Shown here in pieces: positions 1-64,000 of a DNA stretch of 64,000 nt (position 1 is the stretch's first letter; every line of letters starts with the position of its first letter). Origin of the DNA: Psychroflexus maritimus (GTDB taxonomy: Bacteria; Bacteroidota; Bacteroidia; Flavobacteriales; Flavobacteriaceae). The stretch spans positions 58,191-122,190 of the forward strand of contig NZ_JAANAS010000072.1 of NCBI RefSeq assembly GCF_011089875.1, given 5' to 3'. The notes under the pieces are model-generated. The model saw only the letters and a program-made list of their open reading frames with translations. It was not told where the DNA came from and searched no databases. A program made the position numbers and the translations under genes.

Positions 1-105
1 ACATCCATTTACAGCGTTAATTTTTATCACGATAGCTAAGGCTATCCTTCAAAAAATTGCCTTGTAACTGAATATCCTTATTGATTTTGACTTTGTGATT
101 ATAAT

Positions 106-222
106 CGAACTCAGGTTATTAGAAGTTGCCTAGCAAAAAGCAACCTAAGAAGCTCTTTTGCTAGGCTAAAATTTTTGGCTTTTGAAAAAAAGATAGAGCC
201 GAGAGCAGGTTCCTGGCTCCTT
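106..222 (+). other. Intergenic structured element, degenerate copy (Flavo-1-like?)
   Basis: A non-coding stretch just beyond the 3' end of the aspartokinase gene. It holds a strong internal hairpin, with 128-138 pairing with 156-166 around a loop containing CCTAAGAAGC. A conserved right arm follows at 191-220 (AGAGCAGGTTCCT...GGCTCC). The same loop and right arm recur at 20734-20873, so this is a repeated element. The left arm near 110-128 is only weakly preserved. It resembles the conserved flavobacterial intergenic RNA-like sequences described as Flavo-1, but that name is from memory and unchecked. Bases 1-105 contain only an imperfect palindrome near 34-49 and no gene. Confidence 0.45.
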
Positions 223-228
223 ATTCTA

Positions 229-1482
229 TTACTCTTTTACTACCAATTGTATGGTTTCGCGAGTGAGCTGCTTGAGCAGTACTTGCTTGTTTTTTTCGAT
301 TTTTTGAATGGCTTTTTGGTCGAAATGACGCACGGTATATAAGGAAACGCCTTTGTTGTATGTTACCTTAAATTTGGCTTTGAGGATTTCGATAAGCTTG
401 CCCACATTATTGAATTTGTTGTCCACACAAACCGAAAAACTAATAGCGGAATTTTGAATTAAATCAACTTTAATTTGATGCTTGTGCAGTAGTGCAAAGA
501 CTTCGCTAATATTTTCTTCTACAAAAAAGGAGAAATCGATAGCTGAAAGCGATAGTAAAACTAAATTTTTCTGGACAATATAACAGGGAATAAGCGGTTC
601 TATAAGTTGTCCTTTAGCAACCACAGTTCCTTTGTTTTCAGGGTTTTGAAAGGATTTTACGTGCAGTGGAATTTCCTTTTTTTGGAGCGGTTGCAAGGTT
701 TTTGGGTGAATAACCGAGGCGCCGTAAAAAGCTAATTCAATGGCTTCTTCATAAGAGATTTTGTGAAGTAATTGCGTATCTTCAAAGACATTTGGGTCTC
801 CATTAAGTACGCCGGGAACGTCTTTCCAAATATACACGGCTTCTGCATTTAGGCAGTAGGCAAAAATAGCTGCAGTGTAATCACTTCCTTCTCGCCCTAA
901 AGTAGTGGTGAAATTGTTTTCATCAGAGCCAATAAATCCTTGGGTTATGCAAAGTTCATTACGCTCTACATGAGCATTAATTTTGGTTTGAGTCCGTTCC
1001 CAATTAACCTTAGCATCTCGGTAGGTGTCATCGGTATCAATGAGGCTTCTGCCATCTAACCAAGTATTGAGAATACCTTGTGATTTCAAGTACTGACTTA
1101 CAATTGAAGTTGAAATTAACTCTCCAAAACACACCACTTGGTCATAAACGTAATCATAGTTAGGCGATTTATTTCTTTCTAAAAAGATTTCTAACTCGTC
1201 TAAAAAATAGTTGGTTTTGGTGTAAGCCGGATGTTGGGGTTCATTAAAAAGTTGATCTAAAATGGCGTAGTGATAGTCCTTGATTTGTTTAATCTTGTCT
1301 TTAAGTTTAGGTGATTTTTCAACATATAAAGTGATGACTTCTTCTAGCGCATTAGTAATTTTACCCATCGCTGAAATCACAATAATTTTGTCTTCTACTC
1401 CGGTAAACTGAAGCACTTTAGCCACATTTCTTACCCCTGCGGCGTCTTTTACAGAGGCGCCTCCAAACTTAAAAACTTGCAT
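229..1482 (-). CDS. lysC: Aspartate kinase (aspartokinase)
   Basis: Phosphorylates L-aspartate with ATP, the first step toward lysine, threonine, methionine and diaminopimelate; cytosolic. The 417-residue protein starts with the amino-acid-kinase signature KFGG (residues 5-8) followed by ASV. It has the family's Ser/Thr-rich substrate segment in the middle (TTLGREGSDYTAA) and about 115 C-terminal residues fitting the ACT-type regulatory region. Length fits a monofunctional aspartokinase, because no homoserine dehydrogenase domain follows. It lies 13 bases downstream of the acetyltransferase gene on the same strand and is probably co-transcribed with it. The ACT region suggests feedback control by a pathway amino acid, but which one cannot be read from the sequence. 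The family call is firm; the symbol is by analogy. Confidence 0.93.
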   Translation of the reverse strand: MQVFKFGGASVKDAAGVRNVAKVLQFTGVEDKIIVISAMGKITNALEEVITLYVEKSPKLKDKIKQIKDYHYAILDQLFNEPQHPAYTKTNYFLDELEIFLERNKSPNYDYVYDQVVCFGELISTSIVSQYLKSQGILNTWLDGRSLIDTDDTYRDAKVNWERTQTKINAHVERNELCITQGFIGSDENNFTTTLGREGSDYTAAIFAYCLNAEAVYIWKDVPGVLNGDPNVFEDTQLLHKISYEEAIELAFYGASVIHPKTLQPLQKKEIPLHVKSFQNPENKGTVVAKGQLIEPLIPCYIVQKNLVLLSLSAIDFSFFVEENISEVFALLHKHQIKVDLIQNSAISFSVCVDNKFNNVGKLIEILKAKFKVTYNKGVSLYTVRHFDQKAIQKIEKNKQVLLKQLTRETIQLVVKE

Positions 1483-1495
1483 GATTATTATTGAT

Positions 1496-1951
1496 TTATG
1501 TATTGATTTCTAATTGAACGGTATCCCAATGTGATAAAACATTGGCTCCGTAATTTTTGTAGAATTCTACAGCAGGTGTATTCCAATCCAAAACTACCCA
1601 TTCTACTCGTTTTAGGCCTTGATTTTTGGCGGTTTTTACTACCTCGTCTAAAAGTGCTTTACCTAGGCCTTTACCTCTCATTTTTTGGGTTACGATAAGG
1701 TCTTCTAGGTGAATGGTTTTTCCCTTCCATGTTGAAAAGCGAGGATAAAAAAGTGCCATTCCCACAATTTCTTGTCTAAACTCACTTACTAAACATTGAA
1801 AGTAAGCCTCTTCCGAAAACCCGTATTTATATAAGGTTTCTTCTGAAATTTCTACCGCATCAGGTTCTTTTTCAAAAGTAGCTAACTCATGAATAAGTTG
1901 TAAGATGTAAGGTATGTCTTTTTCTTGGGCTTTTCTAATGTTAAAATCCAT
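1496..1951 (-). CDS. GNAT-family N-acetyltransferase
   Basis: Predicted to move an acetyl group from acetyl-CoA to an amine. The acetyl-CoA-binding motif RGKGLG lies at about residues 92-97, followed by the usual helix. The WNTPAVEFYKNYGA segment near the C-terminus is typical of the diamine (spermidine/spermine-like) acetyltransferase subgroup. The true substrate is unknown. I start it at the ATG at 1951 (MDFNIRK) rather than the in-frame ATG at 1966. A good -7 promoter box sits at 1972-1979, so transcription would begin at about 1966, and the upstream ATG would have no leader. It heads a probable two-gene unit with aspartokinase. Confidence 0.85.
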   Translation of the reverse strand: MDFNIRKAQEKDIPYILQLIHELATFEKEPDAVEISEETLYKYGFSEEAYFQCLVSEFRQEIVGMALFYPRFSTWKGKTIHLEDLIVTQKMRGKGLGKALLDEVVKTAKNQGLKRVEWVVLDWNTPAVEFYKNYGANVLSHWDTVQLEINT

Positions 1952-1971
1952 AGCATTCTTTTTCAAGCGTA

Positions 1972-1979
1972 CAAAAATA
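1972..1979 (-). promoter_or_regulatory. Bacteroidota -7 promoter box upstream of GNAT-lysC
   Basis: On the minus strand this reads TATTTTTG, a full match to the Bacteroidota -7 consensus TAnnTTTG. It lies 20 bases before the chosen GNAT start. A -33 TTTG was not convincingly placed. Confidence 0.5.
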
Positions 1980-2175
1980 ATTCAGTTGAAGCTAATTATA
2001 GCTTTTTCAACTTTTTTTTTTGCTATAAACCTAAGTTCGATTAATAGCAGAGTTTACAACAATTTGACTTAGAATAATCGAATAATAAAATTAAAATCAA
2101 TAAAGAAACACTTAATTAATCATAAAGACATAAGGAACTAACAATAGCGTAACACTTTTTTGAAACAATTAGGTT

Positions 2176-2183
2176 TATTTTTG
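2176..2183 (+). promoter_or_regulatory. -7 promoter box for the 50-residue gene
   Basis: TATTTTTG matches TAnnTTTG exactly and lies 29 bases before the ATG at 2213. The nearest TTTG upstream (2159-2162) is only 13 bases away, which is short for a -33 element, so only the -7 half is well supported. Confidence 0.45.
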
Positions 2184-2212
2184 TATTGAATCTAAAGAAA
2201 AACGCTAGTCTT

Positions 2213-2365
2213 ATGAAAACAAAAAAAATCAACAGATTTATTACAGAAGCAATTGGCGAATTAAGTCCAGAAAGCAGGCCTTTTATAGCAAACTTTACTA
2301 ATGAGTTAGAAGAAGAACAAAAGACAAAAAAACACAGTAAGAAAAATCAATTTTTTGGCTTGTAA
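2213..2365 (+). CDS. Small hypothetical protein (50 residues)
   Basis: An ATG-started frame of 50 codons with its own -7 promoter box 29 bases upstream, in an otherwise empty stretch between GNAT and moxR. The product begins MKTKKINRFI, has a central piece rich in Glu and small residues, and ends in a Lys-rich tail followed by QFFGL. There is no signal peptide, membrane segment or metal motif. I do not recognise a family. The dedicated promoter, ATG start and balanced codon use make it more likely real than chance. A 41-base hairpin follows about 60 bases downstream. No function is proposed. Confidence 0.5.
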   Translation: MKTKKINRFITEAIGELSPESRPFIANFTNELEEEQKTKKHSKKNQFFGL

Positions 2366-2424
2366 ACAAACATTTAAATTGCGCTTCCTAAAAAAACAAA
2401 TAGCTGTTTTTTAAATTCGGTTTG

Positions 2425-2465
2425 CTTCTATTTACTTTTAATCAAACTTTATTAAGAAATAGAAG
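2425..2465 (+). terminator. Hairpin in the 2366-2691 gap, possible weak terminator
   Basis: CTTCTATTT (2425-2433) pairs with AAATAGAAG (2457-2465) around a 23-base AT-rich loop. There is no clear T run, so it could be a weak terminator for the 50-residue gene or mere AT symmetry. The rest of the gap to moxR shows no gene or RNA; the bat operon promoter must lie here but no box stands out. Confidence 0.25.
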
Positions 2466-2691
2466 TAATCAAATGTTTACAATATTATTTTAATTAAGTT
2501 TTTAATTTCATTCAAATAGTTTTTACTTTTGACTAAACCATGTCCGCAAACTCTTAAACAAAAAGCAAAACCCTTTACCTTACAAGGACTTGCAAGCTAA
2601 TTTTTAACCATACATTAACAAGCACTACAGCAATTATTTTTCAATTTGCACGCTCAATAGAAGTAAAGAGTTTAGACTAAATATTGAATTT

Positions 2692-3696
2692 ATGGAAAAT
2701 CAGAATGAGCATTTAGATATGGCCAGCATCAATGAAAAAATACAAAGAGAAAGTGCCTTTGTAGATATTTTGATGCGTGAAATGAATAAGGTAATTGTTG
2801 GTCAACAACACATGGTAGAACGCTTACTAATTGGTCTTTTAGGTAAAGGGCACATTTTGTTAGAAGGGGTGCCAGGATTGGCTAAGACTTTAGCAATTAA
2901 CACTTTATCAAAAGCTGTTCAAGGAAGCTTTTCCAGAATTCAGTTTACGCCAGACTTACTTCCTGCCGATGTAGTAGGAACCATGATTTACAATATTAAG
3001 GAAAACGACTTCAGCATTAAAAAAGGACCTATTTTTGCCAATTTTGTTCTTGCTGATGAGATTAACCGTGCACCAGCTAAGGTGCAATCGGCTTTATTAG
3101 AAGCCATGCAAGAAAAGCAAGTAACTATTGGTGATGAAACTTTTATATTAGATAAGCCATTTTTGGTAATGGCCACTCAAAACCCTGTTGAGCAAGAAGG
3201 AACCTATCCTTTACCTGAAGCGCAGGTTGATCGATTTATGCTAAAAACAGTTATTGATTATCCAAAAATTGAAGACGAACAACAAATTGTGAGGGCTAAT
3301 CTAAAAGGCAGTTTTGAAAACGTAAATCCAGTAATCTCTACTGCTCAAATCCTTAGTGCTCAAGAAGCCGTTAAGGATGTATATATGGACGAAAAGATTG
3401 AGAAATATATTCTTGATTTGATTTTTGCTACACGTTATCCTGAAAAATATAAACTACAAGACTTAAAACCTTTAATTAGTTTTGGTGCTTCACCAAGAGG
3501 AAGTATTAATTTAGCAACTGCCGCAAAATGCTACGCTTTTATTAGAAGAAGAGGCTACGTAATTCCAGAAGATGTACGCGCTGTAGTCTATGATGTGTTA
3601 AGACATCGTGTAGGAATTACTTATGAAGCCGAAGCTGAAAATGTAACTTCCATAGATATCATTAATAAAATTGTGAATGAAGTAGAAGTGCCTTAA
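2692..3696 (+). CDS. moxR: MoxR-family AAA+ ATPase
   Basis: A cytosolic AAA+ ATPase of 334 residues, a chaperone-like partner of von Willebrand factor A (VWA) proteins. Visible motifs are Walker A GVPGLAKT at 59-66, Walker B with ADEINRAPAK at about 121-130, the sensor-1 segment ATQNPVEQEGTYPLPEAQ and the RF motif in DRFML. Length matches the family. It is the first gene of a same-strand run through DUF58, a DUF4381-like protein and batA-batE, which is the standard arrangement in Bacteroidota. There it is thought to act on the membrane VWA complex, with links to stress or oxygen tolerance in Bacteroides and related genera. The precise client is unknown. It probably heads the operon. Confidence 0.95.
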   Translation: MENQNEHLDMASINEKIQRESAFVDILMREMNKVIVGQQHMVERLLIGLLGKGHILLEGVPGLAKTLAINTLSKAVQGSFSRIQFTPDLLPADVVGTMIYNIKENDFSIKKGPIFANFVLADEINRAPAKVQSALLEAMQEKQVTIGDETFILDKPFLVMATQNPVEQEGTYPLPEAQVDRFMLKTVIDYPKIEDEQQIVRANLKGSFENVNPVISTAQILSAQEAVKDVYMDEKIEKYILDLIFATRYPEKYKLQDLKPLISFGASPRGSINLATAAKCYAFIRRRGYVIPEDVRAVVYDVLRHRVGITYEAEAENVTSIDIINKIVNEVEVP

Positions 3697-3741
3697 TCAA
3701 ATTCCACTTATTAAAAATTTAAATTAGAATTTGAAATAATT

Positions 3742-4605
3742 ATGGATACTAAGGAGCTTTTAAAAAAGGTAAGAAAAATTGAAATCAAAACACGTAGGTT
3801 AAGCGACCACGTTTTTGGTGGTGAATACCATTCTACGTTCAAAGGACGAGGAATGACTTTTAGCGAAGTAAGAAAATATCAATTTGGTGATGATGTTCGC
3901 GCCATTGATTGGAATGTTACCGCTAGATACAACGAGCCTTTTGTAAAAGTATTTGAAGAAGAACGCGAACTTACCATGATGCTTTTGGTAGATATTTCTG
4001 GGTCACAATTTTTTGGCACACAAACTTCTATTAAAAGAGATCGAATTACTGAAATAGCTGCTACTTTAGCTTTTTCGGCTACACAAAATAACGATAAAAT
4101 TGGACTGATTCTTTTTACCGATGAAATTGAGCTTTACATTCCGCCTAAAAAAGGGAGGTCTCACGTTTTGCGAATTATTAGAGAGTTGCTAGAATTTCAG
4201 CCAAAAAGTAAGAAAACCGATTTAGGAAAAGCCATTAAGTTTCTTTCTAATGTGATGAAGAAAAAAGCTATTACTTTTATGTTGTCAGATTTTATGTTGG
4301 ATGATTACGCACAAGAATTGAAAATTGCTTCTCAACGTCACGACATTACTGGAATCAGAGTTTTTGATATTCGTGAAAAAGAGATGCCTAATGTTGGTAT
4401 GGTACAAATGAAAGATCAAGAAACAGGTGAAAGTTTGTGGGTAAATACCTCCTCTAAAAAGACTAGAAATCGCTATGAAATTAACTTTAAAAAACAATCA
4501 GAATACTTTAAAAAATCTTTTAGCGCAAGTGGTGCAGGCAGTTTAACTACACGAGTAGATGAAAATTACGTCACTAAATTACTCACTTACTTTAAAGCAA
4601 GATAA
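3742..4605 (+). CDS. DUF58 domain protein (VWA-like, MoxR partner)
   Basis: A 287-residue cytosolic protein of the DUF58 family, encoded beside moxR in most bacteria. The family core is clear: GDDVRAIDWNVTAR at about 49-62, followed by the VWA-like start LLVDISGS at about 82-88. DxSxS there is the metal-ion-dependent adhesion pattern. There is no signal peptide or membrane segment. It lies 45 bases after moxR and 4 bases before the next gene, consistent with one transcript. The role is inferred from context: a soluble adaptor between the MoxR ATPase and the membrane-bound BatA/BatB proteins. Confidence 0.92.
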   Translation: MDTKELLKKVRKIEIKTRRLSDHVFGGEYHSTFKGRGMTFSEVRKYQFGDDVRAIDWNVTARYNEPFVKVFEEERELTMMLLVDISGSQFFGTQTSIKRDRITEIAATLAFSATQNNDKIGLILFTDEIELYIPPKKGRSHVLRIIRELLEFQPKSKKTDLGKAIKFLSNVMKKKAITFMLSDFMLDDYAQELKIASQRHDITGIRVFDIREKEMPNVGMVQMKDQETGESLWVNTSSKKTRNRYEINFKKQSEYFKKSFSASGAGSLTTRVDENYVTKLLTYFKAR

Positions 4606-4609
4606 ACGC

Positions 4610-6223
4610 ATGAAAATCAATTATTTAAATTTTATCTTATTGACTTGCTTTTTGAGTGGATTAAGTACAATTCAGTTATTTGCTCAGCAGGCAAATGTAA
4701 GCCTTGACCGAGATAGTATTTTAATTGGTGAACAAGTTATTTATACCATTGAAGTTGAAACCAATATAGATGATGTAGTTCAGTTTCCAGAAGGCCAAAC
4801 TTTTGTTCCGCTTGAAGCTATTGAAGCCTTTAAGATTGACACCAATCAATTAGAGCCAAAATTAAAATTAAGCAAACAATACGCACTTACTCAATTTGAT
4901 TCGGGCAGTTACACTATTCCCAAACAATTTATTCAAATTAACGAATCAGGAATTAGCACAGATTCACTTCAAATTTATGTGCAAGATGTAGTTGTTGACA
5001 CCACCAAACAAGGTTTGTTTCCGGTAAAGACTTACATTGAAACAGAGCGGCCTTTCCAAATTCCTGAATGGATATGGTGGGGCTTGTTGCTACTTGGGGT
5101 TGTTGTTGGTTTGTTCTTATTAATTCAGTATATTCTTCAAAAAAGAAAAGAAGCAAAAGAAAATATTCCACCTTATCAAAAAGCTATTCAATCACTTCAG
5201 CAATTAGATGAAAGTCCGTTGATGAAAGAGCGAAACTTAAGAGAATATTATTCAGTTTTAACCAATATTAGTCGCCGCTATTTAGAAGATAAAATAGAAC
5301 TTCGCGCTTTAGAGTTTACCACCAATGAATTAATTGATGAATTGCAACGCAATAAAGACGCCAAGAAGATTCTTATTCAACAAGCCACCATAGATGATTT
5401 CAGAAAAATTTTAAAACGTTCTGATTTAGCTAAGTTTGCCAGGTCGCAACCCGACGTTCTAACAGCAAAAGACGACCGAAAGTTTATACAGTCGTTTACA
5501 GACGAAGTAGATCAAGGAATTCCAGAACCTACGGAAGAAGAGTTAGCCCAAGATGCTGCTTTTAGAGCTAAAAAAGCAAGAAAACAAAAACAAATAAAAT
5601 TTGCGCTAGGAGCGCTAGCCGTTTTACTCATTATATCGGGTGGAATCACCTATTTGATTGCTACCAAAGGATACGACTACGTTAAAGACCACTATTTTGG
5701 TCATCCTAGTAAAGAATTATTAGAAGGAAATTGGGTAAGTAGTCAATATGGAATTCCTCCTGTAGGAATTACCACGCCCGAAGTTTTAGTTCGAGGTGAT
5801 TCTGAAATGACACAAGAAGCTAAAAAGATTTTAGCAGATCCAGAAACTTTTGTAGCCGGGGGTATTTATAGTAATTTTCACAGTGTACTTTCGGTAATGC
5901 AATTTAAAGAAGATGAAGAATTTGATTTAAACACAGTGGTTGATGGCGTGTATGAGATTTTAGAAGCTGAAGGAGCTTACAATATTTTATCCAAAGAAGA
6001 TCAAACTACCACTCTTGACGGAGCTGAAGGAAAATTAGTCTCTGGTAATTTTGCTATTGAAAATCCTTTTACAAAAAACGATATCAAAAAAGAATATAAG
6101 ATTTTAAATTTTGCAGAAATGGGGGCTTTTCAACAGCTTATTTTGATTTATAATGCAGACGACCAATACGCTGAAGAAATTAGCCAGCGAGTAATTAACT
6201 CACTAGAACTTAGAACGCAATAA
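4610..6223 (+). CDS. DUF4381/BatD-like membrane protein with extra C-terminal domain
   Basis: A 537-residue envelope protein. I use the ATG at 4610 because the first residues from there form a signal peptide ending in LFAQ; an upstream in-frame ATG at 4559 lies inside the DUF58 gene. After the signal comes a beta-rich BatD-like region (to about 150), a membrane segment (about 154-176) and a helical cytosolic region with PPYQKAIQSLQQL and a SRRYLEDK block typical of DUF4381. A second membrane segment follows (about 329-350), then about 185 further residues predicted to be extracytoplasmic. The C-terminal part is not one I recognise. Position between DUF58 and batA points to a Bat-complex component; its function is unknown. 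Confidence 0.8.
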   Translation: MKINYLNFILLTCFLSGLSTIQLFAQQANVSLDRDSILIGEQVIYTIEVETNIDDVVQFPEGQTFVPLEAIEAFKIDTNQLEPKLKLSKQYALTQFDSGSYTIPKQFIQINESGISTDSLQIYVQDVVVDTTKQGLFPVKTYIETERPFQIPEWIWWGLLLLGVVVGLFLLIQYILQKRKEAKENIPPYQKAIQSLQQLDESPLMKERNLREYYSVLTNISRRYLEDKIELRALEFTTNELIDELQRNKDAKKILIQQATIDDFRKILKRSDLAKFARSQPDVLTAKDDRKFIQSFTDEVDQGIPEPTEEELAQDAAFRAKKARKQKQIKFALGALAVLLIISGGITYLIATKGYDYVKDHYFGHPSKELLEGNWVSSQYGIPPVGITTPEVLVRGDSEMTQEAKKILADPETFVAGGIYSNFHSVLSVMQFKEDEEFDLNTVVDGVYEILEAEGAYNILSKEDQTTTLDGAEGKLVSGNFAIENPFTKNDIKKEYKILNFAEMGAFQQLILIYNADDQYAEEISQRVINSLELRTQ

Positions 6224-6225
6224 AG

Positions 6226-7236
6226 ATGTGGAATTACAAAGACATATTTTTTGAAAATCCAGCCTGGTTTTGGCTTTTCTTGCTATTGCCATTTGTTGCT
6301 TTTTGGTACTATTGGAAACGCAATGAACAAAACCCTAGTTTATCTATTTCTAGTCTAGAAGGATTTAAAGACACGACTAGTATCTTACCAAAACTTAGGC
6401 CAGTGCTCTATGTACTTCGGCTATTAGCGCTTTCGTTTTTAATTGTAGCAATGGCTAGACCAAGAACAGTGGATGTTTCAAGTAAAACTTCAGGAATTGA
6501 AGGAGTAGATATCATCATAACCGCAGATATTTCAACAAGTATGTTAGCCAAAGACTTTAAACCAAATCGACTTGAAGCCTTAAAAAAAGTAGCTTCAGAA
6601 TTTGTTCAAAATCGAAAAACAGACCGAGTGGGTTTAGCAATTTATGCCGGCGAAAGCTACACCCAAACACCACTTACCTCAGACCGAATTTTAGTAAGCA
6701 ATGCCATTGAAAATCTAACACACGCCATTAATATTGACGACGGTACGGCTATTGGTATGGGAATTGCCACAGCGGTGAATCGCCTAAAAGAAAGCGACAC
6801 AGAAAGTAAAGTCATTATTTTACTTACCGATGGAGTAAATAATGCTGGATTAATTGACCCTATTATGGCTGCTGAAATTGCTAAAGAAAAAGGGATTAAA
6901 ATTTATAGCATTGGAATTGGTAGTAGAGGTAGAGCATTATCTCCCGTTGCTATTTTGCCTAACGGCGAATTTCAATACCGCCCCATAGAAGTTGAAATTG
7001 ATGAAGAATTAATGCAGTTGATCTCTAAAGAAACTGGCGGAAAATACTTTAGGGCTACCAATGAAGAATCCTTACAACGGATTTACGATGAAATTGATAG
7101 CTTAGAAAAGTCGGAAATTGAAGAAGAAACCTTTTATGATTACGAAGAAAAATTTAGACCCTTGGTAATTATTGGTTTATTGCTGTTGTTTTTCGAGATT
7201 ATTTTAAGAAATACTTTATTTAGAAGTTTTATATAA
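6226..7236 (+). CDS. batA: BatA, membrane VWA-domain protein
   Basis: A 336-residue inner-membrane protein with a VWA domain. It has N-terminal membrane helices (about 12-30 and 60-77), then a VWA domain with a perfect metal-ion adhesion motif DISTS at 101-105 and the later T/D positions (DGTAIGMG, LLTDGVNN). A C-terminal membrane helix ends the protein (VIIGLLLLFFEIIL). It starts 2 bases after the preceding gene, and its stop overlaps the next start by one base (TAATG), implying translational coupling. Bat proteins (Bacteroides aerotolerance) form a membrane complex thought to help cells survive oxygen or envelope stress; the biochemical role is unsettled. Confidence 0.93.
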   Translation: MWNYKDIFFENPAWFWLFLLLPFVAFWYYWKRNEQNPSLSISSLEGFKDTTSILPKLRPVLYVLRLLALSFLIVAMARPRTVDVSSKTSGIEGVDIIITADISTSMLAKDFKPNRLEALKKVASEFVQNRKTDRVGLAIYAGESYTQTPLTSDRILVSNAIENLTHAINIDDGTAIGMGIATAVNRLKESDTESKVIILLTDGVNNAGLIDPIMAAEIAKEKGIKIYSIGIGSRGRALSPVAILPNGEFQYRPIEVEIDEELMQLISKETGGKYFRATNEESLQRIYDEIDSLEKSEIEEETFYDYEEKFRPLVIIGLLLLFFEIILRNTLFRSFI

Positions 7237-8282
7237 TGTACATACTAGAAGAGAAAATATATTTGTGGTGCTTGTTAGCTATTCCTTTATTAATAGCCAT
7301 ACATTTACTTGTTCTATTCTGGAGAAAACGAACACAACAAAAATTTGCTTCGCCAAAATTGTTTGGCTTACTAACGCCTAATAAATCTACCTTAAAATCT
7401 TCGCTTAAAATCACATTTTTATGCCTAGCCATTGGTTTTTTAAGCATTGCATTAGTCAATCCCAAATTAGGTACAAAAACAGAAACAGTTAAGCGAGAAG
7501 GAGTAGATCTTGTTTTTGCATTAGACGTTTCAAAAAGTATGCTAGCCGAAGATATAACGCCAAATCGTTTAGCTAAGTCGAAACGAATTATAAGCGAAAT
7601 AATCAACAACCTTAAGGGAGACAGAGTAGGTTTAATTGGCTATGCAGGAAGTGCCTTTCCACAAGTTCCAATCACAACAGATTATTCGGCTACTAAAAAC
7701 TTTCTTCGCTCTATGAATACAGACATGGTTTCTAGTCAAGGTACGGCCACTCGTGAAGCTGTTCGTCTAGCCAATCGGTATTTTGATAACGAAGAAACAA
7801 GCAAAGTATTAATTTTAGTAACCGATGGCGAAGACCATCAAGCCGACTTTGAGGAAGAAATTGCACGTGCAGCAGAACAAGGCATAAAAATTATTGCATT
7901 AGGAGCAGGAACTGAGCGCGGAGCACCTATTCCAATTCGTGACGGAAGAGGTGGTGTAAATTACAAAAAAGACCGTGCTGGAGAAACCGTAATTACACGC
8001 GCAGACCTCTCTACTTTAAAACGCATTGCTGATTTAGGGAATGGCGTTTATGTAGATGGCAGTAGTACAACAAAAGCAGTAAATGAAGTTTTAGAAGCAA
8101 TTAATGATTTGGAAAAAACTGAATTTGAAACGAAAGAATATGCAAATTATCAACATTATTTTCAATGGTTTTTAATCCTTGGTATATTTTTTATGTTGCT
8201 AGAAGTACTTCTTCTTGAGCGCAAAACAGGTTGGTTGAGCAAATTGAATTTATTTAATGAAAATGAATCTGAAAATGAATAA
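7236..8282 (+). CDS. batB: BatB, membrane VWA-domain protein
   Basis: A 348-residue paralogue of the upstream gene with the same plan: two N-terminal membrane segments (about 8-28 and 57-75), a VWA domain with motif DVSKS at 97-101, LVTDGEDH further on, and a C-terminal membrane helix (WFLILGIFFMLLEVLLL). It shares one base with batA and overlaps the batC start, so the genes are tightly coupled. BatA and BatB are presumed to form the membrane VWA pair handled by MoxR. Identity is clear; the molecular function is not established. Confidence 0.93.
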   Translation: MYILEEKIYLWCLLAIPLLIAIHLLVLFWRKRTQQKFASPKLFGLLTPNKSTLKSSLKITFLCLAIGFLSIALVNPKLGTKTETVKREGVDLVFALDVSKSMLAEDITPNRLAKSKRIISEIINNLKGDRVGLIGYAGSAFPQVPITTDYSATKNFLRSMNTDMVSSQGTATREAVRLANRYFDNEETSKVLILVTDGEDHQADFEEEIARAAEQGIKIIALGAGTERGAPIPIRDGRGGVNYKKDRAGETVITRADLSTLKRIADLGNGVYVDGSSTTKAVNEVLEAINDLEKTEFETKEYANYQHYFQWFLILGIFFMLLEVLLLERKTGWLSKLNLFNENESENE

Positions 8283-9156
8283 CTTAAAACCTATAAAAAG
8301 CTATTTCATTTTACTACTGCTATCCTTGCTTTCAGTAGTTAATTTGCACGCCCAAGAAGTTTCAAAAGAAGTAAAAAAACATTTAGCAGAGGCGGCTTCG
8401 CAAATAGAAAGTGATAATTTTGCAGCAGCTGAAGCAGCATTCAGAAAAGCATTGTCGGCCGATCCTGATAATGATATAGCGCGTTATAATTTTGGTAATC
8501 TTTATTTAAAAAATGACAAACAAAAGGAAGCTTTTATTAATTTAGCAGAAACGGTACAAAAAAGCGAAAATAGACAACTTAAACATAAGAGTTTTCACAA
8601 CCAAGGAAACATGCTAATGGAAGAAGAGCGTTACGGCGAAGCAGTAGAAGCCTATAAAAATGCACTTCGAATGCAACCTAATGATGATGAAACCCGCTAT
8701 AATTTAGCTTTAGCCAAGAAAAAACAAGAAGAAGACGGCGGAGGTGGCGGAGACGACGATGATCAAGAAGACGAACAAGAGCAACCTCAAGATGACCAGG
8801 GCGAAGGAGAAGATGAGGATGAGGATAATCAAGATAATCAAGACCAAGATCAAAAGGATCAGGGAGACGAAGGTGATCAAGAAGACGAAGATAAAGAAGG
8901 TGAGGGTGAGCAAGATAATGATGAGGAAGGCGAGCAAGAACAAGAGCAACAACAGCCTCAAAACCAAGGTGGCAAAGATGAAGAGAAAGAAGGAGAACAA
9001 CAAGAACAAAAGCCACAACAAGTGGAAGGTAAACTCTCTCCAGAACAAATTCAAAATCTCTTAGAGGCTATTGAAAATAAAGAGAAAGAAACTCAAGATA
9101 AAGTGAATAAAAAAGAAGAAAAAGGAGAACGGGTAAGAACCGAAAAAGATTGGTAA
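8275..9156 (+). CDS. batC: BatC, TPR protein with long acidic tail
   Basis: A 293-residue exported TPR protein. The start at 8275 gives a clean signal peptide (ending LHAQ at about 24-27) and an 8-base overlap with batB; in-frame ATGs at 8257 and 8263 are alternatives. Tetratricopeptide-type repeats span about 30-150. Residues about 152-250 are a low-complexity stretch almost wholly of Asp, Glu, Gln and Gly. A basic/acidic helix with KLSPEQIQNLLEAIENKE ends the protein. The GA-rich repetitive codons leave other frames open here, but those are not genes. The acidic region may bind cations or keep the protein extended; this is inference. Confidence 0.88.
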   Translation: MNNLKPIKSYFILLLLSLLSVVNLHAQEVSKEVKKHLAEAASQIESDNFAAAEAAFRKALSADPDNDIARYNFGNLYLKNDKQKEAFINLAETVQKSENRQLKHKSFHNQGNMLMEEERYGEAVEAYKNALRMQPNDDETRYNLALAKKKQEEDGGGGGDDDDQEDEQEQPQDDQGEGEDEDEDNQDNQDQDQKDQGDEGDQEDEDKEGEGEQDNDEEGEQEQEQQQPQNQGGKDEEKEGEQQEQKPQQVEGKLSPEQIQNLLEAIENKEKETQDKVNKKEEKGERVRTEKDW

Positions 9157-9243
9157 TGAAACACGCATGTATAAAGCTTATATACACAAAGGAATGATTA
9201 TACGTGTTACATATGACCACTAAAAAGCAAATCATATAAACAG

Positions 9244-11022
9244 ATGAAAAAGTTAATTTACATCGTAATTTCATTATTGTTTGGATTCTCAAGTTTAGCT
9301 CAGGTACAGTTTGAAGCCAAAGCTAGTAGAGAAAAAATGGGCATTAATGAACGCGTAAAAGTAGAGTTTATTATTGATAAAGATGCTGATAATTTTCTTG
9401 CTCCAGATTTTAAAGGTTTTAAACGTTTAGCAGGGCCAAATCAATCCATCTCACAAAGTTGGGTGAATGGTAAAAGCAGTTTTCAAAAAACTTATACTTA
9501 TTTTCTAGAACCCCAGCGAAGAGGAAGACTAACAATTGGTCAAGCTGAAATTGAATACCAAGGAAAAACTTACAAGACTTCGCCTATTGACATAGAGGTT
9601 ACTGCTGCTGTAGATAATCCAAACTCCTATAAAAGTATTGCAAAAAGTAGGCTCTCCGATGCTATTCACCTTGTAGCAGAAGTTTCTAAAACTAAATCCT
9701 ATTTAAATGAAGAGGTTTATGTGGTTTATAAATTATTCATAGGAAGAGATGTGAACATTAGAAACTACCGCGTCTTAGACGACCCAAAATTCAATGATTT
9801 TTGGAGTCAAAATATTGATATTGATCAGCTTGAAGTGAAAGAGGGTGAATATGGTGGAGAACCTTATCAATATGTGGAATTAAGAAAGACTTTACTCTAT
9901 CCGCAAAAAACGGGAGAGTTGGTGATTGAGCCACTAACTGTAGCCTTATCGGTTCAGGTTCCTAGTGATAAAAGAGATATTTTTGGAAGAAGGCAATACG
10001 AATATGTTGAGAAAAACGCTTCTGCAAAAACCCGGAAATTACAAGTAAAACCTTTACCAGAAAAAGGTAAACCAGCCGATTTTACGGGTGCTGTTGGTCA
10101 ATTTGATATTGCGCTAAACACGAGTAAAACAAGTCTAGAGGCTAGAGAAAGTTTAACTGCAAATTTAAAAATATCAGGAACTGGAAACTTGAGTTTAATG
10201 AACCTTCCAGATTTAAAAATACCTGCTTCATTAGAAGTCTATGAACCTGAACGAAAAGATAATTACCGTACCACCTACCGAGGTCTATCTGGATACATTT
10301 CTAACAAATATACCATTGTTCCAGAATTTAAAGGAAATTATAAGATTTCTCCGGTGAAGTTTACTTATTTTGATCCAAACGAAGAAAAGTACAAAACAAC
10401 AACTACTAAAGAAGTTCAAATAAATGTAGAAGCTGGACCTGAAAATCCGTTAAATCAACAAGCCAAAGTAGCCGAAGAAGGAACCAACAAAGCTGCTCTT
10501 AAAAATAGAATTACCTCAGATATGAGTTTTGAATACATTGCTACAGAAACCAAATTGCGTCCAGCTAACCAATCAAATTTCTTTAAAAGTACAAGTTTTT
10601 GGGCCTTATTTATATCGCCTTTGTTATTAATACCTCTATTTATTTTAGTTAAAAAGAACGCTAGTAAATTAGCTGTTTCTGAAACCAATAAGAAACAACG
10701 CAAAGCGAATCAACTAGCTAAAAAGTACCTGAGTGAAGCAAAAAAGAATCTAGGAAACAAAGAATCCTTTTTCGATGCGTTAGAAAGAGCCTTGCACAAT
10801 TATTTAAAAGCCAAGCTACAAATCTCAACAGCCGAGATGAGCAAAGAAAAAATAATAGCAACCTTAAATGAAAATGAAATTGAGGAAGCCGTCTCTCAAA
10901 AATTTATTCGCTTGCTTTCTTCCTGCGAAATGGCAAAATACAGTCCGTCTAGCAATGAAGCAATGCAAGAAGAATATCAACAAGCTACCCAAATTATTTC
11001 TAAATTAGATAAAAACCTGTAA
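9244..11022 (+). CDS. batD: BatD, large envelope protein of the Bat complex
   Basis: A 592-residue BatD-family protein. It has a signal peptide (MKKLIYIVISLLFGFSSLAQ), a large beta-sandwich periplasmic region with the family's repeated extracytoplasmic domains (to about 430), a single membrane helix (SFWALFISPLLLIPLFILV) and a cytosolic helical tail of about 120 residues. An 87-base gap separates it from batC. That gap shows no terminator, so read-through is likely. The tail resembles the cytosolic portion of the DUF4381-like protein encoded at 4610, suggesting the two are distant relatives within one operon. Role: scaffold of the Bat membrane complex, inferred from family and position. Confidence 0.92.
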   Translation: MKKLIYIVISLLFGFSSLAQVQFEAKASREKMGINERVKVEFIIDKDADNFLAPDFKGFKRLAGPNQSISQSWVNGKSSFQKTYTYFLEPQRRGRLTIGQAEIEYQGKTYKTSPIDIEVTAAVDNPNSYKSIAKSRLSDAIHLVAEVSKTKSYLNEEVYVVYKLFIGRDVNIRNYRVLDDPKFNDFWSQNIDIDQLEVKEGEYGGEPYQYVELRKTLLYPQKTGELVIEPLTVALSVQVPSDKRDIFGRRQYEYVEKNASAKTRKLQVKPLPEKGKPADFTGAVGQFDIALNTSKTSLEARESLTANLKISGTGNLSLMNLPDLKIPASLEVYEPERKDNYRTTYRGLSGYISNKYTIVPEFKGNYKISPVKFTYFDPNEEKYKTTTTKEVQINVEAGPENPLNQQAKVAEEGTNKAALKNRITSDMSFEYIATETKLRPANQSNFFKSTSFWALFISPLLLIPLFILVKKNASKLAVSETNKKQRKANQLAKKYLSEAKKNLGNKESFFDALERALHNYLKAKLQISTAEMSKEKIIATLNENEIEEAVSQKFIRLLSSCEMAKYSPSSNEAMQEEYQQATQIISKLDKNL

Positions 11023-11023
11023 C

Positions 11024-11782
11024 ATGAAAAAAAATCTAGTTTACTTAATAATTATTTGCTTAAGCTTTCAGTTTAGCTTTGCCTTAAATACTAAATTTGA
11101 AGAAGGCAACAATGCTTATGCAGATGGAAATTATAGAGAAGCAACAAGATTATACAAGCAAATAATTGAAGACGGAAAAGTTTCTGCCAAACTTTTTTAC
11201 AACCTTGCTAATGCCTATTACAAACAACAAAAAATAGCTGAAAGTATTTATTATTATGAGCTTGCCTTAATGCTTTCGCCAACCAATAAGTCCATTCAAA
11301 ATAATTTGAAATTCGCAGAAAATAAAAGAATTGATGAGATTGAAGTTGCTGAAGCTTCAGCTTTTGAAGTGCAGAAAGAAAATATCATCTTTGCACTTGA
11401 TCAGGACCAATGGGCCTTACTTGCTATTGCAGGCAGTGTATTCACCTTGTTGTTTTTTATGCTATTTCTTTTTGGAAAAAAATCTAGCTTAAAGCGGATT
11501 TCACTAAGCTTTTCTGGGTTATTTTTGGTATTAGCCATCGGTGTTTTTTGGTTAGCTAATCAACAATTAAAAACTATTGAAAGTAAACGTTTTGGTATTG
11601 TTTTTACCGAAGAAATTGAAATTCTTAACGAGCCTAACCCAAGAAGTAAGAAAGAGTTTACCCTTCACGAAGGCACTAAAGTAAAAATTGAAGAAGAGTT
11701 TAGAAACTACACAAAGATTAGAATTGCTAACGATAATACCGGTTGGATTGATTCAGCACACGTAAAGGAATTAAAGCTATAA
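11024..11782 (+). CDS. batE: BatE, TPR and SH3-like membrane protein
   Basis: A 252-residue protein that closes the bat operon, starting one base after batD. It has a signal peptide (ending SFAL), two TPR motifs at about 25-100 (GNNAYADGNYREA, FYNLANAYYKQ), two membrane helices (about 128-150 and 160-182) and a C-terminal SH3-like domain (LHEGTKVKIEEEFRNYTKIR ending with GWIDS). This is the standard BatE layout. SH3-like domains of this kind often contact peptidoglycan or proteins, but the partner is unknown. It ends 46 bases from the convergent CvpA gene, with no clear hairpin between. Confidence 0.9.
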   Translation: MKKNLVYLIIICLSFQFSFALNTKFEEGNNAYADGNYREATRLYKQIIEDGKVSAKLFYNLANAYYKQQKIAESIYYYELALMLSPTNKSIQNNLKFAENKRIDEIEVAEASAFEVQKENIIFALDQDQWALLAIAGSVFTLLFFMLFLFGKKSSLKRISLSFSGLFLVLAIGVFWLANQQLKTIESKRFGIVFTEEIEILNEPNPRSKKEFTLHEGTKVKIEEEFRNYTKIRIANDNTGWIDSAHVKELKL

Positions 11783-11828
11783 AATAAAGTTTATCTTGTT
11801 TATTTATTCAGCTAGCAAAAGTTTATAT

Positions 11829-12359
11829 TTACTTTAAAATTACTTCAATTTCATCAGAAATGATATCTCTTTCTTTAGCTAAATCAATTAAGCTAGGTAA
11901 GTAGATAATTAACTGCTCATCAATTAACGCATAAGCTTTAGATTGATAAAGCTGTTCTTTTTCAAACCAATTTGCCCCGGCATTAAATGCTTTAAACACA
12001 AGCATTAAAACCACTACTACTAATAGCATTTTAAAAAAACCAAAAACAGCGCCCAATATTCTATTGACACCTCCTAAAGCAATGGCTTGCAGGATTTTAG
12101 TTAACAATCTGCCAATTAAAGAAATCACAATAACTATAGCTAAAAAAGTGATTAAAAAAGCAGCAATTTGTAGGTACTCTTCTTCCCATTTTAACCATTG
12201 AATCAAATATGATTTGGTGTAATCAGAAAAGGTAAAAGCACCTATTAAGCCTAAGACAAGAGCTATTAAAGAGCTGAACTCTAAAACTAACCCCTTCTGA
12301 AATCCTCTAAAAAGACCAAAAATCAATAAAACCCCAATAAAAATATCAATTCCATTCAT
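11829..12359 (-). CDS. CvpA family membrane protein
   Basis: A 176-residue inner-membrane protein of the CvpA/colicin V production family. It starts MNGIDIFIGVLLIFGLFRG, then three further hydrophobic helices (about 29-46, 66-85 and 100-125) and a short charged C-terminal tail. The FRGFQKGL turn after helix 1 is characteristic. In Bacteroidota these proteins are widespread but their job is unclear; links to envelope homeostasis are known elsewhere. It faces batE convergently and precedes a separate minus-strand gene by 42 bases. The family call is good; no function is claimed. Confidence 0.88.
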   Translation of the reverse strand: MNGIDIFIGVLLIFGLFRGFQKGLVLEFSSLIALVLGLIGAFTFSDYTKSYLIQWLKWEEEYLQIAAFLITFLAIVIVISLIGRLLTKILQAIALGGVNRILGAVFGFFKMLLVVVVLMLVFKAFNAGANWFEKEQLYQSKAYALIDEQLIIYLPSLIDLAKERDIISDEIEVILK

Positions 12360-12401
12360 CGGGGTAAAGATAATTATTTCGTTCGATTTTAAAATTTACT
12401 T

Positions 12402-14414
12402 TCAAAAAAATTGATCAATTGCAACTTGTAAATCGGTAGTAGGTTGTTGGCAAGTTTTATTTTCACAAACATAAATACGAGTTTCGCCAACTACTAATTT
12501 TCCTTTCAACAAATCTAAATTTTCTGTCTCTCCCCCTAAAAACAAGGCATTAGGATAGTAGTTCTTTTGCATTTTGAAAGCAACTTCAAAAGCATCTTTG
12601 CCTACTATGGCTACTTCTTTAAACGGGTTAGCAATCCAACCAGCCAACTGAGACCAATTGGCAAAATAAGGGCCTGATTTATAAAGTTTCTTTTCCACCT
12701 GAGCCAACATCTTTTTACTCTTCTCCAGTAAATCGTCAGCAGCATAAAAATGACCGAGCAAAAACAAGCATTTAGCTAAAACTGAATTAGAAGCAGGAAT
12801 TACATTATCACTCAATTCCATTTTTCTTGCAATTAATTGTTCTCCTTTAGAAGAAGTAAAAAAGAACATTCCCGAATGTTCATCAAAAAACTCAGTTTCA
12901 CAAATGTACATTAATTCTTTAGCCCATTCTAGGTAATGAATTTCAAAACTTAGTTGGTACAAGCTTATCAAAGCTTCAATGAGCAACGCATAATCATCTA
13001 AGAAAGCATCAATACTAGCCTTATTGTTTTTGAAGTTACGCTTTAATCGTCCATTTTCTGCTCGTAAATTGGCATAAATGAAATCGGCGGTTGCTTTGGC
13101 TTGATTTAAGTAGGTTTTATTTTGCAATGACTTGGCTGCGTCCACCAAAGCTTTAATCATCATAGCATTCCAAGAAGTAAGTATTTTATCATCCAAACCT
13201 GGACGTTCTCTTTTCTGTTGTATTTGGTGTAATTTTTGTTTGTAGCTATGTACTTTTTCTTCAAAATCTTGCCATTTAAATTGGTTTTCGGAAGCAAATT
13301 TTTTAGGTAATTGTTTCAAATGAAGAATGTTTTTTTTGTCTTCCCAATTTCCCTTTGCTTGAAGCTGAAAATAGCTTTTGAACCAATCCCAATCTTCAGG
13401 AGCAACTTGAGCTTTAACTTCCTCATATTTCCAGACATAATAAGTTCCTTCTTCGCCTTCGCTATCAGCATCTAATGAAGAAAAATACCCCTTGTTTTTA
13501 TGCTGAAGCTCTCGGTGAGCAAAGTTAATCGTTTCAGTTATAATGCTTTCGTAAAAAGGATTAGGAAATAATTGATGGGCTTTAGCGTACAAACTTATCA
13601 ATTGAGAATTATCGTAAAGCATTTTCTCAAAATGAGGAACTAACCAAACATCATCAACCGAGTAGCGAGCAAAACCACCCCCCAGTTGATCGTAAATCCC
13701 GCCTTTAGCCATTTCATTTAAGGTAACAATAAGTGCTTCTAGAGCCGATTGATTTTTGGTAAACGCATAATATTGAATTAAAAATTCCCAAGAATTAGGC
13801 ATAGGAAACTTTGGTGCGCCCTTAAAACCTCCCTTTTCAAAATCTACAAACTGCATCCAACTGCCCAGCAAATCTTTGTAATCTGATGGAGTGAAGATAG
13901 CTTCTTGGGTAGGTTCAAATTCTGCTAAATCGCCAATTCTAATTCCTTCGGTTAGTTTTTCTGCGGTATCTTCAAGTTGTTCTTTTTGTGTTGTAAAAGC
14001 TTTGTGTACGTTTTTTAAAACTTTCTTCCAATTTTCTTTTGGAAAATAAGTAGCGGCATAAAAAGGTCTTCCGTCGGGTAAAGCAAATGCATTAAGCGGC
14101 CACCCACCTCTTCCAGTTAAAATTTGAGCGGCATCCATATAAATTTGATCAATATCTGGACGCTCCTCTCGATCTACTTTTATGCAAACGAAGTAAGTAT
14201 TCATTAAGTGAGCTACCTCCTCGTCTTCAAAAGACTCATGTGCCATTACGTGGCACCAATGACAGGCTGCATAACCAACACTAATTAGTAAAGGCTTATT
14301 TTGTTTTTTAGCTTTTTGAAGAGCTTCCTCTCCCCACTCCCACCAATCTACAGGATTGTATTGGTGCTGAAGCAAGTATGGACTTGAAGCTTGCGCTAGC
14401 TTATTTTTATTCAT
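12402..14414 (-). CDS. DUF255 thioredoxin-domain protein (YyaL/SPATA20-like)
   Basis: A 670-residue cytosolic protein of the YyaL/SPATA20 family. The N-terminal DUF255 thioredoxin-like domain carries a CxxC pair in CHWCH (Cys51, Cys54) and [12 protein letters not shown], both family hallmarks. An (alpha/alpha)6-barrel region follows (about 190-600), with [17 protein letters not shown] and [11 protein letters not shown] typical of this family. The length is normal. The family is nearly universal, but its reaction is not established; a redox or carbohydrate-related role has been suggested from structure. It is a single gene, with a short AT-rich gap to the divergent purine phosphorylase. Confidence 0.9.
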
Positions 14415-14613
14415 CTTTTTTTACGAAAATACTGAATACATTAATTACTGCTCCAATTTTATGAATGATTTTGTACTATGTTTCCTATTCTATTTGACAA
14501 TGAATACAAACTTAGTTTAATTACCTATCTTTCATTTAATGTAGGTAGATTATTGACTTATTTTAGCAACTAAGAGTAGCTTTTTTTTTATTTTTATAAG
14601 CTAAATAAATCAA

Positions 14614-15426
14614 ATGACAGAACAACTTAATAAAACCGTTGAATATTTAAAAGAAAAAGGATTTAAAGCTCCGCAAGTAGGAATAATTTTAGGAACAGGC
14701 CTAGGTGCTTTAGTTAATCAAATTGAAGTTGAAAAAGAGATTTCTTATAATCACATTCCGCATTTCCCTACGGCCACAGTAGAATTTCATCAAGGGAAAT
14801 TTATTTATGGTGAATTAAGTGGGGAAAAAGTAGTTGTAATGCAAGGTCGATTTCACCTTTACGAAGGCTACAGTTTGCAAGACATTACTTATCCTGTGCG
14901 AATAATGAAGCAGTTAGGTATAAGTAACTTATTGGTTTCTAACGCCGCTGGAGCCATAAACAAATCCTATAAAAAAGGTGAATTGATGTTAATTGATGAT
15001 CACATCAATCTTCAAGGTAGTTCGCCTTTAGCATTTAAAGGAGTTTCTCAATTAGGCGAGCGTTTTGTAGATATGCTTGCACCTTACGATCAAAATTTAA
15101 ATGCTGCTTTTAAAAAAATTGCTCAAAAAGCTGAAATCATTTTACACGAAGGTGTTTATGCCTCTGTGGTTGGTCCTCAACTTGAAACCCGAGCAGAATA
15201 TAGGTATTTAGGAATTATTGGTGCAGACGCTGTTGGCATGAGTACAGTTCCAGAAATCATCGTTGCCAATCACCTCAAACTTCCTGTGGCCGCCATTTCT
15301 GTGCTTACCGATGAATGCGATCCAGACCATTTACAACCCGTAAATGTAGAAGAAATTATTGCTATTGCTAAGCAAGCTGAACCTAAATTGGTGAAACTTT
15401 TTACAGAGATTATCAAAACATTGTAA
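14614..15426 (+). CDS. punA: Purine-nucleoside phosphorylase (trimeric type)
   Basis: Splits inosine or guanosine with phosphate to base and ribose 1-phosphate in purine salvage. The 270-residue protein has the trimeric-PNP signatures: GIILGTGLG near residue 23, MQGRFHLYEGYS with the phosphate-contacting Arg/His, NAAGAIN, and the purine-site segment VGMSTVPEI followed by TDECDP. Length is typical for the low-molecular-weight class. It stands alone, with its promoter in the AT-rich 200-base gap upstream; a bidirectional terminator follows about 65 bases downstream. The family is certain; preference for guanosine over inosine cannot be read here. Confidence 0.95.
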   Translation: MTEQLNKTVEYLKEKGFKAPQVGIILGTGLGALVNQIEVEKEISYNHIPHFPTATVEFHQGKFIYGELSGEKVVVMQGRFHLYEGYSLQDITYPVRIMKQLGISNLLVSNAAGAINKSYKKGELMLIDDHINLQGSSPLAFKGVSQLGERFVDMLAPYDQNLNAAFKKIAQKAEIILHEGVYASVVGPQLETRAEYRYLGIIGADAVGMSTVPEIIVANHLKLPVAAISVLTDECDPDHLQPVNVEEIIAIAKQAEPKLVKLFTEIIKTL

Positions 15427-15490
15427 AATGATTTTGGAAACTCTTTTTTCTTGTTGAATTCAAGGCTTAAAAAAACATATATCGAAAAAA

Positions 15491-15521
15491 ACGCCGGTTG
15501 GTTTTTACCACCGACGCTTTT
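15491..15521. terminator. Bidirectional terminator between punA and metalloprotease gene
   Basis: ACGCCGGTTGGT (15491-15502) pairs with ACCACCGACGC (15507-15517) with one bulged base and a TTTT loop. The plus strand continues TTTT and the minus strand continues with seven T, so it can end both convergent transcripts. Confidence 0.6.
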
Positions 15522-15599
15522 AGTCAAGACTTTTTGCTTTTTTTACTTCGAGCTAAAGTTTCAGTTTGAAAAAATAAGCGATGTAATAATTTTAAGGTA

Positions 15600-18086
15600 T
15601 TAGGACTTTGGATTTAAAATAAGGTCTATTCTGTCTAACAAGTCTTCAATATGATACTTTGTCATTTCATCTCTTGTAATTCGTTCTGCTCTTTTTAAGT
15701 CGCTTTCTAGTTGTTTGAGTTCAGCTCTCGCAATTAAGCGCACATCAGAATTTATGACATCAATTTTACTTTGATTAATATATTTTCTAAATCTTGCAGG
15801 AATACTTGATTGTTCTTCGGTCATTACTTGGTGCATTCTTGAAACATAAGAGCGCTGCAAGTTTCTTCTAATCCTAGAAATTTCTTGACCCCGTTTAATC
15901 TCCTGAAAAATTCCTTCTCTTAAATCGCTCATCATATCATTTAATGCATAAGCTTCAGCTCCATTAAGTTCTTCATTTTCCATCATTCTAGCCATTCTAC
16001 CAAAATCCAAAACACGAGTTAAGTTTCTGTCTTGGTAACTTCTAATTTGTTCTAAGTAACCATCGTACTGAATTTTGTTGTAGATTTCAGGAACAATAAG
16101 CCATTCTGGAGTTTCATACAATTCATCTAAAAGAAATTGCAAAGCTCGTTTTTGTTTGTCTTTATCTACATGAATGTAATTATCTTTTTTCTGATCGTAA
16201 GTATAGTAATACTCATAAATTCCTCCAATATTCGCGGCAACATGCCCCATGTAGCGGTTATACTGACCAAAAACTTGATTGTAAAAATTAGTCAAATCTT
16301 CATAACTTTCCCCTTCTTGGTAAGTCCATTCATTAAGATTAGGCACAATACGTTTTAGGTTTTCAATACCATAGTGAGACGCCAACATAGCATCATCACC
16401 TAAGTCTTCAGTTTGTGCACTAGGATCAATAACTCCTCCTATTTGTTGTTTACCAAAACGATAGATGGGGTCATCTGCTTTCTCTAAAATCCACTGATCT
16501 AAGATTTCTTTTTCTTCTTCTGGAGTTTTATCTAAAATTGGTCGATATCCCCATTTAATTGAATATTTATCATAGGGACCTACCGCAGGCATAAGAGCCA
16601 CATCACCGTCACCAGGTTGAGCAATGTAATTAAATCTTGCATAATCCATAATGGAAGGTGCTGTTCCAAATTCTTTTGTAAAAGCTGGATCTCTTAGCTT
16701 TTCTACAGGATAAGCTGAAGAACTAGCCATGTTATGAGGTAAACCTAAGGTGTGACCAACCTCATGAGCAGAAACAAAACGAATCAATTCGCCCATTACT
16801 TCATCTTTAAACTCGGGCCTTCTTGCTTCAGGATTAATAGCTGCCGTTTGAACAAAATACCAGTTTCTTAGCAAAGTCATTACATTATGATACCAATTGA
16901 TATCAGATTCTATAATCTCACCTGAACGAGGATCAGTTACGTGAGGTCCGTTAGCGTTAGGAATTGGTGAAGCTAAATACCGAACTACAGAATACCTAGC
17001 ATCTTCAGGGCTCCAATCTGGATCTTCTTCTACAGAAGGTGGATCCATAGCTAAAATAGCATTTTTAAAACCAGCTGCTTCAAAAGCTACTTGCCAATCT
17101 TCAATTCCTTGTTTAATGTAAGGACGCCATTTTTCTGGGGTTGCTCTATCAATATAATAAATGATAGGCTTCTTTGGTTCTACTAATTCACCTCGTTTAA
17201 ACTTTTCTTCGTCCTCTTCTTTTACTTCTAAACGCCAACGATCTAAATACTTTACTGATTTAGCACGTTGAGCTTCATTTCCATAATCTACTTGTCCTCT
17301 TGCAAACCAACCTACACGTTCGTCAAAATATCGTTTACGGTAAGGTTCTTTGTCTAGGAGGATTAAAGAATTACTAAATTCAAGAGAGATAGAACCTGTA
17401 CTAGCGTTAGATGGAGGTTTACCAGCCGAGTAAGTTTTTACGTGTCTAATCTCTATGTTTTTAGGAAAGGATTTAATGGTATCTATGTAAGACCTTGAAC
17501 CATCTAAACCTTTAACTTGGTATTGCTTTCTTCTTTGGTCTTGAAAACCTATGGCTTTTACATCTTTTGTAAATAAATTGGTTGCATCAATTACTAGGTT
17601 ATTAACCACAGAGTCTTTTTTAAAGGCCTTGATATCAAAGGAAAAAAGAACAGGTTCAAAATTAGAGTTAACTACTGCTTCATGTACGGGCAGTGAATCT
17701 GCTGCATAATTAGAATACGAAACAACGCGAAGATTTACACGGTTGTTTTTTCTTTCCCATCTTAGCACTTGTTCGTTTTGTTTTCCTCCGCCAAATCCAA
17801 TTCCAGTGGCTGTTTTTGCAATTCGAGTCACCATTAACATCTCTCGATTTAATAAGGAATCTGGAATTTCAAAAAAGTACTTATTGTCTAAAAAATGAAC
17901 GTCAAAAAGTCCCTTATTAGTTTTCGCTTCTTTGGTAATTACTTGACCGTAAGGCTTTATGCCGTTTTTAGATTTTTTTTGTTTAGCTGATTTAGCTGGT
18001 GCTGCTTTTTTTGATTGAAAAACACTACAAGAACTAAAAGTAAGTGTGAGCATCAATAAAAAAAGCGGTAGGTATTTTCTGTTCAT
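15600..18086 (-). CDS. Zinc-dependent metalloprotease lipoprotein (DUF5117/DUF5118 type)
   Basis: An 828-residue exported lipoprotein. The signal peptide ends in a lipobox (TFSSC, Cys20), so the protein is anchored to a membrane, probably facing outward or into the periplasm. The catalytic metzincin-like motif is HEVGHTLGLPHN, with zinc ligands His441, His445 and His451 and general base Glu442. The N-terminal DUF5118/DUF5117 region (about 45-320) contains the REMLMVTRIAK segment, and the C-terminal half is helical. These large proteases are common in Bacteroidota; their substrates are unknown. A transposable element lies 46 bases upstream of the start and may affect its promoter. Confidence 0.92.
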   Translation of the reverse strand: MNRKYLPLFLLMLTLTFSSCSVFQSKKAAPAKSAKQKKSKNGIKPYGQVITKEAKTNKGLFDVHFLDNKYFFEIPDSLLNREMLMVTRIAKTATGIGFGGGKQNEQVLRWERKNNRVNLRVVSYSNYAADSLPVHEAVVNSNFEPVLFSFDIKAFKKDSVVNNLVIDATNLFTKDVKAIGFQDQRRKQYQVKGLDGSRSYIDTIKSFPKNIEIRHVKTYSAGKPPSNASTGSISLEFSNSLILLDKEPYRKRYFDERVGWFARGQVDYGNEAQRAKSVKYLDRWRLEVKEEDEEKFKRGELVEPKKPIIYYIDRATPEKWRPYIKQGIEDWQVAFEAAGFKNAILAMDPPSVEEDPDWSPEDARYSVVRYLASPIPNANGPHVTDPRSGEIIESDINWYHNVMTLLRNWYFVQTAAINPEARRPEFKDEVMGELIRFVSAHEVGHTLGLPHNMASSSAYPVEKLRDPAFTKEFGTAPSIMDYARFNYIAQPGDGDVALMPAVGPYDKYSIKWGYRPILDKTPEEEKEILDQWILEKADDPIYRFGKQQIGGVIDPSAQTEDLGDDAMLASHYGIENLKRIVPNLNEWTYQEGESYEDLTNFYNQVFGQYNRYMGHVAANIGGIYEYYYTYDQKKDNYIHVDKDKQKRALQFLLDELYETPEWLIVPEIYNKIQYDGYLEQIRSYQDRNLTRVLDFGRMARMMENEELNGAEAYALNDMMSDLREGIFQEIKRGQEISRIRRNLQRSYVSRMHQVMTEEQSSIPARFRKYINQSKIDVINSDVRLIARAELKQLESDLKRAERITRDEMTKYHIEDLLDRIDLILNPKS

Positions 18087-18131
18087 AGTATTGCTTTTTA
18101 AGTTGGACTAGAAATTATAAAAAAGGTTTAA

Positions 18132-18295
18132 TACCAATTTAACCATCAAATGACGCTATTTAGCTCATTCATTTTCCCATATATTTCCTTATTCTCAATT
18201 TCCGTCCCGTACGTAAGGGATGCAAATTATTCACAGCCTTATATATGAAAAAAGCAATTTCGCTCTCTTAACGACATTTAATAGTAAAATTGGTA
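18132..18295 (+). mobile_element. Non-autonomous palindromic element, family 1, copy 1
   Basis: A 164-bp element with ends TACCAATTT...AAATTGGTA, flanked by TAA on both sides (18129-18131 and 18296-18298) as a 3-bp target duplication. The two halves align with each other along their whole length, so the element can fold into one long imperfect hairpin. Near-identical copies lie at 29437-29600 (about 14 differences by eye) and, inverted, at 37113-37276. It encodes no protein. With 18435-18466 it explains the 402-base gap between the metalloprotease and lipoprotein genes. Confidence 0.88.
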
Positions 18296-18434
18296 TAAAA
18301 AATCTGAAATTACATTTTAACAAGCAGTTTTACAGACCTGAATTTATAGGTTTTCGTTCAAGAAGAAATAAAAATTTAGATGTATTTCCAAACTAACAGT
18401 TTGGTACTTTTTAACACTCTAGATTCTAGCAAAA

Positions 18435-18466
18435 AAAATCACGCTAACATGAAGTAGCGTGATTTT
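18435..18466 (-). terminator. Rho-independent terminator of the lipoprotein gene
   Basis: AAAATCACGCTA pairs perfectly with TAGCGTGATTTT over 12 bp with an 8-base loop, followed on the minus strand by a T run. It lies 22 bases past the lipoprotein stop codon. Confidence 0.75.
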
Positions 18467-18488
18467 ATATAAGTAGTAACAATATTGA

Positions 18489-18953
18489 TTACATATTAGA
18501 TTTCAACTTGTCACTCTGTTTTTTCCCTTCATCTTCTATACTTTTTCTTTCTTCCTGCATAGTTTCTGCAGCATCATCTGCAGCCTTTTGGGCTTTATCA
18601 ACGGCTTCTTTAGCACTTTTTTCAGCTTTTTCTAAAGCGTCTTTAGTAGCTTCTTCTACGTTTTTTTTCACTTCTTCAGCATCATCTGTAGCATCTTCAA
18701 GAGCATTTTCAGCATCTTCTAGACCTTCTTCTGCTTCATCAAGCGCTTTTTCTGCTTCAGTTTGGCCTTCTTCCATAGTGTCTGTTGAGTCTAAATCTTC
18801 TTCAACATCGCTACCTGCATCTTCTAAAGCATCTTGAGTATCATCAGTAGTCTCTTCAACTTGGTCTGCTGGTTCTTTCTTTACTTCTTCGCAACTTGTA
18901 AGTCCTAATGCAAATAATGCAAGTAGGGCTAAGCTTAATAATGGTTTCTTCAT
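18489..18953 (-). CDS. Alanine/glutamate-rich coiled-coil lipoprotein
   Basis: A 154-residue lipoprotein with a signal peptide and lipobox (LGLTSC, lipidated Cys21). Nearly all of the mature part is a low-complexity run of Ala, Glu, Asp and Lys with heptad-like spacing (about 35-150), predicted to be a long helix or coiled coil. It may act as a spacer or envelope-attachment rod like other small coiled-coil lipoproteins, but no family or function is recognisable. The repetitive codons leave the opposite strand open, which is an artefact. It has its own terminator at 18435-18466. Confidence 0.75.
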   Translation of the reverse strand: MKKPLLSLALLALFALGLTSCEEVKKEPADQVEETTDDTQDALEDAGSDVEEDLDSTDTMEEGQTEAEKALDEAEEGLEDAENALEDATDDAEEVKKNVEEATKDALEKAEKSAKEAVDKAQKAADDAAETMQEERKSIEDEGKKQSDKLKSNM

Positions 18954-18996
18954 TTTGATATATTTTTTTGTAAAAGTATAAGAATTCTTAAGATAA

Positions 18997-20535
18997 TCAA
19001 AATTTATTTGGACTTTTTATTATTTCTTTTGAACGCTCAATATGCTGGTTTAAAGTTTCTTGGTTCATCTTTTTAAGCATTGCCAGCATCATACTCATGC
19101 GTTGATTATTTAGAAAGTGCTCTTTTTTTTCATTGATAAAATTCCAATACAAGCTGTTAAATGGACAGGCATCTTCTCCTGTTTTTTTACTTACTGAATA
19201 CTTACAGGACTTGCAATAATTACTCATTTTATTAATGTAACTTCCGCTTGAAACATAGGGTTTTGTGGCCACAATTCCGCCATCAGCAAACTGACTCATT
19301 CCGCGGGTATTGGTGATTTCTGCCCACTCAATAGCATCTATATAAATGCCTAAATACCATTGGTCAACCTCATTAGGATTTACCATGTTTAGTAAAGCAA
19401 AATTGCCAATTACCATCAAACGCTGAATGTGATGTGCGTAAGCATGATCTAAACTTTGATTAATGGAGTGTTTTAAACAATTCATTTTTGTTTCGCCTGT
19501 CCAGAAAAATTCAGGAAGTGGATTGGTGTTATTGAGCTTGTTTAATTTTGCGTATTCAGGCATCTGTTTCCAATAAATTCCTCGCATGTATTCTCGCCAA
19601 CCTAAAACTTGTCTTACAAACCCTTCTACTTGAGAAATATCTATTTCTTCTTGGTGATTTTGGTAATGGTTAATTACAGCTTCGTTTACCTCTTTAGGCG
19701 ATAACATTTTTGAATTCATAGCAAATGAAAGTCGGGAGTGAAAAAGAAATTTCTTATCGGTATGCATCGCATCTTCATAATCACCAAAATGAACAAGTAA
19801 AGTTGTACAAAAGTAGGCTAAGACCTCTAAACATTCTTTCCTGGAGGTTGGCCAGGTAAAATCTTCTTCATTTATTCGCCCTATAGTTGAAATTTTTTCT
19901 TTTTCTAGAAGCTCAACAATTTCAGTAACATTTTTTGAAAAGGACTTGATGGGAGGAATTTCTGGTTTGCCCGTCCATTTTTTACGGTTGCTCTTATCGT
20001 AATTCCATTTTCCTCCAAGCGGTTGTTTGTCTGCCGTCATTAACAGCTGATGTTTTTTACGCATATCACGGTAAAAGTATTCCATCACCATCTCTTTCTT
20101 GCCTTCAAAAAACTGAGTAACGTCTTGCCGTTGGGTATAGAAATGCTCGGTATCATAGGCTTTTGACGAAATGCTTATTTCATTTGAAAGTTCTTTCAAT
20201 TGATGGTCTAGACGGTATTCATCGGGGAGTTGATATTCAAATTTTTCAATGTTTTCTTGTTCAATGATTTGCTGAATATTCTTTTTTAAATCGCCTGTAT
20301 TTTTTGAATCATCTAAGTTGTAATAAATAAATTGATGTCCTTGTTGCTGAAGGTCTTTTGAAAAATTTCTCATGGAAAGAAAGAAAGCTACTACTTTTTG
20401 AATGTGGTGTTTTACATAATTTGTTTCCTGTTGCATCTCTGCCATGAAGTAAATAACCTGATCAGATTTTTCTTGAAACCAACTGTGCTTTTGATTGAGT
20501 TGATCGCCTAATACTAAACGTAATGTTTTTTTCAT
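18997..20535 (-). CDS. phrB: Iron-sulfur bacterial cryptochrome/(6-4) photolyase
   Basis: A 512-residue flavoprotein of the FeS-BCP/PhrB group, which repairs (6-4) UV photoproducts with blue light. It opens with LRLVLGDQLN, the group's antenna-domain start. The C-terminal FAD domain has VRQVLGWREYMRG and DADGG-type segments (MSQFADGGIVATKPYVSSG). Four cysteines fit the 4Fe-4S cluster: Cys353, Cys441, Cys444 and Cys457. I start it at 20535 because the 36 in-frame codons further upstream lie partly in a transposable element. Neighbours are a DASH cryptochrome, DUF2256 and a flavin reductase, forming a light-repair cluster. The symbol follows the family prototype; cryptochrome-like signalling is the alternative role. 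Confidence 0.9.
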   Translation of the reverse strand: MKKTLRLVLGDQLNQKHSWFQEKSDQVIYFMAEMQQETNYVKHHIQKVVAFFLSMRNFSKDLQQQGHQFIYYNLDDSKNTGDLKKNIQQIIEQENIEKFEYQLPDEYRLDHQLKELSNEISISSKAYDTEHFYTQRQDVTQFFEGKKEMVMEYFYRDMRKKHQLLMTADKQPLGGKWNYDKSNRKKWTGKPEIPPIKSFSKNVTEIVELLEKEKISTIGRINEEDFTWPTSRKECLEVLAYFCTTLLVHFGDYEDAMHTDKKFLFHSRLSFAMNSKMLSPKEVNEAVINHYQNHQEEIDISQVEGFVRQVLGWREYMRGIYWKQMPEYAKLNKLNNTNPLPEFFWTGETKMNCLKHSINQSLDHAYAHHIQRLMVIGNFALLNMVNPNEVDQWYLGIYIDAIEWAEITNTRGMSQFADGGIVATKPYVSSGSYINKMSNYCKSCKYSVSKKTGEDACPFNSLYWNFINEKKEHFLNNQRMSMMLAMLKKMNQETLNQHIERSKEIIKSPNKF

Positions 20536-20569
20536 TTTTATTTGTTTTTTAATTGGAAAACGAAATTTA

Positions 20570-20729
20570 TACCATTTACCAATTGAAATTACTGTAATAA
20601 AAAGCCCTTTTTCCCTTTGTGTTTCATTATAAAAAGAAACCATAGCTACGGCTATGCTTGATTTTTCTAACTCACATAAAGAAAAAAATCATCGTTTTCT
20701 TTTCCAGTAATTTCAAATAATAACTGGTA
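20570..20729 (+). mobile_element. Non-autonomous palindromic element, family 2, copy A
   Basis: A 160-bp element with ends TACCATTTACC...AACTGGTA and a TTA target duplication (20567-20569 and 20730-20732). Its halves form a long imperfect inverted repeat around the centre CATAGCTACGGCTATG. A second, inverted copy lies at 52832-52990. Ends and duplication type match family 1, so the same transposase probably moves both. It ends 35 bases before the photolyase start codon, within its promoter region. It is non-coding. Confidence 0.87.
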
Positions 20730-20733
20730 TTAT

Positions 20734-20873
20734 AGTCCTGATAGAAGCGGCATCCCCGAGGTTTCTGAGCTTAGTTTTTCTTGACCTACAAAAGCGACCT
20801 AAGAAGCTTTTGTAGGGGTAGAATACCAGCGAAGTAACTGAGGGATACAGCGGATAGCAGGTTCCCGACTCCT
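20734..20873 (+). ncRNA. Structured intergenic element, probable flavobacterial RNA motif
   Basis: Paired arms enclose the element. AGTC (20734-20737) faces GACT (20867-20870), CCTG faces CAGG (20858-20861), and GCATCCC faces the GGGATAC block at 20842. An inner hairpin CCTACAAAAG...CTTTTGTAGG carries the loop CCTAAGAAGC. The inner hairpin and right arm recur at 106-222. It abuts the 3' end of the cryptochrome gene on the opposite strand. It looks like the Flavo-1 type of conserved flavobacterial RNA, but I cannot check this; a repeat without RNA function is the alternative. Confidence 0.5.
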
Positions 20874-20875
20874 AA

Positions 20876-22183
20876 TTAAAATAAGCTTTCTTGAAGCCAA
20901 GTTTGTTGGTATTTTCCGTTTTTGTCATAACGTTCTGCTTGTGTTTTAATGTTGAATTTTCTATCGCGTGGGTCATTACCTACGCCGCTGTTGTACATCC
21001 AATTTCCCCAGTTGCTGTGGACGTCGTAATCAATAAGCAGAGCTTCAAAATAGGCGGCACCTACGCGCCAATCTTGTTTCCATTCTTTAGCCCAATAGGA
21101 ATTGACGTTTTGGCGCCCACGGTTGCTCATAAATCCGGTAGCAGCAATTTCTTTCATATTGGCATTTACAAAAGGTTCTGGTGTTTTGCCTTCTGTCCAA
21201 TCCTGAAAAGCTTTGGGGTGAAAATTCCAATTATAATCCCTGTTTAAAATACCGCCAAGTTGAAATATTGTATTGCCGTGCTTAAGCGAAACATATTTAA
21301 AATAATCACGCCAAATGAGTTCGAAAATTAGCCAATAAGTATCTTGGTTTTTTTTGATTTCTTTTTCGAAACTTTTGATTTGATGATAGATGGAAACTGC
21401 AGAAATACTACCATTTGCTAGCCAAGCTGAAAACTTAGAACTATAATCCGTACCCAAAAGTCCGTTTCTTGTTTTTTTGTAAAATTGTAGTTTTTTGGTC
21501 TCCCAAAAATAATTATTGAGGCGTTGCCAGGCCTGGTCTTCTCCCCCTTGAAAAGGAAAAGCCGATTGTGAGTGAGTTTCAAAATCCTGAAAACCTAAAT
21601 CCTCTAACTGTGGAATTTCATTGATTGGTATTTCAAGGCTTTGCTTTTGTGGTTGTGGTATAGGAATTTCACTTCTTAGCTTAGATTTTTTTTCGCAATT
21701 TTTTCTGAAGTGGGTAAAAACCTCTGGAATTTCATTGAAATTTGTGAATGGGATATCTTCTGGATAAAATAAAAACTGGTTGTATTGGGGGTTGAATTTA
21801 GTTTCTGATAGTGCCTTTTCTACCCGAATCTCTTCTTCTTTTTCTTCTGAGGTCCATTCGGTTTGGTAGAAAATATGTTCTACTTTGAAAGTTTGGTAGA
21901 TTTCTTCAAAAGCCTTTCCTATTTCTTGATGAGTTACCCACAAAGGCAGGTTTAATTGATGTAAATTATCTTTTAAATTTTCCACCGATTGCAACAAAAA
22001 TTTAGCCCTAAATTTTTCTGTTTTTTTAAAGCCATACTTAGTTATTTCGTAATGTTTAGGCTGGAATACATAAACGCCAAGAACTGGCAGGTCTTTTTGC
22101 AAAGCCGAAGTTAAGGAAATTTGGTCACGAACACGTAAATCGTTTCTGAACCAGACGAGGTTTATTTTTTGTTTTTCTTGCAT
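20876..22183 (-). CDS. DASH-family cryptochrome/deoxyribodipyrimidine photolyase
   Basis: A 435-residue flavoprotein. The N-terminal photolyase domain begins [14 protein letters not shown]. The antenna-linked segment [18 protein letters not shown] is characteristic of cryptochrome DASH. The C-terminal FAD domain contains [35 protein letters not shown] and [18 protein letters not shown]. Proteins of this group repair cyclobutane dimers, chiefly in single-stranded DNA, and may also sense light. Its start overlaps the end of the DUF2256 gene by 22 bases. DASH or a closely related class-I photolyase is the best call; DASH is favoured by the DUF2256 neighbour. Confidence 0.9.
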
Positions 22184-22299
22184 CTTTCACTACAGTATTT
22201 TACATTATCCCAATCTTTTGCCCATTTTTTTCGCCACGAGAAGGGACGTTGACATACCGGGCAAATTTTCTGAGGCAAATTTGGTTTTTGATGTGCCAT
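22162..22299 (-). CDS. DUF2256 small zinc-ribbon protein
   Basis: A 45-residue protein. It has the sequence pattern of DUF2256: [10 protein letters not shown] (Cys13, Cys16), then [15 protein letters not shown] with SERC (Cys36, Cys40), giving four cysteines for one zinc. DUF2256 genes are typically found next to photolyase or cryptochrome genes. Here its 3' end overlaps the cryptochrome start by 22 bases and its start lies 3 bases after the flavin reductase stop, so translation of the three is probably coupled. The role is unknown; a partner or assembly factor for the photolyase is a reasonable inference. Confidence 0.9.
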
Positions 22300-22302
22300 T
22301 GT

Positions 22303-22935
22303 CTATTTTAAACTTGGTTTCTGATGAGGCCTTGCATAATCATATCGTTTTAAACTACTGGTTTGTACATAGCCGTCTAAGCCGATAATTCCTGCGGTTT
22401 TTGCTTTTGTTAAATCTAAAAAACCATCTTTTTGTTGCAGGTCTTCGTGAAAATAAAGTGCTTCAATTTGACCGATGATTAAATGACAATTCTGCTCTTT
22501 GATGTGGTATTCATTCACAAAGCTACACACCATCTTAACCTTTGATTCTCTGACCAATGGAACAGAAAAATTATCTTTATATTCTGCGGTTAATCCAACT
22601 TTTTCAAACTCAGATTCTACACGCTCGTACTTTGCTGAAGTTTGATGCGCTAAATCAACCCAATCTTCATGAACATGGTTGACGGTAAAAAACAAGGTAT
22701 CTTTAATATTTTCATAAGTATGCCGCTCTACGGTGTGGGGCCGCATCATAAAATTAAGCATAGGGGGCTTGCTTCCCAAATGAATTACCGAATTAAAAAT
22801 AGCTAAGTTTTCATTGCCTAACGTATCCATAGTTCCTATTAAGTTGGCAGATTTTATTCCTCCTAAGGAATTAACAAGGTGCATACGCGCTAATTTGGGT
22901 AGTGCTTGGATTTCTTCAAGGCTTAACTTTTTCAT
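22303..22935 (-). CDS. Flavin reductase family protein (FMN-binding)
   Basis: A 210-residue protein of the flavin reductase-like, FMN-binding split-barrel family. Segments such as ANLIGTMDTLGNENLAIFNS (with an SxxHLGSKPP stretch after it) and MMRPHTVERHTYENI are the usual FMN-contact region of the group. It would be soluble and use NAD(P)H. It leads a unit with DUF2256 and the DASH cryptochrome, with a 3-base gap to DUF2256. The likely job is supplying reduced flavin to the photolyases, inferred from position only. A substrate-specific oxidoreductase is the alternative. Confidence 0.82.
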   Translation of the reverse strand: MKKLSLEEIQALPKLARMHLVNSLGGIKSANLIGTMDTLGNENLAIFNSVIHLGSKPPMLNFMMRPHTVERHTYENIKDTLFFTVNHVHEDWVDLAHQTSAKYERVESEFEKVGLTAEYKDNFSVPLVRESKVKMVCSFVNEYHIKEQNCHLIIGQIEALYFHEDLQQKDGFLDLTKAKTAGIIGLDGYVQTSSLKRYDYARPHQKPSLK

Positions 22936-23099
22936 GATTTATCCATTAAGCGGGTAAATTTACAATTTTGTTTAATTTATCTGTGTTAAGGATTAAACAA
23001 AATTCATTAAAGCATTCGGTTTAATGAAGTATTACAAGGTGTAATGGATTAATCGATTTTAGGCATTTTTAGAAATACTAAAATAAGAGTCATCAATAC

Positions 23100-23897
23100 T
23101 TAAAAGTCGAGCTGCTTAAGCTTAAAGTTAATAAAATCGGGGTTGTGTTTTTTTAGAAGCTTACTTAGAAATTTAATTTCTGCATTGGTAATAAATTCAA
23201 TATGTGGACTTGTATTATTCAGATTTAGTAATTGGTTTTGATTTAAAACGCGCTTTGTTTGTTGAGCTACAGCAAAACCAGAATCAATAATGTTTACTTG
23301 GGGTAAAAATTCTTTAATTAAAGGGATTAAATAAGGATAATGAGTACAGCCTAAAACTAAAGAATCAATTTCTTGTTCTTTAAAGGCGGCTATATGATGA
23401 AAAAAATAAGATTTAAAAGCTTTTGTATCTAGGCTATCATTTTCAACTGCTTCTACTAAATTCTTCCCTTCAATTTCAGTTACTTGAATGTCCTTTTTTA
23501 CAAATTTTTTAAAGGTCTTAGAGAACAATTGACTAGAAAGCGTCCCTTTTGTGGCTAAAATACCAATTTTATTGTTTTTAGTTTGCAGAGTAGCCGGTTT
23601 TATGGCAGGTTCAATACCAATAAACGGAACAGAATATTTTTTTCGAAGTAAGTGAATAGCATTGGTAGTTGCTGTATTACAAGCTACGATAATAAGCTTG
23701 CATTGCTTTTGAAGAAGTAGCTCAGTATTTTTAAAGCTAAGTTGAATGATTTCTTCCTTTGATTTTTGGCCATAAGGAGCATTTTTACTGTCGGCTAAGT
23801 AGCTTATATTTTCGTTAGGTAGTAACTGATGTACTTCTTTAAAAATAGAAGTGCCACCAAGTCCTGAATCAAATATTCCTATTGAATTATTTACCAT
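23100..23897 (-). CDS. murI: Glutamate racemase
   Basis: Makes D-glutamate for peptidoglycan in the cytosol. The 265-residue protein has both catalytic cysteines in their signatures: ACNTATTNA (Cys73) and GCTHYPY (Cys184). The N-terminal IFDSGLGG substrate loop is also present. Length is normal for the family. It is the last gene of the envelope block on the minus strand, 70 bases past the first OmpH gene. A strong hairpin lies in that gap, so murI may also have its own promoter or depend on read-through. Identity is certain. Confidence 0.96.
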   Translation of the reverse strand: MVNNSIGIFDSGLGGTSIFKEVHQLLPNENISYLADSKNAPYGQKSKEEIIQLSFKNTELLLQKQCKLIIVACNTATTNAIHLLRKKYSVPFIGIEPAIKPATLQTKNNKIGILATKGTLSSQLFSKTFKKFVKKDIQVTEIEGKNLVEAVENDSLDTKAFKSYFFHHIAAFKEQEIDSLVLGCTHYPYLIPLIKEFLPQVNIIDSGFAVAQQTKRVLNQNQLLNLNNTSPHIEFITNAEIKFLSKLLKKHNPDFINFKLKQLDF

Positions 23898-23911
23898 CTA
23901 ATCAAACTAAA

Positions 23912-23945
23912 AAAGCTGTTCAAATTTAGTAATTTGAACAGCTTT
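23912..23945 (-). terminator. Strong hairpin terminator between ompH and murI
   Basis: AAAGCTGTTCAAATT pairs perfectly over 15 bp with AATTTGAACAGCTTT around a TAGT loop, followed on the minus strand by TTTTAG. It lies 22 bases past the OmpH stop and would end or weaken transcription before murI. Confidence 0.7.
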
Positions 23946-23967
23946 ACTACTATATTTTTGCAATTTA

Positions 23968-24477
23968 TTACTTATTTATAGCATCTTTTACATCGTTAAG
24001 CAAGTCGTATCCATCGGCCATAAGCACTCCACTTCCAATGGAAGAATCAAGTACATAATCATAGCCTTTTTCTCTAGCTACTTGTTGAATAATTTCTCTA
24101 GCTTTTTCAAGCACAGGTCTTAACAAACTTTCTCTCTTCTTCTGAAGATCTTCTTGAGCATCTTGACTGAATTCAGAAATACTTTGCTGCATTTCTTGAA
24201 GTTTCATCATTCTTCGCTGATTTTCTTCTTCGGTTTTTGTATCCGATTCAGCTTGGTATCGCTCACTTGTTTTTTGCGCTTCTTTCATCATATCGTCAAT
24301 TTGATCACGATAACTCTTTTCAATTTTTTCAAGTTCATTTTGGGCTTGCTTGTAGGCATCCATGGTTTCGATTAACTCTTGTGAGTCAACATGCGCTATT
24401 TTTGATTGCGCATTCATCAAGTTACTAGCTCCAATAAACAAAAGGAAAGCTATGCTAAATAATTTAATTCTGTTCAT
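23968..24477 (-). CDS. OmpH/Skp periplasmic chaperone (first copy)
   Basis: A 169-residue exported chaperone. The signal peptide MNRIKLFSIAFLLFIGASN is followed by the core KIAHVDSQELIETMDAYKQAQ and a long helical tentacle region (about 45-130). The end YDYVLDSSIGSGVLM is the usual body strand. Skp proteins hold unfolded outer-membrane proteins in the periplasm on the way to BamA. It lies 26 bases after the second OmpH gene, which follows bamA, so both chaperones belong to the BAM operon. Skp copies in tandem are normal for Bacteroidota. It is followed by a strong terminator. Confidence 0.92.
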   Translation of the reverse strand: MNRIKLFSIAFLLFIGASNLMNAQSKIAHVDSQELIETMDAYKQAQNELEKIEKSYRDQIDDMMKEAQKTSERYQAESDTKTEEENQRRMMKLQEMQQSISEFSQDAQEDLQKKRESLLRPVLEKAREIIQQVAREKGYDYVLDSSIGSGVLMADGYDLLNDVKDAINK

Positions 24478-24503
24478 TTTTGTTGATTTAATAGTTATAT
24501 GTA

Positions 24504-25322
24504 TTAGTTATTTTCTCTTAATGCTCTTATTGAGTCTCTTTTTCTTTGTTGTTCTTCTCGTCTTTTTTGTATTTGTGCTCTTCTTGCTTTTAACTGAGCT
24601 TCTCTAGCGGTCATTATTGAATCACGGCGTCTTGCTCGTTCATCTAGTTGTTGTTCACGTTCGCGTTCCCTTTGCGCTATTTTCTCTTCTTTTTCTTTTT
24701 CTTTCTGTTCGTCTGCTTCAGCATCTTTTACAGATTTGTAATCGCCTCCAAACATTTCATCTTCTTCATCTTCGCCTTGCAATTGATCTTGCCTAGCATT
24801 TCGTTTAATTAATTTCAGGACAATTTTGGTTAAATCATGTCTTTTAGCTGAAAATAATAAAAGAGCATCAGCAGAGTTTTCAAAGATAAAATCATAGCCT
24901 CTGTTATCTCCTATTTCTTGCACAGCATTAAAAACTTGATCTTGAATAGGAATAATAATTTGTCTTTTTTTGGTCATTAACTCCCCCCCTACACCAAATT
25001 TTTCATCCTGAAATTCAAACATTTTTTCTCTCAAGTATTCAATTTCTTCTTCCTTTTCTTCAATTAATTCGGGCGTTAAAAGCGGCCTTTCGTTATCTAA
25101 TTCCTCCTTCAGCTTTTCAATTTCTGCTTTTTTCTTGGCTAGATCTGAAGACCATTTTTGTGCTTTCATATCTACCATATCCATAGATTGCTGAAATTCT
25201 GGAACATTTTCCATAATGTGTTCCATATCTACATAGCCAATTCTCAAGCCTCTTTGAGCTTGTAAAGTTAAATTAATTAAACAAAAAACGACTAAGATGT
25301 TTAATTTTTTACTTCCTAACAT
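24504..25322 (-). CDS. OmpH/Skp periplasmic chaperone (second, longer copy)
   Basis: A 272-residue OmpH-family protein. The signal peptide (ending LTLQAQ) is followed by RIGYVDMEHIMENVPEFQQ, a helical region, and an extra C-terminal tail of about 100 residues rich in Arg, Glu, Lys and Gln (REREREQQLDERARRR). The tail is probably a long single helix. Another ATG at 25340 adds six residues ahead of the signal peptide; I prefer 25322. It lies 24 bases after bamA. The charged tail is an extension beyond the usual Skp body; its role is unknown. Confidence 0.88.
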   Translation of the reverse strand: MLGSKKLNILVVFCLINLTLQAQRGLRIGYVDMEHIMENVPEFQQSMDMVDMKAQKWSSDLAKKKAEIEKLKEELDNERPLLTPELIEEKEEEIEYLREKMFEFQDEKFGVGGELMTKKRQIIIPIQDQVFNAVQEIGDNRGYDFIFENSADALLLFSAKRHDLTKIVLKLIKRNARQDQLQGEDEEDEMFGGDYKSVKDAEADEQKEKEKEEKIAQREREREQQLDERARRRDSIMTAREAQLKARRAQIQKRREEQQRKRDSIRALRENN

Positions 25323-25346
25323 ATTTACATTAAAAATCATGCCAAA

Positions 25347-27917
25347 CTAAAATTGTTGACCAATAATAAAATGAGTTTCCCATCCATTTGCTCCTGTATT
25401 ACTTCCAGGAATTGGATCAAAACCATAACCAAAATCAATACCAAGCAATCCAAATTGCGGCATAAATATCCTTAAACCTGCCCCCGCAGATCTACTTAAA
25501 TCAAAAGGTGAATAATTGTCAAATGAATCAAATGCACTACCTGCCTCAAAGAAAGTTAATCCAAAGATTGATGCACTTGGGTTAAGCGTAATAGGGTACC
25601 TTAATTCTAAGGTAAACTTATTGTAAATAGTAGCACCATCATTAAAGCTTTCTTGGGTTACTTCGGTTCTTCTTCTAGGAATAATAGATTGGTTTGGGTA
25701 ACCGCGTAAGGCTATTATTTCTCTTCCATCCATGGCAAAACCGGCCAACCCATCTCCCCCTACAAAGAAACGTTCAAAGGGAGGGATTCCTCGATCATCA
25801 TTATAAGCTCCTAGAAAGCCAAATTCAATATTTTTTCTTAAAATTAAATCTCCTGCAATTTTATTAAACCATTCTCCTTGAAATTTAACCTTATAAAATT
25901 CTAGCCAATCAAAACGTTGTTGGTCAATTCTAGCCAAAGCTTCTTCATCGTTTTCCTCCAAAGCTATGTTACGCTCTTCACTCAAACTCTTGTAATCTAC
26001 CCCATTAAACATAGAATACGGAGGGGTTAATTTAGCTGAAATATTAAAGCGTGAACCTGATTTTGGGAATATAGGGTTGCAACAAGTGTTATCTCTTCTC
26101 AAGGCAAAAGTGAAAGAAAGATTATTTGAGTATCCGTCAGGAAATCTAAACAAGCCAACATTATAATTATTTAAATTAAAGTGTTGATAGCCAACATTCG
26201 CTGATAAGAAGAAATATTCATCTGGTATTCTTAGTTGCTTTCCTAATCCTACATTTATTCCTGTAATAGAGAAGCTTCTACTATTATCTGCACGTCTAGT
26301 AAATGGGTCAAACAAAAACTGTTCTGTTTGAGATAAGGATACCGAAAGTTGTACTGGTTTTCTTCCTCCTAGCCAGGGCTCTACAAAAGTTAAGCTGTAA
26401 TTTCTAAAAGCAATACTAGCTTGTGCTCTTAAGGAAAGCTGTTGACCATCTCCCATAGGTAGTGGTTTCCAAGCATCTTTATCACCTATTCCTCGCAAGG
26501 AGAAATTATTGAAACTTAGACCTAAAGTTCCAATAAAGCCACCACCTCCATAACCACCTTGAAGCTGGATTTGACTTGCGCCTTGTTCTTCTACTTCAAA
26601 CTCTACGTCAACAGTTCCAGCACTAGGATCTACATTTTTTAAATCAGGTTTAATTCCCTCGGGATTAAAATAACCTAGCTGAGATAATTCTCTAGCTGTT
26701 CTCATAATGGCCTGTTTGCTGTACTGTTCTCCTGGGAAAGTCCTTACATTTCTATAAGCTACGTGATCATGGGTGCGGTCGTTTCCTTTTACTGTAACAT
26801 TATCGAAATAAGCTATTTTACCTTCAACAATTCGTATTTCAAAATCAATAGTATCATTATAAACTTTTGTTTCAACAGGAACTACACGCGAAAATAAATA
26901 GCCATTATCTTGATACAAGTCGGTTATGTTTTCTTTTTGCTTCGGCCCTCCTGTTATTTTTTCATCTAACAAAGGTCCATTGTATGGATCTCCTTTTCTA
27001 ATGGCTAATAAACTTGCTAATTCTTGATCTGAATAAACGCTATTTCCAAGAAAAGTAACTTCGCCAAAATAGTATTGATTTCCTTCATTTACCTCTAATT
27101 GAACTTCAACTGTTTTTTCTGAAGTTGGGAACATCGTGTCAGAAACTATTCTTGCATCTCTATATCCATTTTCTTTAAGTTTTTCAACAACTCTTTGCTT
27201 GTCTTCTTTAAAGTCTTCCGGGATATATTTAGAGCGTTTAAAAATTCGGAAGAAATTCTTTTGTTTCGTGTTTTTCATAAACCTTCTAATCTTTCGATCA
27301 GAAAAGGCTTCGTTACCGTTCACTTGTATTTGCGAAACTTTTACTTTTTCTCCGCGTTTTATATTGATTACCATGTCTTCACCAAGCACATTATCCAAGC
27401 TGTCTTTAATTTGCCTAGTGCTTATGATTGGATCAACATTGAGGTATCCTTTTTTGCGGTATTTGTTGGTTAATGCATTTTTAGTATTGGCTAAAAAGCT
27501 CTCTGTAAGCTTGGTGCCTTTTTTAAGCTTGAGTTCCTTCTGGAGTTCTTCTTGTTTTCGCTTTTTAATTCCTCTTATTTTTACTTCATTTAGCTTAGGA
27601 ACCTCATTAATTTCTAACTCTAGATCTACGGTATTTCCTTTTATATCTGCTATATAAAAATTAACATCGCTAAACAAACCAAGATTCCAAAGTTTATTAA
27701 TCACCTGGCTTAAGCGTTCACCAGGGAGGTAAATTTCTTCCCCTTTCTTTAAGCCTGTAAAAGCAATTACCGTCGTTTCGTTGTAGGTGGTAGAGCCGGT
27801 TACTTGAATACTTCCTAGCGTATATTTTTTAGCATCTCCAATTCCTTTGTCTTGCGCAAAAATACTTGAACTAATTGCCAAGAAAAACAAAGCGATTAAC
27901 CACTTTGAAAGTCTCAT
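25347..27917 (-). CDS. bamA: BamA, outer-membrane protein assembly factor
   Basis: An 856-residue outer-membrane protein of the Omp85 family, the central pore of the BAM complex that inserts beta-barrel proteins. It has a signal peptide (start MRLSKWLIALFFLAISSSIFAQ at 27917) and five POTRA-like repeats at about 30-430, including the GNxxxxDRKIRR and VTVKGNDRTHDHVAYRN segments. A 16-strand barrel follows from about 460, ending in a terminal Phe (IIGQQF) as required for insertion. I use the internal ATG because the upstream in-frame codons lie within uppS. The gene starts 4 bases after uppS and is followed by the two Skp genes. The operon porG-uppS-bamA-ompH-ompH is typical of flavobacteria. 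Confidence 0.95.
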   Translation of the reverse strand: MRLSKWLIALFFLAISSSIFAQDKGIGDAKKYTLGSIQVTGSTTYNETTVIAFTGLKKGEEIYLPGERLSQVINKLWNLGLFSDVNFYIADIKGNTVDLELEINEVPKLNEVKIRGIKKRKQEELQKELKLKKGTKLTESFLANTKNALTNKYRKKGYLNVDPIISTRQIKDSLDNVLGEDMVINIKRGEKVKVSQIQVNGNEAFSDRKIRRFMKNTKQKNFFRIFKRSKYIPEDFKEDKQRVVEKLKENGYRDARIVSDTMFPTSEKTVEVQLEVNEGNQYYFGEVTFLGNSVYSDQELASLLAIRKGDPYNGPLLDEKITGGPKQKENITDLYQDNGYLFSRVVPVETKVYNDTIDFEIRIVEGKIAYFDNVTVKGNDRTHDHVAYRNVRTFPGEQYSKQAIMRTARELSQLGYFNPEGIKPDLKNVDPSAGTVDVEFEVEEQGASQIQLQGGYGGGGFIGTLGLSFNNFSLRGIGDKDAWKPLPMGDGQQLSLRAQASIAFRNYSLTFVEPWLGGRKPVQLSVSLSQTEQFLFDPFTRRADNSRSFSITGINVGLGKQLRIPDEYFFLSANVGYQHFNLNNYNVGLFRFPDGYSNNLSFTFALRRDNTCCNPIFPKSGSRFNISAKLTPPYSMFNGVDYKSLSEERNIALEENDEEALARIDQQRFDWLEFYKVKFQGEWFNKIAGDLILRKNIEFGFLGAYNDDRGIPPFERFFVGGDGLAGFAMDGREIIALRGYPNQSIIPRRRTEVTQESFNDGATIYNKFTLELRYPITLNPSASIFGLTFFEAGSAFDSFDNYSPFDLSRSAGAGLRIFMPQFGLLGIDFGYGFDPIPGSNTGANGWETHFIIGQQF

Positions 27918-27921
27918 TTTA

Positions 27922-28653
27922 TTAAAGTTGTTCACTAGTCTTTCCAAATCTTCTTTCTCTTTTTTGGTAATTATAAATTGCATCAAAAAGGTGTTCTCTT
28001 CTAAAGTCAGGCCATAAAACATCACAAAAATAAAGCTCTGCATAAGCTATTTGCCATAATAAAAAATTACTTATACGTTGTTCTCCACTGGTTCTAATTA
28101 ACAAATCAACATCTGGTAAATCAAAAGTGTATAAATGTTGATTAATTAATTGATCCGTAATTTCATTAAGTTGAATTGAGCCTTTTTTCACTTTTTCACT
28201 TATGCGTTGAACCATACATTTTATTTCTTCTCTGGAGCCATAGCTGAGTGCTAAAGTAAGCGTCATCTGTGAATTTTGACAAGTCTTAGCTATTACTTCT
28301 TCAAGTTCTATTTGAGCTTTATCTGGTAAAGTATTTAAGTTACCAACAGAATTTAATCGAATGTTGTTTTTTTGAAGTGTGGGCAGTTCTTTTTTCAATG
28401 AGCTAACCAAAAGTTTCATTAATTGATTAACTTCAAACTTAGGTCGGTTCCAGTTTTCTGTTGAAAATGCAAAAAGGGTAAGGTTTTTAATTCCAAGTTC
28501 AGCGCTATATTCCACTGCTTCTCGAACCGATTTTGCGCCTTTTTCATGGCCCGCAACCCGAAGCAAACCTTGTTTTTTTGCCCAACGACCATTGCCATCC
28601 ATAATGATAGCTACATGTTTAGGGATTTTATGTTTACTTAGCTCTTTTTCCAT
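27922..28653 (-). CDS. uppS: Undecaprenyl diphosphate synthase (cis-isoprenyl transferase)
   Basis: Extends farnesyl diphosphate with isopentenyl diphosphate to undecaprenyl diphosphate, the lipid carrier for peptidoglycan and surface sugars. The 243-residue protein has the catalytic IIMDGNGRWAKK with Asp19, then AGHEKGA, LTLALSYGSREEI and DLLIRTSGEQRISNF, which are the conserved family blocks. Length is typical. Its ATG shares one base with the porG stop (TAATG) and its stop is 4 bases from bamA, so all three are probably on one transcript and translationally coupled. Certain. Confidence 0.96.
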   Translation of the reverse strand: MEKELSKHKIPKHVAIIMDGNGRWAKKQGLLRVAGHEKGAKSVREAVEYSAELGIKNLTLFAFSTENWNRPKFEVNQLMKLLVSSLKKELPTLQKNNIRLNSVGNLNTLPDKAQIELEEVIAKTCQNSQMTLTLALSYGSREEIKCMVQRISEKVKKGSIQLNEITDQLINQHLYTFDLPDVDLLIRTSGEQRISNFLLWQIAYAELYFCDVLWPDFRREHLFDAIYNYQKRERRFGKTSEQL

Positions 28654-29357
28654 TAAAAATTACAATAACATGGCTTTCTTCCAAAAGAATACGTTAGTAC
28701 TAGACCTGCAAACATATACCAATCATTTGTATTAGCATTACCAAATGCCGGAAAATTATTATCTCCTAGCTCGCTTGGTGCGCTTCCGTCTAAATTATCG
28801 GTAAAGGTATATCTAGCACCAAATTCTCCAGCTATAACGAAATGGTCTCCAAAATTCATTTTTAAGCCAATTACCATAGGAATTGCAAAATTTGTATTTC
28901 GATCACCACGTGTTAACTGATCACCTTGTACAAAGTGGTGGTGACTTAAGAAAAAGGTAGGACCAGTGTATAAATAAGGTACAATTTCAGATTTATGGTT
29001 GTGCGGATCCCACTCCCAAAAAGTATATTCTATACCCACAGAAAACTCGTCTATATCTGTATTAAAAAAATAACCTCTTGCTATTTTAGCGTTGTTATCT
29101 GAGCGCAAATCGTCATCAAAAGTGCGCAAGCGCATATATGAAAACCTAAATGAATGTCGTGTACTCCGATTCCATTTAAAAATGGCTCCAAAGCTTCCTT
29201 TGTTTCGGTGCAGATAGTCTTTAGGATTCATAAATGAAGTAGAACCCACATCGCCAGAAAAATTAGTTCCCCCTAAGATTAAGCCTACCTCATACGTCTG
29301 AGATTGCGCAAATCCAAATGTCAAAAGCCCAATAAATGCTAACAACCTGTACTTCAT
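28653..29357 (-). CDS. porG: DUF6089/PorG-like outer-membrane barrel protein
   Basis: A 234-residue exported protein. It starts MKYRLLAFIGLLTFGFAQSQT (signal peptide) and continues with alternating hydrophobic/polar strands, GTNFSGDVGSTSFMNPKDY and a C-terminal barrel end with SFGRKPCYCNF. This is the DUF6089 family, to which PorG of the type IX secretion system belongs, and it sits ahead of uppS as usual in flavobacteria. A role in type IX secretion is inferred from the family; no other type IX gene is in the window. A transposable element lies 80 bases upstream of the start. Confidence 0.8.
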   Translation of the reverse strand: MKYRLLAFIGLLTFGFAQSQTYEVGLILGGTNFSGDVGSTSFMNPKDYLHRNKGSFGAIFKWNRSTRHSFRFSYMRLRTFDDDLRSDNNAKIARGYFFNTDIDEFSVGIEYTFWEWDPHNHKSEIVPYLYTGPTFFLSHHHFVQGDQLTRGDRNTNFAIPMVIGLKMNFGDHFVIAGEFGARYTFTDNLDGSAPSELGDNNFPAFGNANTNDWYMFAGLVLTYSFGRKPCYCNF

Positions 29358-29436
29358 AGAATTTTAAAAGGGTGCAAATATAATAATTATAGATTGCCCT
29401 AGTGTTTTTTTATTTAAAATTGAAAAAGATATTTTA

Positions 29437-29600
29437 TACCAATTTAACCATCAAATGATGCTATTTAGCTCTTTCATTTTTCCATATATTTCCTTGTTCA
29501 CAATTTCCGCCCCGTACGTTCACGATGCAAATTATTCACAGCGCTTTATATGAAAAAAGCAATTTCGCTCTCTTAACGACATTTAATAGTCAAATTGGTA
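29437..29600 (+). mobile_element. Non-autonomous palindromic element, family 1, copy 2
   Basis: A 164-bp copy of the element at 18132-18295, same orientation, with TACCA...TGGTA ends and TTA on both sides (29434-29436 and 29601-29603). It differs from copy 1 at about 14 positions by eye, clustered near the centre. It sits 80 bases upstream of porG and 69 bases past the nadK stop codon, so it may separate the nadK and porG-uppS-bamA transcripts or supply regulatory signals to the latter. No other feature was seen in the 311-base gap. Confidence 0.88.
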
Positions 29601-29668
29601 TTAGCTGAAAAATCAACTATCCTAAAAACGAAAGGGAATTTAATTTATTTCATTTAGCGGCAGTAAAA

Positions 29669-30553
29669 TTAATGCTTGAAATTTCTACTGTCTTCGCCCC
29701 ACAATAATTTTTTCCGAAGGGTTTGCAAAAATGAATCGGATTTTAAACTCACTAAGCGAAGTTCAAAATTTGCTTTATTCACTGTGATTTCTGTTGAAGA
29801 ATCTACGGTAAATACTTTTGAATCTACCGAAATCATAAAGTCTTGTTCTCTAGTTTTAACGTTGAACTTAGTAGGGTGATAATCTGGAAAGATTAATGGA
29901 CGAGCATTTAGATTATGTGGCGCAATTGGGGTTAATGCAAAAGAATTACTTTCTGGGGTAATTATAGGGCCTCCACAACTTAACGAATAACCTGTAGATC
30001 CTGTAGGGGTTGACAAAATTATGCCATCCGACCAATACGCGTTGAGAAACTCGTTATTTAACCAAGTTTCAACGGTAATCATTGAGGTTGTATTTCTTCT
30101 AGAAATAGCCATTTCATTGAGGGCATAACAAGATTCAGGAAAATTAGAAGCCGTTGTTTTCACTTCTAACAAACTCCGGTTAGAAAGGGTGTATTCTTTA
30201 TTCAAAATTTCAGTGATAGCAGGCTGTATTTCTTCCTTATGAATACTGGCCAAAAAGCCTAAGCGCCCTGTATTAATTCCCACAATAGGAATAGGGTAAT
30301 GCTTCACAAAATCAACTGCAGAAAGTATAGTTCCATCTCCACCCAATGAAAAAAACAGCTCAAAACTACTATCTAAATTTTCAAAGGTTGAATATTGATT
30401 TTTATGACCTAAAATAGACTTTTCTAGTAACATTTGGTAATAGTCCTGCTCAATGTGAACTTCAATTGAATTTTGAGCTAAAGTAGCTAGGAGTTGTTTT
30501 ATATATTTACCAGAATCAGGATAAAAAAACTGACCAAAAACAGCGACTTTCAT
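29669..30553 (-). CDS. nadK: NAD kinase
   Basis: Phosphorylates NAD to NADP with ATP or polyphosphate in the cytosol. The 294-residue protein has the kinase GGDG motif at 71-74 (SLGGDGTIL) and the downstream NTGRLGFLA and SDGIILSTPTGSTGYSLSCG blocks of the family. Length is normal. It starts 3 bases after the CBS-domain gene, so the pair is probably co-transcribed. This CBS-nadK order is common in flavobacteria. Identity is certain; the symbol follows the standard name. Confidence 0.96.
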   Translation of the reverse strand: MKVAVFGQFFYPDSGKYIKQLLATLAQNSIEVHIEQDYYQMLLEKSILGHKNQYSTFENLDSSFELFFSLGGDGTILSAVDFVKHYPIPIVGINTGRLGFLASIHKEEIQPAITEILNKEYTLSNRSLLEVKTTASNFPESCYALNEMAISRRNTTSMITVETWLNNEFLNAYWSDGIILSTPTGSTGYSLSCGGPIITPESNSFALTPIAPHNLNARPLIFPDYHPTKFNVKTREQDFMISVDSKVFTVDSSTEITVNKANFELRLVSLKSDSFLQTLRKKLLWGEDSRNFKH

Positions 30554-30556
30554 GCA

Positions 30557-31213
30557 CTATATATTTAAGTATTTATCTAAATAAGCGGAATTCTCTCTGA
30601 GGTTTTCTGAATGTAAATCATTCTGATGAAAAGACAATATTTCATAATCATAACGGCGTAGCGCTTGAAGCACTTCATTCATTCCGTTGTGGTCTATGCG
30701 TAACGAAAGTTCTATAAATTGCTCGTCTAACTTAGACGTATAAACACCTAAAATTTTGGCATTCTGACTTTCAACAATTTGGGCTATTTCTGAATATGAA
30801 AAATCTATCCTTTTTTTCCTAAGTGAAATTTCTTCGCCTCTAAAATTAAGGAATGGTAAATCGCTAAATTTATTTAAGAAGTCGTCTAAATGAATAATCC
30901 CTATCCATTCTTCATTTTCATTCAATACCGGAAGAATATCAGTTTGATTTACAGCAAATTCGTTAAGCAACAACAAATCTGAAATCTCTTCAGTAATAAA
31001 AAACTTTCTAATTAAATAGGCGTGATTGTTCAACCTATCATTAAATGAAATCCCCGCTAAATCTTCAACAGAAATACATCCCAAATAAACCCCCTCATTA
31101 ATTACAGGTAAGTTTTTTTGAAAATGTTCTATGGCGTAAGCATGTAATTTACCTACCTCATCTTCTAACTTAAAACTAGAACTATTTGTTTCTATTAATT
31201 CTTGTACAGGCAT
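30557..31213 (-). CDS. CBS-domain protein
   Basis: A 218-residue cytosolic protein. The N-terminal half (about 1-130) carries two degenerate CBS motifs (a segment with PVINEGVYLGCISVEDLAG and another with DILPVLNENEEWIGIIHLDDF), the pair that usually binds adenosine nucleotides. The second half (about 135-218) resembles an ACT-like or small ligand-binding domain with IDFSYSEIAQIVES. It is 3 bases upstream of nadK. A nucleotide-sensing regulator is a reasonable guess, but no reaction can be assigned. Confidence 0.75.
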   Translation of the reverse strand: MPVQELIETNSSSFKLEDEVGKLHAYAIEHFQKNLPVINEGVYLGCISVEDLAGISFNDRLNNHAYLIRKFFITEEISDLLLLNEFAVNQTDILPVLNENEEWIGIIHLDDFLNKFSDLPFLNFRGEEISLRKKRIDFSYSEIAQIVESQNAKILGVYTSKLDEQFIELSLRIDHNGMNEVLQALRRYDYEILSFHQNDLHSENLRENSAYLDKYLNI

Positions 31214-31455
31214 ATTATCTAAATATAATGCAAAGTAACAATTTAAACTTTGAAGCGGATAAAATAGAAGTGAATTTTATGAATATAATACGGTTTCTGC
31301 CTTAAACTCACACTATGCATTAGAGAATGTATTTTCACCCACACTTCGGTACAATTTTATTTCCTCTTTTGAGCTTTAATATTAACTGGCTTTCTCACGG
31401 GCGAAGACAGACGAATTTGACCTGAAAAAAAATAGAAATGAAAGAAAAATTACTT

Positions 31456-31989
31456 CTAACCAATAAACCTTGGGTCAACGGGCATTATTGTGCCGCAGTT
31501 GTTGCAGGTTCTTTTTTCTTCATCGGTGTAAAAGTCCTTAAAATGACCTAAGAAGTCTTTCTCAATATCTTTTAATGGAAAATATACTTCATGTAATTTG
31601 TGATTACAATGATCACAAAACCACATTAATCCGTCTTGCAGATTGGTTCCTTTGCGCTTTCTTTCCACCACTAAACCCACCGAACCTTCGTGACGCACCG
31701 GCGAATGTGGAACATTTGGGGGATTTAAATACATATCACCTGGCCCTAACTTCATGGTTTTCTTTTGACCTTCATCCTGAATGTGAACTTCAATAGTTCC
31801 CTCCAATTGAAAAAACAATTCTTCTGTTTCATTAAAATGGTAGTCGTTTCTAGCATTTGGTCCACCAACAATCATAACAATGTAGTCGTCAGATTCGGTA
31901 TATAAATTTTTATTGCCTACAGGAGGCTTGAGTAAGTTTCTATTTTCTTCGATCCACTTATTTAAATTGAAAGGCTTGCTCACTGCCAT
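31456..31989 (-). CDS. nbaC: 3-hydroxyanthranilate 3,4-dioxygenase
   Basis: Opens the ring of 3-hydroxyanthranilate with O2 on the kynurenine route toward quinolinate/NAD or tryptophan breakdown. The 177-residue cupin has the iron ligands His51, Glu57 and His95 in the standard positions, the substrate Arg47 and Arg99, and two C-terminal CxxC pairs (Cys125/128 and Cys162/165) that bind the extra rubredoxin-like iron in bacterial enzymes. It stands alone, with no other kynurenine gene in the window. Upstream is a 368-base gap holding repeats. Identity is firm; the symbol is by homology. Confidence 0.94.
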   Translation of the reverse strand: MAVSKPFNLNKWIEENRNLLKPPVGNKNLYTESDDYIVMIVGGPNARNDYHFNETEELFFQLEGTIEVHIQDEGQKKTMKLGPGDMYLNPPNVPHSPVRHEGSVGLVVERKRKGTNLQDGLMWFCDHCNHKLHEVYFPLKDIEKDFLGHFKDFYTDEEKRTCNNCGTIMPVDPRFIG

Positions 31990-32094
31990 CTTGTTGTGAT
32001 TTTTGAATTATGTGGCTAAAAATAAGTATTTCTTTTGAAATTTAAGCGTGATTGTAGATTAGTCTTCTAATAAAAATTTATGTTTTTTATGAAA

Positions 32095-32335
32095 GCATAA
32101 TGACCCAGCTCAAAAAACACCCATAAAAATATTGGGCTAAAGCCCATCATGAACCTTCAAAAATTACAAACGGGATAAATCCCGTTCCTATTGATCAATG
32201 AATAATGGTTTCCTTTTAAAGGAAATCAAAAACCTCAATTTAAATGAAAATATAAAAAAAAATAAAAAAAACCATTTTTAATGAGGGGAATTCAATAGCC
32301 CCCATCTTTAGATGGGGGTTAAAAAAAACTAATCC
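32095..32335. repeat. Cluster of REP-like palindromes
   Basis: Four palindromes in 190 bases, all with a TAAA/TTTA centre: TGGGCTAAAGCCCA (32133-32146), ACGGGATAAATCCCGT (32170-32185), a TTTCC...GGAAA palindrome (32209-32225) and CCCCCATCTTTAGATGGGGG (32299-32318). They fill most of the 368-base gap between the HAAO start and the next gene, and nothing else is seen there. The last one matches 51155-51186 in its core. They look like REP elements, usually moved by a Y1-type transposase; none is in the window. Confidence 0.7.
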
Positions 32336-32357
32336 TCTTCGGCTTTAGCTAAATAAC

Positions 32358-32750
32358 TTACTTGGCTAAAATTCCTTTTTCAGGAACAACGGGTAAGTGC
32401 TTCGCTTTGCTTGTTTTGATGCTTTTAGAAGAGAAGACAAAAGTTTTATCATACATCTTTCCGTCTTTAAAATAAGTCACCATAAATCTATTTTCAATTT
32501 GAAGCAAATCTTCATGAAGAAATTCGAGCTTAGCAAAAGATTTTGCTGGTAAATGAGCTATGCTTTTTCTTAAAACTGAAGTTGTTTTTTGCTTAGCTCC
32601 CTTAGAAACCACCAAGACAGTTTCAATGGCTTCTTGAAGATTATTGATTAAATAGACGTTCCATTCGTGGGTATTAAACGACTCATTATGTACGTAAATA
32701 GCGGCAACGTGAACATCTACAACTTCAGGAATTGTAATATCTTTCTTCAT
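32358..32750 (-). CDS. Hypothetical protein (130 residues)
   Basis: A soluble-looking protein of 130 residues, MKKDITIPEVVDVHVAAIYV onward, with no signal peptide, membrane helix, cysteine cluster or catalytic motif. The alternating beta pattern and the mid-region AHLPAKSFAKLEF suggest a small beta-rich fold. It starts 9 bases after pheS on the same strand, so it is probably co-transcribed with it. I do not recognise a family, and nothing in the sequence assigns a role. Its downstream flank is the palindrome cluster. Confidence 0.65.
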   Translation of the reverse strand: MKKDITIPEVVDVHVAAIYVHNESFNTHEWNVYLINNLQEAIETVLVVSKGAKQKTTSVLRKSIAHLPAKSFAKLEFLHEDLLQIENRFMVTYFKDGKMYDKTFVFSSKSIKTSKAKHLPVVPEKGILAK

Positions 32751-32759
32751 GGATAAAAA

Positions 32760-33782
32760 CTAAATACTAGATTTAAATTGCTCCAGAAAACGCGCATCAT
32801 TTTCATAGAACATTCTAATATCTCCAATTTGATACAACAACATAGCAATACGTTCAATCCCCATTCCAAAAGCAAAGCCAGAGTATTTTTCTGGGTCAAT
32901 ATTGCAATTGGTTAAAACATTGGGATCAACCATTCCGCAACCCATAATCTCTAGCCAACCGGTGCCTTTGGTAATTCGGTAATCGGTTTCTGTTTCTAAC
33001 CCCCAATAAATATCTACTTCGGCGCTAGGTTCTGTGAAGGGAAAGTAAGAGGGTCTTAATCTAATTTTAGATTTTCCAAAAAGCTGTTTCGTAAAATAAA
33101 GTAAGGTTTGTTTAAGGTCTGAAAACGAAACTTTTTTATCAATATACAAACCCTCTACTTGATGAAAAATACAGTGAGAACGAGCAGAAATATCTTCATT
33201 TCTAAAAACGCGTCCCGGACTTATAGTTCTAATTGGCGGTTGATTTTCTTCCATGTATCTCACTTGCACGCTAGAGGTATGAGTTCTAAGTAAGATATCT
33301 TTAGGGTCACGTTGCACAAAAAAGGTGTCTTGCATATCTCTTGCTGGATGATGTTCGGGCAAGTTAAGCGCAGTAAAATTATGCCAATCGTCTTCAATCT
33401 CTGGTCCTTCAGAAACATTGAAACCAATATTAGCAAAAATCTCAATAATTTGATTTTTTACTATAGAAATAGGGTGTCTTGATCCAATTTCTGAAGGCTC
33501 GGCCGGGCGGGTTAAATCGCCATAAACACCTATTTCCTCTTGCTTATTCTCTAGGGCTTCTTTTAATTCCTTAACTTTTTCGGTGGCTAAGGTTTTTAAT
33601 TCATTAAGGGTTTTACCAAATTCTTTTTTTTCTTCGTTAGGCACTTCTTTAAAGGCCTTGAAAAAATCGTTCATTAAGCCTTTTTTGCCTAAATATTTAA
33701 TTCTAAATTCTTCAATTTGCTGCAAATCTTCAGATTGAAATGCTTCAACTTCCTTAATGTGTGACTTTATTTCTTGGATCAT
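32760..33782 (-). CDS. pheS: Phenylalanyl-tRNA synthetase alpha subunit
   Basis: Charges tRNA-Phe together with the beta subunit (encoded elsewhere). The 340-residue protein has the N-terminal coiled-coil domain (about 1-85) and the class-II catalytic core with motif 2 ([19 protein letters not shown]) and motif 3 ([14 protein letters not shown] near the C-terminus), followed by the end [12 protein letters not shown]. Length is typical. In front lies a 204-base gap shared with the divergent aroC. It is the first gene of a pair with the 130-residue hypothetical. Certain. Confidence 0.97.
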
Positions 33783-33986
33783 AGTCGTTTTAATGAACCT
33801 GCAAATTTAATAGATTTATGCGAATAGATTAAGAATATCGGAAAATTCTTACAGCCTTGAGGTATTTTGATTTCTAATTGTTGCAACTAAGACAAAAACC
33901 AAAAATTACAGGTATCCAATTATTTTTCAAGCTCAAATATTTCATACCTCAACGCTATTGTTTACTTTCGCTTTAAAGTTAAATTT

Positions 33987-35060
33987 ATGCCTGGAAACAC
34001 ATTTGGAAGTTTTTTTAAATTGACCACTTTTGGCGAATCGCATGGTGTGGCCATTGGCGGAATAATTGATGGATGCCCGGCAGGTATAAAAATTGACTTA
34101 GCTACGATTCAAAAAGAACTTGACCGAAGAAAACCTGGACAATCGGCTATCGTTACGCAACGTAAAGAAAGTGACGAGGTGGTTTTTAAATCCGGAATTT
34201 TTGAAGGGATTACAACAGGAACTCCTATTGCTTTTGAAATCAAAAATAAAGATGCAAAATCGAAAGATTATTCGCACATTAAAGACGTCTATCGACCTAG
34301 TCATGCTGATTTTACTTATCAAAAAAAATACGGACATAGAGATTACCGTGGCGGAGGTAGGTCTAGCGCGAGAGAAACTGCTTCAAGAGTAGTTGCTGGC
34401 GCATTAGCAAAACAAGTTTTAAGGTCTGTTTCTTTTCATGCTTTCACTTTTTCGGTAGGAAATCTAAGTCTTGTCCAGCCTGTAGAGGAAATTGATTTTT
34501 CTCTAACAGAAAAAAGTATTACGCGTTGTCCAGACCCAAATCTAGCTTCGCAAATGGAAGAATACATTAAAAAAGTTAGAAAAAAAGGCGACACTGTTGG
34601 TGGTGTGGTGGCTTGTGTTATAAAAAATGTGCCCGTGGGCTTGGGTGAACCTGTTTTTGACAAACTTCACGCCGAATTAGGTAAAGCTATGCTTTCCATT
34701 AATGCCGTTAAGGGTTTTGAAATAGGAAGTGGCTTTGAGGGAACAAAAATGCTTGGAAGCCAACATAATGATGCCATTTTAAAAAATGAACGTACAGGCT
34801 CAAATTATAGCGGAGGCGTGCAAGGAGGAATTAGTAACGGAATGCCTATTTATTTTAAAGTAGCTTTTAAACCAGTAGCTACTTTAATGCAAGATCAAAA
34901 AAGCATTGATGTGCATCAAAAAGAAGCGCAAGTAAAAGGCAAAGGAAGGCACGACCCTTGTGTAGTTCCTCGCGCAGTACCCATTGTTGAAGCCATGGCA
35001 GCATTAGTGATTTTAGACCAACTCCTGCTCCATCAAGCAAGAAAAGAATTTGAATTTTAA
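33987..35060 (+). CDS. aroC: Chorismate synthase
   Basis: Catalyses the last shikimate-pathway step, from 5-enolpyruvyl-shikimate 3-phosphate to chorismate, needing reduced FMN. The 357-residue protein has all three family signatures: [10 protein letters not shown] near residue 14, [17 protein letters not shown] near 115, and [16 protein letters not shown] near the C-terminus. Length is normal. It is a single gene on +, divergent from pheS. A TACTTTCG segment just upstream differs from the -7 consensus by one base and may be its promoter. Certain. Confidence 0.96.
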
Positions 35061-35156
35061 TCAAGCAAATGAAACACTTAGGTATAATTATCCTCTAAAC
35101 AAGGCAATAATCGTAAGTCATATACCTGTCCAATACTTAACACTAAAACAACACAA

Positions 35157-36422
35157 ATGAAAAAAATAGCATTGCATTGGCAAATTATTATGGGAATGGT
35201 TTTTGGGGTAGTTTTTGCCCTTGTGTTAAACCCGTTTGAATGGGGTGCCGATTTTATTTCTAATTGGATTAAACCATTTGGAAGCATTTTTATTAAATCG
35301 CTTAAATTAATTGCTGTTCCTTTAATTTTAGCTTCACTAGTAAAAGGAATATCCGATTTAAAAGATATTTCTAGTCTTTCTAAAATGGGGTTTAGAACCA
35401 TTATTACCTACTTAATTACAACAATTATAGCAGTAACTATTGGGTTAGTAGTAGTCAATGCTTTTCAGCCAGGTAAAACCATTTCTGAAGAAACCAGAAA
35501 CGAACTTATTGAAAGCTATGGAGGTGATGCTGAATCTAAACGACAAGTAGCGCAACAACAACAAGATTCTGGCCCTTTACAAGCGCTTGAAGATTTAGTT
35601 CCTAGCAATATTTTTGGCGCAGCGGCTGATAATGCAAACATGCTACAAGTCATCTTTTTTGCTATATTTTTTGGCATTGGTTTAATTTTAATTCCAGAAG
35701 AAAAAGGCTTGCCTGTAAAGCGCTTTTTTGATAGTTTAAATGAAGTCATTTTAAAAATGATTGACCTTATTATGTTAGCGGCTCCTATTGGTGTTTTTGC
35801 ACTTCTAGCAGCACTAGTAGTTGAAGCTCCTAGTAGTGATTTGATAATAGCCCTACTATATTATTCCATTTGTGTTGTGGCTGGATTAGCCTTAATGATT
35901 ATTTTCTACGTTCTTGCGGTTTGGATGATTACAGGTAAAAATCCAAAAGTGTTTTTAGGTGGAATTTTTCCCGCTCAATTATTGGCTTTTTCCACTAGTT
36001 CTAGTGCAGCCACCCTTCCTGTAACTATGGAGCGCGTTGAAGAAGAATTGAAAGTGGACGCTAAAGTAGCTAGTTTTGTGTTGCCGATTGGAGCTACCAT
36101 AAACATGGACGGTACAAGTTTGTACCAAGCAGTGGCTGCCGTTTTTATTGCGCAAACCTTTGGTATGAATTTAGATTTGGCAACTCAATTAGGAATTATA
36201 GGAACTGCCACCTTGGCCTCAATTGGCTCAGCAGCTGTTCCAGGTGCTGGAATTGTAATGTTAGTTATTGTACTTGGTCAAGCTGGTATTCCTGAAGCAG
36301 GACTCGCTTTAATATTTGCAGTTGATCGTCCGCTAGATATGTTAAGAACCACCGTCAATGTTACGGGAGACGCCGCTGTTTCAATGACTGTTGATCAAGC
36401 CCAAAAAAACACTAAAAATTAA
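35157..36422 (+). CDS. Dicarboxylate/amino-acid:cation symporter (DAACS)
   Basis: A 421-residue inner-membrane transporter of the DAACS/SLC1 family, moving glutamate, aspartate or C4-dicarboxylates with Na+ or H+. It has about eight membrane helices plus two re-entrant hairpins. The signatures FSTSSSAATLPVT, PIGATINMDGTSLYQAV and DRPLDMLRTTVNVTGD are all present. One loop has an extra Gln-rich stretch (AQQQQDSG, about residue 132). Its stop codon overlaps the convergent barrel gene's stop. The exact substrate cannot be told. Confidence 0.93.
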   Translation: MKKIALHWQIIMGMVFGVVFALVLNPFEWGADFISNWIKPFGSIFIKSLKLIAVPLILASLVKGISDLKDISSLSKMGFRTIITYLITTIIAVTIGLVVVNAFQPGKTISEETRNELIESYGGDAESKRQVAQQQQDSGPLQALEDLVPSNIFGAAADNANMLQVIFFAIFFGIGLILIPEEKGLPVKRFFDSLNEVILKMIDLIMLAAPIGVFALLAALVVEAPSSDLIIALLYYSICVVAGLALMIIFYVLAVWMITGKNPKVFLGGIFPAQLLAFSTSSSAATLPVTMERVEEELKVDAKVASFVLPIGATINMDGTSLYQAVAAVFIAQTFGMNLDLATQLGIIGTATLASIGSAAVPGAGIVMLVIVLGQAGIPEAGLALIFAVDRPLDMLRTTVNVTGDAAVSMTVDQAQKNTKN

Positions 36423-37027
36423 AAGGAAAGGCCTACATAAACTTGAAATGTCGAATTTCTAGCTTCAGTACCAAGAAAATTTCCTATGTCATTATCAACA
36501 ATGTTCTGAAGACCATAGTTGTATCTAGCGCCAATAGTAATTGGTTTTAAATCAATATTTGCACCAAAAACCAAACCATAGTCTAAGCGATTAAAATCAC
36601 TTGTACTCAAATTGCTAGAAAAACTTGTACCCAAATTAGTTTGTCCTGAAACGCTTGAATTCACTAAATAGCCGGCATAAACTCCACCTTCAACATAAAT
36701 CAAATTCGCGAAACCCAAAGATAGCATTACAGGCAAATCAATATAACCTAAGTTCAAGCTAGTCTCTCCTAAATCGCTTTCAATTCTTGAACCTTTGGTT
36801 GAATAACCTAGTTCGGCCTGTAAAAACAAAATGTCTTCAATTAAAGCTGATTTAGAGGTAAGGGCAAAACTATAACCTGCTCTTAAATTAGTGTCGTCAG
36901 GCTCATCAGCAAATAAATTAGAAAGATTTAAACCTCCGCGCACCCCAAGTCTTGTGTCTTGTGCTTGAGCATGATTCAAACCAAAAACAAGAATTAAAAA
37001 AGCAAATAATCCAATAATTTTATTCAT
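36419..37027 (-). CDS. Outer-membrane beta-barrel protein (PorT/OMP_b-brl type)
   Basis: A 202-residue exported protein with a signal peptide (MNKIIGLFAFLILVFGLNHAQA) followed by beta strands forming a small barrel. RLGVRGGLNLSNLF near the start and FQVYVGLSF at the end are typical of the PorT/outer membrane beta-barrel group. The terminal Phe fits BAM recognition. The gene is convergent with the symporter, and the two stop codons share bases, so no terminator fits between. A transposable element sits 86 bases upstream. The specific role is unknown. Confidence 0.85.
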   Translation of the reverse strand: MNKIIGLFAFLILVFGLNHAQAQDTRLGVRGGLNLSNLFADEPDDTNLRAGYSFALTSKSALIEDILFLQAELGYSTKGSRIESDLGETSLNLGYIDLPVMLSLGFANLIYVEGGVYAGYLVNSSVSGQTNLGTSFSSNLSTSDFNRLDYGLVFGANIDLKPITIGARYNYGLQNIVDNDIGNFLGTEARNSTFQVYVGLSF

Positions 37028-37112
37028 AACGTCTATTTTTTACAATTTAACAAAAATAATTTTAAGGAGTTACCAATTAAAAAAAATTTTATGTTCAAAA
37101 AACGAAGAGTAA

Positions 37113-37276
37113 TACCAATTTTACTATTAAATGTCGTTAAGAGAGCGAAATTGCTTTTTTCATATATAAGGCTGTGAATAATTTGCATCCCTTACGTACG
37201 TGACGGAAATTGTGAACAAGGAAATATATGGGAAAATGAATGAGCTAAATAGCGTCATTTGATGGTTAAATGGGGA
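37113..37276 (-). mobile_element. Non-autonomous palindromic element, family 1, copy 3 (inverted)
   Basis: A 164-bp inverted copy of the element at 18132-18295, flanked by TAA on both sides (37110-37112 and 37277-37279). The right end has drifted (GGGGA instead of TGGTA). It lies in the divergent region between the barrel gene and dgt, 86 and 140 bases from the two start codons. The rest of the 388-base gap is AT-rich with one -7 box before dgt and no other feature. Confidence 0.86.
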
Positions 37277-37391
37277 TAAGACATTACCCCTAGAAAATTA
37301 AATCTGAATTCGCTACTTATTTTACAAGAACTCGGCAGCAACTGAGGACCAAAAACCATTTAGCTTTAAGCTTACAATGCTTTTTTTTATG

Positions 37392-37399
37392 TAATTTTG
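37392..37399 (+). promoter_or_regulatory. -7 promoter box of dgt
   Basis: TAATTTTG matches the Bacteroidota -7 consensus TAnnTTTG and lies 16 bases before the dgt ATG. A -33 TTTG is only partly matched (TTTA near 37365). Confidence 0.5.
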
Positions 37400-37415
37400 A
37401 AACAAAAATTAAGGT

Positions 37416-38759
37416 ATGCCTCAATGGGAAGAATTGTTATCCTTACAAAAATATGGAGATCAAAATAAGCGTTTAAGACAAGAACAAGATGAAACCAGAT
37501 TAGGTTTTGAAGTAGATTATGACCGGATTATATTTTCTTCGGCATTTAGAAGCCTGCAGGATAAAACCCAAGTTATTCCCATGTCTAAAACCGATTTTGT
37601 ACACACGCGCTTAACACACTCTCTAGAAGTCTCTGTTGTAGGAAGAACATTAGGGCGTAAAGTAGGTATAGAAATTTTAAAAAAATACCCTCACCTAGCC
37701 CAAGCCCACGGACATCACTTTCACGATTTTGGTGCTATTGTAGCTGCTGCTGCTCTTGCTCATGATATTGGAAATCCGCCTTTTGGCCATTCTGGCGAAA
37801 AAGCTATTGGCGAATATTTTAGCCATGGCGAAGGACAGCGCTTTCAAAAGAAACTAAGCAAAATTGAATTTCAAGACCTTACCCATTTTGAAGGAAACGC
37901 TAATGGCTTTAGATTACTAAACAAATCTGAACCCGGTATTGAAGGTGGCTTACGAATTTCATTTGCTACTTTAGGTGCTTTTACCAAATACCCTAAAGAA
38001 AGTTTACCACATCGACCAAGTCGGGAGATTAGCGATAAAAAATTTGGCTTTTTTCAAACTGAAAAAACTATTTTTCAACAAGTGGCTAAGCAATTAGGAC
38101 TAGTTAAAAAATCTACTACAAATGTGAGTTATCATCGCCATCCGCTGGCTTTTCTAGTTGAAGCTGCTGATGATATTTGTTATACCGTGATTGATTTTGA
38201 AGACGGCATTAATTTAGGACTTATTGAAGAAGATAAAGCCTTAGAATACTTATCAAAAATCATTGCCAGCCGGGTAAATCGTCAAAAATATACGCAGTTA
38301 AAAACCACCAAAAACCGAATGAATTATTTGCGTTCATTAGCTATTGGTACATTGATTGATGAAGCCGTAAGCCTTTTCCTAGAGAACGAAGAAGCTATTA
38401 GAGAAGGGAATTACCATAAATCTTTATTAGACCAATCAAAATTTAAAGCTCAAATTGATGATATCATCAAAATAAGTATTGACAAAATCTACCGAAGCCG
38501 TGAAGTCTTAGAAAAGGAGATTTCTGGATATAAAATTTTAACTACACTTTTAGATTGTTTTACAAAAGCCATGGAACAACAAGAAAAAGCTACGGCAACA
38601 AATTACGACCGACTCATTTTAGCTAATTTTCTTTCTGAACTTAATTTTGAAGGAAAAAGCACCTATGAAAACCTGTTAGAAATCTGCTCTTATGTTGCTT
38701 CTTTAACCGATAGTAATGCACTTCGTATATTTAAGAAACTTGAGGTTGGAAGTTTGTAA
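37416..38759 (+). CDS. dgt: Deoxyguanosinetriphosphate triphosphohydrolase (dGTPase)
   Basis: A 447-residue HD-domain enzyme that removes triphosphate from dGTP. The metal site is visible: H in RLTHSLEVSVVG, HD in LAHDIGNPPFGHSGE, and the later ADDICYTVID aspartate. FEGNANGFRLL is a family block. Length fits the dNTPase type-2 group. It has its own -7 box 16 bases upstream and ends 10 bases before a convergent gene. Nucleotide-pool control is the usual role, and such enzymes can limit phage DNA synthesis; that link here is only a possibility. Confidence 0.93.
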   Translation: MPQWEELLSLQKYGDQNKRLRQEQDETRLGFEVDYDRIIFSSAFRSLQDKTQVIPMSKTDFVHTRLTHSLEVSVVGRTLGRKVGIEILKKYPHLAQAHGHHFHDFGAIVAAAALAHDIGNPPFGHSGEKAIGEYFSHGEGQRFQKKLSKIEFQDLTHFEGNANGFRLLNKSEPGIEGGLRISFATLGAFTKYPKESLPHRPSREISDKKFGFFQTEKTIFQQVAKQLGLVKKSTTNVSYHRHPLAFLVEAADDICYTVIDFEDGINLGLIEEDKALEYLSKIIASRVNRQKYTQLKTTKNRMNYLRSLAIGTLIDEAVSLFLENEEAIREGNYHKSLLDQSKFKAQIDDIIKISIDKIYRSREVLEKEISGYKILTTLLDCFTKAMEQQEKATATNYDRLILANFLSELNFEGKSTYENLLEICSYVASLTDSNALRIFKKLEVGSL

Positions 38760-38768
38760 GTAAGTCCT

Positions 38769-39719
38769 TTACTCGTCTTTTATGCAACGTACTGAAGCTC
38801 CACCAGCTTGTAAGTGGCTAGTTACTTGTGCAGAAAAAGTGTTGATTCCCATATCTTTACCGTTCATGTTTTCGCTTTCTGCCGACCAATAATAGCCAAA
38901 ATCTCCTTCCGAACCAATTTCGCCATCGGCATTTCCGCGATAACCGGTTAGGCTAAATTTCATAGAACTTTCAAAAGCACCTGCAGCATCTGGGGTTGTC
39001 CAAGAGCTAATTTCTTCAGCTAATTCTTCTGGGCTTGGTAATCGAAACCCACAAGGACATGGATTATTAACTGCATCAACACCTTCCCATAAATCGGAAT
39101 TTTGCTGGTTATTCCACGTTGGAAAACCAGCTATAAAAAAGCCATGTTCTGGCTGTATATCTGTGGCTTGATTTTCAATAATTTCTGCATCCCTCAATTG
39201 ATGCCCATCTGCGCTTCTACCCCATTGATATAAATGGCCATAAGCTCTATTGTCATTAAACGAATTAGCTACTTGGTCGGCTCCTAAATTCCTGTCCATC
39301 CAAGTTCTTCCAGTTACGGGATTAGTGATTTCAATAACTTCAGTTGAAGCGTCTGTGCCAACTTGTCGCGTCTCAAAAGTCAAGCTGTTTCCTTCTACCT
39401 CTTGACCATTAAAAGTGGCAAATAAAGTAGCTTCATAAGAAGAAGAACTATCCAAATTACATAAATAATTAATTTGATTTGGCGCAACTTCATACCATAA
39501 ATCGGTAAATAAATCGTTATCCTGAGTTTTGCGAAGTCGTAATTCAAAAACTGCTTCACTTTGGCTAGTTTGAAGCTTAGCAAAAGCTCTATTCTGACTT
39601 ATGCTATAGATTTCTTCTAATTCAAAATCAAAAATTATTTCCTCAGAGATGTCGTCTTTATCTGACGAACAAGCGACAAAAAAACTCCAAAAAATAAGAG
39701 CCATTATTTTTATTTTCAT
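38769..39719 (-). CDS. FISUMP-domain lipoprotein
   Basis: A 316-residue exported lipoprotein with a lipobox (FFVACSS, Cys17). An N-terminal beta region (about 25-120) resembles a fibronectin-like domain. The C-terminal half is the Fibrobacter succinogenes major paralogous domain, visible as TGRTWMDRNLGA, GHLYQWGRSADGHQ, CPCGFRLPSPEE, GYYWSAES and a final ASVRCIKDE. Such proteins are surface-exposed; their binding target is unknown. It is convergent with dgt, only 9 bases apart. Confidence 0.88.
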   Translation of the reverse strand: MKIKIMALIFWSFFVACSSDKDDISEEIIFDFELEEIYSISQNRAFAKLQTSQSEAVFELRLRKTQDNDLFTDLWYEVAPNQINYLCNLDSSSSYEATLFATFNGQEVEGNSLTFETRQVGTDASTEVIEITNPVTGRTWMDRNLGADQVANSFNDNRAYGHLYQWGRSADGHQLRDAEIIENQATDIQPEHGFFIAGFPTWNNQQNSDLWEGVDAVNNPCPCGFRLPSPEELAEEISSWTTPDAAGAFESSMKFSLTGYRGNADGEIGSEGDFGYYWSAESENMNGKDMGINTFSAQVTSHLQAGGASVRCIKDE

Positions 39720-39789
39720 AAACTATACTATTATACGTTCAAATATAAACTATTTAGCAACAGAAAACACAGAAAAACTAATGATAAGG

Positions 39790-40440
39790 TCAAACTCCCT
39801 TATATGCTAAAAAACTCCAAAACTCTTCCCTAGAAATTTCTTCAGCACCCAAACTAGCTAAATGCGAAGTATATACCTGACAATCGATTAAGCGAAAGCC
39901 TTTTTGTTCAAGTTCTTTGACCCACCAAATAAAAGCATATTTAGAAGCATTACTAACATGTGCAAACATACTTTCACCACAGAAAACTTTTTGGTCTTCT
40001 AACAAAACACCATATAAACCACCAACTAACTTTTTATTTTCCCAAGTTTCAACCGAGTAGGCAAGCCCTTTTTCGTGTAGTTTTTTATAAGCTTCTATCA
40101 TTTCAGAAGTAATCCAAGTATCCTGCTGCCCTTTTCTAGGAATTGCTGCACAATGCTTAATTACCTGGTCAAAATTTTGATTTACACTAACTTCAAATTT
40201 GCCTTTTTTAAAAAGCTGTTGCATACTTTTTGAAACCTTCAGTTGGTTTGGAAAAAGTACCATTCTTGGGTTGGGGCTCCACCATAAAATTGGTTCGCCT
40301 TCAGCATACCATGGGAAGATTCCATTTTGGTAAGCCAATTCTAATCGTTCAACAGATAAATCGCCACCCACTGCCAATAAGCCTTGCTCATCGGCGTATT
40401 CAACGGGAGGAAATACAAGCGATTCTTTAAGTAAATACAT
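39790..40440 (-). CDS. aat: Leucyl/phenylalanyl-tRNA--protein transferase
   Basis: Adds Leu or Phe to the N-terminus of proteins starting with Arg or Lys, marking them for ClpS-ClpAP degradation (N-end rule). The 216-residue protein has the Aat core: LLAVGGDLSVERLELAYQNG, FPWYAEGEPILWWSPNPRMV, then QDTWITSEMIEAY and FCGESMFAHVSNASKYA. Length is usual. It starts 1 base from the fatty-acid transporter stop, implying one transcript with it. Identity is certain. Confidence 0.95.
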   Translation of the reverse strand: MYLLKESLVFPPVEYADEQGLLAVGGDLSVERLELAYQNGIFPWYAEGEPILWWSPNPRMVLFPNQLKVSKSMQQLFKKGKFEVSVNQNFDQVIKHCAAIPRKGQQDTWITSEMIEAYKKLHEKGLAYSVETWENKKLVGGLYGVLLEDQKVFCGESMFAHVSNASKYAFIWWVKELEQKGFRLIDCQVYTSHLASLGAEEISREEFWSFLAYKGV

Positions 40441-40441
40441 A

Positions 40442-41818
40442 TTAATAAATAAAAATTAAAGCCGCTATAAAAACTAGAGAAGCGAGTAAAAACAAGGCAA
40501 AAGTATAAGGAAAAATTTCTTTTGCTTTTAATTTAGTAATGGCTAATAAAGGCAAAGCCCAAAAGGGCTGAAGCATATTGGTAACTTGGTCTCCATAAGC
40601 AAAAGCCATAATGATTTTTGGAATTTCAACGCCTTTACCTAAAGCAGCTTCAATAACAATAGGGCCTTGAATAGCCCATTGCCCACCTCCGCTTGGAACA
40701 AAAATATTAACTAAACCTGCACTAATAAAAGTAAAAATTGGTAAGCTTTCTTCTGAAGAATTCTGAATAAAAAAACTAGCCATTTCGGTAACTAAACCGC
40801 TCTCTTTCATTACTCCCATAATACCAAAGTAAAGCGGAAACTGAATTAAAATACCTGAAGCACCTTGAATGGCTTCAGCTAAAGCATCACTAAATGAAGC
40901 TAGGTTATGATGCAATAAAAAACACAAACTCAACATAAAAAAATTAAGTGAATTTGGCGTCAACTGAAGCTGCAACACTTCTTCTCCATAGGCCACCCAA
41001 AAAGCAACTAACAAAAGTAGTCCTATGATTTTTGCTAAGTAAGGTTTTTGGTCTAATGTATGTAAATGGCCTTGATCAGTTGAGTCTTGCTTTTGAAGCA
41101 GGTTCGGTAATTTAATTTTACCTACCGACTTAAGACTTAAGCTCCTTAAAAATAATGGAACAATGATAAGTAAAGCTAATGCAACAATCAGGTTAGGTGT
41201 AGAAAAAAGACTTTGAGCAGTAGAAACTTCAGGAAGGAAATCGGAACCCATTTGGGAAATTTCTTTTTCGGAAAAAAAACTTGCTAAATGACCTTTTTCT
41301 GCTGCTTTTAAAGGAGCTGAACCACTTAAACCTCCATGCCATACTAACATTCCTACGTAACCTGAAGCTCCCAAAAGCGGGTAATTCAACCTAAAGTTTT
41401 CGCGTTCTGCCTTCTCCCCTATTTTTCGCACTAAAATAGCACCAAAAATTAAGCCTAAGCCCCAATTAAAATAAGCCACTAAAATAGTTAAGCAACTCAC
41501 TATAACTACTGCTGAAGAATTGGAGTTAGCAAAACTAGTCATCTTGGTTAAAAATAAATTAGCTGGACGACTAAGTACAAGAATGTGACCTAATACCAAA
41601 ATTAACATCATTTGATAAGCGAAAACTAATAAATCTGAGTTCCAAATTCCACTTTGCCAGTGAGTTAGTGTGTTCACAAAATGATTTTCATCCGTTGGAC
41701 TCGAAGTAAAAAAATAAGCCAACAACAAGCTGAAGATAGTCAACACAAGAGCTATACTTAACGGACTAGGAAAGTACTTTTCAATAAATTTAGCTATAGA
41801 ATTGACTATTTTCACCAT
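40442..41818 (-). CDS. Short-chain fatty acid transporter family protein (AtoE-like)
   Basis: A 458-residue inner-membrane protein of the AtoE/short-chain fatty-acid transporter family, with about twelve hydrophobic helices. Family segments are GLIFGAILVRKIGEKAERENF, GYVGMLVWHGGLSGSAPL and FVPSGGGQWAIQGPIV. It probably takes up acetoacetate, butyrate or similar acids, but the substrate is not readable. It is the first gene of the pair with aat. Upstream is the 820-base repeat-rich gap. Confidence 0.88.
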   Translation of the reverse strand: MVKIVNSIAKFIEKYFPSPLSIALVLTIFSLLLAYFFTSSPTDENHFVNTLTHWQSGIWNSDLLVFAYQMMLILVLGHILVLSRPANLFLTKMTSFANSNSSAVVIVSCLTILVAYFNWGLGLIFGAILVRKIGEKAERENFRLNYPLLGASGYVGMLVWHGGLSGSAPLKAAEKGHLASFFSEKEISQMGSDFLPEVSTAQSLFSTPNLIVALALLIIVPLFLRSLSLKSVGKIKLPNLLQKQDSTDQGHLHTLDQKPYLAKIIGLLLLVAFWVAYGEEVLQLQLTPNSLNFFMLSLCFLLHHNLASFSDALAEAIQGASGILIQFPLYFGIMGVMKESGLVTEMASFFIQNSSEESLPIFTFISAGLVNIFVPSGGGQWAIQGPIVIEAALGKGVEIPKIIMAFAYGDQVTNMLQPFWALPLLAITKLKAKEIFPYTFALFLLASLVFIAALIFIY

Positions 41819-41879
41819 CCAAAAGTAAGTAATAGAATTTATAACATCAAATTCAATTTTGAGTTGTTTAAAACCAAAG

Positions 41880-42479
41880 CCCTAAAAGCCCCTCCCTAAG
41901 CCTCCCCCATTGGGGAGGGGACTTAAAAACATAACGTGATTAGCAGTATGGGAGACCTCGTTCCTTGGTGTAACAAACTCACCCTCGTTGACCTGTCATT
42001 CCGGAAAAATTTTCCTAAGGAAATTTTATGCGGAATCTTACTGTTATGAAACCAAATGTCAGTTCGAGTTTTTTTCTTGACCGATAAGGGAAAGAAAAAA
42101 GTATCGAGAACACTACCGAAGACGGCTCTCAATAGTTCTGCTGAGTTTAATCGAAGTACAATCTCAATCTGTTTTTTCACCAAAAACAAATTGAAATTAC
42201 TACGAATGACGTTTTTCTGTAAATTAATGATTATCAGTGTTTTGTTTATCTTCGAGCGGAGTCGAGATGTGATCGGTTCTCGATAGAGTTTATCCTGAGC
42301 CAGGTCGAAGGGCTCGAACTTGAAACAAAATTAATAAACGTCACACACTTTTAACTAAAATTCGCAAAATTTTCAGAGACTCAAGCAGACAGAAAGTCCC
42401 TGATTTCCAAAATATAAGATTCAGTATCTCGTTATCACTCGTACGGAATGACAAAAGAAAATAAGACTTGAAAAGCAAT
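41880..42479. repeat. Mosaic of decayed REP-like repeats
   Basis: The 820-base gap between the fatty-acid transporter and the sugar transferase is built of palindromic pieces. CCTCCCCCATTGGGGAGGGG begins it near 41901. A TCATTCCG...CGGAATC hairpin near 41997-42034 carries a nested AAATTTTCCTAAGGAAATTT palindrome. T-rich/A-rich arms flank 42060-42100. GTTC...GAAC and TCTTCGAGC...TCGAGA arms lie at 42250-42325. These are typical of intergenic REP families in flavobacteria. No gene or RNA gene is convincing; short frames here lack starts and family features. Confidence 0.6.
41934..41981 (+). repeat. 48-base direct repeat, left copy
   Basis: ACGTGATTAGCAGTATG... recurs in degenerate form at 42480-42527. 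The pair bounds about 500 bases of decayed palindromic sequence. A past insertion or recombination unit is possible; nothing inside is coding. Confidence 0.6.
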
Positions 42480-42527
42480 ACGTGATTAGCAGGATGAGTC
42501 AACTCGTTTCTCGGCTTGACAAACACA
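42480..42527 (+). repeat. 48-base direct repeat, right copy
   Basis: Partner of 41934-41981, same orientation and length, sharing ACGTGATTAGCAG and the CTCGTT...ACAAAC part with several substitutions. It lies about 110 bases upstream of the sugar transferase start. Confidence 0.6.
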
Positions 42528-42638
42528 TGCTCCTTTTTTATCATGGAGATTTACATGAAAATGGTATATTCTTCCATAACCCAAAATTTGCTTGGTTTAA
42601 TAAACTAATTTTATTCATCTTTGCAAAAAACAACAAGC

Positions 42639-43217
42639 ATGTATCTTCGCTTTGTCAAGCCTATTTTTGATTTCTTTTTGGCCTTAATCGGATTGATTTT
42701 GTTGTTACCATTTTTGGTACTCATTAGTTTTATTTTACTTTTTATCCATAATGGAAAAGTTTTCTTTCTGCAAAAGCGCATAGGTAAAAAAGCTTCTGTT
42801 TTTACAATCATCAAGTTTAAAACCTTAAAAGAAAATGGAGCTAGGCATGGTTTTTTACGTTTTCTTCGGAAATCAAAATTAGATGAAATGCCCCAGCTTT
42901 TCAATGTGTTAAAAGGAGAAATGAGCATCGTTGGTCCTCGACCAGACATTCCTGGGTATTATGACGAAATTGATAAGCCATATACCTCAATATTGGATTT
43001 AAAACCCGGTTTAACTGGGTGGGCCTCGCTAAAATACGCTAATGAAGAAGCTCTCTTAAAACAACAAAAAGCCCCCTTAAAATATAACAATGAAGTAATT
43101 TTTCCGAATAAGTTGAAAATTAATTTAGCTTACCGAAAGCAAGTTTCACTTTGGGTTGACATAAAAATCATTTTAGATACCTTATTTTTACCCTTCAGAA
43201 ATAAAAACAATGAATAA
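42639..43217 (+). CDS. Bacterial sugar transferase (PglC-like initiating glycosyl-1-phosphate transferase)
   Basis: A 192-residue membrane-associated enzyme that loads the first sugar phosphate on undecaprenyl phosphate for a surface glycan. One re-entrant/N-terminal helix (about 6-30, FDFFLALIGLILLLPFLVLI) is followed by the catalytic domain with KSKLDEMPQLFNVLKGEMS, IVGPRPDIPGYY and LKPGLTGWA, the family signature. I use the ATG at 42639; an in-frame TTG at 42621 is weaker. Its last 8 bases overlap the aminotransferase gene, so the two form one unit. The sugar is unknown; the pair resembles the bacillosamine route but the acetyltransferase is absent. Confidence 0.9.
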   Translation: MYLRFVKPIFDFFLALIGLILLLPFLVLISFILLFIHNGKVFFLQKRIGKKASVFTIIKFKTLKENGARHGFLRFLRKSKLDEMPQLFNVLKGEMSIVGPRPDIPGYYDEIDKPYTSILDLKPGLTGWASLKYANEEALLKQQKAPLKYNNEVIFPNKLKINLAYRKQVSLWVDIKIILDTLFLPFRNKNNE

Positions 43218-44352
43218 CTTACCCAAAATATGGCTTTCTTCTCCTCACATGGGTGGAGAAGAACAAAAATTTGTCGATGAAGCATTTGCTTCTAATTGGA
43301 TAGCTCCTTTAGGACCAAATGTTAATGGTTTTGAAGAAGATTTAAAAAAGTACCTAGGAAGCACCCATGAAGTGGCTTGTTTATCTAGCGGAACTGCAGC
43401 TTTGCACCTTGCGCTTGTTCAACTAGGTGTAGGTCAAAATGATGAAGTCATTTGTCAAAGCTTCACTTTTTGTGGTTCTTCAAACCCTATACTCTATCTA
43501 GGTGCGCATCCTATTTTTGTAGATAGTGAAGAAACTACCTGGAATATTTGTCCAATCGCTTTAGAAGAAGCCATCAAAGACCGAATCAAAAAAAAGAAGA
43601 AACCCAAAGCTATTATTGCTGTTCACCTTTATGGAATGCCTTATCAAGTTGAAGCAGTACATGAAGTAGCCCAACGCTATAATATTCCTGTTATTGAAGA
43701 TGCTGCCGAAGCCTTAGGCGCTCACTACAAAGGCAAAAATTGTGGTACTTTTGGAAGTTTAGCCGCTTTGTCTTTTAATGGAAATAAAATAATTACCACC
43801 TCTGGCGGAGGTGCTATGGTAACCCCAAACAAAGAACTCAAAGAAGAAACTGTGTTTTTAGCCACACAAGCACGCGACCAAGCTCCGCATTATGAACATT
43901 CACAAATTGGTTACAATTACCGAATGAGCAATATAGTGGCTGGCATTGGAAGAGGGCAAATGTTGGTTTTAGACAAACATGTTGGTTTACGAAGAAAAAT
44001 GAATCAATTTTACCTTGAACTTTTTAAAGAAGTTGATGGAATTAAAGTGCTTCAAGAGCCAAGCGATGATTATTTCTCTAATCACTGGCTAAGTTGTATC
44101 CTAGTGAATCCTGAAAAAACAAAGGAGATAAATAGAGAGCAAATCCGTTTGGCATTTTTAGAAGCCAATATTGAAAGTCGCCCACTCTGGAAACCAATGC
44201 ACCTGCAACCTATTTTTAAAAATTCTCCTTTTTACGGCGGAAATGTAGCCGAAAAGTTATTTGAAAACGGACTTTGTTTACCTTCAGGAAGTAATTTAAC
44301 TGATGAAGACCGCCACCGAATTAAACAAGTAATTAAAGACTTATTTGATTAA
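43210..44352 (+). CDS. DegT/DnrJ/EryC1 sugar aminotransferase
   Basis: A PLP-dependent aminotransferase of 380 residues for nucleotide-sugar amination. Visible are SSGTAALHLAL near 60, the catalytic lysine in SFNGNKIITT (Lys193), AVHLYG, VIEDAAEALGAHYKGK, and the C-terminal NYRMSNIVAGIGRGQ. This is the PglE/PseC-like pattern that aminates a 4-keto-sugar. It overlaps the sugar transferase and is followed by a nitroreductase 11 bases later. Substrate inference: a UDP-4-keto sugar for a surface glycan. The matching dehydratase and acetyltransferase are not in the window. Confidence 0.9.
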   Translation: MNNLPKIWLSSPHMGGEEQKFVDEAFASNWIAPLGPNVNGFEEDLKKYLGSTHEVACLSSGTAALHLALVQLGVGQNDEVICQSFTFCGSSNPILYLGAHPIFVDSEETTWNICPIALEEAIKDRIKKKKKPKAIIAVHLYGMPYQVEAVHEVAQRYNIPVIEDAAEALGAHYKGKNCGTFGSLAALSFNGNKIITTSGGGAMVTPNKELKEETVFLATQARDQAPHYEHSQIGYNYRMSNIVAGIGRGQMLVLDKHVGLRRKMNQFYLELFKEVDGIKVLQEPSDDYFSNHWLSCILVNPEKTKEINREQIRLAFLEANIESRPLWKPMHLQPIFKNSPFYGGNVAEKLFENGLCLPSGSNLTDEDRHRIKQVIKDLFD

Positions 44353-44363
44353 ATTTTAAAACA

Positions 44364-44918
44364 ATGGATTTAACTGAATTAATAAAAAAGCGAAGATCTG
44401 TATTTCCCGCTCAATACACCCAAGAAGAAATTTCTGATACCGCTGTTAAAGCCGTTTTAGAAGTGGCTAATTGGGCACCCACACACAGAAAAACGGAACC
44501 TTGGCGATTTAAAGTAGTAAGGGGGGAAAGCAAAGAAAAACTTGCTAACTTTATAGTTGATGAAAAGAAAAAAGAAGGCGAATTATCAAGCTTCAAAGAA
44601 CGGAAAATACGTTCTAAATTTGAAGTTTCTCCAGTTGTTATAGCTATTTGCATGCAAACTAACCCAAGCTTATTACCGGAATGGGAAGAAGTAGCTGCCG
44701 TGGGAATGTCGGTTCAGAATATGTGGTTAAAATGCACCGAATTAGGTATAGGAAGCTATTGGAGTTCTCCAGCAGTTATTAGCAAAATGAAGAATTTCTT
44801 TTCACTTGAGGAAAATGAAAAGTGTCTAGGTTTTTTCTATATGGGCAATTATGAAGGTGATTTGCCCGCGGGTGAACGCAAATCATCTATCAAGGATAAA
44901 ACAGAATGGATGAATTAA
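44364..44918 (+). CDS. Nitroreductase family FMN oxidoreductase
   Basis: A 184-residue nitroreductase-fold protein. It starts DLTELIKKRRSVFPAQYT, the usual N-terminal RRS motif. NWAPTHRKTEPWRFKVV and the late GIGSYWSSPAV and LGFFYMGNY blocks fit the group that binds FMN at the dimer interface. It would reduce nitro compounds or quinone-like substrates with NAD(P)H; the natural substrate is unknown. It lies 11 bases after the sugar aminotransferase and is probably co-transcribed. A strong hairpin follows 44 bases past its stop. Confidence 0.88.
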   Translation: MDLTELIKKRRSVFPAQYTQEEISDTAVKAVLEVANWAPTHRKTEPWRFKVVRGESKEKLANFIVDEKKKEGELSSFKERKIRSKFEVSPVVIAICMQTNPSLLPEWEEVAAVGMSVQNMWLKCTELGIGSYWSSPAVISKMKNFFSLEENEKCLGFFYMGNYEGDLPAGERKSSIKDKTEWMN

Positions 44919-44962
44919 GTTTTTTTAAATGAACAGTCATTTTTAAAGTTGACTGCACTTTT

Positions 44963-44988
44963 AATAGTCCTCTTATGAGAGGACTATT
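44963..44988. terminator. Bidirectional hairpin terminator, nitroreductase/cytochrome gene
   Basis: AATAGTCCTCT pairs perfectly with AGAGGACTATT over 11 bp, loop TATG. It sits between two convergent genes and touches the stop codon of the minus-strand gene. T runs are short, so termination strength is uncertain. Confidence 0.65.
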
Positions 44989-45461
44989 TATTCAACTACC
45001 GATTGATAGTATTCTGGTATTCTAACTTTAATATATTCATGGTCTCTTCTTTGGTGACAAGCATTACAATTCACGCGTAATTGTTCGTATTTTTCAAAAA
45101 AAGCAATAGAATCTTTTTTGTGAATTGCTTTTTCAAGCTCAGGAAGAGCAACAGTTAAAAATATTTCAGCAGACGCTGCATGCTCAGGTCTTCGTTCTAA
45201 TCCTAATTCAATAGCTTCCTCTAATTCTTCAATATGATGCGCTGCATAGCCCCAATTTTGATTTTTACCTGCGGTGTAAAGTTCTTTATAACGATAGCTC
45301 ACTTCCCACATAGCTTTTCCAAACCCTTGAAAATGCTCTTCAGTCTTTTCTAATTTTTCTTCTTCTGTTCCCGTAATCCAATCCCCTTGAACAGGCTCTT
45401 GAGGTGACTGACAAGCCACTGCAAAGCCTAACATCATGCTTAATGTAATTATTTTTTTCAT
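44988..45461 (-). CDS. Cytochrome-c-like lipoprotein (CxxCH)
   Basis: A 157-residue exported lipoprotein. The lipobox is in LGFAVACQS, followed by a helical domain with YGYAAHHIEELEEAI. A single heme-binding CNACH near the C-terminus (in LRVNCNACHQRRDHE) is the main recognisable motif. I start it at the ATG at 45461; the next codon upstream in frame is a TTG, which I reject. A monoheme electron carrier or sensor is likely; no partner is nearby. A 487-base gap upstream, to P-II, holds no gene, RNA or clear repeat. Confidence 0.75.
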   Translation of the reverse strand: MKKIITLSMMLGFAVACQSPQEPVQGDWITGTEEEKLEKTEEHFQGFGKAMWEVSYRYKELYTAGKNQNWGYAAHHIEELEEAIELGLERRPEHAASAEIFLTVALPELEKAIHKKDSIAFFEKYEQLRVNCNACHQRRDHEYIKVRIPEYYQSVVE

Positions 45462-45948
45462 CGTCAAATTTTTCGTCTAAATTAAATAAAACTTACTAAT
45501 CAATAAAGAGAATTTATCCGAAATATTCACTCAAAAAGTATTCTTGCCTTGAAACGATTAAAGAACCTGAAATCTACACACATCAAATTAAAGTGTTTCT
45601 AGATTTGAATTAAGCATCAAAGACAACAAAAATCTTAAAACTTATAAAACTACTTGCTAAGCATTAGTGAAAAAGTGAATAATAATGAATAGGTGTAGGT
45701 GTGTTTCATTAGAATATATAATTTATAGTCATTATAAATAAGCCTGTTGTTTTGCCAAGTTTCTAATTTGCTTACTTATAAATAGTATTGTTTTTTCATT
45801 TCAACAAAAATAAATGCTGATTTTGAGAACATCAGTCTTTTAGCTTTTTTAAAAAAAACAAATAAAACACACACACCCCCTTGTTTTTAAAAAATATCAA
45901 GCTAAATAAGTATAAATTTATAATTTTACCCTCATAAAAAACAGGTAC

Positions 45949-46287
45949 ATGTATAAAATTGAAGCGATTATTAGAAAATCAAAATTTAATGAAGTTCAAG
46001 AAGCTTTACACCAAATTGACGTGAATTTTTTTAGCTATTGGGATGTTACGGGTGTGGGTAATGAGCGAAGAGGTAGTGTTTACCGAGGCATAGAATACAG
46101 CACCTCCGATATTCAAAGACGCTTTTTAGTTATTGTAGTAAGTGAAGGCTTTTTAAATGAAGCACTAGAGACGCTAAGAAAATCTGCTACAACAGGAAAA
46201 GTTGGAGACGGAAAGATATTTGTAAGTCGCCTTGAAGAAGTAATTAGAATTAGAACTAATGAAAGAGGAACAAACGCACTAAAATAA
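45949..46287 (+). CDS. glnK: P-II family nitrogen regulator, variant T-loop
   Basis: A 112-residue trimeric P-II protein that signals nitrogen status, usually to the ammonium transporter encoded next to it. The fold pieces are present: KIEAIIRKSKF start, ATTGKVGDGKIFV core and a VIRIRTNERG end. The T-loop reads GVGNERRGSVYRGIEY, one residue shorter than in classical proteins, but it keeps a Tyr (Tyr45) at the place of the uridylylated one. It lies 7 bases upstream of the transporter gene. The symbol follows the linkage; uridylylation is not established. Confidence 0.92.
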   Translation: MYKIEAIIRKSKFNEVQEALHQIDVNFFSYWDVTGVGNERRGSVYRGIEYSTSDIQRRFLVIVVSEGFLNEALETLRKSATTGKVGDGKIFVSRLEEVIRIRTNERGTNALK

Positions 46288-46294
46288 AAATCTC

Positions 46295-47521
46295 ATGGAA
46301 GAATTGCTTTTAACCACCAACAACTTATGGATGATGCTTTGCATTGCCTTAGTTTTTATTATGCATCTTGGATTCTCATTGCTAGAGATTGGTTTGACAA
46401 GACAAAAAAACACTATCAATATTTTATTTAAAAACATATTTATTATTTGTGCTGGATTACTCCTTTATTACTTTATTGGTTTTAGCTTAATGTATCCTGG
46501 AGACTTTAATGGCTACTTAGGCTTTGCTAGTTTTGGTTTAGAATTACCTAGCAACGGACTCACATCAGAATACGCAGAGAGTGGTTATACCTTCTGGACT
46601 GATTTCTTATTTCAGGCTATGTTTGCAGCTACCGCGGCAACAATTGTTTCTGGAGCTGTTGCAGAACGTGTAAAAATTCAAGCTTTTGTGTTATTTAGTA
46701 TAATTTATGTGGGCTTAATTTATCCTATTGTAGGTTCTTGGTTGTGGGGTGGTGGTTTTTTAGAAGAATTTGGATTTTACGATTTTGCAGGTTCTACAAT
46801 TGTTCATTCGGTAGGAGGATGGGCCGCGTTAGTTTTTATTTATCTTTTAGGCGCAAGATATGGAAAATTCAAAAAAAATAAATCGCTAGCTATTCGCGGC
46901 CATAATTTACCTTTAGCAGTAATGGGCTTGTTTTTGCTTTGGTTTGGTTGGTTTGGTTTTAATGGTGGCTCGGTGCTTTCTGCACAACCTGGATTAACCT
47001 CAAAAGTACTGGTTACTACTAGTCTAGCCGCAGCAGGTGGAGGTATTAGCGCGGCACTAATTACGTTGTTTCTTTATAAATCGCTTGATGTTACTATGTT
47101 TATTAATGGTGTTTTGGGTGGTTTGGTAGGTATTACTGCCGGTGCAGATTTAATGTCGCCTACGCAAGCTATCTTAATTGGATTAATTGCTGGAGTGGTC
47201 GTAATTTTAGCGGTACGCCTCATAGACCGACTTCATCTTGATGATCCTGTAGGAGCTATTCCTGTTCATTTATTTTGCGGTATTTGGGGAACATTAGCGG
47301 TTGGGGTTTTTGGAGAGATGGCTAGCTGGAATCAACTTTGGATTCAATTTTCTTCCTTATTGATTATTGGTTCGTTCTGTATGGTTTCTTCTGTAATCAT
47401 TACGTTAGTGCTAAAATATTCAGTTGGCTTACGTGTAAGCAACAAAGCAGAAATTGAAGGTTTAGACAAACACGAACACGGTATGCAAGCTTATGCAGAC
47501 TTTGGGATTCAGAATAATTAA
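46295..47521 (+). CDS. amtB: Ammonium transporter (Amt)
   Basis: A 408-residue inner-membrane channel for ammonium of the Amt/Mep/Rh family, with about eleven helices. The pore and signature segments are present: FQAMFAATAATIVSGAVAERV, TIVHSVGGWAALV and RGHNLPLAVMGLFLLWFGWFGFNGGS. A short hydrophilic C-terminal tail (after about 385) fits the P-II-contact region. The gene follows the P-II gene by 7 bases, so the two form one operon ended by a strong terminator at 47541-47576. Certain for the family. Confidence 0.95.
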   Translation: MEELLLTTNNLWMMLCIALVFIMHLGFSLLEIGLTRQKNTINILFKNIFIICAGLLLYYFIGFSLMYPGDFNGYLGFASFGLELPSNGLTSEYAESGYTFWTDFLFQAMFAATAATIVSGAVAERVKIQAFVLFSIIYVGLIYPIVGSWLWGGGFLEEFGFYDFAGSTIVHSVGGWAALVFIYLLGARYGKFKKNKSLAIRGHNLPLAVMGLFLLWFGWFGFNGGSVLSAQPGLTSKVLVTTSLAAAGGGISAALITLFLYKSLDVTMFINGVLGGLVGITAGADLMSPTQAILIGLIAGVVVILAVRLIDRLHLDDPVGAIPVHLFCGIWGTLAVGVFGEMASWNQLWIQFSSLLIIGSFCMVSSVIITLVLKYSVGLRVSNKAEIEGLDKHEHGMQAYADFGIQNN

Positions 47522-47540
47522 AAATCAAGTTAAAAGACAA

Positions 47541-47576
47541 AAAAATCCGTACAATTTTTACATCGTACGGATTTTT
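47541..47576 (+). terminator. Rho-independent terminator of glnK-amtB
   Basis: AAAAATCCGTAC pairs with GTACGGATTTTT over 12 bp with a 12-base loop, followed by a run of T. It lies 20 bases past the transporter stop and could also serve the convergent pckA gene. Confidence 0.85.
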
Positions 47577-47595
47577 TTTTAGTGGCAATGAATAA

Positions 47596-49197
47596 TTAAG
47601 CTTTTGGAGCTCCATTCATTATTTCTTGATTTGCATAATCTTCAAATTGCTTGAAATTATCTTGAAAAGATTTGGCAAGGTGTGTCGCTTTTTGGTCATA
47701 AGCCTCCTTGTCTTCCCAAGTAGCTCTTGGATTAAGCACTTCGTCAGGAACATTTTCACAAGATTGAGGAACTGCCAAACCAAAAATTTCATGGGTTTTG
47801 AATTCTACATTTTCTAAGTTACCTGCCAAGGCTTCAGTAATCATAGCTCTGGTATATTTCAGTTTCATTCTAGAGCCAGTGCCATAAGGACCGCCTGTCC
47901 AACCTGTATTCACAAGCCATACATTCACTCCAGCATCTTTCATTTTTTTGCTTAACATTTCAGCATAACGAGTAGGATGCAAAGGCATAAATGGCGCTCC
48001 AAAACAAGCAGAAAAACTTGGAAGCGGTTCATTAATTCCTGCTTCGGTACCAGCTACTTTAGCGGTATATCCACTAATAAAGTGGTAAGCGGCTTGACCG
48101 GGAGTTAGTTTTGAAATTGGAGGCAAAACCCCAAAAGCATCGGCCGTTAAGAAGAAAATATTGGTAGGATTCTCTCCTACTGAAGAAGGCTGAATATTAT
48201 CAATGTGGTAAATTGGGTAACTTACACGGGTATTTGGTGTGATGCTAGCGTCCTCAAAATCAACTTTTCCTTGATTATTTATAATTACATTTTCAAGAAT
48301 AGCACCTGGTTTTATAGCGCGAAAAATATCGGGTTCTTTTTCTTCGGTTAGGTCAATTACTTTAGCATAACAGCCTCCTTCAAAGTTAAAGATTGTATTT
48401 TCTTTAGTCCATCCATGTTCATCATCACCAATTAATCTTCGGCTAGGGTCTGCAGAAAGCGTTGTTTTTCCAGTTCCTGAAAGTCCAAAGAAAATAGCAG
48501 TATCTTCATCTTCACCAACATTGGCCGAGCAGTGCATAGGTAGGGTGTTTTTTTGAGTTGGTAAAATAAAATTCAAGGCAGAAAAAATTCCTTTTTTCAT
48601 TTCACCAGTATAGCCAGTTCCTCCAATTAGAGCAATTTTCTTTTTAAAATTGAGAATAGCAAAATTATGTGAACGTGTACCGTCTATTTCTGGATTGGCA
48701 TGAAATCCGGGTGCATTAACAATCTTCCAGTCGGCAGAAAAATTTTCTAATTCACTTTCTTCTGGGCGCAAAAACATATTGTAGCAGAAGAGGTTACTCC
48801 ACGGATATTCGTTTACCACTCTAATATTTAAGCGGTAATTATCATCAGCACACACGTAGCCATCACGAGCATACAATTCTTTTCCATTTAAGTAATCAAT
48901 GACCTTATCATACAGGAGGTCAAATTTTTCAGAATCAAAAGGTTTATTGATATCTCCCCACCAAACATCTTCTTTGGTGATTTCATCCATAACTATAAAC
49001 CGGTCTTTGGGCGCTCTGCCAGTAAACTCACCAGTATTTATTGCTAGTGCGCCAGAGTCAACCTCAACCCCTTGATTTTTCTTTAGAGTAGCTTGGTGAA
49101 GTTTTTCTGGAGTAAGTTGATAATGAACTTTTGCATTTTTAATTCCGAATTCTTTTTCTAACGAAATCGTTTTCGTAGTTTTTAAATTATCAGCCAT
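47596..49197 (-). CDS. pckA: Phosphoenolpyruvate carboxykinase (ATP)
   Basis: Converts oxaloacetate and ATP to PEP, the entry to gluconeogenesis. The 533-residue enzyme has TGRAPKDRFIV near residue 54, the kinase-1a P-loop in FGLSGTGKTTLS, the kinase-2 segment LIGDDEHGW and the C-terminal TGWTGGPYGTG. This is the ATP-dependent class, as in most flavobacteria. A -7 box at 49225-49232 lies 28 bases before the ATG. It is a single gene, convergent with amtB. Certain. Confidence 0.97.
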   Translation of the reverse strand: MADNLKTTKTISLEKEFGIKNAKVHYQLTPEKLHQATLKKNQGVEVDSGALAINTGEFTGRAPKDRFIVMDEITKEDVWWGDINKPFDSEKFDLLYDKVIDYLNGKELYARDGYVCADDNYRLNIRVVNEYPWSNLFCYNMFLRPEESELENFSADWKIVNAPGFHANPEIDGTRSHNFAILNFKKKIALIGGTGYTGEMKKGIFSALNFILPTQKNTLPMHCSANVGEDEDTAIFFGLSGTGKTTLSADPSRRLIGDDEHGWTKENTIFNFEGGCYAKVIDLTEEKEPDIFRAIKPGAILENVIINNQGKVDFEDASITPNTRVSYPIYHIDNIQPSSVGENPTNIFFLTADAFGVLPPISKLTPGQAAYHFISGYTAKVAGTEAGINEPLPSFSACFGAPFMPLHPTRYAEMLSKKMKDAGVNVWLVNTGWTGGPYGTGSRMKLKYTRAMITEALAGNLENVEFKTHEIFGLAVPQSCENVPDEVLNPRATWEDKEAYDQKATHLAKSFQDNFKQFEDYANQEIMNGAPKA

Positions 49198-49224
49198 TGT
49201 AATCGTTTATTGATTTATGGAAAG

Positions 49225-49232
49225 CAAAATTA
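49225..49232 (-). promoter_or_regulatory. -7 promoter box of pckA
   Basis: On the minus strand TAATTTTG, an exact match to TAnnTTTG, 28 bases before the pckA ATG. No clean -33 TTG was placed. Confidence 0.5.
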
Positions 49233-49267
49233 GAAACTTTATTCTAATAAAAGGAAGTAAATAGAAT

Positions 49268-49657
49268 TTATTTGGTTTTCGTTTTGAAAAAGTTGATGAA
49301 AATTAGCAACCAAGCTACAATTAATAGCAAACCACCTATTGGAGTAACAGGCCCAAGAAAAGAAACCTGAAGCTCTAACCAAGCTGAAGTAGCTAATAAA
49401 TAGATAGAAAAAGAGAAAAATAAAATTCCTAGCACCAACAAAACTCCAATTGTTTTCTGAAATTTAGGTTGAATAAGTGAGCTGCTTCCTACCCATAGCA
49501 ATAAAAGGGCGTGGTACATTTGATAACGCACTCCAGTTTCAAAACTTTTCAGCGCCGATTCATCTAGATGATTTTCAAGCGCATGCGCTCCTAAAGCACC
49601 AAAAATAACAGCTAAAATTCCAAAAAAAGCACCAAATAACAACAGACTTTTACGCAT
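49268..49657 (-). CDS. DUF423 membrane protein
   Basis: A 129-residue inner-membrane protein of the DUF423 family, with four hydrophobic helices. It starts MRKSLLLFGAFFGILAVIFGALGAHAL, the family's opening, and contains the FETGVRYQMYHALLLL block and PVTPIGGLLLIVAWLL. I prefer the ATG at 49657 over 49699. The family start fits, and a -7 box at 49703-49710 would begin transcription about at the upstream ATG. It is divergent from the saccharopine dehydrogenase gene. Function unknown. Confidence 0.9.
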   Translation of the reverse strand: MRKSLLLFGAFFGILAVIFGALGAHALENHLDESALKSFETGVRYQMYHALLLLWVGSSSLIQPKFQKTIGVLLVLGILFFSFSIYLLATSAWLELQVSFLGPVTPIGGLLLIVAWLLIFINFFKTKTK

Positions 49658-49702
49658 AAAATTTGAATTAGAGTAGATAATTTTACTAACTTCGTACATT
49701 CA

Positions 49703-49710
49703 CAAATTTA
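49703..49710 (-). promoter_or_regulatory. -7 promoter box of the DUF423 gene
   Basis: On the minus strand TAAATTTG, matching TAnnTTTG. It lies 46 bases before the chosen DUF423 ATG and supports the downstream start. Confidence 0.45.
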
Positions 49711-49728
49711 CAAAATAAAGACAATTTT

Positions 49729-51096
49729 ATGCATACTATTTTAATAATTGGTGCCGGAAAGTCAACTTCATCATTAATTCGTTATTTATCTGAGAAATCA
49801 AAAACTGAAAAGCTACATCTAATTGTAGCTGATAAATCTCTTGCTATCGCAAAAAAAATGATAGAAGGTTTTTCATCTACGGAAGCTTTAGAACTTGACA
49901 TCTTTAATGCAGAAGAAAGACAAAAAGCTATTCAAGATGCAAGTATTGTTATTTCTATGCTTCCTGCTCGATTTCATATTGAGGTAGCTAAAGATTGTTT
50001 AGCGTTTGGGAAAAATATGGTTACCGCTTCATACGTCTCTAAAGAAATGCAAGCTTTAGACGAAGAAGTAAAAGCTAAAGGCCTAAGCTTTATGAATGAA
50101 ATTGGCGTTGACCCAGGCATTGACCACATGAGCGCTATGAAAGTAATTGACGAAATTAAAGAACAAGGCGGAAAAATTTTAATGTTTGAATCTTTTACAG
50201 GCGGATTAGTTGCTCCAGAAAGTGACGACAACCTTTGGAACTATAAATTTACTTGGAATCCTAGAAATGTAGTAGTTGCAGGACAAGGTGGTGCGGCCGA
50301 ATTTATTCAAGAAGGACAATACAAATATATTCCTTACCAACGCTTATTTAGAAGAACAGAGTTCCTAGAAGTACCTGGTTATGGTAAATTTGAAGGTTTG
50401 GCTAATCGAAATTCGTTAGCTTATAGAAGTGTTTACGGATTAGAAAACATTCCTACCATTTACCGAGGAACCTTAAGGCGAATTGGTTTTAGTAGGGCTT
50501 GGAATGTGTTTGTTCAACTAGGAATGACTGATGATACTTATCATTTACAAAATACCGAAAACATGAGTTACCGAGAGTTTGTTAATTCCTTCTTGCCCTA
50601 TTCGCCTTACGATAGTGTTGAACTCAAACTTCGACATGCCGTAAAAATTGATCAAGATGACTTAATTTGGGATAAATTATTGGAGTTGGATTTATTTAAT
50701 CCCAATAAAAAAATTGGACTTCATAAAGCTACTCCAGCGCAAGCTCTTCAAAAAATCCTGGAAGATAAATGGACGCTTCAGCCAAATGATAAAGACATGA
50801 TTGTGATGTATCATAAATTTGGATACGAAATGGATGGAGAAAAAAAACAAATTGATTCTACTATGGTGAGTATTGGTGAAAATCAAAAATATACCGCTAT
50901 GGCAAAAACAGTGGGAATTCCTGTAGGGATTGCCTGTGTAAAAATCCTTAACAAGCAAATTACTATGCCTGGGGTATTGCGCCCTATTCACAAAGAAATC
51001 TATGAACCCGTTTTAAATGAACTTGAAGAATACAATATCATTTTTAACGAGCAAGAAAAAGAATACAAAGGTTACAATCCCGATCAATTGAACTAA
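49729..51096 (+). CDS. Saccharopine dehydrogenase family protein
   Basis: A 455-residue protein with an N-terminal Rossmann domain (TILIIGAGKSTSSLI) and a saccharopine-dehydrogenase C-terminal domain starting near IGVDPGIDHMSAMKVIDEI. Later blocks such as YRGTLRRIGFSRAW fit lysine-pathway saccharopine dehydrogenases (glutamate-forming type). The likely role is lysine degradation or synthesis, but bacterial members vary (for example carboxynorspermidine or homospermidine formation). It is a single gene; its promoter region faces the DUF423 gene. The exact substrate is unproven. Confidence 0.88.
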   Translation: MHTILIIGAGKSTSSLIRYLSEKSKTEKLHLIVADKSLAIAKKMIEGFSSTEALELDIFNAEERQKAIQDASIVISMLPARFHIEVAKDCLAFGKNMVTASYVSKEMQALDEEVKAKGLSFMNEIGVDPGIDHMSAMKVIDEIKEQGGKILMFESFTGGLVAPESDDNLWNYKFTWNPRNVVVAGQGGAAEFIQEGQYKYIPYQRLFRRTEFLEVPGYGKFEGLANRNSLAYRSVYGLENIPTIYRGTLRRIGFSRAWNVFVQLGMTDDTYHLQNTENMSYREFVNSFLPYSPYDSVELKLRHAVKIDQDDLIWDKLLELDLFNPNKKIGLHKATPAQALQKILEDKWTLQPNDKDMIVMYHKFGYEMDGEKKQIDSTMVSIGENQKYTAMAKTVGIPVGIACVKILNKQITMPGVLRPIHKEIYEPVLNELEEYNIIFNEQEKEYKGYNPDQLN

Positions 51097-51154
51097 AATA
51101 AAAATTAATCCTATTTCTATTCAATTTTCAAATAGCTATAGAAACCATGATTTC

Positions 51155-51186
51155 AATAATCTCCCCATCTTCAGATGGGGATTATT
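51155..51186. repeat. REP-like perfect palindrome
   Basis: AATAATC...GATTATT arms enclose CCCCATCTTCAGATGGGG. The core matches 32300-32317 at all but one base. It lies in the 288-base gap after the saccharopine dehydrogenase gene; T runs are lacking, so a REP element is preferred over a terminator. No gene was seen in the gap. Confidence 0.65.
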
Positions 51187-51384
51187 GCATGTAACATTCG
51201 GCTATAGACAATACCAAGCTAATGAGGATTTCCTAAATGGAGCCTCAAAAAGTTGTGCTAAAACCAACAAACCACAGTGAATTATACAAAAGGAATAAAC
51301 CAAACTCCTATTGTAAAATTAAAAAAAATCAACTATGAAGAAATTTTTTAGTTAATTTGTGATGTAATTAAAAAATATAATCTT

Positions 51385-52395
51385 GTGAAAAATACTAGCC
51401 TAATTCTCTCATTTTTGTTGCCCTTCCTTGTTTTTTGTCAGAATAAAAACGAGCTTACTGCTTTAGAATTAGTTGAGCAAGTAGCCGAAAAAACTAAAAC
51501 CCAGGAAGGAAACGTAGAAAATTTTCATATCACTGCTGAGGCAAAAACCACTATCCAAAATGAGGATATTGATTTTGAAGTAGTGAAGCATGCTTTGCTA
51601 GACCATCAGGAATTAGACGAACTAAATACTGAAATTAAAGTTCTTCTTCACCAAGGAAGCCAAAACCCCTATACGGAAGAAGAAAAATATGCATTTTTAG
51701 TTAAAGGGAATAAATTTGAATTAGAAAGTTATTCGCAAAACAATTTAGTGGGAAAAAATTACGATCAAGCAATTGCAAGAATCTATACAAAAAGCTTAGA
51801 AGGTGAATTGTTTAACAGGTATTTTTTGGGTATTAGAGTTGACAAAGAAAATGACTTTAAGTACGGTATCAATAAGCGAATGGATAAACTTGATTTAGCC
51901 TGCTTTTTAGATGATTACCTTGGCTACATCAGTTACTTAGATTATGGCACTCACATCAGGAAGCCAAAGCATCTAAAAAAAACGAAAAGATATACGTATC
52001 AATATGATGAGGATGCAAACTTAGGAGATGGCCTAGTAAAAGTCAACTTTGAGGCCGTTAAAGAAAAAGCAACATACAACCAAGGTTTTTTTATTATTGA
52101 CAAAACAAGCATGAGTTTTGTGGAGGTTTATTTAGAAGAGCAACATGATGAAATTTTAGGTTGCAGAATTTCAAGCACGCAAATTGTTTACGAGAAACAA
52201 AACGAAGCCCTTTACTTACCCCAAAAAATCAATTTTCATACGTGTCGAAATTGTAATTATTACAAAAGAAAATACAAAATTAAACGCGTAAAACCCGAGC
52301 CAAAAAAGTCGCTTAAATTCAAAATTAAAGGCCATCTTGACAGAAAACGAGAAATGGAGATTTTAATTGACTACAAAATAGCAGAAAGGAGTTGA
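51385..52395 (+). CDS. Exported hypothetical protein (336 residues)
   Basis: A secreted or envelope protein with an N-terminal signal peptide (MKNTSLILSFLLPFLVFCQN) on a GTG start at 51385; no ATG fits the signal. The rest is a beta/alpha mix with Lys- and Tyr-rich segments (LDYGTHIRKPKHLKKTKRYT) and an unusual CRNCNYYKRKYKIK near the C-terminus. No family is recognised. It stands alone with no clear operon partner. A weak TTAATTTG at 51352-51359 may be its -7 box. Function unknown. Confidence 0.6.
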   Translation: MKNTSLILSFLLPFLVFCQNKNELTALELVEQVAEKTKTQEGNVENFHITAEAKTTIQNEDIDFEVVKHALLDHQELDELNTEIKVLLHQGSQNPYTEEEKYAFLVKGNKFELESYSQNNLVGKNYDQAIARIYTKSLEGELFNRYFLGIRVDKENDFKYGINKRMDKLDLACFLDDYLGYISYLDYGTHIRKPKHLKKTKRYTYQYDEDANLGDGLVKVNFEAVKEKATYNQGFFIIDKTSMSFVEVYLEEQHDEILGCRISSTQIVYEKQNEALYLPQKINFHTCRNCNYYKRKYKIKRVKPEPKKSLKFKIKGHLDRKREMEILIDYKIAERS

Positions 52396-52420
52396 TTTTA
52401 TATGTAGATGGGTAAAAAAA

Positions 52421-53005
52421 TTACTCCCTTAAGCTTTGATTTTTCACAAGCTTAATTATGGAATACAGCAAAAACCCCACAGGCCCAAGCATAAAGCAAA
52501 ATAACAAACAGGGAATAATCAAGTAGTGATTAATTTTATGCTTTTGTGCGTTGTTGACTATCCAATTTCCTACCAATAAATCAAACACCAAGTAATGCAC
52601 CCAACCTGTGAGCACAGCCACATTGGTGGTAAACATAGCTTTTACGCCTTCTAAGGTGCTAAAAGCCTCAAAATCAAAATCCCCAAATCCGCTTCCTACA
52701 TAAAAAGCATATACCAAAGCCATAAGTATCGCAAAGGCATAAATAGCGGTATTTCGCCATGCTTTTTTTGGAAAGAAAATCAACACCAACCAAGCAGGTA
52801 AAACTAAAGTGTTGACGATTTGAAAAACTAATACCAGTTATTATTTGAAATTACTACAAAGAAAATGATGATTTTTTTCTTTATGTGAATTAGAAAAATC
52901 AAGCATAGCCGTAGCTATGGTTTCTTTTTGTAATGAAACAGGAAGGAAAAAAGGGCGTTTTATTGCGGTAATTTCAATTGATAAATGGTATAAACTTGTA
53001 TCCAT
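52421..53005 (-). pseudogene. ABA4-like (DUF4281) membrane protein gene split by a transposable element
   Basis: Residues encoded at 52421-52828 form a four-helix membrane protein of the ABA4-like/DUF4281 family (AWRNTAIYAFAILMALVYAF, NVAVLTGWVHYLVFDLLVGNWI, MLGPVGFLLYSI). The start codon is cut off by the element at 52832-52990, and an in-frame stop sits just inside it. On the other side, ATG at 53005 (minus strand) begins MDTS. Removing the element and one TTA duplication joins the parts in frame as MDTSLVFQIVNTLVLPAW and so on, giving 140 residues. The gene is thus broken at its 5' end; a weak product from an internal TTG at 52789 cannot be ruled out. Plant ABA4 acts in carotenoid/abscisic acid metabolism; the bacterial role is unknown. 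Confidence 0.85.
52832..52990 (-). mobile_element. Non-autonomous palindromic element, family 2, copy B (inserted in a gene)
   Basis: A 159-bp inverted copy of the element at 20570-20729. It has ends TACCAGTTATTATTTG...AAATGGTA, TAA duplication on both sides (52829-52831 and 52991-52993) and a palindromic centre with CATAGC...GCTATG. It lies inside the 5' end of the ABA4-like gene and brings an in-frame stop. The exact rebuild of the reading frame after excision is strong evidence for both its borders and its duplication size. Confidence 0.92.
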
Positions 53006-53069
53006 AATTTTAGATTGTTTACATAAATGTGCATTATTAAATTAATTTATCTCGAATTTTAATGTTTAC

Positions 53070-53777
53070 TTATTTCACCACCACCCCTGAGACAGGAATT
53101 TCTAAACCAAAGAAAGTGCGTTTTTGGGGCAAGGGAAATCCTCCTTCCGTCATTTGCCAGTCGCTCCACTGCGCTTCTATCCCGTCAAGAGGGATAATAC
53201 TTACCCACATTTTCATGGAAACGGGTAAGTAATTTTCATCCAATTCCCAAAGATACGAATCGCCTGGTGTACTTCCGCCTGAGGTATAAGTTACTAAAAG
53301 TTGCTCACCATCTCCTTCACCTATCAGTTGACGTTCAGTGCCTTCATCAAAAACTTTGTGCGGAGCAATCAACCAAAAACTATCGTTATTAAAATTTTTA
53401 GTGGCATAAGCAATGGCTTCTTTTCGTTCTTCCTCTTTAATTTCGTTGCCATGTTGATAGGCTTTACTTTTATCGGGGGTTTTTGTGAGTAAAGTCACTT
53501 GAAAATCTTTCCAATACACCTCAACTACATCTTCCTGCAATTTCCATTCATACTGATTTACCCCTCTAAATTTCCAATGAATTTCTTCTGCTTCCTTGAA
53601 TTCCTGATGATGAATTGCCTCTAGCATTTTCTCCGCCAGCTCATCGGCAAGCTCACCTCTTTCCCCCTGCGGTATCTCTTCATTATAAACTACCTTCAAC
53701 ACAACAAAACTTAGGATAAGTATTCCTATTATTGAAAGTAAAGCATAAAGGGAAATGCGGCGTATTTTTTTGAGCAT
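53070..53777 (-). CDS. Hypothetical membrane-anchored protein (235 residues)
   Basis: One N-terminal membrane helix (about 8-30, ISLYALLSIIGILILSFVVLKVV) anchors a soluble extracytoplasmic domain. The domain is mixed with a WELDENYLPVSMKMWV block and a GERGELADELAEKM helix near the membrane. No lipobox, catalytic motif or known family is seen. Proteins of this general shape are common in flavobacteria. It starts 38 bases past the helicase gene stop, so it could share that operon's transcript, but its look suggests ordinary envelope function. Confidence 0.65.
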   Translation of the reverse strand: MLKKIRRISLYALLSIIGILILSFVVLKVVYNEEIPQGERGELADELAEKMLEAIHHQEFKEAEEIHWKFRGVNQYEWKLQEDVVEVYWKDFQVTLLTKTPDKSKAYQHGNEIKEEERKEAIAYATKNFNNDSFWLIAPHKVFDEGTERQLIGEGDGEQLLVTYTSGGSTPGDSYLWELDENYLPVSMKMWVSIIPLDGIEAQWSDWQMTEGGFPLPQKRTFFGLEIPVSGVVVK

Positions 53778-53815
53778 AGTTTATTTTTGTAGAGTATAAA
53801 GGTAGGGGAAATAAA

Positions 53816-56800
53816 TTAACTATTTTTTTCAAATAACAATTCTGGCAGAACAATTTTGACTTCATGTGCTAAACCTTCTTTCGTCCAATGAAGAATAAAA
53901 TTCACTTTCACGCTTTTTAAAATATAATTCTTCCCTTTTAAGCTCTCAATTTTTTCTAAGAAATGCTTTGAAAACTTTAAAACTGATTGTCCACTTAGGT
54001 TTAAACATTCATCATCCTTAAAAGTTAAGCTATCACCACTTGAAAGTTGAGAAATCCAATGCTGTCTGTGTATGAAGTAATCAAGCCAAACATCTTTGTG
54101 GGTCAAATGCATTGCCATTTCTTTTGGAGGTAAGTAATTTTCATTATCGTTAATTCGCTCTAAATTTTCTTCGGAAAGATGATCAAGAAAACTTGAATTA
54201 AGATGGACTGTTAAATTCTGTTTTGCTCTCGTCATTGCAACATATAATTGCCTTTTATCGCTATCGGATACTAAATTGAAATTATCAAGCATCAAGAAAA
54301 CATTATCAAACTCTTTGCCTTTTGCTTTATGAATAGTAGATACAAAAATGGTTTCCCCATTTTCACTAAAAAAGTCTTCAAGTTTAGACTCGCGAATAAA
54401 AGCTTCCAAATCTGATTTGTATTTCTTTTTGGGATTAGTTGCTTCAAAATCCTTGATGATGTTTTTACATAGCTCTAACTTTGTACTATTTAGAAATCTA
54501 TTTAATAATTCTCGCTTTGCACTTATCCAAACTTCGTCACTAATTATAAACACATCATTAGTTAAATTCAGTTGATTTAAGAAGAACCTAACTTCCAAAA
54601 GATTATACAAATTGAATCCTTGATTGGTCTGAATCAATTTTGCTTGCATACCGTTGTTTAGTAAAAGACCTGTGATTTGCAAAGCTTCTTCATTCGTTTT
54701 TGTAAGCACACAAGTAGTTCCCGAAAGTCCTGTTGTGAGTATATCTTGAACAAGTGGACTAATGAGATTTTGGCTTTGATAACGAACCAATTTTATTCTC
54801 CCGTCATCAATTTGATTTGCAATAATTGGTGTTTGTTTTAGTCGTTGATGTATGCTTCTTACAAATTGATTGTTAAACTCAACAAGATTACGTTTACTTC
54901 TATAGTTTTCAACCAATTCATACTTTATGGCTCTTTTTGATTGAATAAACTTTTCAAGGTATTTTGAACTTGCTCCTCTAAATTCATAAATATTCTGGTC
55001 ATCATCACCTACCGCGATAACTCTCATTTCTTCGTTTTGTTCCATTAAGGTAATGATGAGATTGAACTCATCTTCATCCATGTCTTGTGCTTCGTCAATT
55101 ACCAAAACTGTTTTTGTAATTCTATTTGGTTCAACTTCTTTGTTTTTTATTTTTTCAATTGTTTTTTTAAGAATCTCACCTGACTTTTCCAAGTTACCAA
55201 CCTTTCCCAACAAATCAAAACAATAAGAATGAAAGGTTTTTATTTCAATATAGTTAGCGGCATTTCCAATCAATTTTAGCAATCGTTTTTTGAATTCTGT
55301 TGCTGCTGCTCTCGAAAAAGTAACCATTAGTAATTGCTCGTGTTTTACATCTTCCATCAAAAGCAATGAGGCAAGCTTGTGAACCAATACCCTTGTTTTT
55401 CCGCTTCCGGGCCCTGCAGCTACAACAATATATTTTGTTTCATTGTCGTTTATGATTTTCAATTGCGTTGGTGAAAGTTCACCAAAAAGCTGTCTAAATT
55501 TGGTTGGAGTCATTTTAAGTTTAAGGTCATCAACTTTACTCCCTGGGAAGTATTTCCTTAGAAACGAAGAATAATTTAATTGGAAATAGTCTTCAGCAAA
55601 TTGAAGCGCATCTTTGTAATCGTTTATCATTTTTTTGGCATACTCGCCAACGATATGAATTTGTTGAATCTTGTTTTCGTAAAATTCATTCAGCTTTTGA
55701 TAATCTTGCTTTGTATATCGTTTATAATTGTCTTCTTCAAGCCTTTCAATAGTTAGTCGATTATAAACTACCAAAAAACCACCCTCTATTTTAAGCGCTT
55801 CAATCCTTGAAAGATAAAAAAGTGTATCTTCTATATCATCGATGCTAATATCAAGTTTGAATAGGTTTTGATTAGATTCGTATTCAGCTTTTAATTCGTG
55901 AACTGAAAACTCAACTAATACTTCTTCTTTTTGACTTTCATTTTTATCTTCATTCAAATCACTTTTCTTATGAAGGAATTCGATAATGAATTTCGCCAAG
56001 ACGTGACGCTTCTCAAGTTTTTCTTTAAGTATTTTTTTTGGATGAAGTGAAATAGCAACAATATGGTTTTTAGAGTATTGAATATTTTGCCGCTTTATCC
56101 AATGCTTAATTGCCCAAAAATTGATGATTGTTTTAATTTTGTTAGGCGAAACATCATTGCAACCTTGTTCATCGGCTTGTTCGTTCAGTTCTTTGATGTG
56201 GACTGTTTTTTCCTGCTCTTCAAAAATGGGTAAAAGAAAGTTTTCAATCTTTGCAAATGACTCAACGATATTTAGAGAACGATTTTTGTTTTCACCCTTC
56301 TTGATGAAGGCAGTTAAATCTTTTGCATCAGCCAAAATATTTTCTTCACGTAAAAGGTTGACAATGTTTATTACTTCTTCTTTCACAATCCCTAGGTGGT
56401 CGCTGATGTAGTCAACTCTTGATTCAGCAGGATCTTCGACTGACTGATTTTTGCTTTTGCTGGAGAAAAGCTTCTTTATGATTCGGATACCTTTTTCTTT
56501 TTGCTTCTCTTCAAATCGCTCAGAAAGATTGATTTTTTCAATGGCTTCTTGCGCATTTTTAGAAAGGATGCTATTTGCAAAAATTCTAGGCATATTCTGC
56601 CCTCGTATTAGATATCCTGCTTCTTCTAAAGCTGCAATAGCGGTTGTTACCCGGGTTTCAATTTCAACTACATTATCGTCCCAACCTGCTTTTCTAGCAA
56701 TTTCTAAAGCTGAGTTGGATACTTTTGAACGGAATTTGGTGATATACTTAATCGCCTTCCAAATCTGCTGAATCTCTTTAATAGAAAGCTTGGTTTGATT

Positions 56801-58639
56801 CAATAGAATAAAATGTTTGCTTAGGTCTTCTTCATTAAATAGCACAAAGCAATCAGCAACAATATTTTCGTCCCTGCCCGCCCTTCCTGCTTCCTGGATA
56901 TAGTTTTCAAGTGAATCAGAAATTTCATAATGAATCACCATACCTACATCTTTTTTATCAACTCCCATTCCAAAAGCCGAGGTCGCTACCATAATTTGTG
57001 TTTCACCATTGATAAAGGCATCTTGATTTTCTGACTTTTCTTGCTTATCCATTTTCCCATGGTATGGTTTTGCATTAAAGCCATCCTTGGTTAATCGCTC
57101 TGAAAGCAAATAAGCTTTTCTCGTTCTAGAAACATAAATTATTGCTGGGCAATTCTTTTCTTCAATTAAATCCCTTACTGCTTGATATTTTTCTTCTTCA
57201 TCACCTTTTTCAAAAACTTTGTATTGAAGATTTGTCCTTGATGCAGTTGATGTATAGAGTTCTAGGTCAAGCGATAACTTTTCTTTGAAGTAACTACGAA
57301 TATCCTCTATAACTTTCTGTTTTGCAGTTGCTGTAAAACAGGAAACAGGAATTCCATCCTCAAGATTTTTCTTCTGCTGAAGTTGTTTTATGAAATCTCC
57401 AATATATAAGTAGTCAACTCTAAAATCTTGACCCCATGATGAAAAACAATGTGCTTCGTCAATAACAAAGCGTACAATTTTTCTACCTAAAATTAGACGT
57501 TCAATGGTTTTTGAACGTAGTGATTCGGGTGAGATATAAAGAATAGTTGCTGAACCATCATTTACACGTTCAAAAGACTTGGCGCGCTCGATGGGGTCGA
57601 GTAATCCATTAATAGTTACTGCTTCTGTAATACCGTTGCTTTCGAGATTATCAACTTGGTCTTTCATCAGAGACTGCAGAGGTGAAATCACAACAGTCAG
57701 ACCCTTAGCCGCTTCACCACTCATTAATGCAGGAACTTGAAAGGTAATAGACTTACCTCCACCCGTGGGAAAAACAGCAAGGATCGATTTGTTATCTACT
57801 GCTGCTTTTACTGCTTTTTCTTGAAGTGGCTCACCTCCATATGTTCTATAAGAATCGAAACCAAAAAACTTTTTTAACCCTTTATTGATATCTAAGACAC
57901 TGTTACAATATGCACAACCTGTAACACATGGTTGATTTCGTAAACGAAACATGATTCTTTCAACTTCAGGATAATTTTTTAGTACCCAAGGCGGTGTTAT
58001 AGAATGAATTTTTTTGTATTCAATAAAGGAACTTATTAGTGATAAACAATAAGCCAACTCAATTGGATTCTCCGAAATCATTTTGTTAAGGACAACCTGA
58101 TCACAAATTTCATTTACAAACTTTTGGCGAATCAGCTTTATTACGTCTGTATTTTCACTTTTATACGCTATGAAACGGAAAAAAGATTGAAACTCTCTTT
58201 TATTATGCAACAGTAAAAAGAAAATTTGTTTGAGTGTTTCGTCAGTTTTCTTAAAGGCTTCAACTTCATCATAGAACAGGTCTCTTGATTTAATAGAATC
58301 ATTTAGCGGATTGTTAGTGTATTCTGTTTGAAGCTTATCGTCTTTTAATAAGGCATGATAGGGTTTTGTTGGAAAAAGTAAGGGAGAAAGAAATAAGGTG
58401 TCAATGATTTTTGAAGAGCTTATTCCTGCATCTGCGAGCGCTTTACCGACATACTTTATATCATGATTGAAAATGTTGTGTCCACATATAAATTGTGTTC
58501 CTTTTAAAAACTGTGTAAATTCAGTAATTGATGTTTTATGAAATATATTTCCGTCAGCTTTTATGCAACCAATATCCAGAATCTTTAGGCTCTTTGGTTC
58601 AATTTCGGTATCTATAAATGCTATTGGCTTCATAATCAA
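53816..58639 (-). CDS. Fused DEDDh exonuclease, RecQ-like and UvrD-like helicase (1607 residues)
   Basis: A very large nucleic-acid enzyme. Residues 1-130 form a DnaQ-like 3'-5' exonuclease with the DEDDh set Asp10, Glu12, Asp60, His95 and Asp100. A Cys cluster (Cys238, 242, 245) follows. The RecQ-like SF2 helicase (about 265-690) has Walker A PTGGGKS, DEAH at 394-397 and QEAGRAGRD near 582-590. A linker with winged-helix-like parts leads to a UvrD-like SF1 helicase (about 1045-1500) with Walker A GPGSGKT (1076-1082), DEAQ (1182-1185), GDDDQNIYEFRGA and motif VI VAMTRAKQN. It overlaps the methyltransferase-HIT gene by 4 bases (ATGA). It is the last gene of a three-gene set with an HNH protein. 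A defence or repair role is inferred from content. Confidence 0.9.
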   Translation of the reverse strand: MIMKPIAFIDTEIEPKSLKILDIGCIKADGNIFHKTSITEFTQFLKGTQFICGHNIFNHDIKYVGKALADAGISSSKIIDTLFLSPLLFPTKPYHALLKDDKLQTEYTNNPLNDSIKSRDLFYDEVEAFKKTDETLKQIFFLLLHNKREFQSFFRFIAYKSENTDVIKLIRQKFVNEICDQVVLNKMISENPIELAYCLSLISSFIEYKKIHSITPPWVLKNYPEVERIMFRLRNQPCVTGCAYCNSVLDINKGLKKFFGFDSYRTYGGEPLQEKAVKAAVDNKSILAVFPTGGGKSITFQVPALMSGEAAKGLTVVISPLQSLMKDQVDNLESNGITEAVTINGLLDPIERAKSFERVNDGSATILYISPESLRSKTIERLILGRKIVRFVIDEAHCFSSWGQDFRVDYLYIGDFIKQLQQKKNLEDGIPVSCFTATAKQKVIEDIRSYFKEKLSLDLELYTSTASRTNLQYKVFEKGDEEEKYQAVRDLIEEKNCPAIIYVSRTRKAYLLSERLTKDGFNAKPYHGKMDKQEKSENQDAFINGETQIMVATSAFGMGVDKKDVGMVIHYEISDSLENYIQEAGRAGRDENIVADCFVLFNEEDLSKHFILLNQTKLSIKEIQQIWKAIKYITKFRSKVSNSALEIARKAGWDDNVVEIETRVTTAIAALEEAGYLIRGQNMPRIFANSILSKNAQEAIEKINLSERFEEKQKEKGIRIIKKLFSSKSKNQSVEDPAESRVDYISDHLGIVKEEVINIVNLLREENILADAKDLTAFIKKGENKNRSLNIVESFAKIENFLLPIFEEQEKTVHIKELNEQADEQGCNDVSPNKIKTIINFWAIKHWIKRQNIQYSKNHIVAISLHPKKILKEKLEKRHVLAKFIIEFLHKKSDLNEDKNESQKEEVLVEFSVHELKAEYESNQNLFKLDISIDDIEDTLFYLSRIEALKIEGGFLVVYNRLTIERLEEDNYKRYTKQDYQKLNEFYENKIQQIHIVGEYAKKMINDYKDALQFAEDYFQLNYSSFLRKYFPGSKVDDLKLKMTPTKFRQLFGELSPTQLKIINDNETKYIVVAAGPGSGKTRVLVHKLASLLLMEDVKHEQLLMVTFSRAAATEFKKRLLKLIGNAANYIEIKTFHSYCFDLLGKVGNLEKSGEILKKTIEKIKNKEVEPNRITKTVLVIDEAQDMDEDEFNLIITLMEQNEEMRVIAVGDDDQNIYEFRGASSKYLEKFIQSKRAIKYELVENYRSKRNLVEFNNQFVRSIHQRLKQTPIIANQIDDGRIKLVRYQSQNLISPLVQDILTTGLSGTTCVLTKTNEEALQITGLLLNNGMQAKLIQTNQGFNLYNLLEVRFFLNQLNLTNDVFIISDEVWISAKRELLNRFLNSTKLELCKNIIKDFEATNPKKKYKSDLEAFIRESKLEDFFSENGETIFVSTIHKAKGKEFDNVFLMLDNFNLVSDSDKRQLYVAMTRAKQNLTVHLNSSFLDHLSEENLERINDNENYLPPKEMAMHLTHKDVWLDYFIHRQHWISQLSSGDSLTFKDDECLNLSGQSVLKFSKHFLEKIESLKGKNYILKSVKVNFILHWTKEGLAHEVKIVLPELLFEKNS

Positions 58640-59490
58640 TACTTCTGTTTACTTGGAATCACCCCCCTTACCCCACCTCTAGGATTTTCAACATCACCTT
58701 TATAACGAGGAATAATGTGAATATGACAATGAAAAACAGTTTGTCCAGCTTCTTGGTTTACGTTAATTCCAATATTGAATCCGTCAGGATTATATTTTTT
58801 TTGTAATTCAGCTTTAACTAAATTCACCAAAAACCAACAAGCAGATTGTTCTTTAAAACTCAACTCAAAATAATTAGCAACTTTTCTTTTAGGAATGATT
58901 AATGTATGCCCGTTTGAAACAGGAAATTTATCACGGAAGGCAAAACAACTTGCCAATTCACCTACTTGTTCTTTGGGTTCTAACTTTTCAAAAAATGGAC
59001 TTACTTCAGTTTTCTTTTGATTAAGATAGCAATAGTGTTGGTATTCATAAATTTCCACATTTTCATTTACAAAAACTGTTTTAAACGGAAGAATTACGTT
59101 GGTTTGATAGGTTTTTACTTTATGTATATAGTGCGTTCTAAAACCCGGTTTTTTAATATCACAACGTACACTAAAATAAGCTCTACCACCAAATTTTAAA
59201 AGCTTAGATACTTCAAACAGAACTTTTGCTTGCTCTTGGTTTTTAAGCACATTTAATACATAATGACATAAAATAGTATCGTATTTTTGATTTGGGTAAT
59301 CGGGTTGATAATGAGGGTCATAACCTTTTACATTAAAGCCTTTTTGTTTTAATTCTTCTACATCTTTCCCAAAGCCACAACCAAAATCTAAAACATCCCC
59401 CTGTAATAAGTCATTTTCAACTAAAATACGTGTTGGAAAGGACATTTTATCTCTATCTTTTGCAGTAATATGTGAGTTTATATTTTCCAT
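58636..59490 (-). CDS. Methyltransferase-HIT fusion protein
   Basis: A 284-residue two-domain protein. Residues about 20-135 are a class-I SAM-dependent methyltransferase with motif I VLDFGCGFG (33-41) and an acidic GYDPH at the end of strand 2. Residues about 165-275 are a HIT nucleotide hydrolase/transferase with the triad HCHIHII (His254, 256, 258) and GHTLIIPKRKVANYFEL. The methyl target could be DNA, RNA, a nucleotide or a small molecule. HIT proteins cleave AMP or similar groups from adducts, including DNA-5'-AMP in aprataxin. Start 1 base past the HNH stop and a 4-base overlap with the helicase gene mark a tight operon. Annotated fusions of this kind exist, but I know no settled function. 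Confidence 0.88.
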   Translation of the reverse strand: MENINSHITAKDRDKMSFPTRILVENDLLQGDVLDFGCGFGKDVEELKQKGFNVKGYDPHYQPDYPNQKYDTILCHYVLNVLKNQEQAKVLFEVSKLLKFGGRAYFSVRCDIKKPGFRTHYIHKVKTYQTNVILPFKTVFVNENVEIYEYQHYCYLNQKKTEVSPFFEKLEPKEQVGELASCFAFRDKFPVSNGHTLIIPKRKVANYFELSFKEQSACWFLVNLVKAELQKKYNPDGFNIGINVNQEAGQTVFHCHIHIIPRYKGDVENPRGGVRGVIPSKQKY

Positions 59491-59491
59491 A

Positions 59492-60526
59492 TTATTCTAA
59501 AAATTGAAAACCATTATTGCTAGCCACAGAAATTTGTGGTTCAATGGTTTCCTTAAGTTTTTGATAATCAAAGTCTTTTGCTGAGTTGTACGATTTAAAA
59601 ACAGTAATATATTCCTCACGAAATCTTTTTTTCAACCTATTACCCAATAAATTTAAAGCATCATTTTGGATGTTAAAAAAATCATTGAAATGTTTATCAA
59701 TAATTGGTAATTTGTTGTTTTTTGAATTGTTAAACTCAGATAATATGGGGACTAAATTCCAAATTAAATCATGAGACACCCATGAATACGGAACAAAATG
59801 GTCTAATTGATAGTTTGAGACATTCAACTTTTCATTCGTAAAAATACATCTTACATCATTCCTTTCATTGAGATAAATATTCCAAAAATTATTCCTTTGA
59901 TAAGTCAAAGCATTTCTTTTGGCAGGTTTAATGAGTTTGTTTAGAATGTCAGGAATTAGTGGGTTTCTACTTTGTAAAAAAATAGCAAGATTCCAATACG
60001 TAAAATCTTTTAATACTTTACTGTTTCTTTGGATGTAATCAAACCAATTATTGTTTACAACAATTTCTTTTTTGTAAAGTTGATAAATACTAGTGTTGCT
60101 GTCTTTTTGTGATTTTTCATAAACTTCACCTTTGCTTCCTTTTAACCATGGACTTAAAAATTTATGAGGAACATTTTTGTCGAGATGAAATAACATTTTC
60201 CTTGTTGAAAGATCATTCGAACTATTAATTAAGGTAAAAACCCTATTTTTATCATCATTTAATTTAACCGGTAAAATATTAGCTAACTCTGAAATTATCT
60301 CAGCTATTTTATCTTGACTACCGAATGATAGCTTGAAGAAATTGATTGGGAACCATGCATTAGAAATCATTCTTGCAAATAAATTCTCTTTCATTATTTG
60401 TTGATTACCTAACTCAACTTCGTCAATAATTGCCAAAAACCAATAAAACTTATAGGTTGCTGATGTATAATTAAAAACACTAGCTAAAATCTGATTGTTG
60501 ATATGAGATGAAAAAGGTAAATTCAT
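59492..60526 (-). CDS. HNH-type endonuclease domain protein
   Basis: A 344-residue protein, first gene of the set. The C-terminal third holds the nuclease motif: LDHFVPYSWV with Asp242-His243, then WNLVPILSEFNNSKNNKLP with Asn257 and Asn267 of the HNH/beta-beta-alpha-metal core. Ahead of it is DVRCIFTNEKL, where the usual second Cys of a zinc pair is Thr, so a structural zinc may be lost. Residues 1-200 are helical and not recognised; they may bind DNA or partners. A -7 promoter box lies 45 bases upstream. Such HNH proteins often occur in defence islands; the target here is unknown. Confidence 0.8.
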   Translation of the reverse strand: MNLPFSSHINNQILASVFNYTSATYKFYWFLAIIDEVELGNQQIMKENLFARMISNAWFPINFFKLSFGSQDKIAEIISELANILPVKLNDDKNRVFTLINSSNDLSTRKMLFHLDKNVPHKFLSPWLKGSKGEVYEKSQKDSNTSIYQLYKKEIVVNNNWFDYIQRNSKVLKDFTYWNLAIFLQSRNPLIPDILNKLIKPAKRNALTYQRNNFWNIYLNERNDVRCIFTNEKLNVSNYQLDHFVPYSWVSHDLIWNLVPILSEFNNSKNNKLPIIDKHFNDFFNIQNDALNLLGNRLKKRFREEYITVFKSYNSAKDFDYQKLKETIEPQISVASNNGFQFLE

Positions 60527-60570
60527 AATTAAAAATTGATGGTAAATTTATTAAATCAATTTAACAAATT

Positions 60571-60578
60571 CAAACTTA
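60571..60578 (-). promoter_or_regulatory. Promoter of the HNH-methyltransferase/HIT-helicase operon
   Basis: On the minus strand TAAGTTTG matches TAnnTTTG, with a TTG at 60601-60603 22 bases upstream as a plausible -33. It lies 45 bases before the HNH start and suggests the three genes are expressed as one unit. Confidence 0.55.
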
Positions 60579-60626
60579 TCAAAAAATAACTAAATCCCAG
60601 CAATTAAAACCACAACCGAAATTCCA

Positions 60627-61064
60627 CTACCCTCTAGACCTAATGATATGCTGATAATAAAAAGCAGGAAGCAACAAAATAATAAACAAAGGCTGAATTA
60701 AAAAGCGCCTTACATAAAAAGTAGCAAAGTAGTAATCCGATTGAAAATCATGAATTAAAAAAGCAAGGGCGCTAATTAATAACACAAAAGCCAGAGCGTA
60801 AAAAAACAAAGCAAATTTAAGTACGCTTTTCTTCAAGAAAAAAAGGTAGAGTATAAGCAAACTAATAAAAGTATGGGTTAAAAAGCGTAAGCTAATAACA
60901 CCTAAGGTTGAGAAATAAGAAAAATCGGGTACGGGTTTTTGGTAGTAATTGCCTTTGTAAAAATCCATAAACACCTCGTAAAACCAATCATGTTCAAAAA
61001 AACGAATCACAATAAACGCCACAAAAAGCAGGAAAATGAGTGAATACCTCAGTTTTTTATTCAT
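60627..61064 (-). CDS. Exosortase F-associated membrane protein
   Basis: A 145-residue inner-membrane protein with four hydrophobic helices (about 8-22, 50-75, 80-103 and 117-138). It starts MNKKLRYSLIFLLFVAFIVIRFFEHDWFYEVFMDFYKGNYYQ-like; the FEHDWFYEVFMDF segment and overall plan match the XrtF-associated family, which is found only beside exosortase F. It overlaps xrtF by 8 bases. It probably stabilises or assists the exosortase in sorting C-terminally tagged proteins to the surface. No tagged substrate protein was spotted in the window. Confidence 0.82.
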   Translation of the reverse strand: MNKKLRYSLIFLLFVAFIVIRFFEHDWFYEVFMDFYKGNYYQKPVPDFSYFSTLGVISLRFLTHTFISLLILYLFFLKKSVLKFALFFYALAFVLLISALAFLIHDFQSDYYFATFYVRRFLIQPLFIILLLPAFYYQHIIRSRG

Positions 61065-61617
61065 TTGTTTCTGGCTTTTTAAAATTGCGCACCCAAATCA
61101 CCCATAGTAAAAAAACCACTCCGTAAATAAACGTAGGAAAAAGTGTTCCATGCATAAACTCAGTATGCTGTGGATAATGACAAATACCAATGGTTATCAA
61201 GGCAATACGGATAATATTCAGCGTATAAATAATCACACTTCCGGCAAAAATATACAACAAGGTTTGCTTCCAGGTTTTCTTAAACGCCAAAATAAACGAA
61301 AGAAACAAAATAATCACACTTACTGCATTGCAACCTTCTACCACGCGCACCATAATTTCGCCACTAATCCCAATTAGCATGGCAGGACTTTCAAGACTTT
61401 TGGTAAGCAAGGTATCATAACCTAAAAAAGCAATGATTTGCTCGCTTTGCAAAGCCACAATATGCGTAATAAATTCAGGGTAAAACACACTTGATTGCCC
61501 TAGGCTTAAATACAATTCGTACACCAAAGCTAAAAGGATATAACTTCCAAAAAAGGTGAGTAAAAACCAAATTACAGCTTTGTTTTTTTGAATAAATGAA
61601 AGACTAGCTTCTTGCAT
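61057..61617 (-). CDS. xrtF: Exosortase XrtF
   Basis: A 186-residue inner-membrane cysteine transpeptidase of the exosortase/archaeosortase family. The catalytic residues are in place: Cys96 in VVEGCNAVS, Arg137 in NIIRIAL and His156 in FMHGTLFPTF. Helices before and after match the eight-helix family core, and the length is typical of XrtF. It has its own -7 box at 61638-61645 and is followed by its partner gene with an 8-base overlap. Exosortases process proteins with a C-terminal PEP-CTERM-like tail during export; the substrates here are not seen. Confidence 0.88.
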   Translation of the reverse strand: MQEASLSFIQKNKAVIWFLLTFFGSYILLALVYELYLSLGQSSVFYPEFITHIVALQSEQIIAFLGYDTLLTKSLESPAMLIGISGEIMVRVVEGCNAVSVIILFLSFILAFKKTWKQTLLYIFAGSVIIYTLNIIRIALITIGICHYPQHTEFMHGTLFPTFIYGVVFLLWVIWVRNFKKPETNE

Positions 61618-61637
61618 ATTGATTCTATATTATTTAA

Positions 61638-61645
61638 CAAAATTA
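61638..61645 (-). promoter_or_regulatory. -7 promoter box of xrtF
   Basis: On the minus strand TAATTTTG, an exact match to TAnnTTTG, 21 bases before the xrtF ATG. It is part of a divergent promoter pair with 61682-61689. Confidence 0.5.
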
Positions 61646-61681
61646 AACAAAACTTGGCATAAACAGTCACACAATAATCAA

Positions 61682-61689
61682 TACTTTTG
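61682..61689 (+). promoter_or_regulatory. -7 promoter box of the GAF gene
   Basis: TACTTTTG matches TAnnTTTG, 10 bases before the ATG at 61700. A TTG at 61654-61656 is 25 bases upstream, slightly long for the -33 element. Confidence 0.5.
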
Positions 61690-61699
61690 TAATTAAAAA

Positions 61700-62185
61700 A
61701 TGAATTCAAGCCAGGCCTTAGAAAAAGTTGACCAGCTAATTAATAGTCAAGACCTAGATGTACAAGCAACTTTAGACCAAATTTGTGGGTTATTACAAGA
61801 AAATTACGCGCATTATGACTGGGTAGGTTTTTATTTTAGAAACGGAAAAAAGGAAGAGCTAAAACTAAAATCTTTTGCTGGCAGTCCAACCGACCATAAT
61901 ATTATTGCTTTTGGAAAAGGCATTTGCGGACAAGTAGCTGTTTCTAATCAAAATTTTGTGGTGCCCGATGTAAAAGCGCAAGAAAACTACATTGCTTGTA
62001 GCATTAACGTAAAATCTGAAATTGTAATTCCCCTTTTTGCTGAAGGCGAAAATATTGGTCAGATTGACATCGATTCTCACCAAATTGATGCATTTACTAA
62101 AGAAGACGAGCAGTTACTTACAGAAATCAATACGATGATTAGTCAATTTTTACAAAAAGAAAAAGCCTTGCCTATTTTTGCCTAA
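61700..62185 (+). CDS. GAF-domain protein, free methionine-(R)-sulfoxide reductase-like
   Basis: A 161-residue single GAF-domain protein. GKGICGQVAVSNQNFVVPDV (Cys76), IACSINVKSEIVIPL (Cys100) and GQIDIDSHQIDAF are the conserved blocks of free methionine-(R)-sulfoxide reductase. Two of the three family cysteines are present; the first resolving one is absent. Repair of oxidised free methionine is the likely role. It starts 10 bases after its -7 box and is followed 17 bases later by uvrC, so the two may share a transcript. Confidence 0.85.
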   Translation: MNSSQALEKVDQLINSQDLDVQATLDQICGLLQENYAHYDWVGFYFRNGKKEELKLKSFAGSPTDHNIIAFGKGICGQVAVSNQNFVVPDVKAQENYIACSINVKSEIVIPLFAEGENIGQIDIDSHQIDAFTKEDEQLLTEINTMISQFLQKEKALPIFA

Positions 62186-62202
62186 TCTGAAGTTTATACA
62201 AC

Positions 62203-64000
62203 ATGTCTAATCCTATTCCTGCCATTGAAGTTCAAATCAAAACCCTGCCCTCAGGTCCTGGGGTGTATCAGTATTTTGACAAAAAAGGAAAAATTCTTTA
62301 TGTTGGAAAAGCCAAAAATCTAAAAAAACGCGTTTCTTCTTATTTCAATAAAAATCACGACAGCTACCGCATTTCTGTGATGGTGAAAAAAATTGTTGAA
62401 ATTAGACATATTGTAGTAGCTTCAGAAACGGATGCGTTATTGCTGGAAAATAATCTGATTAAAAAACATCAGCCGCGTTTTAATATCATGCTTCGCGATG
62501 ACAAAACCTATCCTTGGCTTTGCATCAAAAACGAACGCTTTCCGCGGGTATTTTTAACCCGACGCGTAATTAAAGATGGCAGCGAGTATTTTGGCCCCTA
62601 CCCTAGTTTAAAAACAGTTAAAACACTCTTAGGTTTAATTAAAGGCTTGTATCAATTAAGAACTTGTAAATACGATTTAGCCAAAGAAAAAATTGACGCC
62701 GGAAAATACAAAGTTTGCTTAGAGTATCACTTAGGAAATTGCCAAGGCCCGTGTGAAAATTTGCAATCTGAAGAAGACTATAACAAACAAATTGAAGCCA
62801 TCAGAAAAATTGTAAAAGGAAACTTTAAAGATTCGCTTCAAGACTTTAAAAATCAGATGCATCAACTGGCTGAAGAAATGAAGTTTGAAGAAGCCCAACG
62901 CATCAAAAATAAAATTGATAGCCTAGAAAATTACCAAGCAAAATCTACGGTGGTAAATCCAAAAATCAACAATGTAGATGTGTTTTCTATTGTAAGTGAT
63001 GAATCTTACGGTTACGTCAATTTCTTACAAATTTCGCATGGCGCCATTATTCGTTCGCATACCATTGAATTAAAAAAGAAGTTAGACGAAAGTGACCAAG
63101 AGTTGTTAGCTTTAGGGGCAGTAGAATTACGGCAGCGATTCAATTCGGTTTCCAGGGAAATATTTACCTCTATTCCTATTGATTTAGGTGAAGCTATAGA
63201 GGTAATTGTACCTAAGTTAGGCGACAAAAAGAAGATTGTTGAACTTTCTGAAAGAAACGCCAAATACTTTAGAATGGAGCGTTTTAAAACCATGAAGATT
63301 GTTGACCCAGACCGGCATGTAAATCGCTTAATGGCGCAAATGAAAAAGGATTTACGCCTTTCTGAAGAACCCAGACACATTGAGTGTTTTGATAATTCAA
63401 ATATTCAAGGAAGTAATCCTGTAGCGGCTTGCGTGGTTTTCAAAAACGGAAAACCCGCTAAAAAAGAATACCGAAAATTTAATATTAAAACCGTTGAAGG
63501 CCCTGATGATTTTGCTTCTATGGAAGAAGTGGTGTATAGAAGATACCGGCGTTTGCTTGAAGAAGACCAAGATTTGCCACAACTCATTATTGTTGACGGA
63601 GGAAAAGGGCAGTTAAGCTCTGGCGTTAAAGCATTAGAGCGCTTAGACTTACGCGGAAAAATAGCCATTATTGGAATTGCTAAAAGATTAGAAGAACTTT
63701 TTTATCCCGGTGATAAATATCCCTTATATTTGGACAAGAAAACGGAAACTTTAAAAATAATTCAACAATTAAGAAATGAAGCGCATCGCTTTGGAATCAC
63801 TTTTCATCGAGACCAACGAAGCAAGAATGCACTAGGTACAGAATTGGAAGAAATTCAAGGAATAGGCGAAAAAACAGCCATTGAATTATTAAAGGAATTT
63901 AGATCGGTTAAACGAATAAAAGAAGCTAAAAAAGAAGATTTAGCAAAGATTATAGGTCATGCAAAAGCAGAAATCATATACCAACACTACCAAAAAAGTT
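62203..64000 (+). CDS. uvrC: UvrABC excinuclease subunit C (cut by the window end)
   Basis: The nuclease subunit of nucleotide-excision repair, which cuts both sides of a DNA lesion bound by UvrA/UvrB. From ATG 62203 the frame stays open to the last base, giving 599 codons with no stop in the window; normal UvrC is about this length, so only a few residues are missing. Visible are the GIY-YIG domain (GVYQYF and ILYVGKAKNLKKR near 20-42), the UVR motif EEAQRIKNKIDSL near 226, the RNase-H-like core with IECFDNSNIQGSNPVA and IIVDGGKGQLSS, and the helix-hairpin-helix end IQGIGEKTAIELL. It may be co-transcribed with the GAF gene. Confidence 0.96.
   Translation, partial: MSNPIPAIEVQIKTLPSGPGVYQYFDKKGKILYVGKAKNLKKRVSSYFNKNHDSYRISVMVKKIVEIRHIVVASETDALLLENNLIKKHQPRFNIMLRDDKTYPWLCIKNERFPRVFLTRRVIKDGSEYFGPYPSLKTVKTLLGLIKGLYQLRTCKYDLAKEKIDAGKYKVCLEYHLGNCQGPCENLQSEEDYNKQIEAIRKIVKGNFKDSLQDFKNQMHQLAEEMKFEEAQRIKNKIDSLENYQAKSTVVNPKINNVDVFSIVSDESYGYVNFLQISHGAIIRSHTIELKKKLDESDQELLALGAVELRQRFNSVSREIFTSIPIDLGEAIEVIVPKLGDKKKIVELSERNAKYFRMERFKTMKIVDPDRHVNRLMAQMKKDLRLSEEPRHIECFDNSNIQGSNPVAACVVFKNGKPAKKEYRKFNIKTVEGPDDFASMEEVVYRRYRRLLEEDQDLPQLIIVDGGKGQLSSGVKALERLDLRGKIAIIGIAKRLEELFYPGDKYPLYLDKKTETLKIIQQLRNEAHRFGITFHRDQRSKNALGTELEEIQGIGEKTAIELLKEFRSVKRIKEAKKEDLAKIIGHAKAEIIYQHYQKS

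Follow-up and report, generated by a model that had tools for sequence, protein, structure and literature searches.

A conserved HNH nuclease and methyltransferase-HIT gene pair in Psychroflexus maritimus with apparent ties to phosphorothioate defence loci

Phosphorothioate (PT) modification systems of the Ssp and Dnd kinds are found with neighbouring nucleases (PMC10853773 and PMC12839542, both in the portions available), and the HNH nuclease described in the available portion of PMC10853773 is of the wHTH+SAD+HNH type, unlike the HNH architecture reported here; the whole word 'HIT' does not occur in that portion. Two papers, in their available sections, describe HIT proteins: human HINT1, a HIT enzyme, converts dGMPS to dGMP with release of H2S (PMC8775712), and certain Thoeris systems include the HIT protein ThsC in an accessory role, for which action on a nucleotide signal has been proposed (PMC8565338). 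No pair of an HNH and a HIT gene was described in the literature searched, which left most subscription journals and bioRxiv outside its scope. The window analysed here, a stretch of 64,000 nucleotides, contains three minus-strand genes, as a sequence-only reading had proposed:

59492-60526, minus strand: HNH endonuclease ORF, 344 aa; gene 1 of the conserved pair
59705-59848, minus strand: HNH core, about residues 227-274
58636-59490, minus strand: methyltransferase-HIT (MT-HIT) fusion ORF, 284 aa; gene 2 of the conserved pair
59230-59481, minus strand: SAM-dependent methyltransferase domain of MT-HIT (extent of the TIGR04096 match)
58699-58977, minus strand: HIT domain of MT-HIT, H254-x-H256-x-H258, PF01230 E 2.7e-24
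53816-58639, minus strand: helicase ORF, putative exonuclease-RecQ-UvrD fusion, 1607 aa; probable passenger
60571-60578, minus strand: TAAGTTTG, TAnnTTTG-type promoter candidate, weak, the motif being common in the window

The single base reported between the HNH and MT-HIT ORFs was confirmed, while the 4-base overlap between MT-HIT and the helicase holds only with a TTG start, an in-frame ATG at 58633 giving instead a 2-base gap and a product of 1605 aa. The proposed promoter, of the Bacteroidota form, is present but weak, because the TAnnTTTG pattern is frequent, occurring 117 times across the two strands of the window, and 11 times with TTG 18-22 bases upstream. The domain claims largely held. 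The nuclease matches PF13395 (HNH_4; E 4.3e-10, 39.8 bits against a cut-off of 22), the sole family above cut-off in a Pfam scan that found no sulfur-binding or SRA domain. The catalytic H243 is kept in 28/28 aligned relatives, as are N257, K269 and T24, Y25 and K26, the last three forming an invariant T24-Y25-K26 in the helical N-terminal region. Its best PDB sequence matches were Cas9 HNH domains (E 3.8e-10), and a Foldseek search with the whole model gave no PDB match at E <= 0.001. Only 1 of 50,697 phage records matched this nuclease, which is thus nearly absent from phages, and its reading as a phage homing endonuclease was rejected on that count.

The fusion was likewise upheld by its HIT domain (PF01230, 86.1 bits against a cut-off of 21.5, with the triad H254, H256 and H258) and a class-I methyltransferase match (PF13489, E 8.3e-12). 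In the structure model (pLDDT 86.8), Foldseek matched the HIT domain to Fhit/HIT structures, and D35, G37, G39, G41 and D43 of the methyltransferase domain are kept in 52/52 sequences. Domain scans of MT-HIT gave no match to a DNA-methylase family. The methyltransferase domain instead matches TIGR04096, the DNA phosphorothioation-associated putative methyltransferase (E 5.4e-20), over residues 4-87 only, scoring 71.6 bits where the 478-position profile has a cut-off of 150, and is about 35% identical to cyanobacterial dnd-operon methyltransferases; by sequence, it is a partial relative of that dnd-operon family. In the third gene both predicted helicase motors were recognised (RecQ family TIGR00614, 275.9 bits against a cut-off of 219.8, and UvrD PF00580 and PF13361), together with two Walker A motifs, DEAH and DEAQD. 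Its N-terminus, read by DEDD motif logic, is a plausible exonuclease in that D8, E10, D58, D78 and H93 are invariant in 8 homologues, but this part of the claim is unproven, with no Pfam match and a best PDB profile match of E 0.015.

Relatives spanning nearly all of MT-HIT were found in Bacteroidota, Ignavibacteria, Kapaibacteria, Chlorobi and Cyanobacteria, and the HNH gene lies directly upstream in 32 of 33 non-cyanobacterial loci, at distances of -49 to +9 bases by longest-ORF starts; in the sole exception (L042) MT-HIT is truncated. A search of 395 Bacteroidota genomes with an HNH profile, which favours paired matches since 20 of its 31 rows come from HNHs paired with MT-HIT or HIT, yielded 30 fetched loci, with MT-HIT adjacent in 16, a stand-alone HIT in 5 and neither in 9. 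HNH with a stand-alone HIT also occurs on plasmids of Polaromonas, Hymenobacter, Aromatoleum and Persicobacter. The conserved unit is therefore two genes, HNH and MT-HIT, common to several bacterial phyla, and the nucleic-acid cassette seen in the sequence-only reading was borne out in distant hosts, as far as this pair (or HNH with HIT) is concerned. Its third member did not follow: within the genus the helicase stands behind the pair in 2 of 15 carriers, the window and L026 (94.8% identical, also tightly spaced), no match was found in the other 13 carrier regions (L014 and L022 showing less than 1 kb downstream), and none of 11 other helicase loci examined matched HNH, MT-HIT or HIT. Despite the tight spacing in the window and L026, a three-gene system with the helicase as its motor is thus scarcely credible and was rejected, the helicase being a probable passenger. 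In some sister species known defence genes do lie nearby, with mREase_IV, DdmD and Cas9 among 9 hand-picked neighbours.

Partners are exchanged within the unit. The HNH and MT-HIT trees, which carry long-branch warnings, conflict: MT-HITs that are 74-84% identical stand behind HNHs of three clades, two of these only 18-25% identical to the window's HNH, and HNH types A, B and C are intermixed among close relatives on the MT-HIT tree. On the HNH tree, the label MT-HIT requires 7 changes, of which starred branches force 6, and for 'MT-HIT or HIT' the figure is 5, every one forced, with pairs near PT genes merged with other pairs; keeping them as a separate group gave 10 changes. A second contrast concerns the middle histidine of HxHxH, the HIT nucleophile, which is kept in 46/47 HNH-paired MT-HITs (L155 being the exception) and 12/12 stand-alone HITs compared with 0/47 solo cyanobacterial MT-HITs; L219 lacks the first histidine of the triad. 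The 47 cyanobacterial loci, in which MT-HIT occurs without HNH, form one clade on the MT-HIT tree, so the loss may be a single event.

Beyond what the sequence alone could reveal, the pair is apparently related to PT defence loci. Among 25 HNH relatives without MT-HIT or HIT, 9 lie near PT genes proper and a further 5 have just an SspA-like desulfurase nearby, while 11 show no PT gene in view, with flanks of differing length. HNH relatives also lie in loci that combine DUF4007 and SspC-like genes with a PAPS reductase or desulfurase. The pair itself lies among incomplete PT genes in five loci. In L219, SspC ends near residue 670 (a relative has 1069 aa) just before HNH, and the PAPS reductase of L045 is a 386-aa ORF that looks whole, since whole relatives such as that of L224 also split into two BLAST pieces. 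Seven window proteins around the locus include no PT genes, and genome G000 has no DUF4007 or DndC match.

Within the window's genus, DndC or DUF4007 was found in 0/15 MT-HIT carriers versus 5/12 non-carriers (Fisher P = 0.0098, without phylogenetic control). In Bacteroidota with HNH matches of at least 136 bits, all 3 genomes with unpartnered HNHs are PT-bearing, versus 1/18 partnered genomes with an intact-looking PT locus (P = 0.003, post hoc). Counting the partial matches L170, L173 and L174 gave 3/3 versus 1/21, a count that leaves out six partial or distant unpartnered loci, so that the contrast depends on the cut, and counting any DUF4007 raised the partnered genomes to 3/18 and weakened the contrast (P = 0.015). 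Strict exclusion of PT systems by the pair, supported within the genus, has a counterexample in G450, which holds an intact-looking DUF4007-SspC-PAPS reductase locus (L221) plus HNH-MT-HIT (L222). Among wider carriers, DndC above cut-off in 0/40 is uninformative because the background is only 7/296. DUF4007 is not depleted there (8/40 versus 17/296); with repeats removed (G367 and G782 share coordinates, and the MT-HITs of L054 and L055, from G781 and G782, are identical) it is enriched at 6/38 versus 17/296 (P = 0.034), and in one of the eight carriers, G786, the DUF4007-like gene lies in a separate large locus (L223). DndC occurs in 45/46 cyanobacteria with a solo MT-HIT, which we do not read as a sign of a link, because the count stands without a cyanobacterial background and dnd clusters in Cyanobacteriales are reported, in the available part of the source, to be vertically inherited (PMC8569181).

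The explanation we favour, tentatively and a little short of even belief, is that HNH and MT-HIT form a stand-alone restriction or defence pair related to the nucleases of PT loci, in which a HIT or MT-HIT partner would replace the PT machinery. HNH is predicted to cut invading DNA, and MT-HIT, or HIT alone, would be its dedicated, closely spaced partner, occupying the place that PT modification genes hold for other members of the HNH family. By acting on a nucleotide or a group resembling one, the HIT activity may render the nuclease harmless to the host, or useful to it, and the fused form would add a methylation step. Aprataxin-like chemistry on DNA ends is known for HIT proteins. Here the HIT domain might act on nucleoside phosphorothioates or on nucleotidyl groups attached to DNA ends. 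This explanation is supported by the placement of HNH directly before MT-HIT in nearly all non-cyanobacterial loci, the label changes on the tree, the mixed HNH types, the pairs with a stand-alone HIT, the PT-gene neighbourhoods of unpartnered HNHs and of five pairs, the PT contrast at 136 bits, the conserved catalytic residues, the kinship with TIGR04096, the histidine contrast and the near absence from phages. Counted against it are the cyanobacterial MT-HITs without HNH, the 9 of 30 HNH-profile loci with neither partner, the 11 of 25 unpartnered HNHs with no PT gene in view, and the histidine exceptions L155 and L219. A bolder form, that MT-HIT took over from the entire PT modification machinery as partner of an HNH family, yielding a minimal immunity of two genes in which the host is protected generically, irrespective of sequence, through HIT catalysis, with nuclease alleles swapped before a conserved partner, is doubtful.

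The pair might instead be a type IV-like restriction directed at PT, in which HNH cuts PT-modified foreign DNA, HIT desulfurates nucleoside 5'-phosphorothioates, as the HINT1 reaction would allow (PMC8775712, available part), and the methyltransferase methylates the released sulfur. The genus contrast and the pairs among incomplete PT genes are in keeping with this, but we consider it unlikely given the coexistence in G450, the HNH relatives whose loci bring DUF4007 together with SspC-like genes and a PAPS reductase or desulfurase, the lack of a sulfur-binding or SRA domain in the Pfam scan, and the DUF4007 counts among wider carriers, which show no depletion. Close spacing, small size and nuclease swapping would also suit a toxin-antitoxin or abortive module, in which HNH attacks host DNA, MT-HIT restrains it, either through binding or because it removes an activation of nucleotide type, and infection releases it; ThsC, which our HIT matches weakly, offers a precedent (PMC8565338, available part). 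A binding antitoxin, however, would be expected to co-evolve, yet closely related MT-HITs pair with very different HNHs, and HNH is the first gene and the SAM-motif residues are fully kept, so that this account appears quite unlikely. Adjacency and joint conservation of a nuclease and a methyltransferase recall a classical restriction-modification pair, with the methyltransferase marking host DNA, HNH cutting unmarked DNA and HIT as accessory. A sequence-specific pair of this kind (type II) is argued against by the missing DNA-methylase match and by the change of HNH type before related MT-HITs, and HIT-only pairs lack the fused methyltransferase, which leaves it very improbable. If the favoured explanation of a stand-alone pair is true, it would add a compact nuclease and HIT(-methyltransferase) module to bacterial immunity and supply a function for one of the still unnamed HNH nucleases that occur in PT loci, and it would make testable whether a HIT enzyme can stand in for DNA-sulfur modification; from partner swapping and the middle-histidine contrast follow clear-cut predictions for mutants of this very small system of two genes.

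Compared with described systems, no named anti-phage system in PADLOC-DB 2.0.0 was fully matched, and the earlier statement that no described system has exactly this set stands for PADLOC-DB and the literature searched. There, the helicase matched helicase domains (best 25 of 65 matches), MT-HIT gave weak matches to ThsC and mad2, and HNH gave weak ones to Cas9 and PDC-M01B. Thoeris variants with ThsC resemble the pair in that a HIT protein adjoins defence effectors (PMC8565338, available part), but ThsC, matched weakly (E 6e-7), is the only Thoeris protein among the pair's matches. Cas9-type HNH domains share the HNH_4 family and conserved catalytic residues, whereas the window's HNH has 344 aa and no other Cas9 domain was detected in it. 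PT-dependent type IV restriction enzymes combine wHTH/SBD, SAD and HNH, whereas here HNH_4 is the only Pfam family above cut-off. The TIGR04096 proteins encountered in this analysis share the N-terminal methyltransferase motif region but run to 486-728 aa and extend far past that region, which in MT-HIT is succeeded by a HIT domain. The Ssp/Dnd systems resemble the pair in that dnd operons hold a full relative of the methyltransferase and members of the same HNH family lie near Ssp/Dnd genes, but the window's locus, like the majority of carriers, has no PT genes.

The three open reading frames claimed by the sequence-only reading were found at the following coordinates:

59492-60526, minus strand: HNH, an HNH_4 endonuclease
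58636-59490, minus strand: MT-HIT, a methyltransferase-HIT fusion
53816-58639, minus strand: helicase, a putative exonuclease-RecQ-UvrD fusion

The 1-base spacing between HNH and MT-HIT was seen as described, while the 4-base overlap of helicase and MT-HIT holds with a TTG start and becomes a 2-base gap with the ATG at 58633. Pfam and NCBIfam supported the domain assignments of that reading except the N-terminal exonuclease of the helicase, for which invariant acidic residues and a PDB profile match (E 0.015) were the support obtained. Directly upstream (60627-61617) are genes for XrtF, an exosortase, and for the membrane protein associated with it (TIGR04128, TIGR04127, above cut-offs), which are ordinary Flavobacteria genes.

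Across 60 related genomes, MT-HIT was present in 13 full-length copies, one partial copy (G004) and one cut by a contig end (G002), all within the 27 genomes of the window's genus; the remainder of the 60 held only HIT or MT pieces, or nothing. When an MT-HIT alignment was run against GTDB genome contigs, 157 places were confirmed, the best 80 of which comprised 33 non-cyanobacterial loci (12 from genomes already present in the 60-genome search) and 47 cyanobacterial loci. Among these best 80, an HNH stood immediately 5' of MT-HIT in 32/33 non-cyanobacterial loci, at -49 to +9 bases as measured with longest-ORF starts; in L034 this HNH was a remnant, and the sole locus without it (L042) carried a truncated MT-HIT. 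None of the 47 cyanobacterial loci, some on contigs that stop nearby, had an adjacent HNH of the window's family (solo MT-HIT), and L066 showed a weak HNH match (E 4e-4) on the opposite strand. An HNH profile of 31 rows, to which MT-HIT pairs contributed 16, HIT pairs 4 and other HNHs 11 (a composition biased toward paired HNHs), matched 36 of 395 Bacteroidota genomes, and among the 30 HNH loci listed from this search, 16 adjoined MT-HIT, 5 a HIT-only gene (1 divergent) and 9 neither. HNH with a stand-alone HIT was also present on four examined plasmids, and three other plasmid HITs had no HNH neighbour by profile. Because HNH pairs also with stand-alone HIT, HIT is the partner that these arrangements share, and MT is an extra.

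The sequence-only reading proposed to check whether all three genes stay adjacent across distant hosts; adjacency held for HNH and MT-HIT but did not extend to the helicase: an HNH, MT-HIT or HIT match was detected in 0/11 helicase loci elsewhere (two sharing one genome), and within the genus, among 14 regions around MT-HIT copies other than the window's, L026 was the only one with the helicase. Among 299 family genomes, 8, the window's included, had a full-length helicase (E <= 1e-200); others occurred on plasmids, e.g. in Bacteroides, Aliarcobacter and Sulfitobacter, and plasmid copies lay near ParAB or SSB genes. One genome (G285) carried two copies about 40 kb apart, and L129, L130, L133 and L134 held the helicase without the pair. 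The helicase may act in defence or repair independently of the pair.

Catalytic positions were well conserved in the pair, with HNH residues H243, N257 and K269 in 28/28 and N266 in 27/28 aligned relatives, and the five SAM-motif residues of MT in 52/52 rows. The HIT triad was HHH in all 44 MT-HITs that fall with one of the HNH clades (types A, B and C) and in all 12 HIT-only proteins, and HSH, HAH, HGH, HTH or HNH in 47/47 solo cyanobacterial MT-HITs; L155 (HNH-paired) had HAH, L219 QHH and L202 HHH, and the rows include an identical couple (L054, L055), one whose HNH is a remnant (L016) and three without an HNH neighbour (L027, L111, L113). The triad pattern suggests that HIT catalysis matters beside HNH. 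Since the solo MT-HITs form one clade (support 96, starred), loss of the middle histidine may represent one ancient event, and a p value that counts each row as independent is not applicable to this contrast. The solo proteins (47 loci within L061-L110) lack this histidine, and the cyanobacterial rows of alignment A5 retain the SAM motif; such a protein would perhaps be a nucleotide-binding regulator. At MT-HIT residues 164-167, among the 22 rows listed out of 52, the 11 from the genus carried SPFF and the 11 others a CxxC motif, which suggests that a metal site has been lost. The MT-HIT model (pLDDT 86.8) matched HIT/Fhit proteins best in the PDB; the HNH model (pLDDT 78.7) matched nothing there at E <= 0.001 (best Cas9, 0.083), so the N-terminal part of HNH has no recognised fold in this comparison.

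The partners also appear to have been exchanged. On the 75-row HNH tree, which carries long-branch warnings, the label MT-HIT required 7 changes, of which starred branches forced 6; the label "MT-HIT or HIT" required 5, all forced. On the 94-row MT-HIT tree, built by a quick method, HNH types intermingled among close relatives: L162 (type B) grouped with L154 (type A; support 98, starred), L158 (type B) with L152 (type A; 95, starred), and the 13-row clade of the window's genus (99, starred) included L017 (type B) and L016/L020 (type C). Identity to the window's HNH is 18-25% for types B and C, and MT-HITs inside the genus share 74-84%. As MT-HIT is retained when the type of nuclease differs, a generic action of the HIT(-MT) partner, whether on ends, on nucleotides or on what the nuclease produces, is more likely than a sequence-specific mark.

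Some relatives of this HNH lay near genes of phosphorothioate (PT, DNA-sulfur) modification. For 25 HNHs without MT-HIT or HIT, PT genes (DUF4007, SspC-like, PAPS reductase or DndB) were found within 8 kb in 9, an SspA-like cysteine desulfurase only in 5, and none in view in 11; 13 inspected plasmids, from 17 records with an HNH match, gave 6 with PT-type genes, 6 without and 1 unannotated. The HNH profile matched 11/46 cyanobacterial genomes carrying solo MT-HIT, and nine such HNH regions had PT genes (L194, L195, L198), a desulfurase only (L197, L199, L200) or neither (L193, L196, L201). In the Bacteroidota survey, unpartnered HNHs of at least 136 bits were in PT-bearing genomes in 3/3 cases, with the PT genes at the HNH locus in G582 and G422 and on another contig in G176. 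Among partnered genomes, by comparison, 1/18 had an intact-looking PT locus (p 0.003), or 3/18 counting any DUF4007 (p 0.015), both contrasts being devised post hoc with partial matches on either side omitted. Several pairs themselves stood amid incomplete PT genes. On a Cyanobacterium plasmid (L142), HNH stands between the PAPS reductase and two long genes downstream of DUF4007, and SspC was also matched in this region.

Loci with incomplete PT genes beside HNH-MT-HIT
L219: DUF4007, SspC ending near residue 670 (a relative has 1069 aa), then HNH-MT-HIT
L226: DUF4007, HNH-MT-HIT
L224: DUF4007 remnant of ~60 residues, HNH-MT-HIT, PAPS reductase
L225 and near copy L220: DUF4007 fragment of 112 aa, HNH-MT-HIT or its cut end
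L045: lone PAPS reductase, HNH-MT-HIT

In the mechanism that we favour, the HNH nuclease would be made safe to use by the HIT(-MT) enzyme, which would occupy the place held by PT enzymes for the HNH's relatives. HNH might instead restrict PT-modified DNA, which we consider unlikely: it accords with the window's genus, where PT genes were found in 0/15 MT-HIT carriers vs 5/12 non-carriers (p 0.0098; 0/13 minus two fragmentary carriers, p 0.015; kinship ignored), but G450 holds a whole-looking PT locus together with the pair, which also counts against PT exclusion. DUF4007 occurred in 8/40 wider carriers (6/38 without repeats) vs 17/296, and is thus, if anything, commoner among MT-HIT carriers, contrary to such exclusion.

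Closeness to known defence genes, which the sequence-only reading proposed to check, was seen at some sister loci. When nine hand-picked neighbour proteins from six sister loci were compared with PADLOC, a defence-system profile set, with no random-locus baseline, three matched strongly (a type IV methyl-directed restriction enzyme, DdmD and Cas9), three weakly (JetC, LmuB, PglW) and three not at all. In L019 (9025-14539), a DdmD-like protein (PADLOC E 1e-51) adjoins a 660-aa protein with no match in Pfam or PADLOC, beside HNH-MT-HIT. MT-HIT matched 23 phage records, 22 through its HIT portion and 1 through its MT portion, and no match reached 80% coverage. HITs akin to its HIT domain occur on large plasmids (60% in L027) and also in phages, phiSASD1 (48%) among them, and no HNH of the window's family was found beside HIT in L027 or L113; counter-defence is a possible role for these HITs.

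The MT domain matched TIGR04096, the dnd-operon methyltransferase family, over residues 4-87 only, with a score under the cut-off. Five of seven cyanobacterial DndC regions (L228, L230, L231, L232, L234) carried a TIGR04096-like ORF of 482-545 aa near DndD and DndE; the two ORFs scanned (L230, L234) were full TIGR04096 proteins, and one more lay in the Ssp-type locus L194. These cyanobacterial TIGR04096 proteins share ~35% identity with the window's MT.
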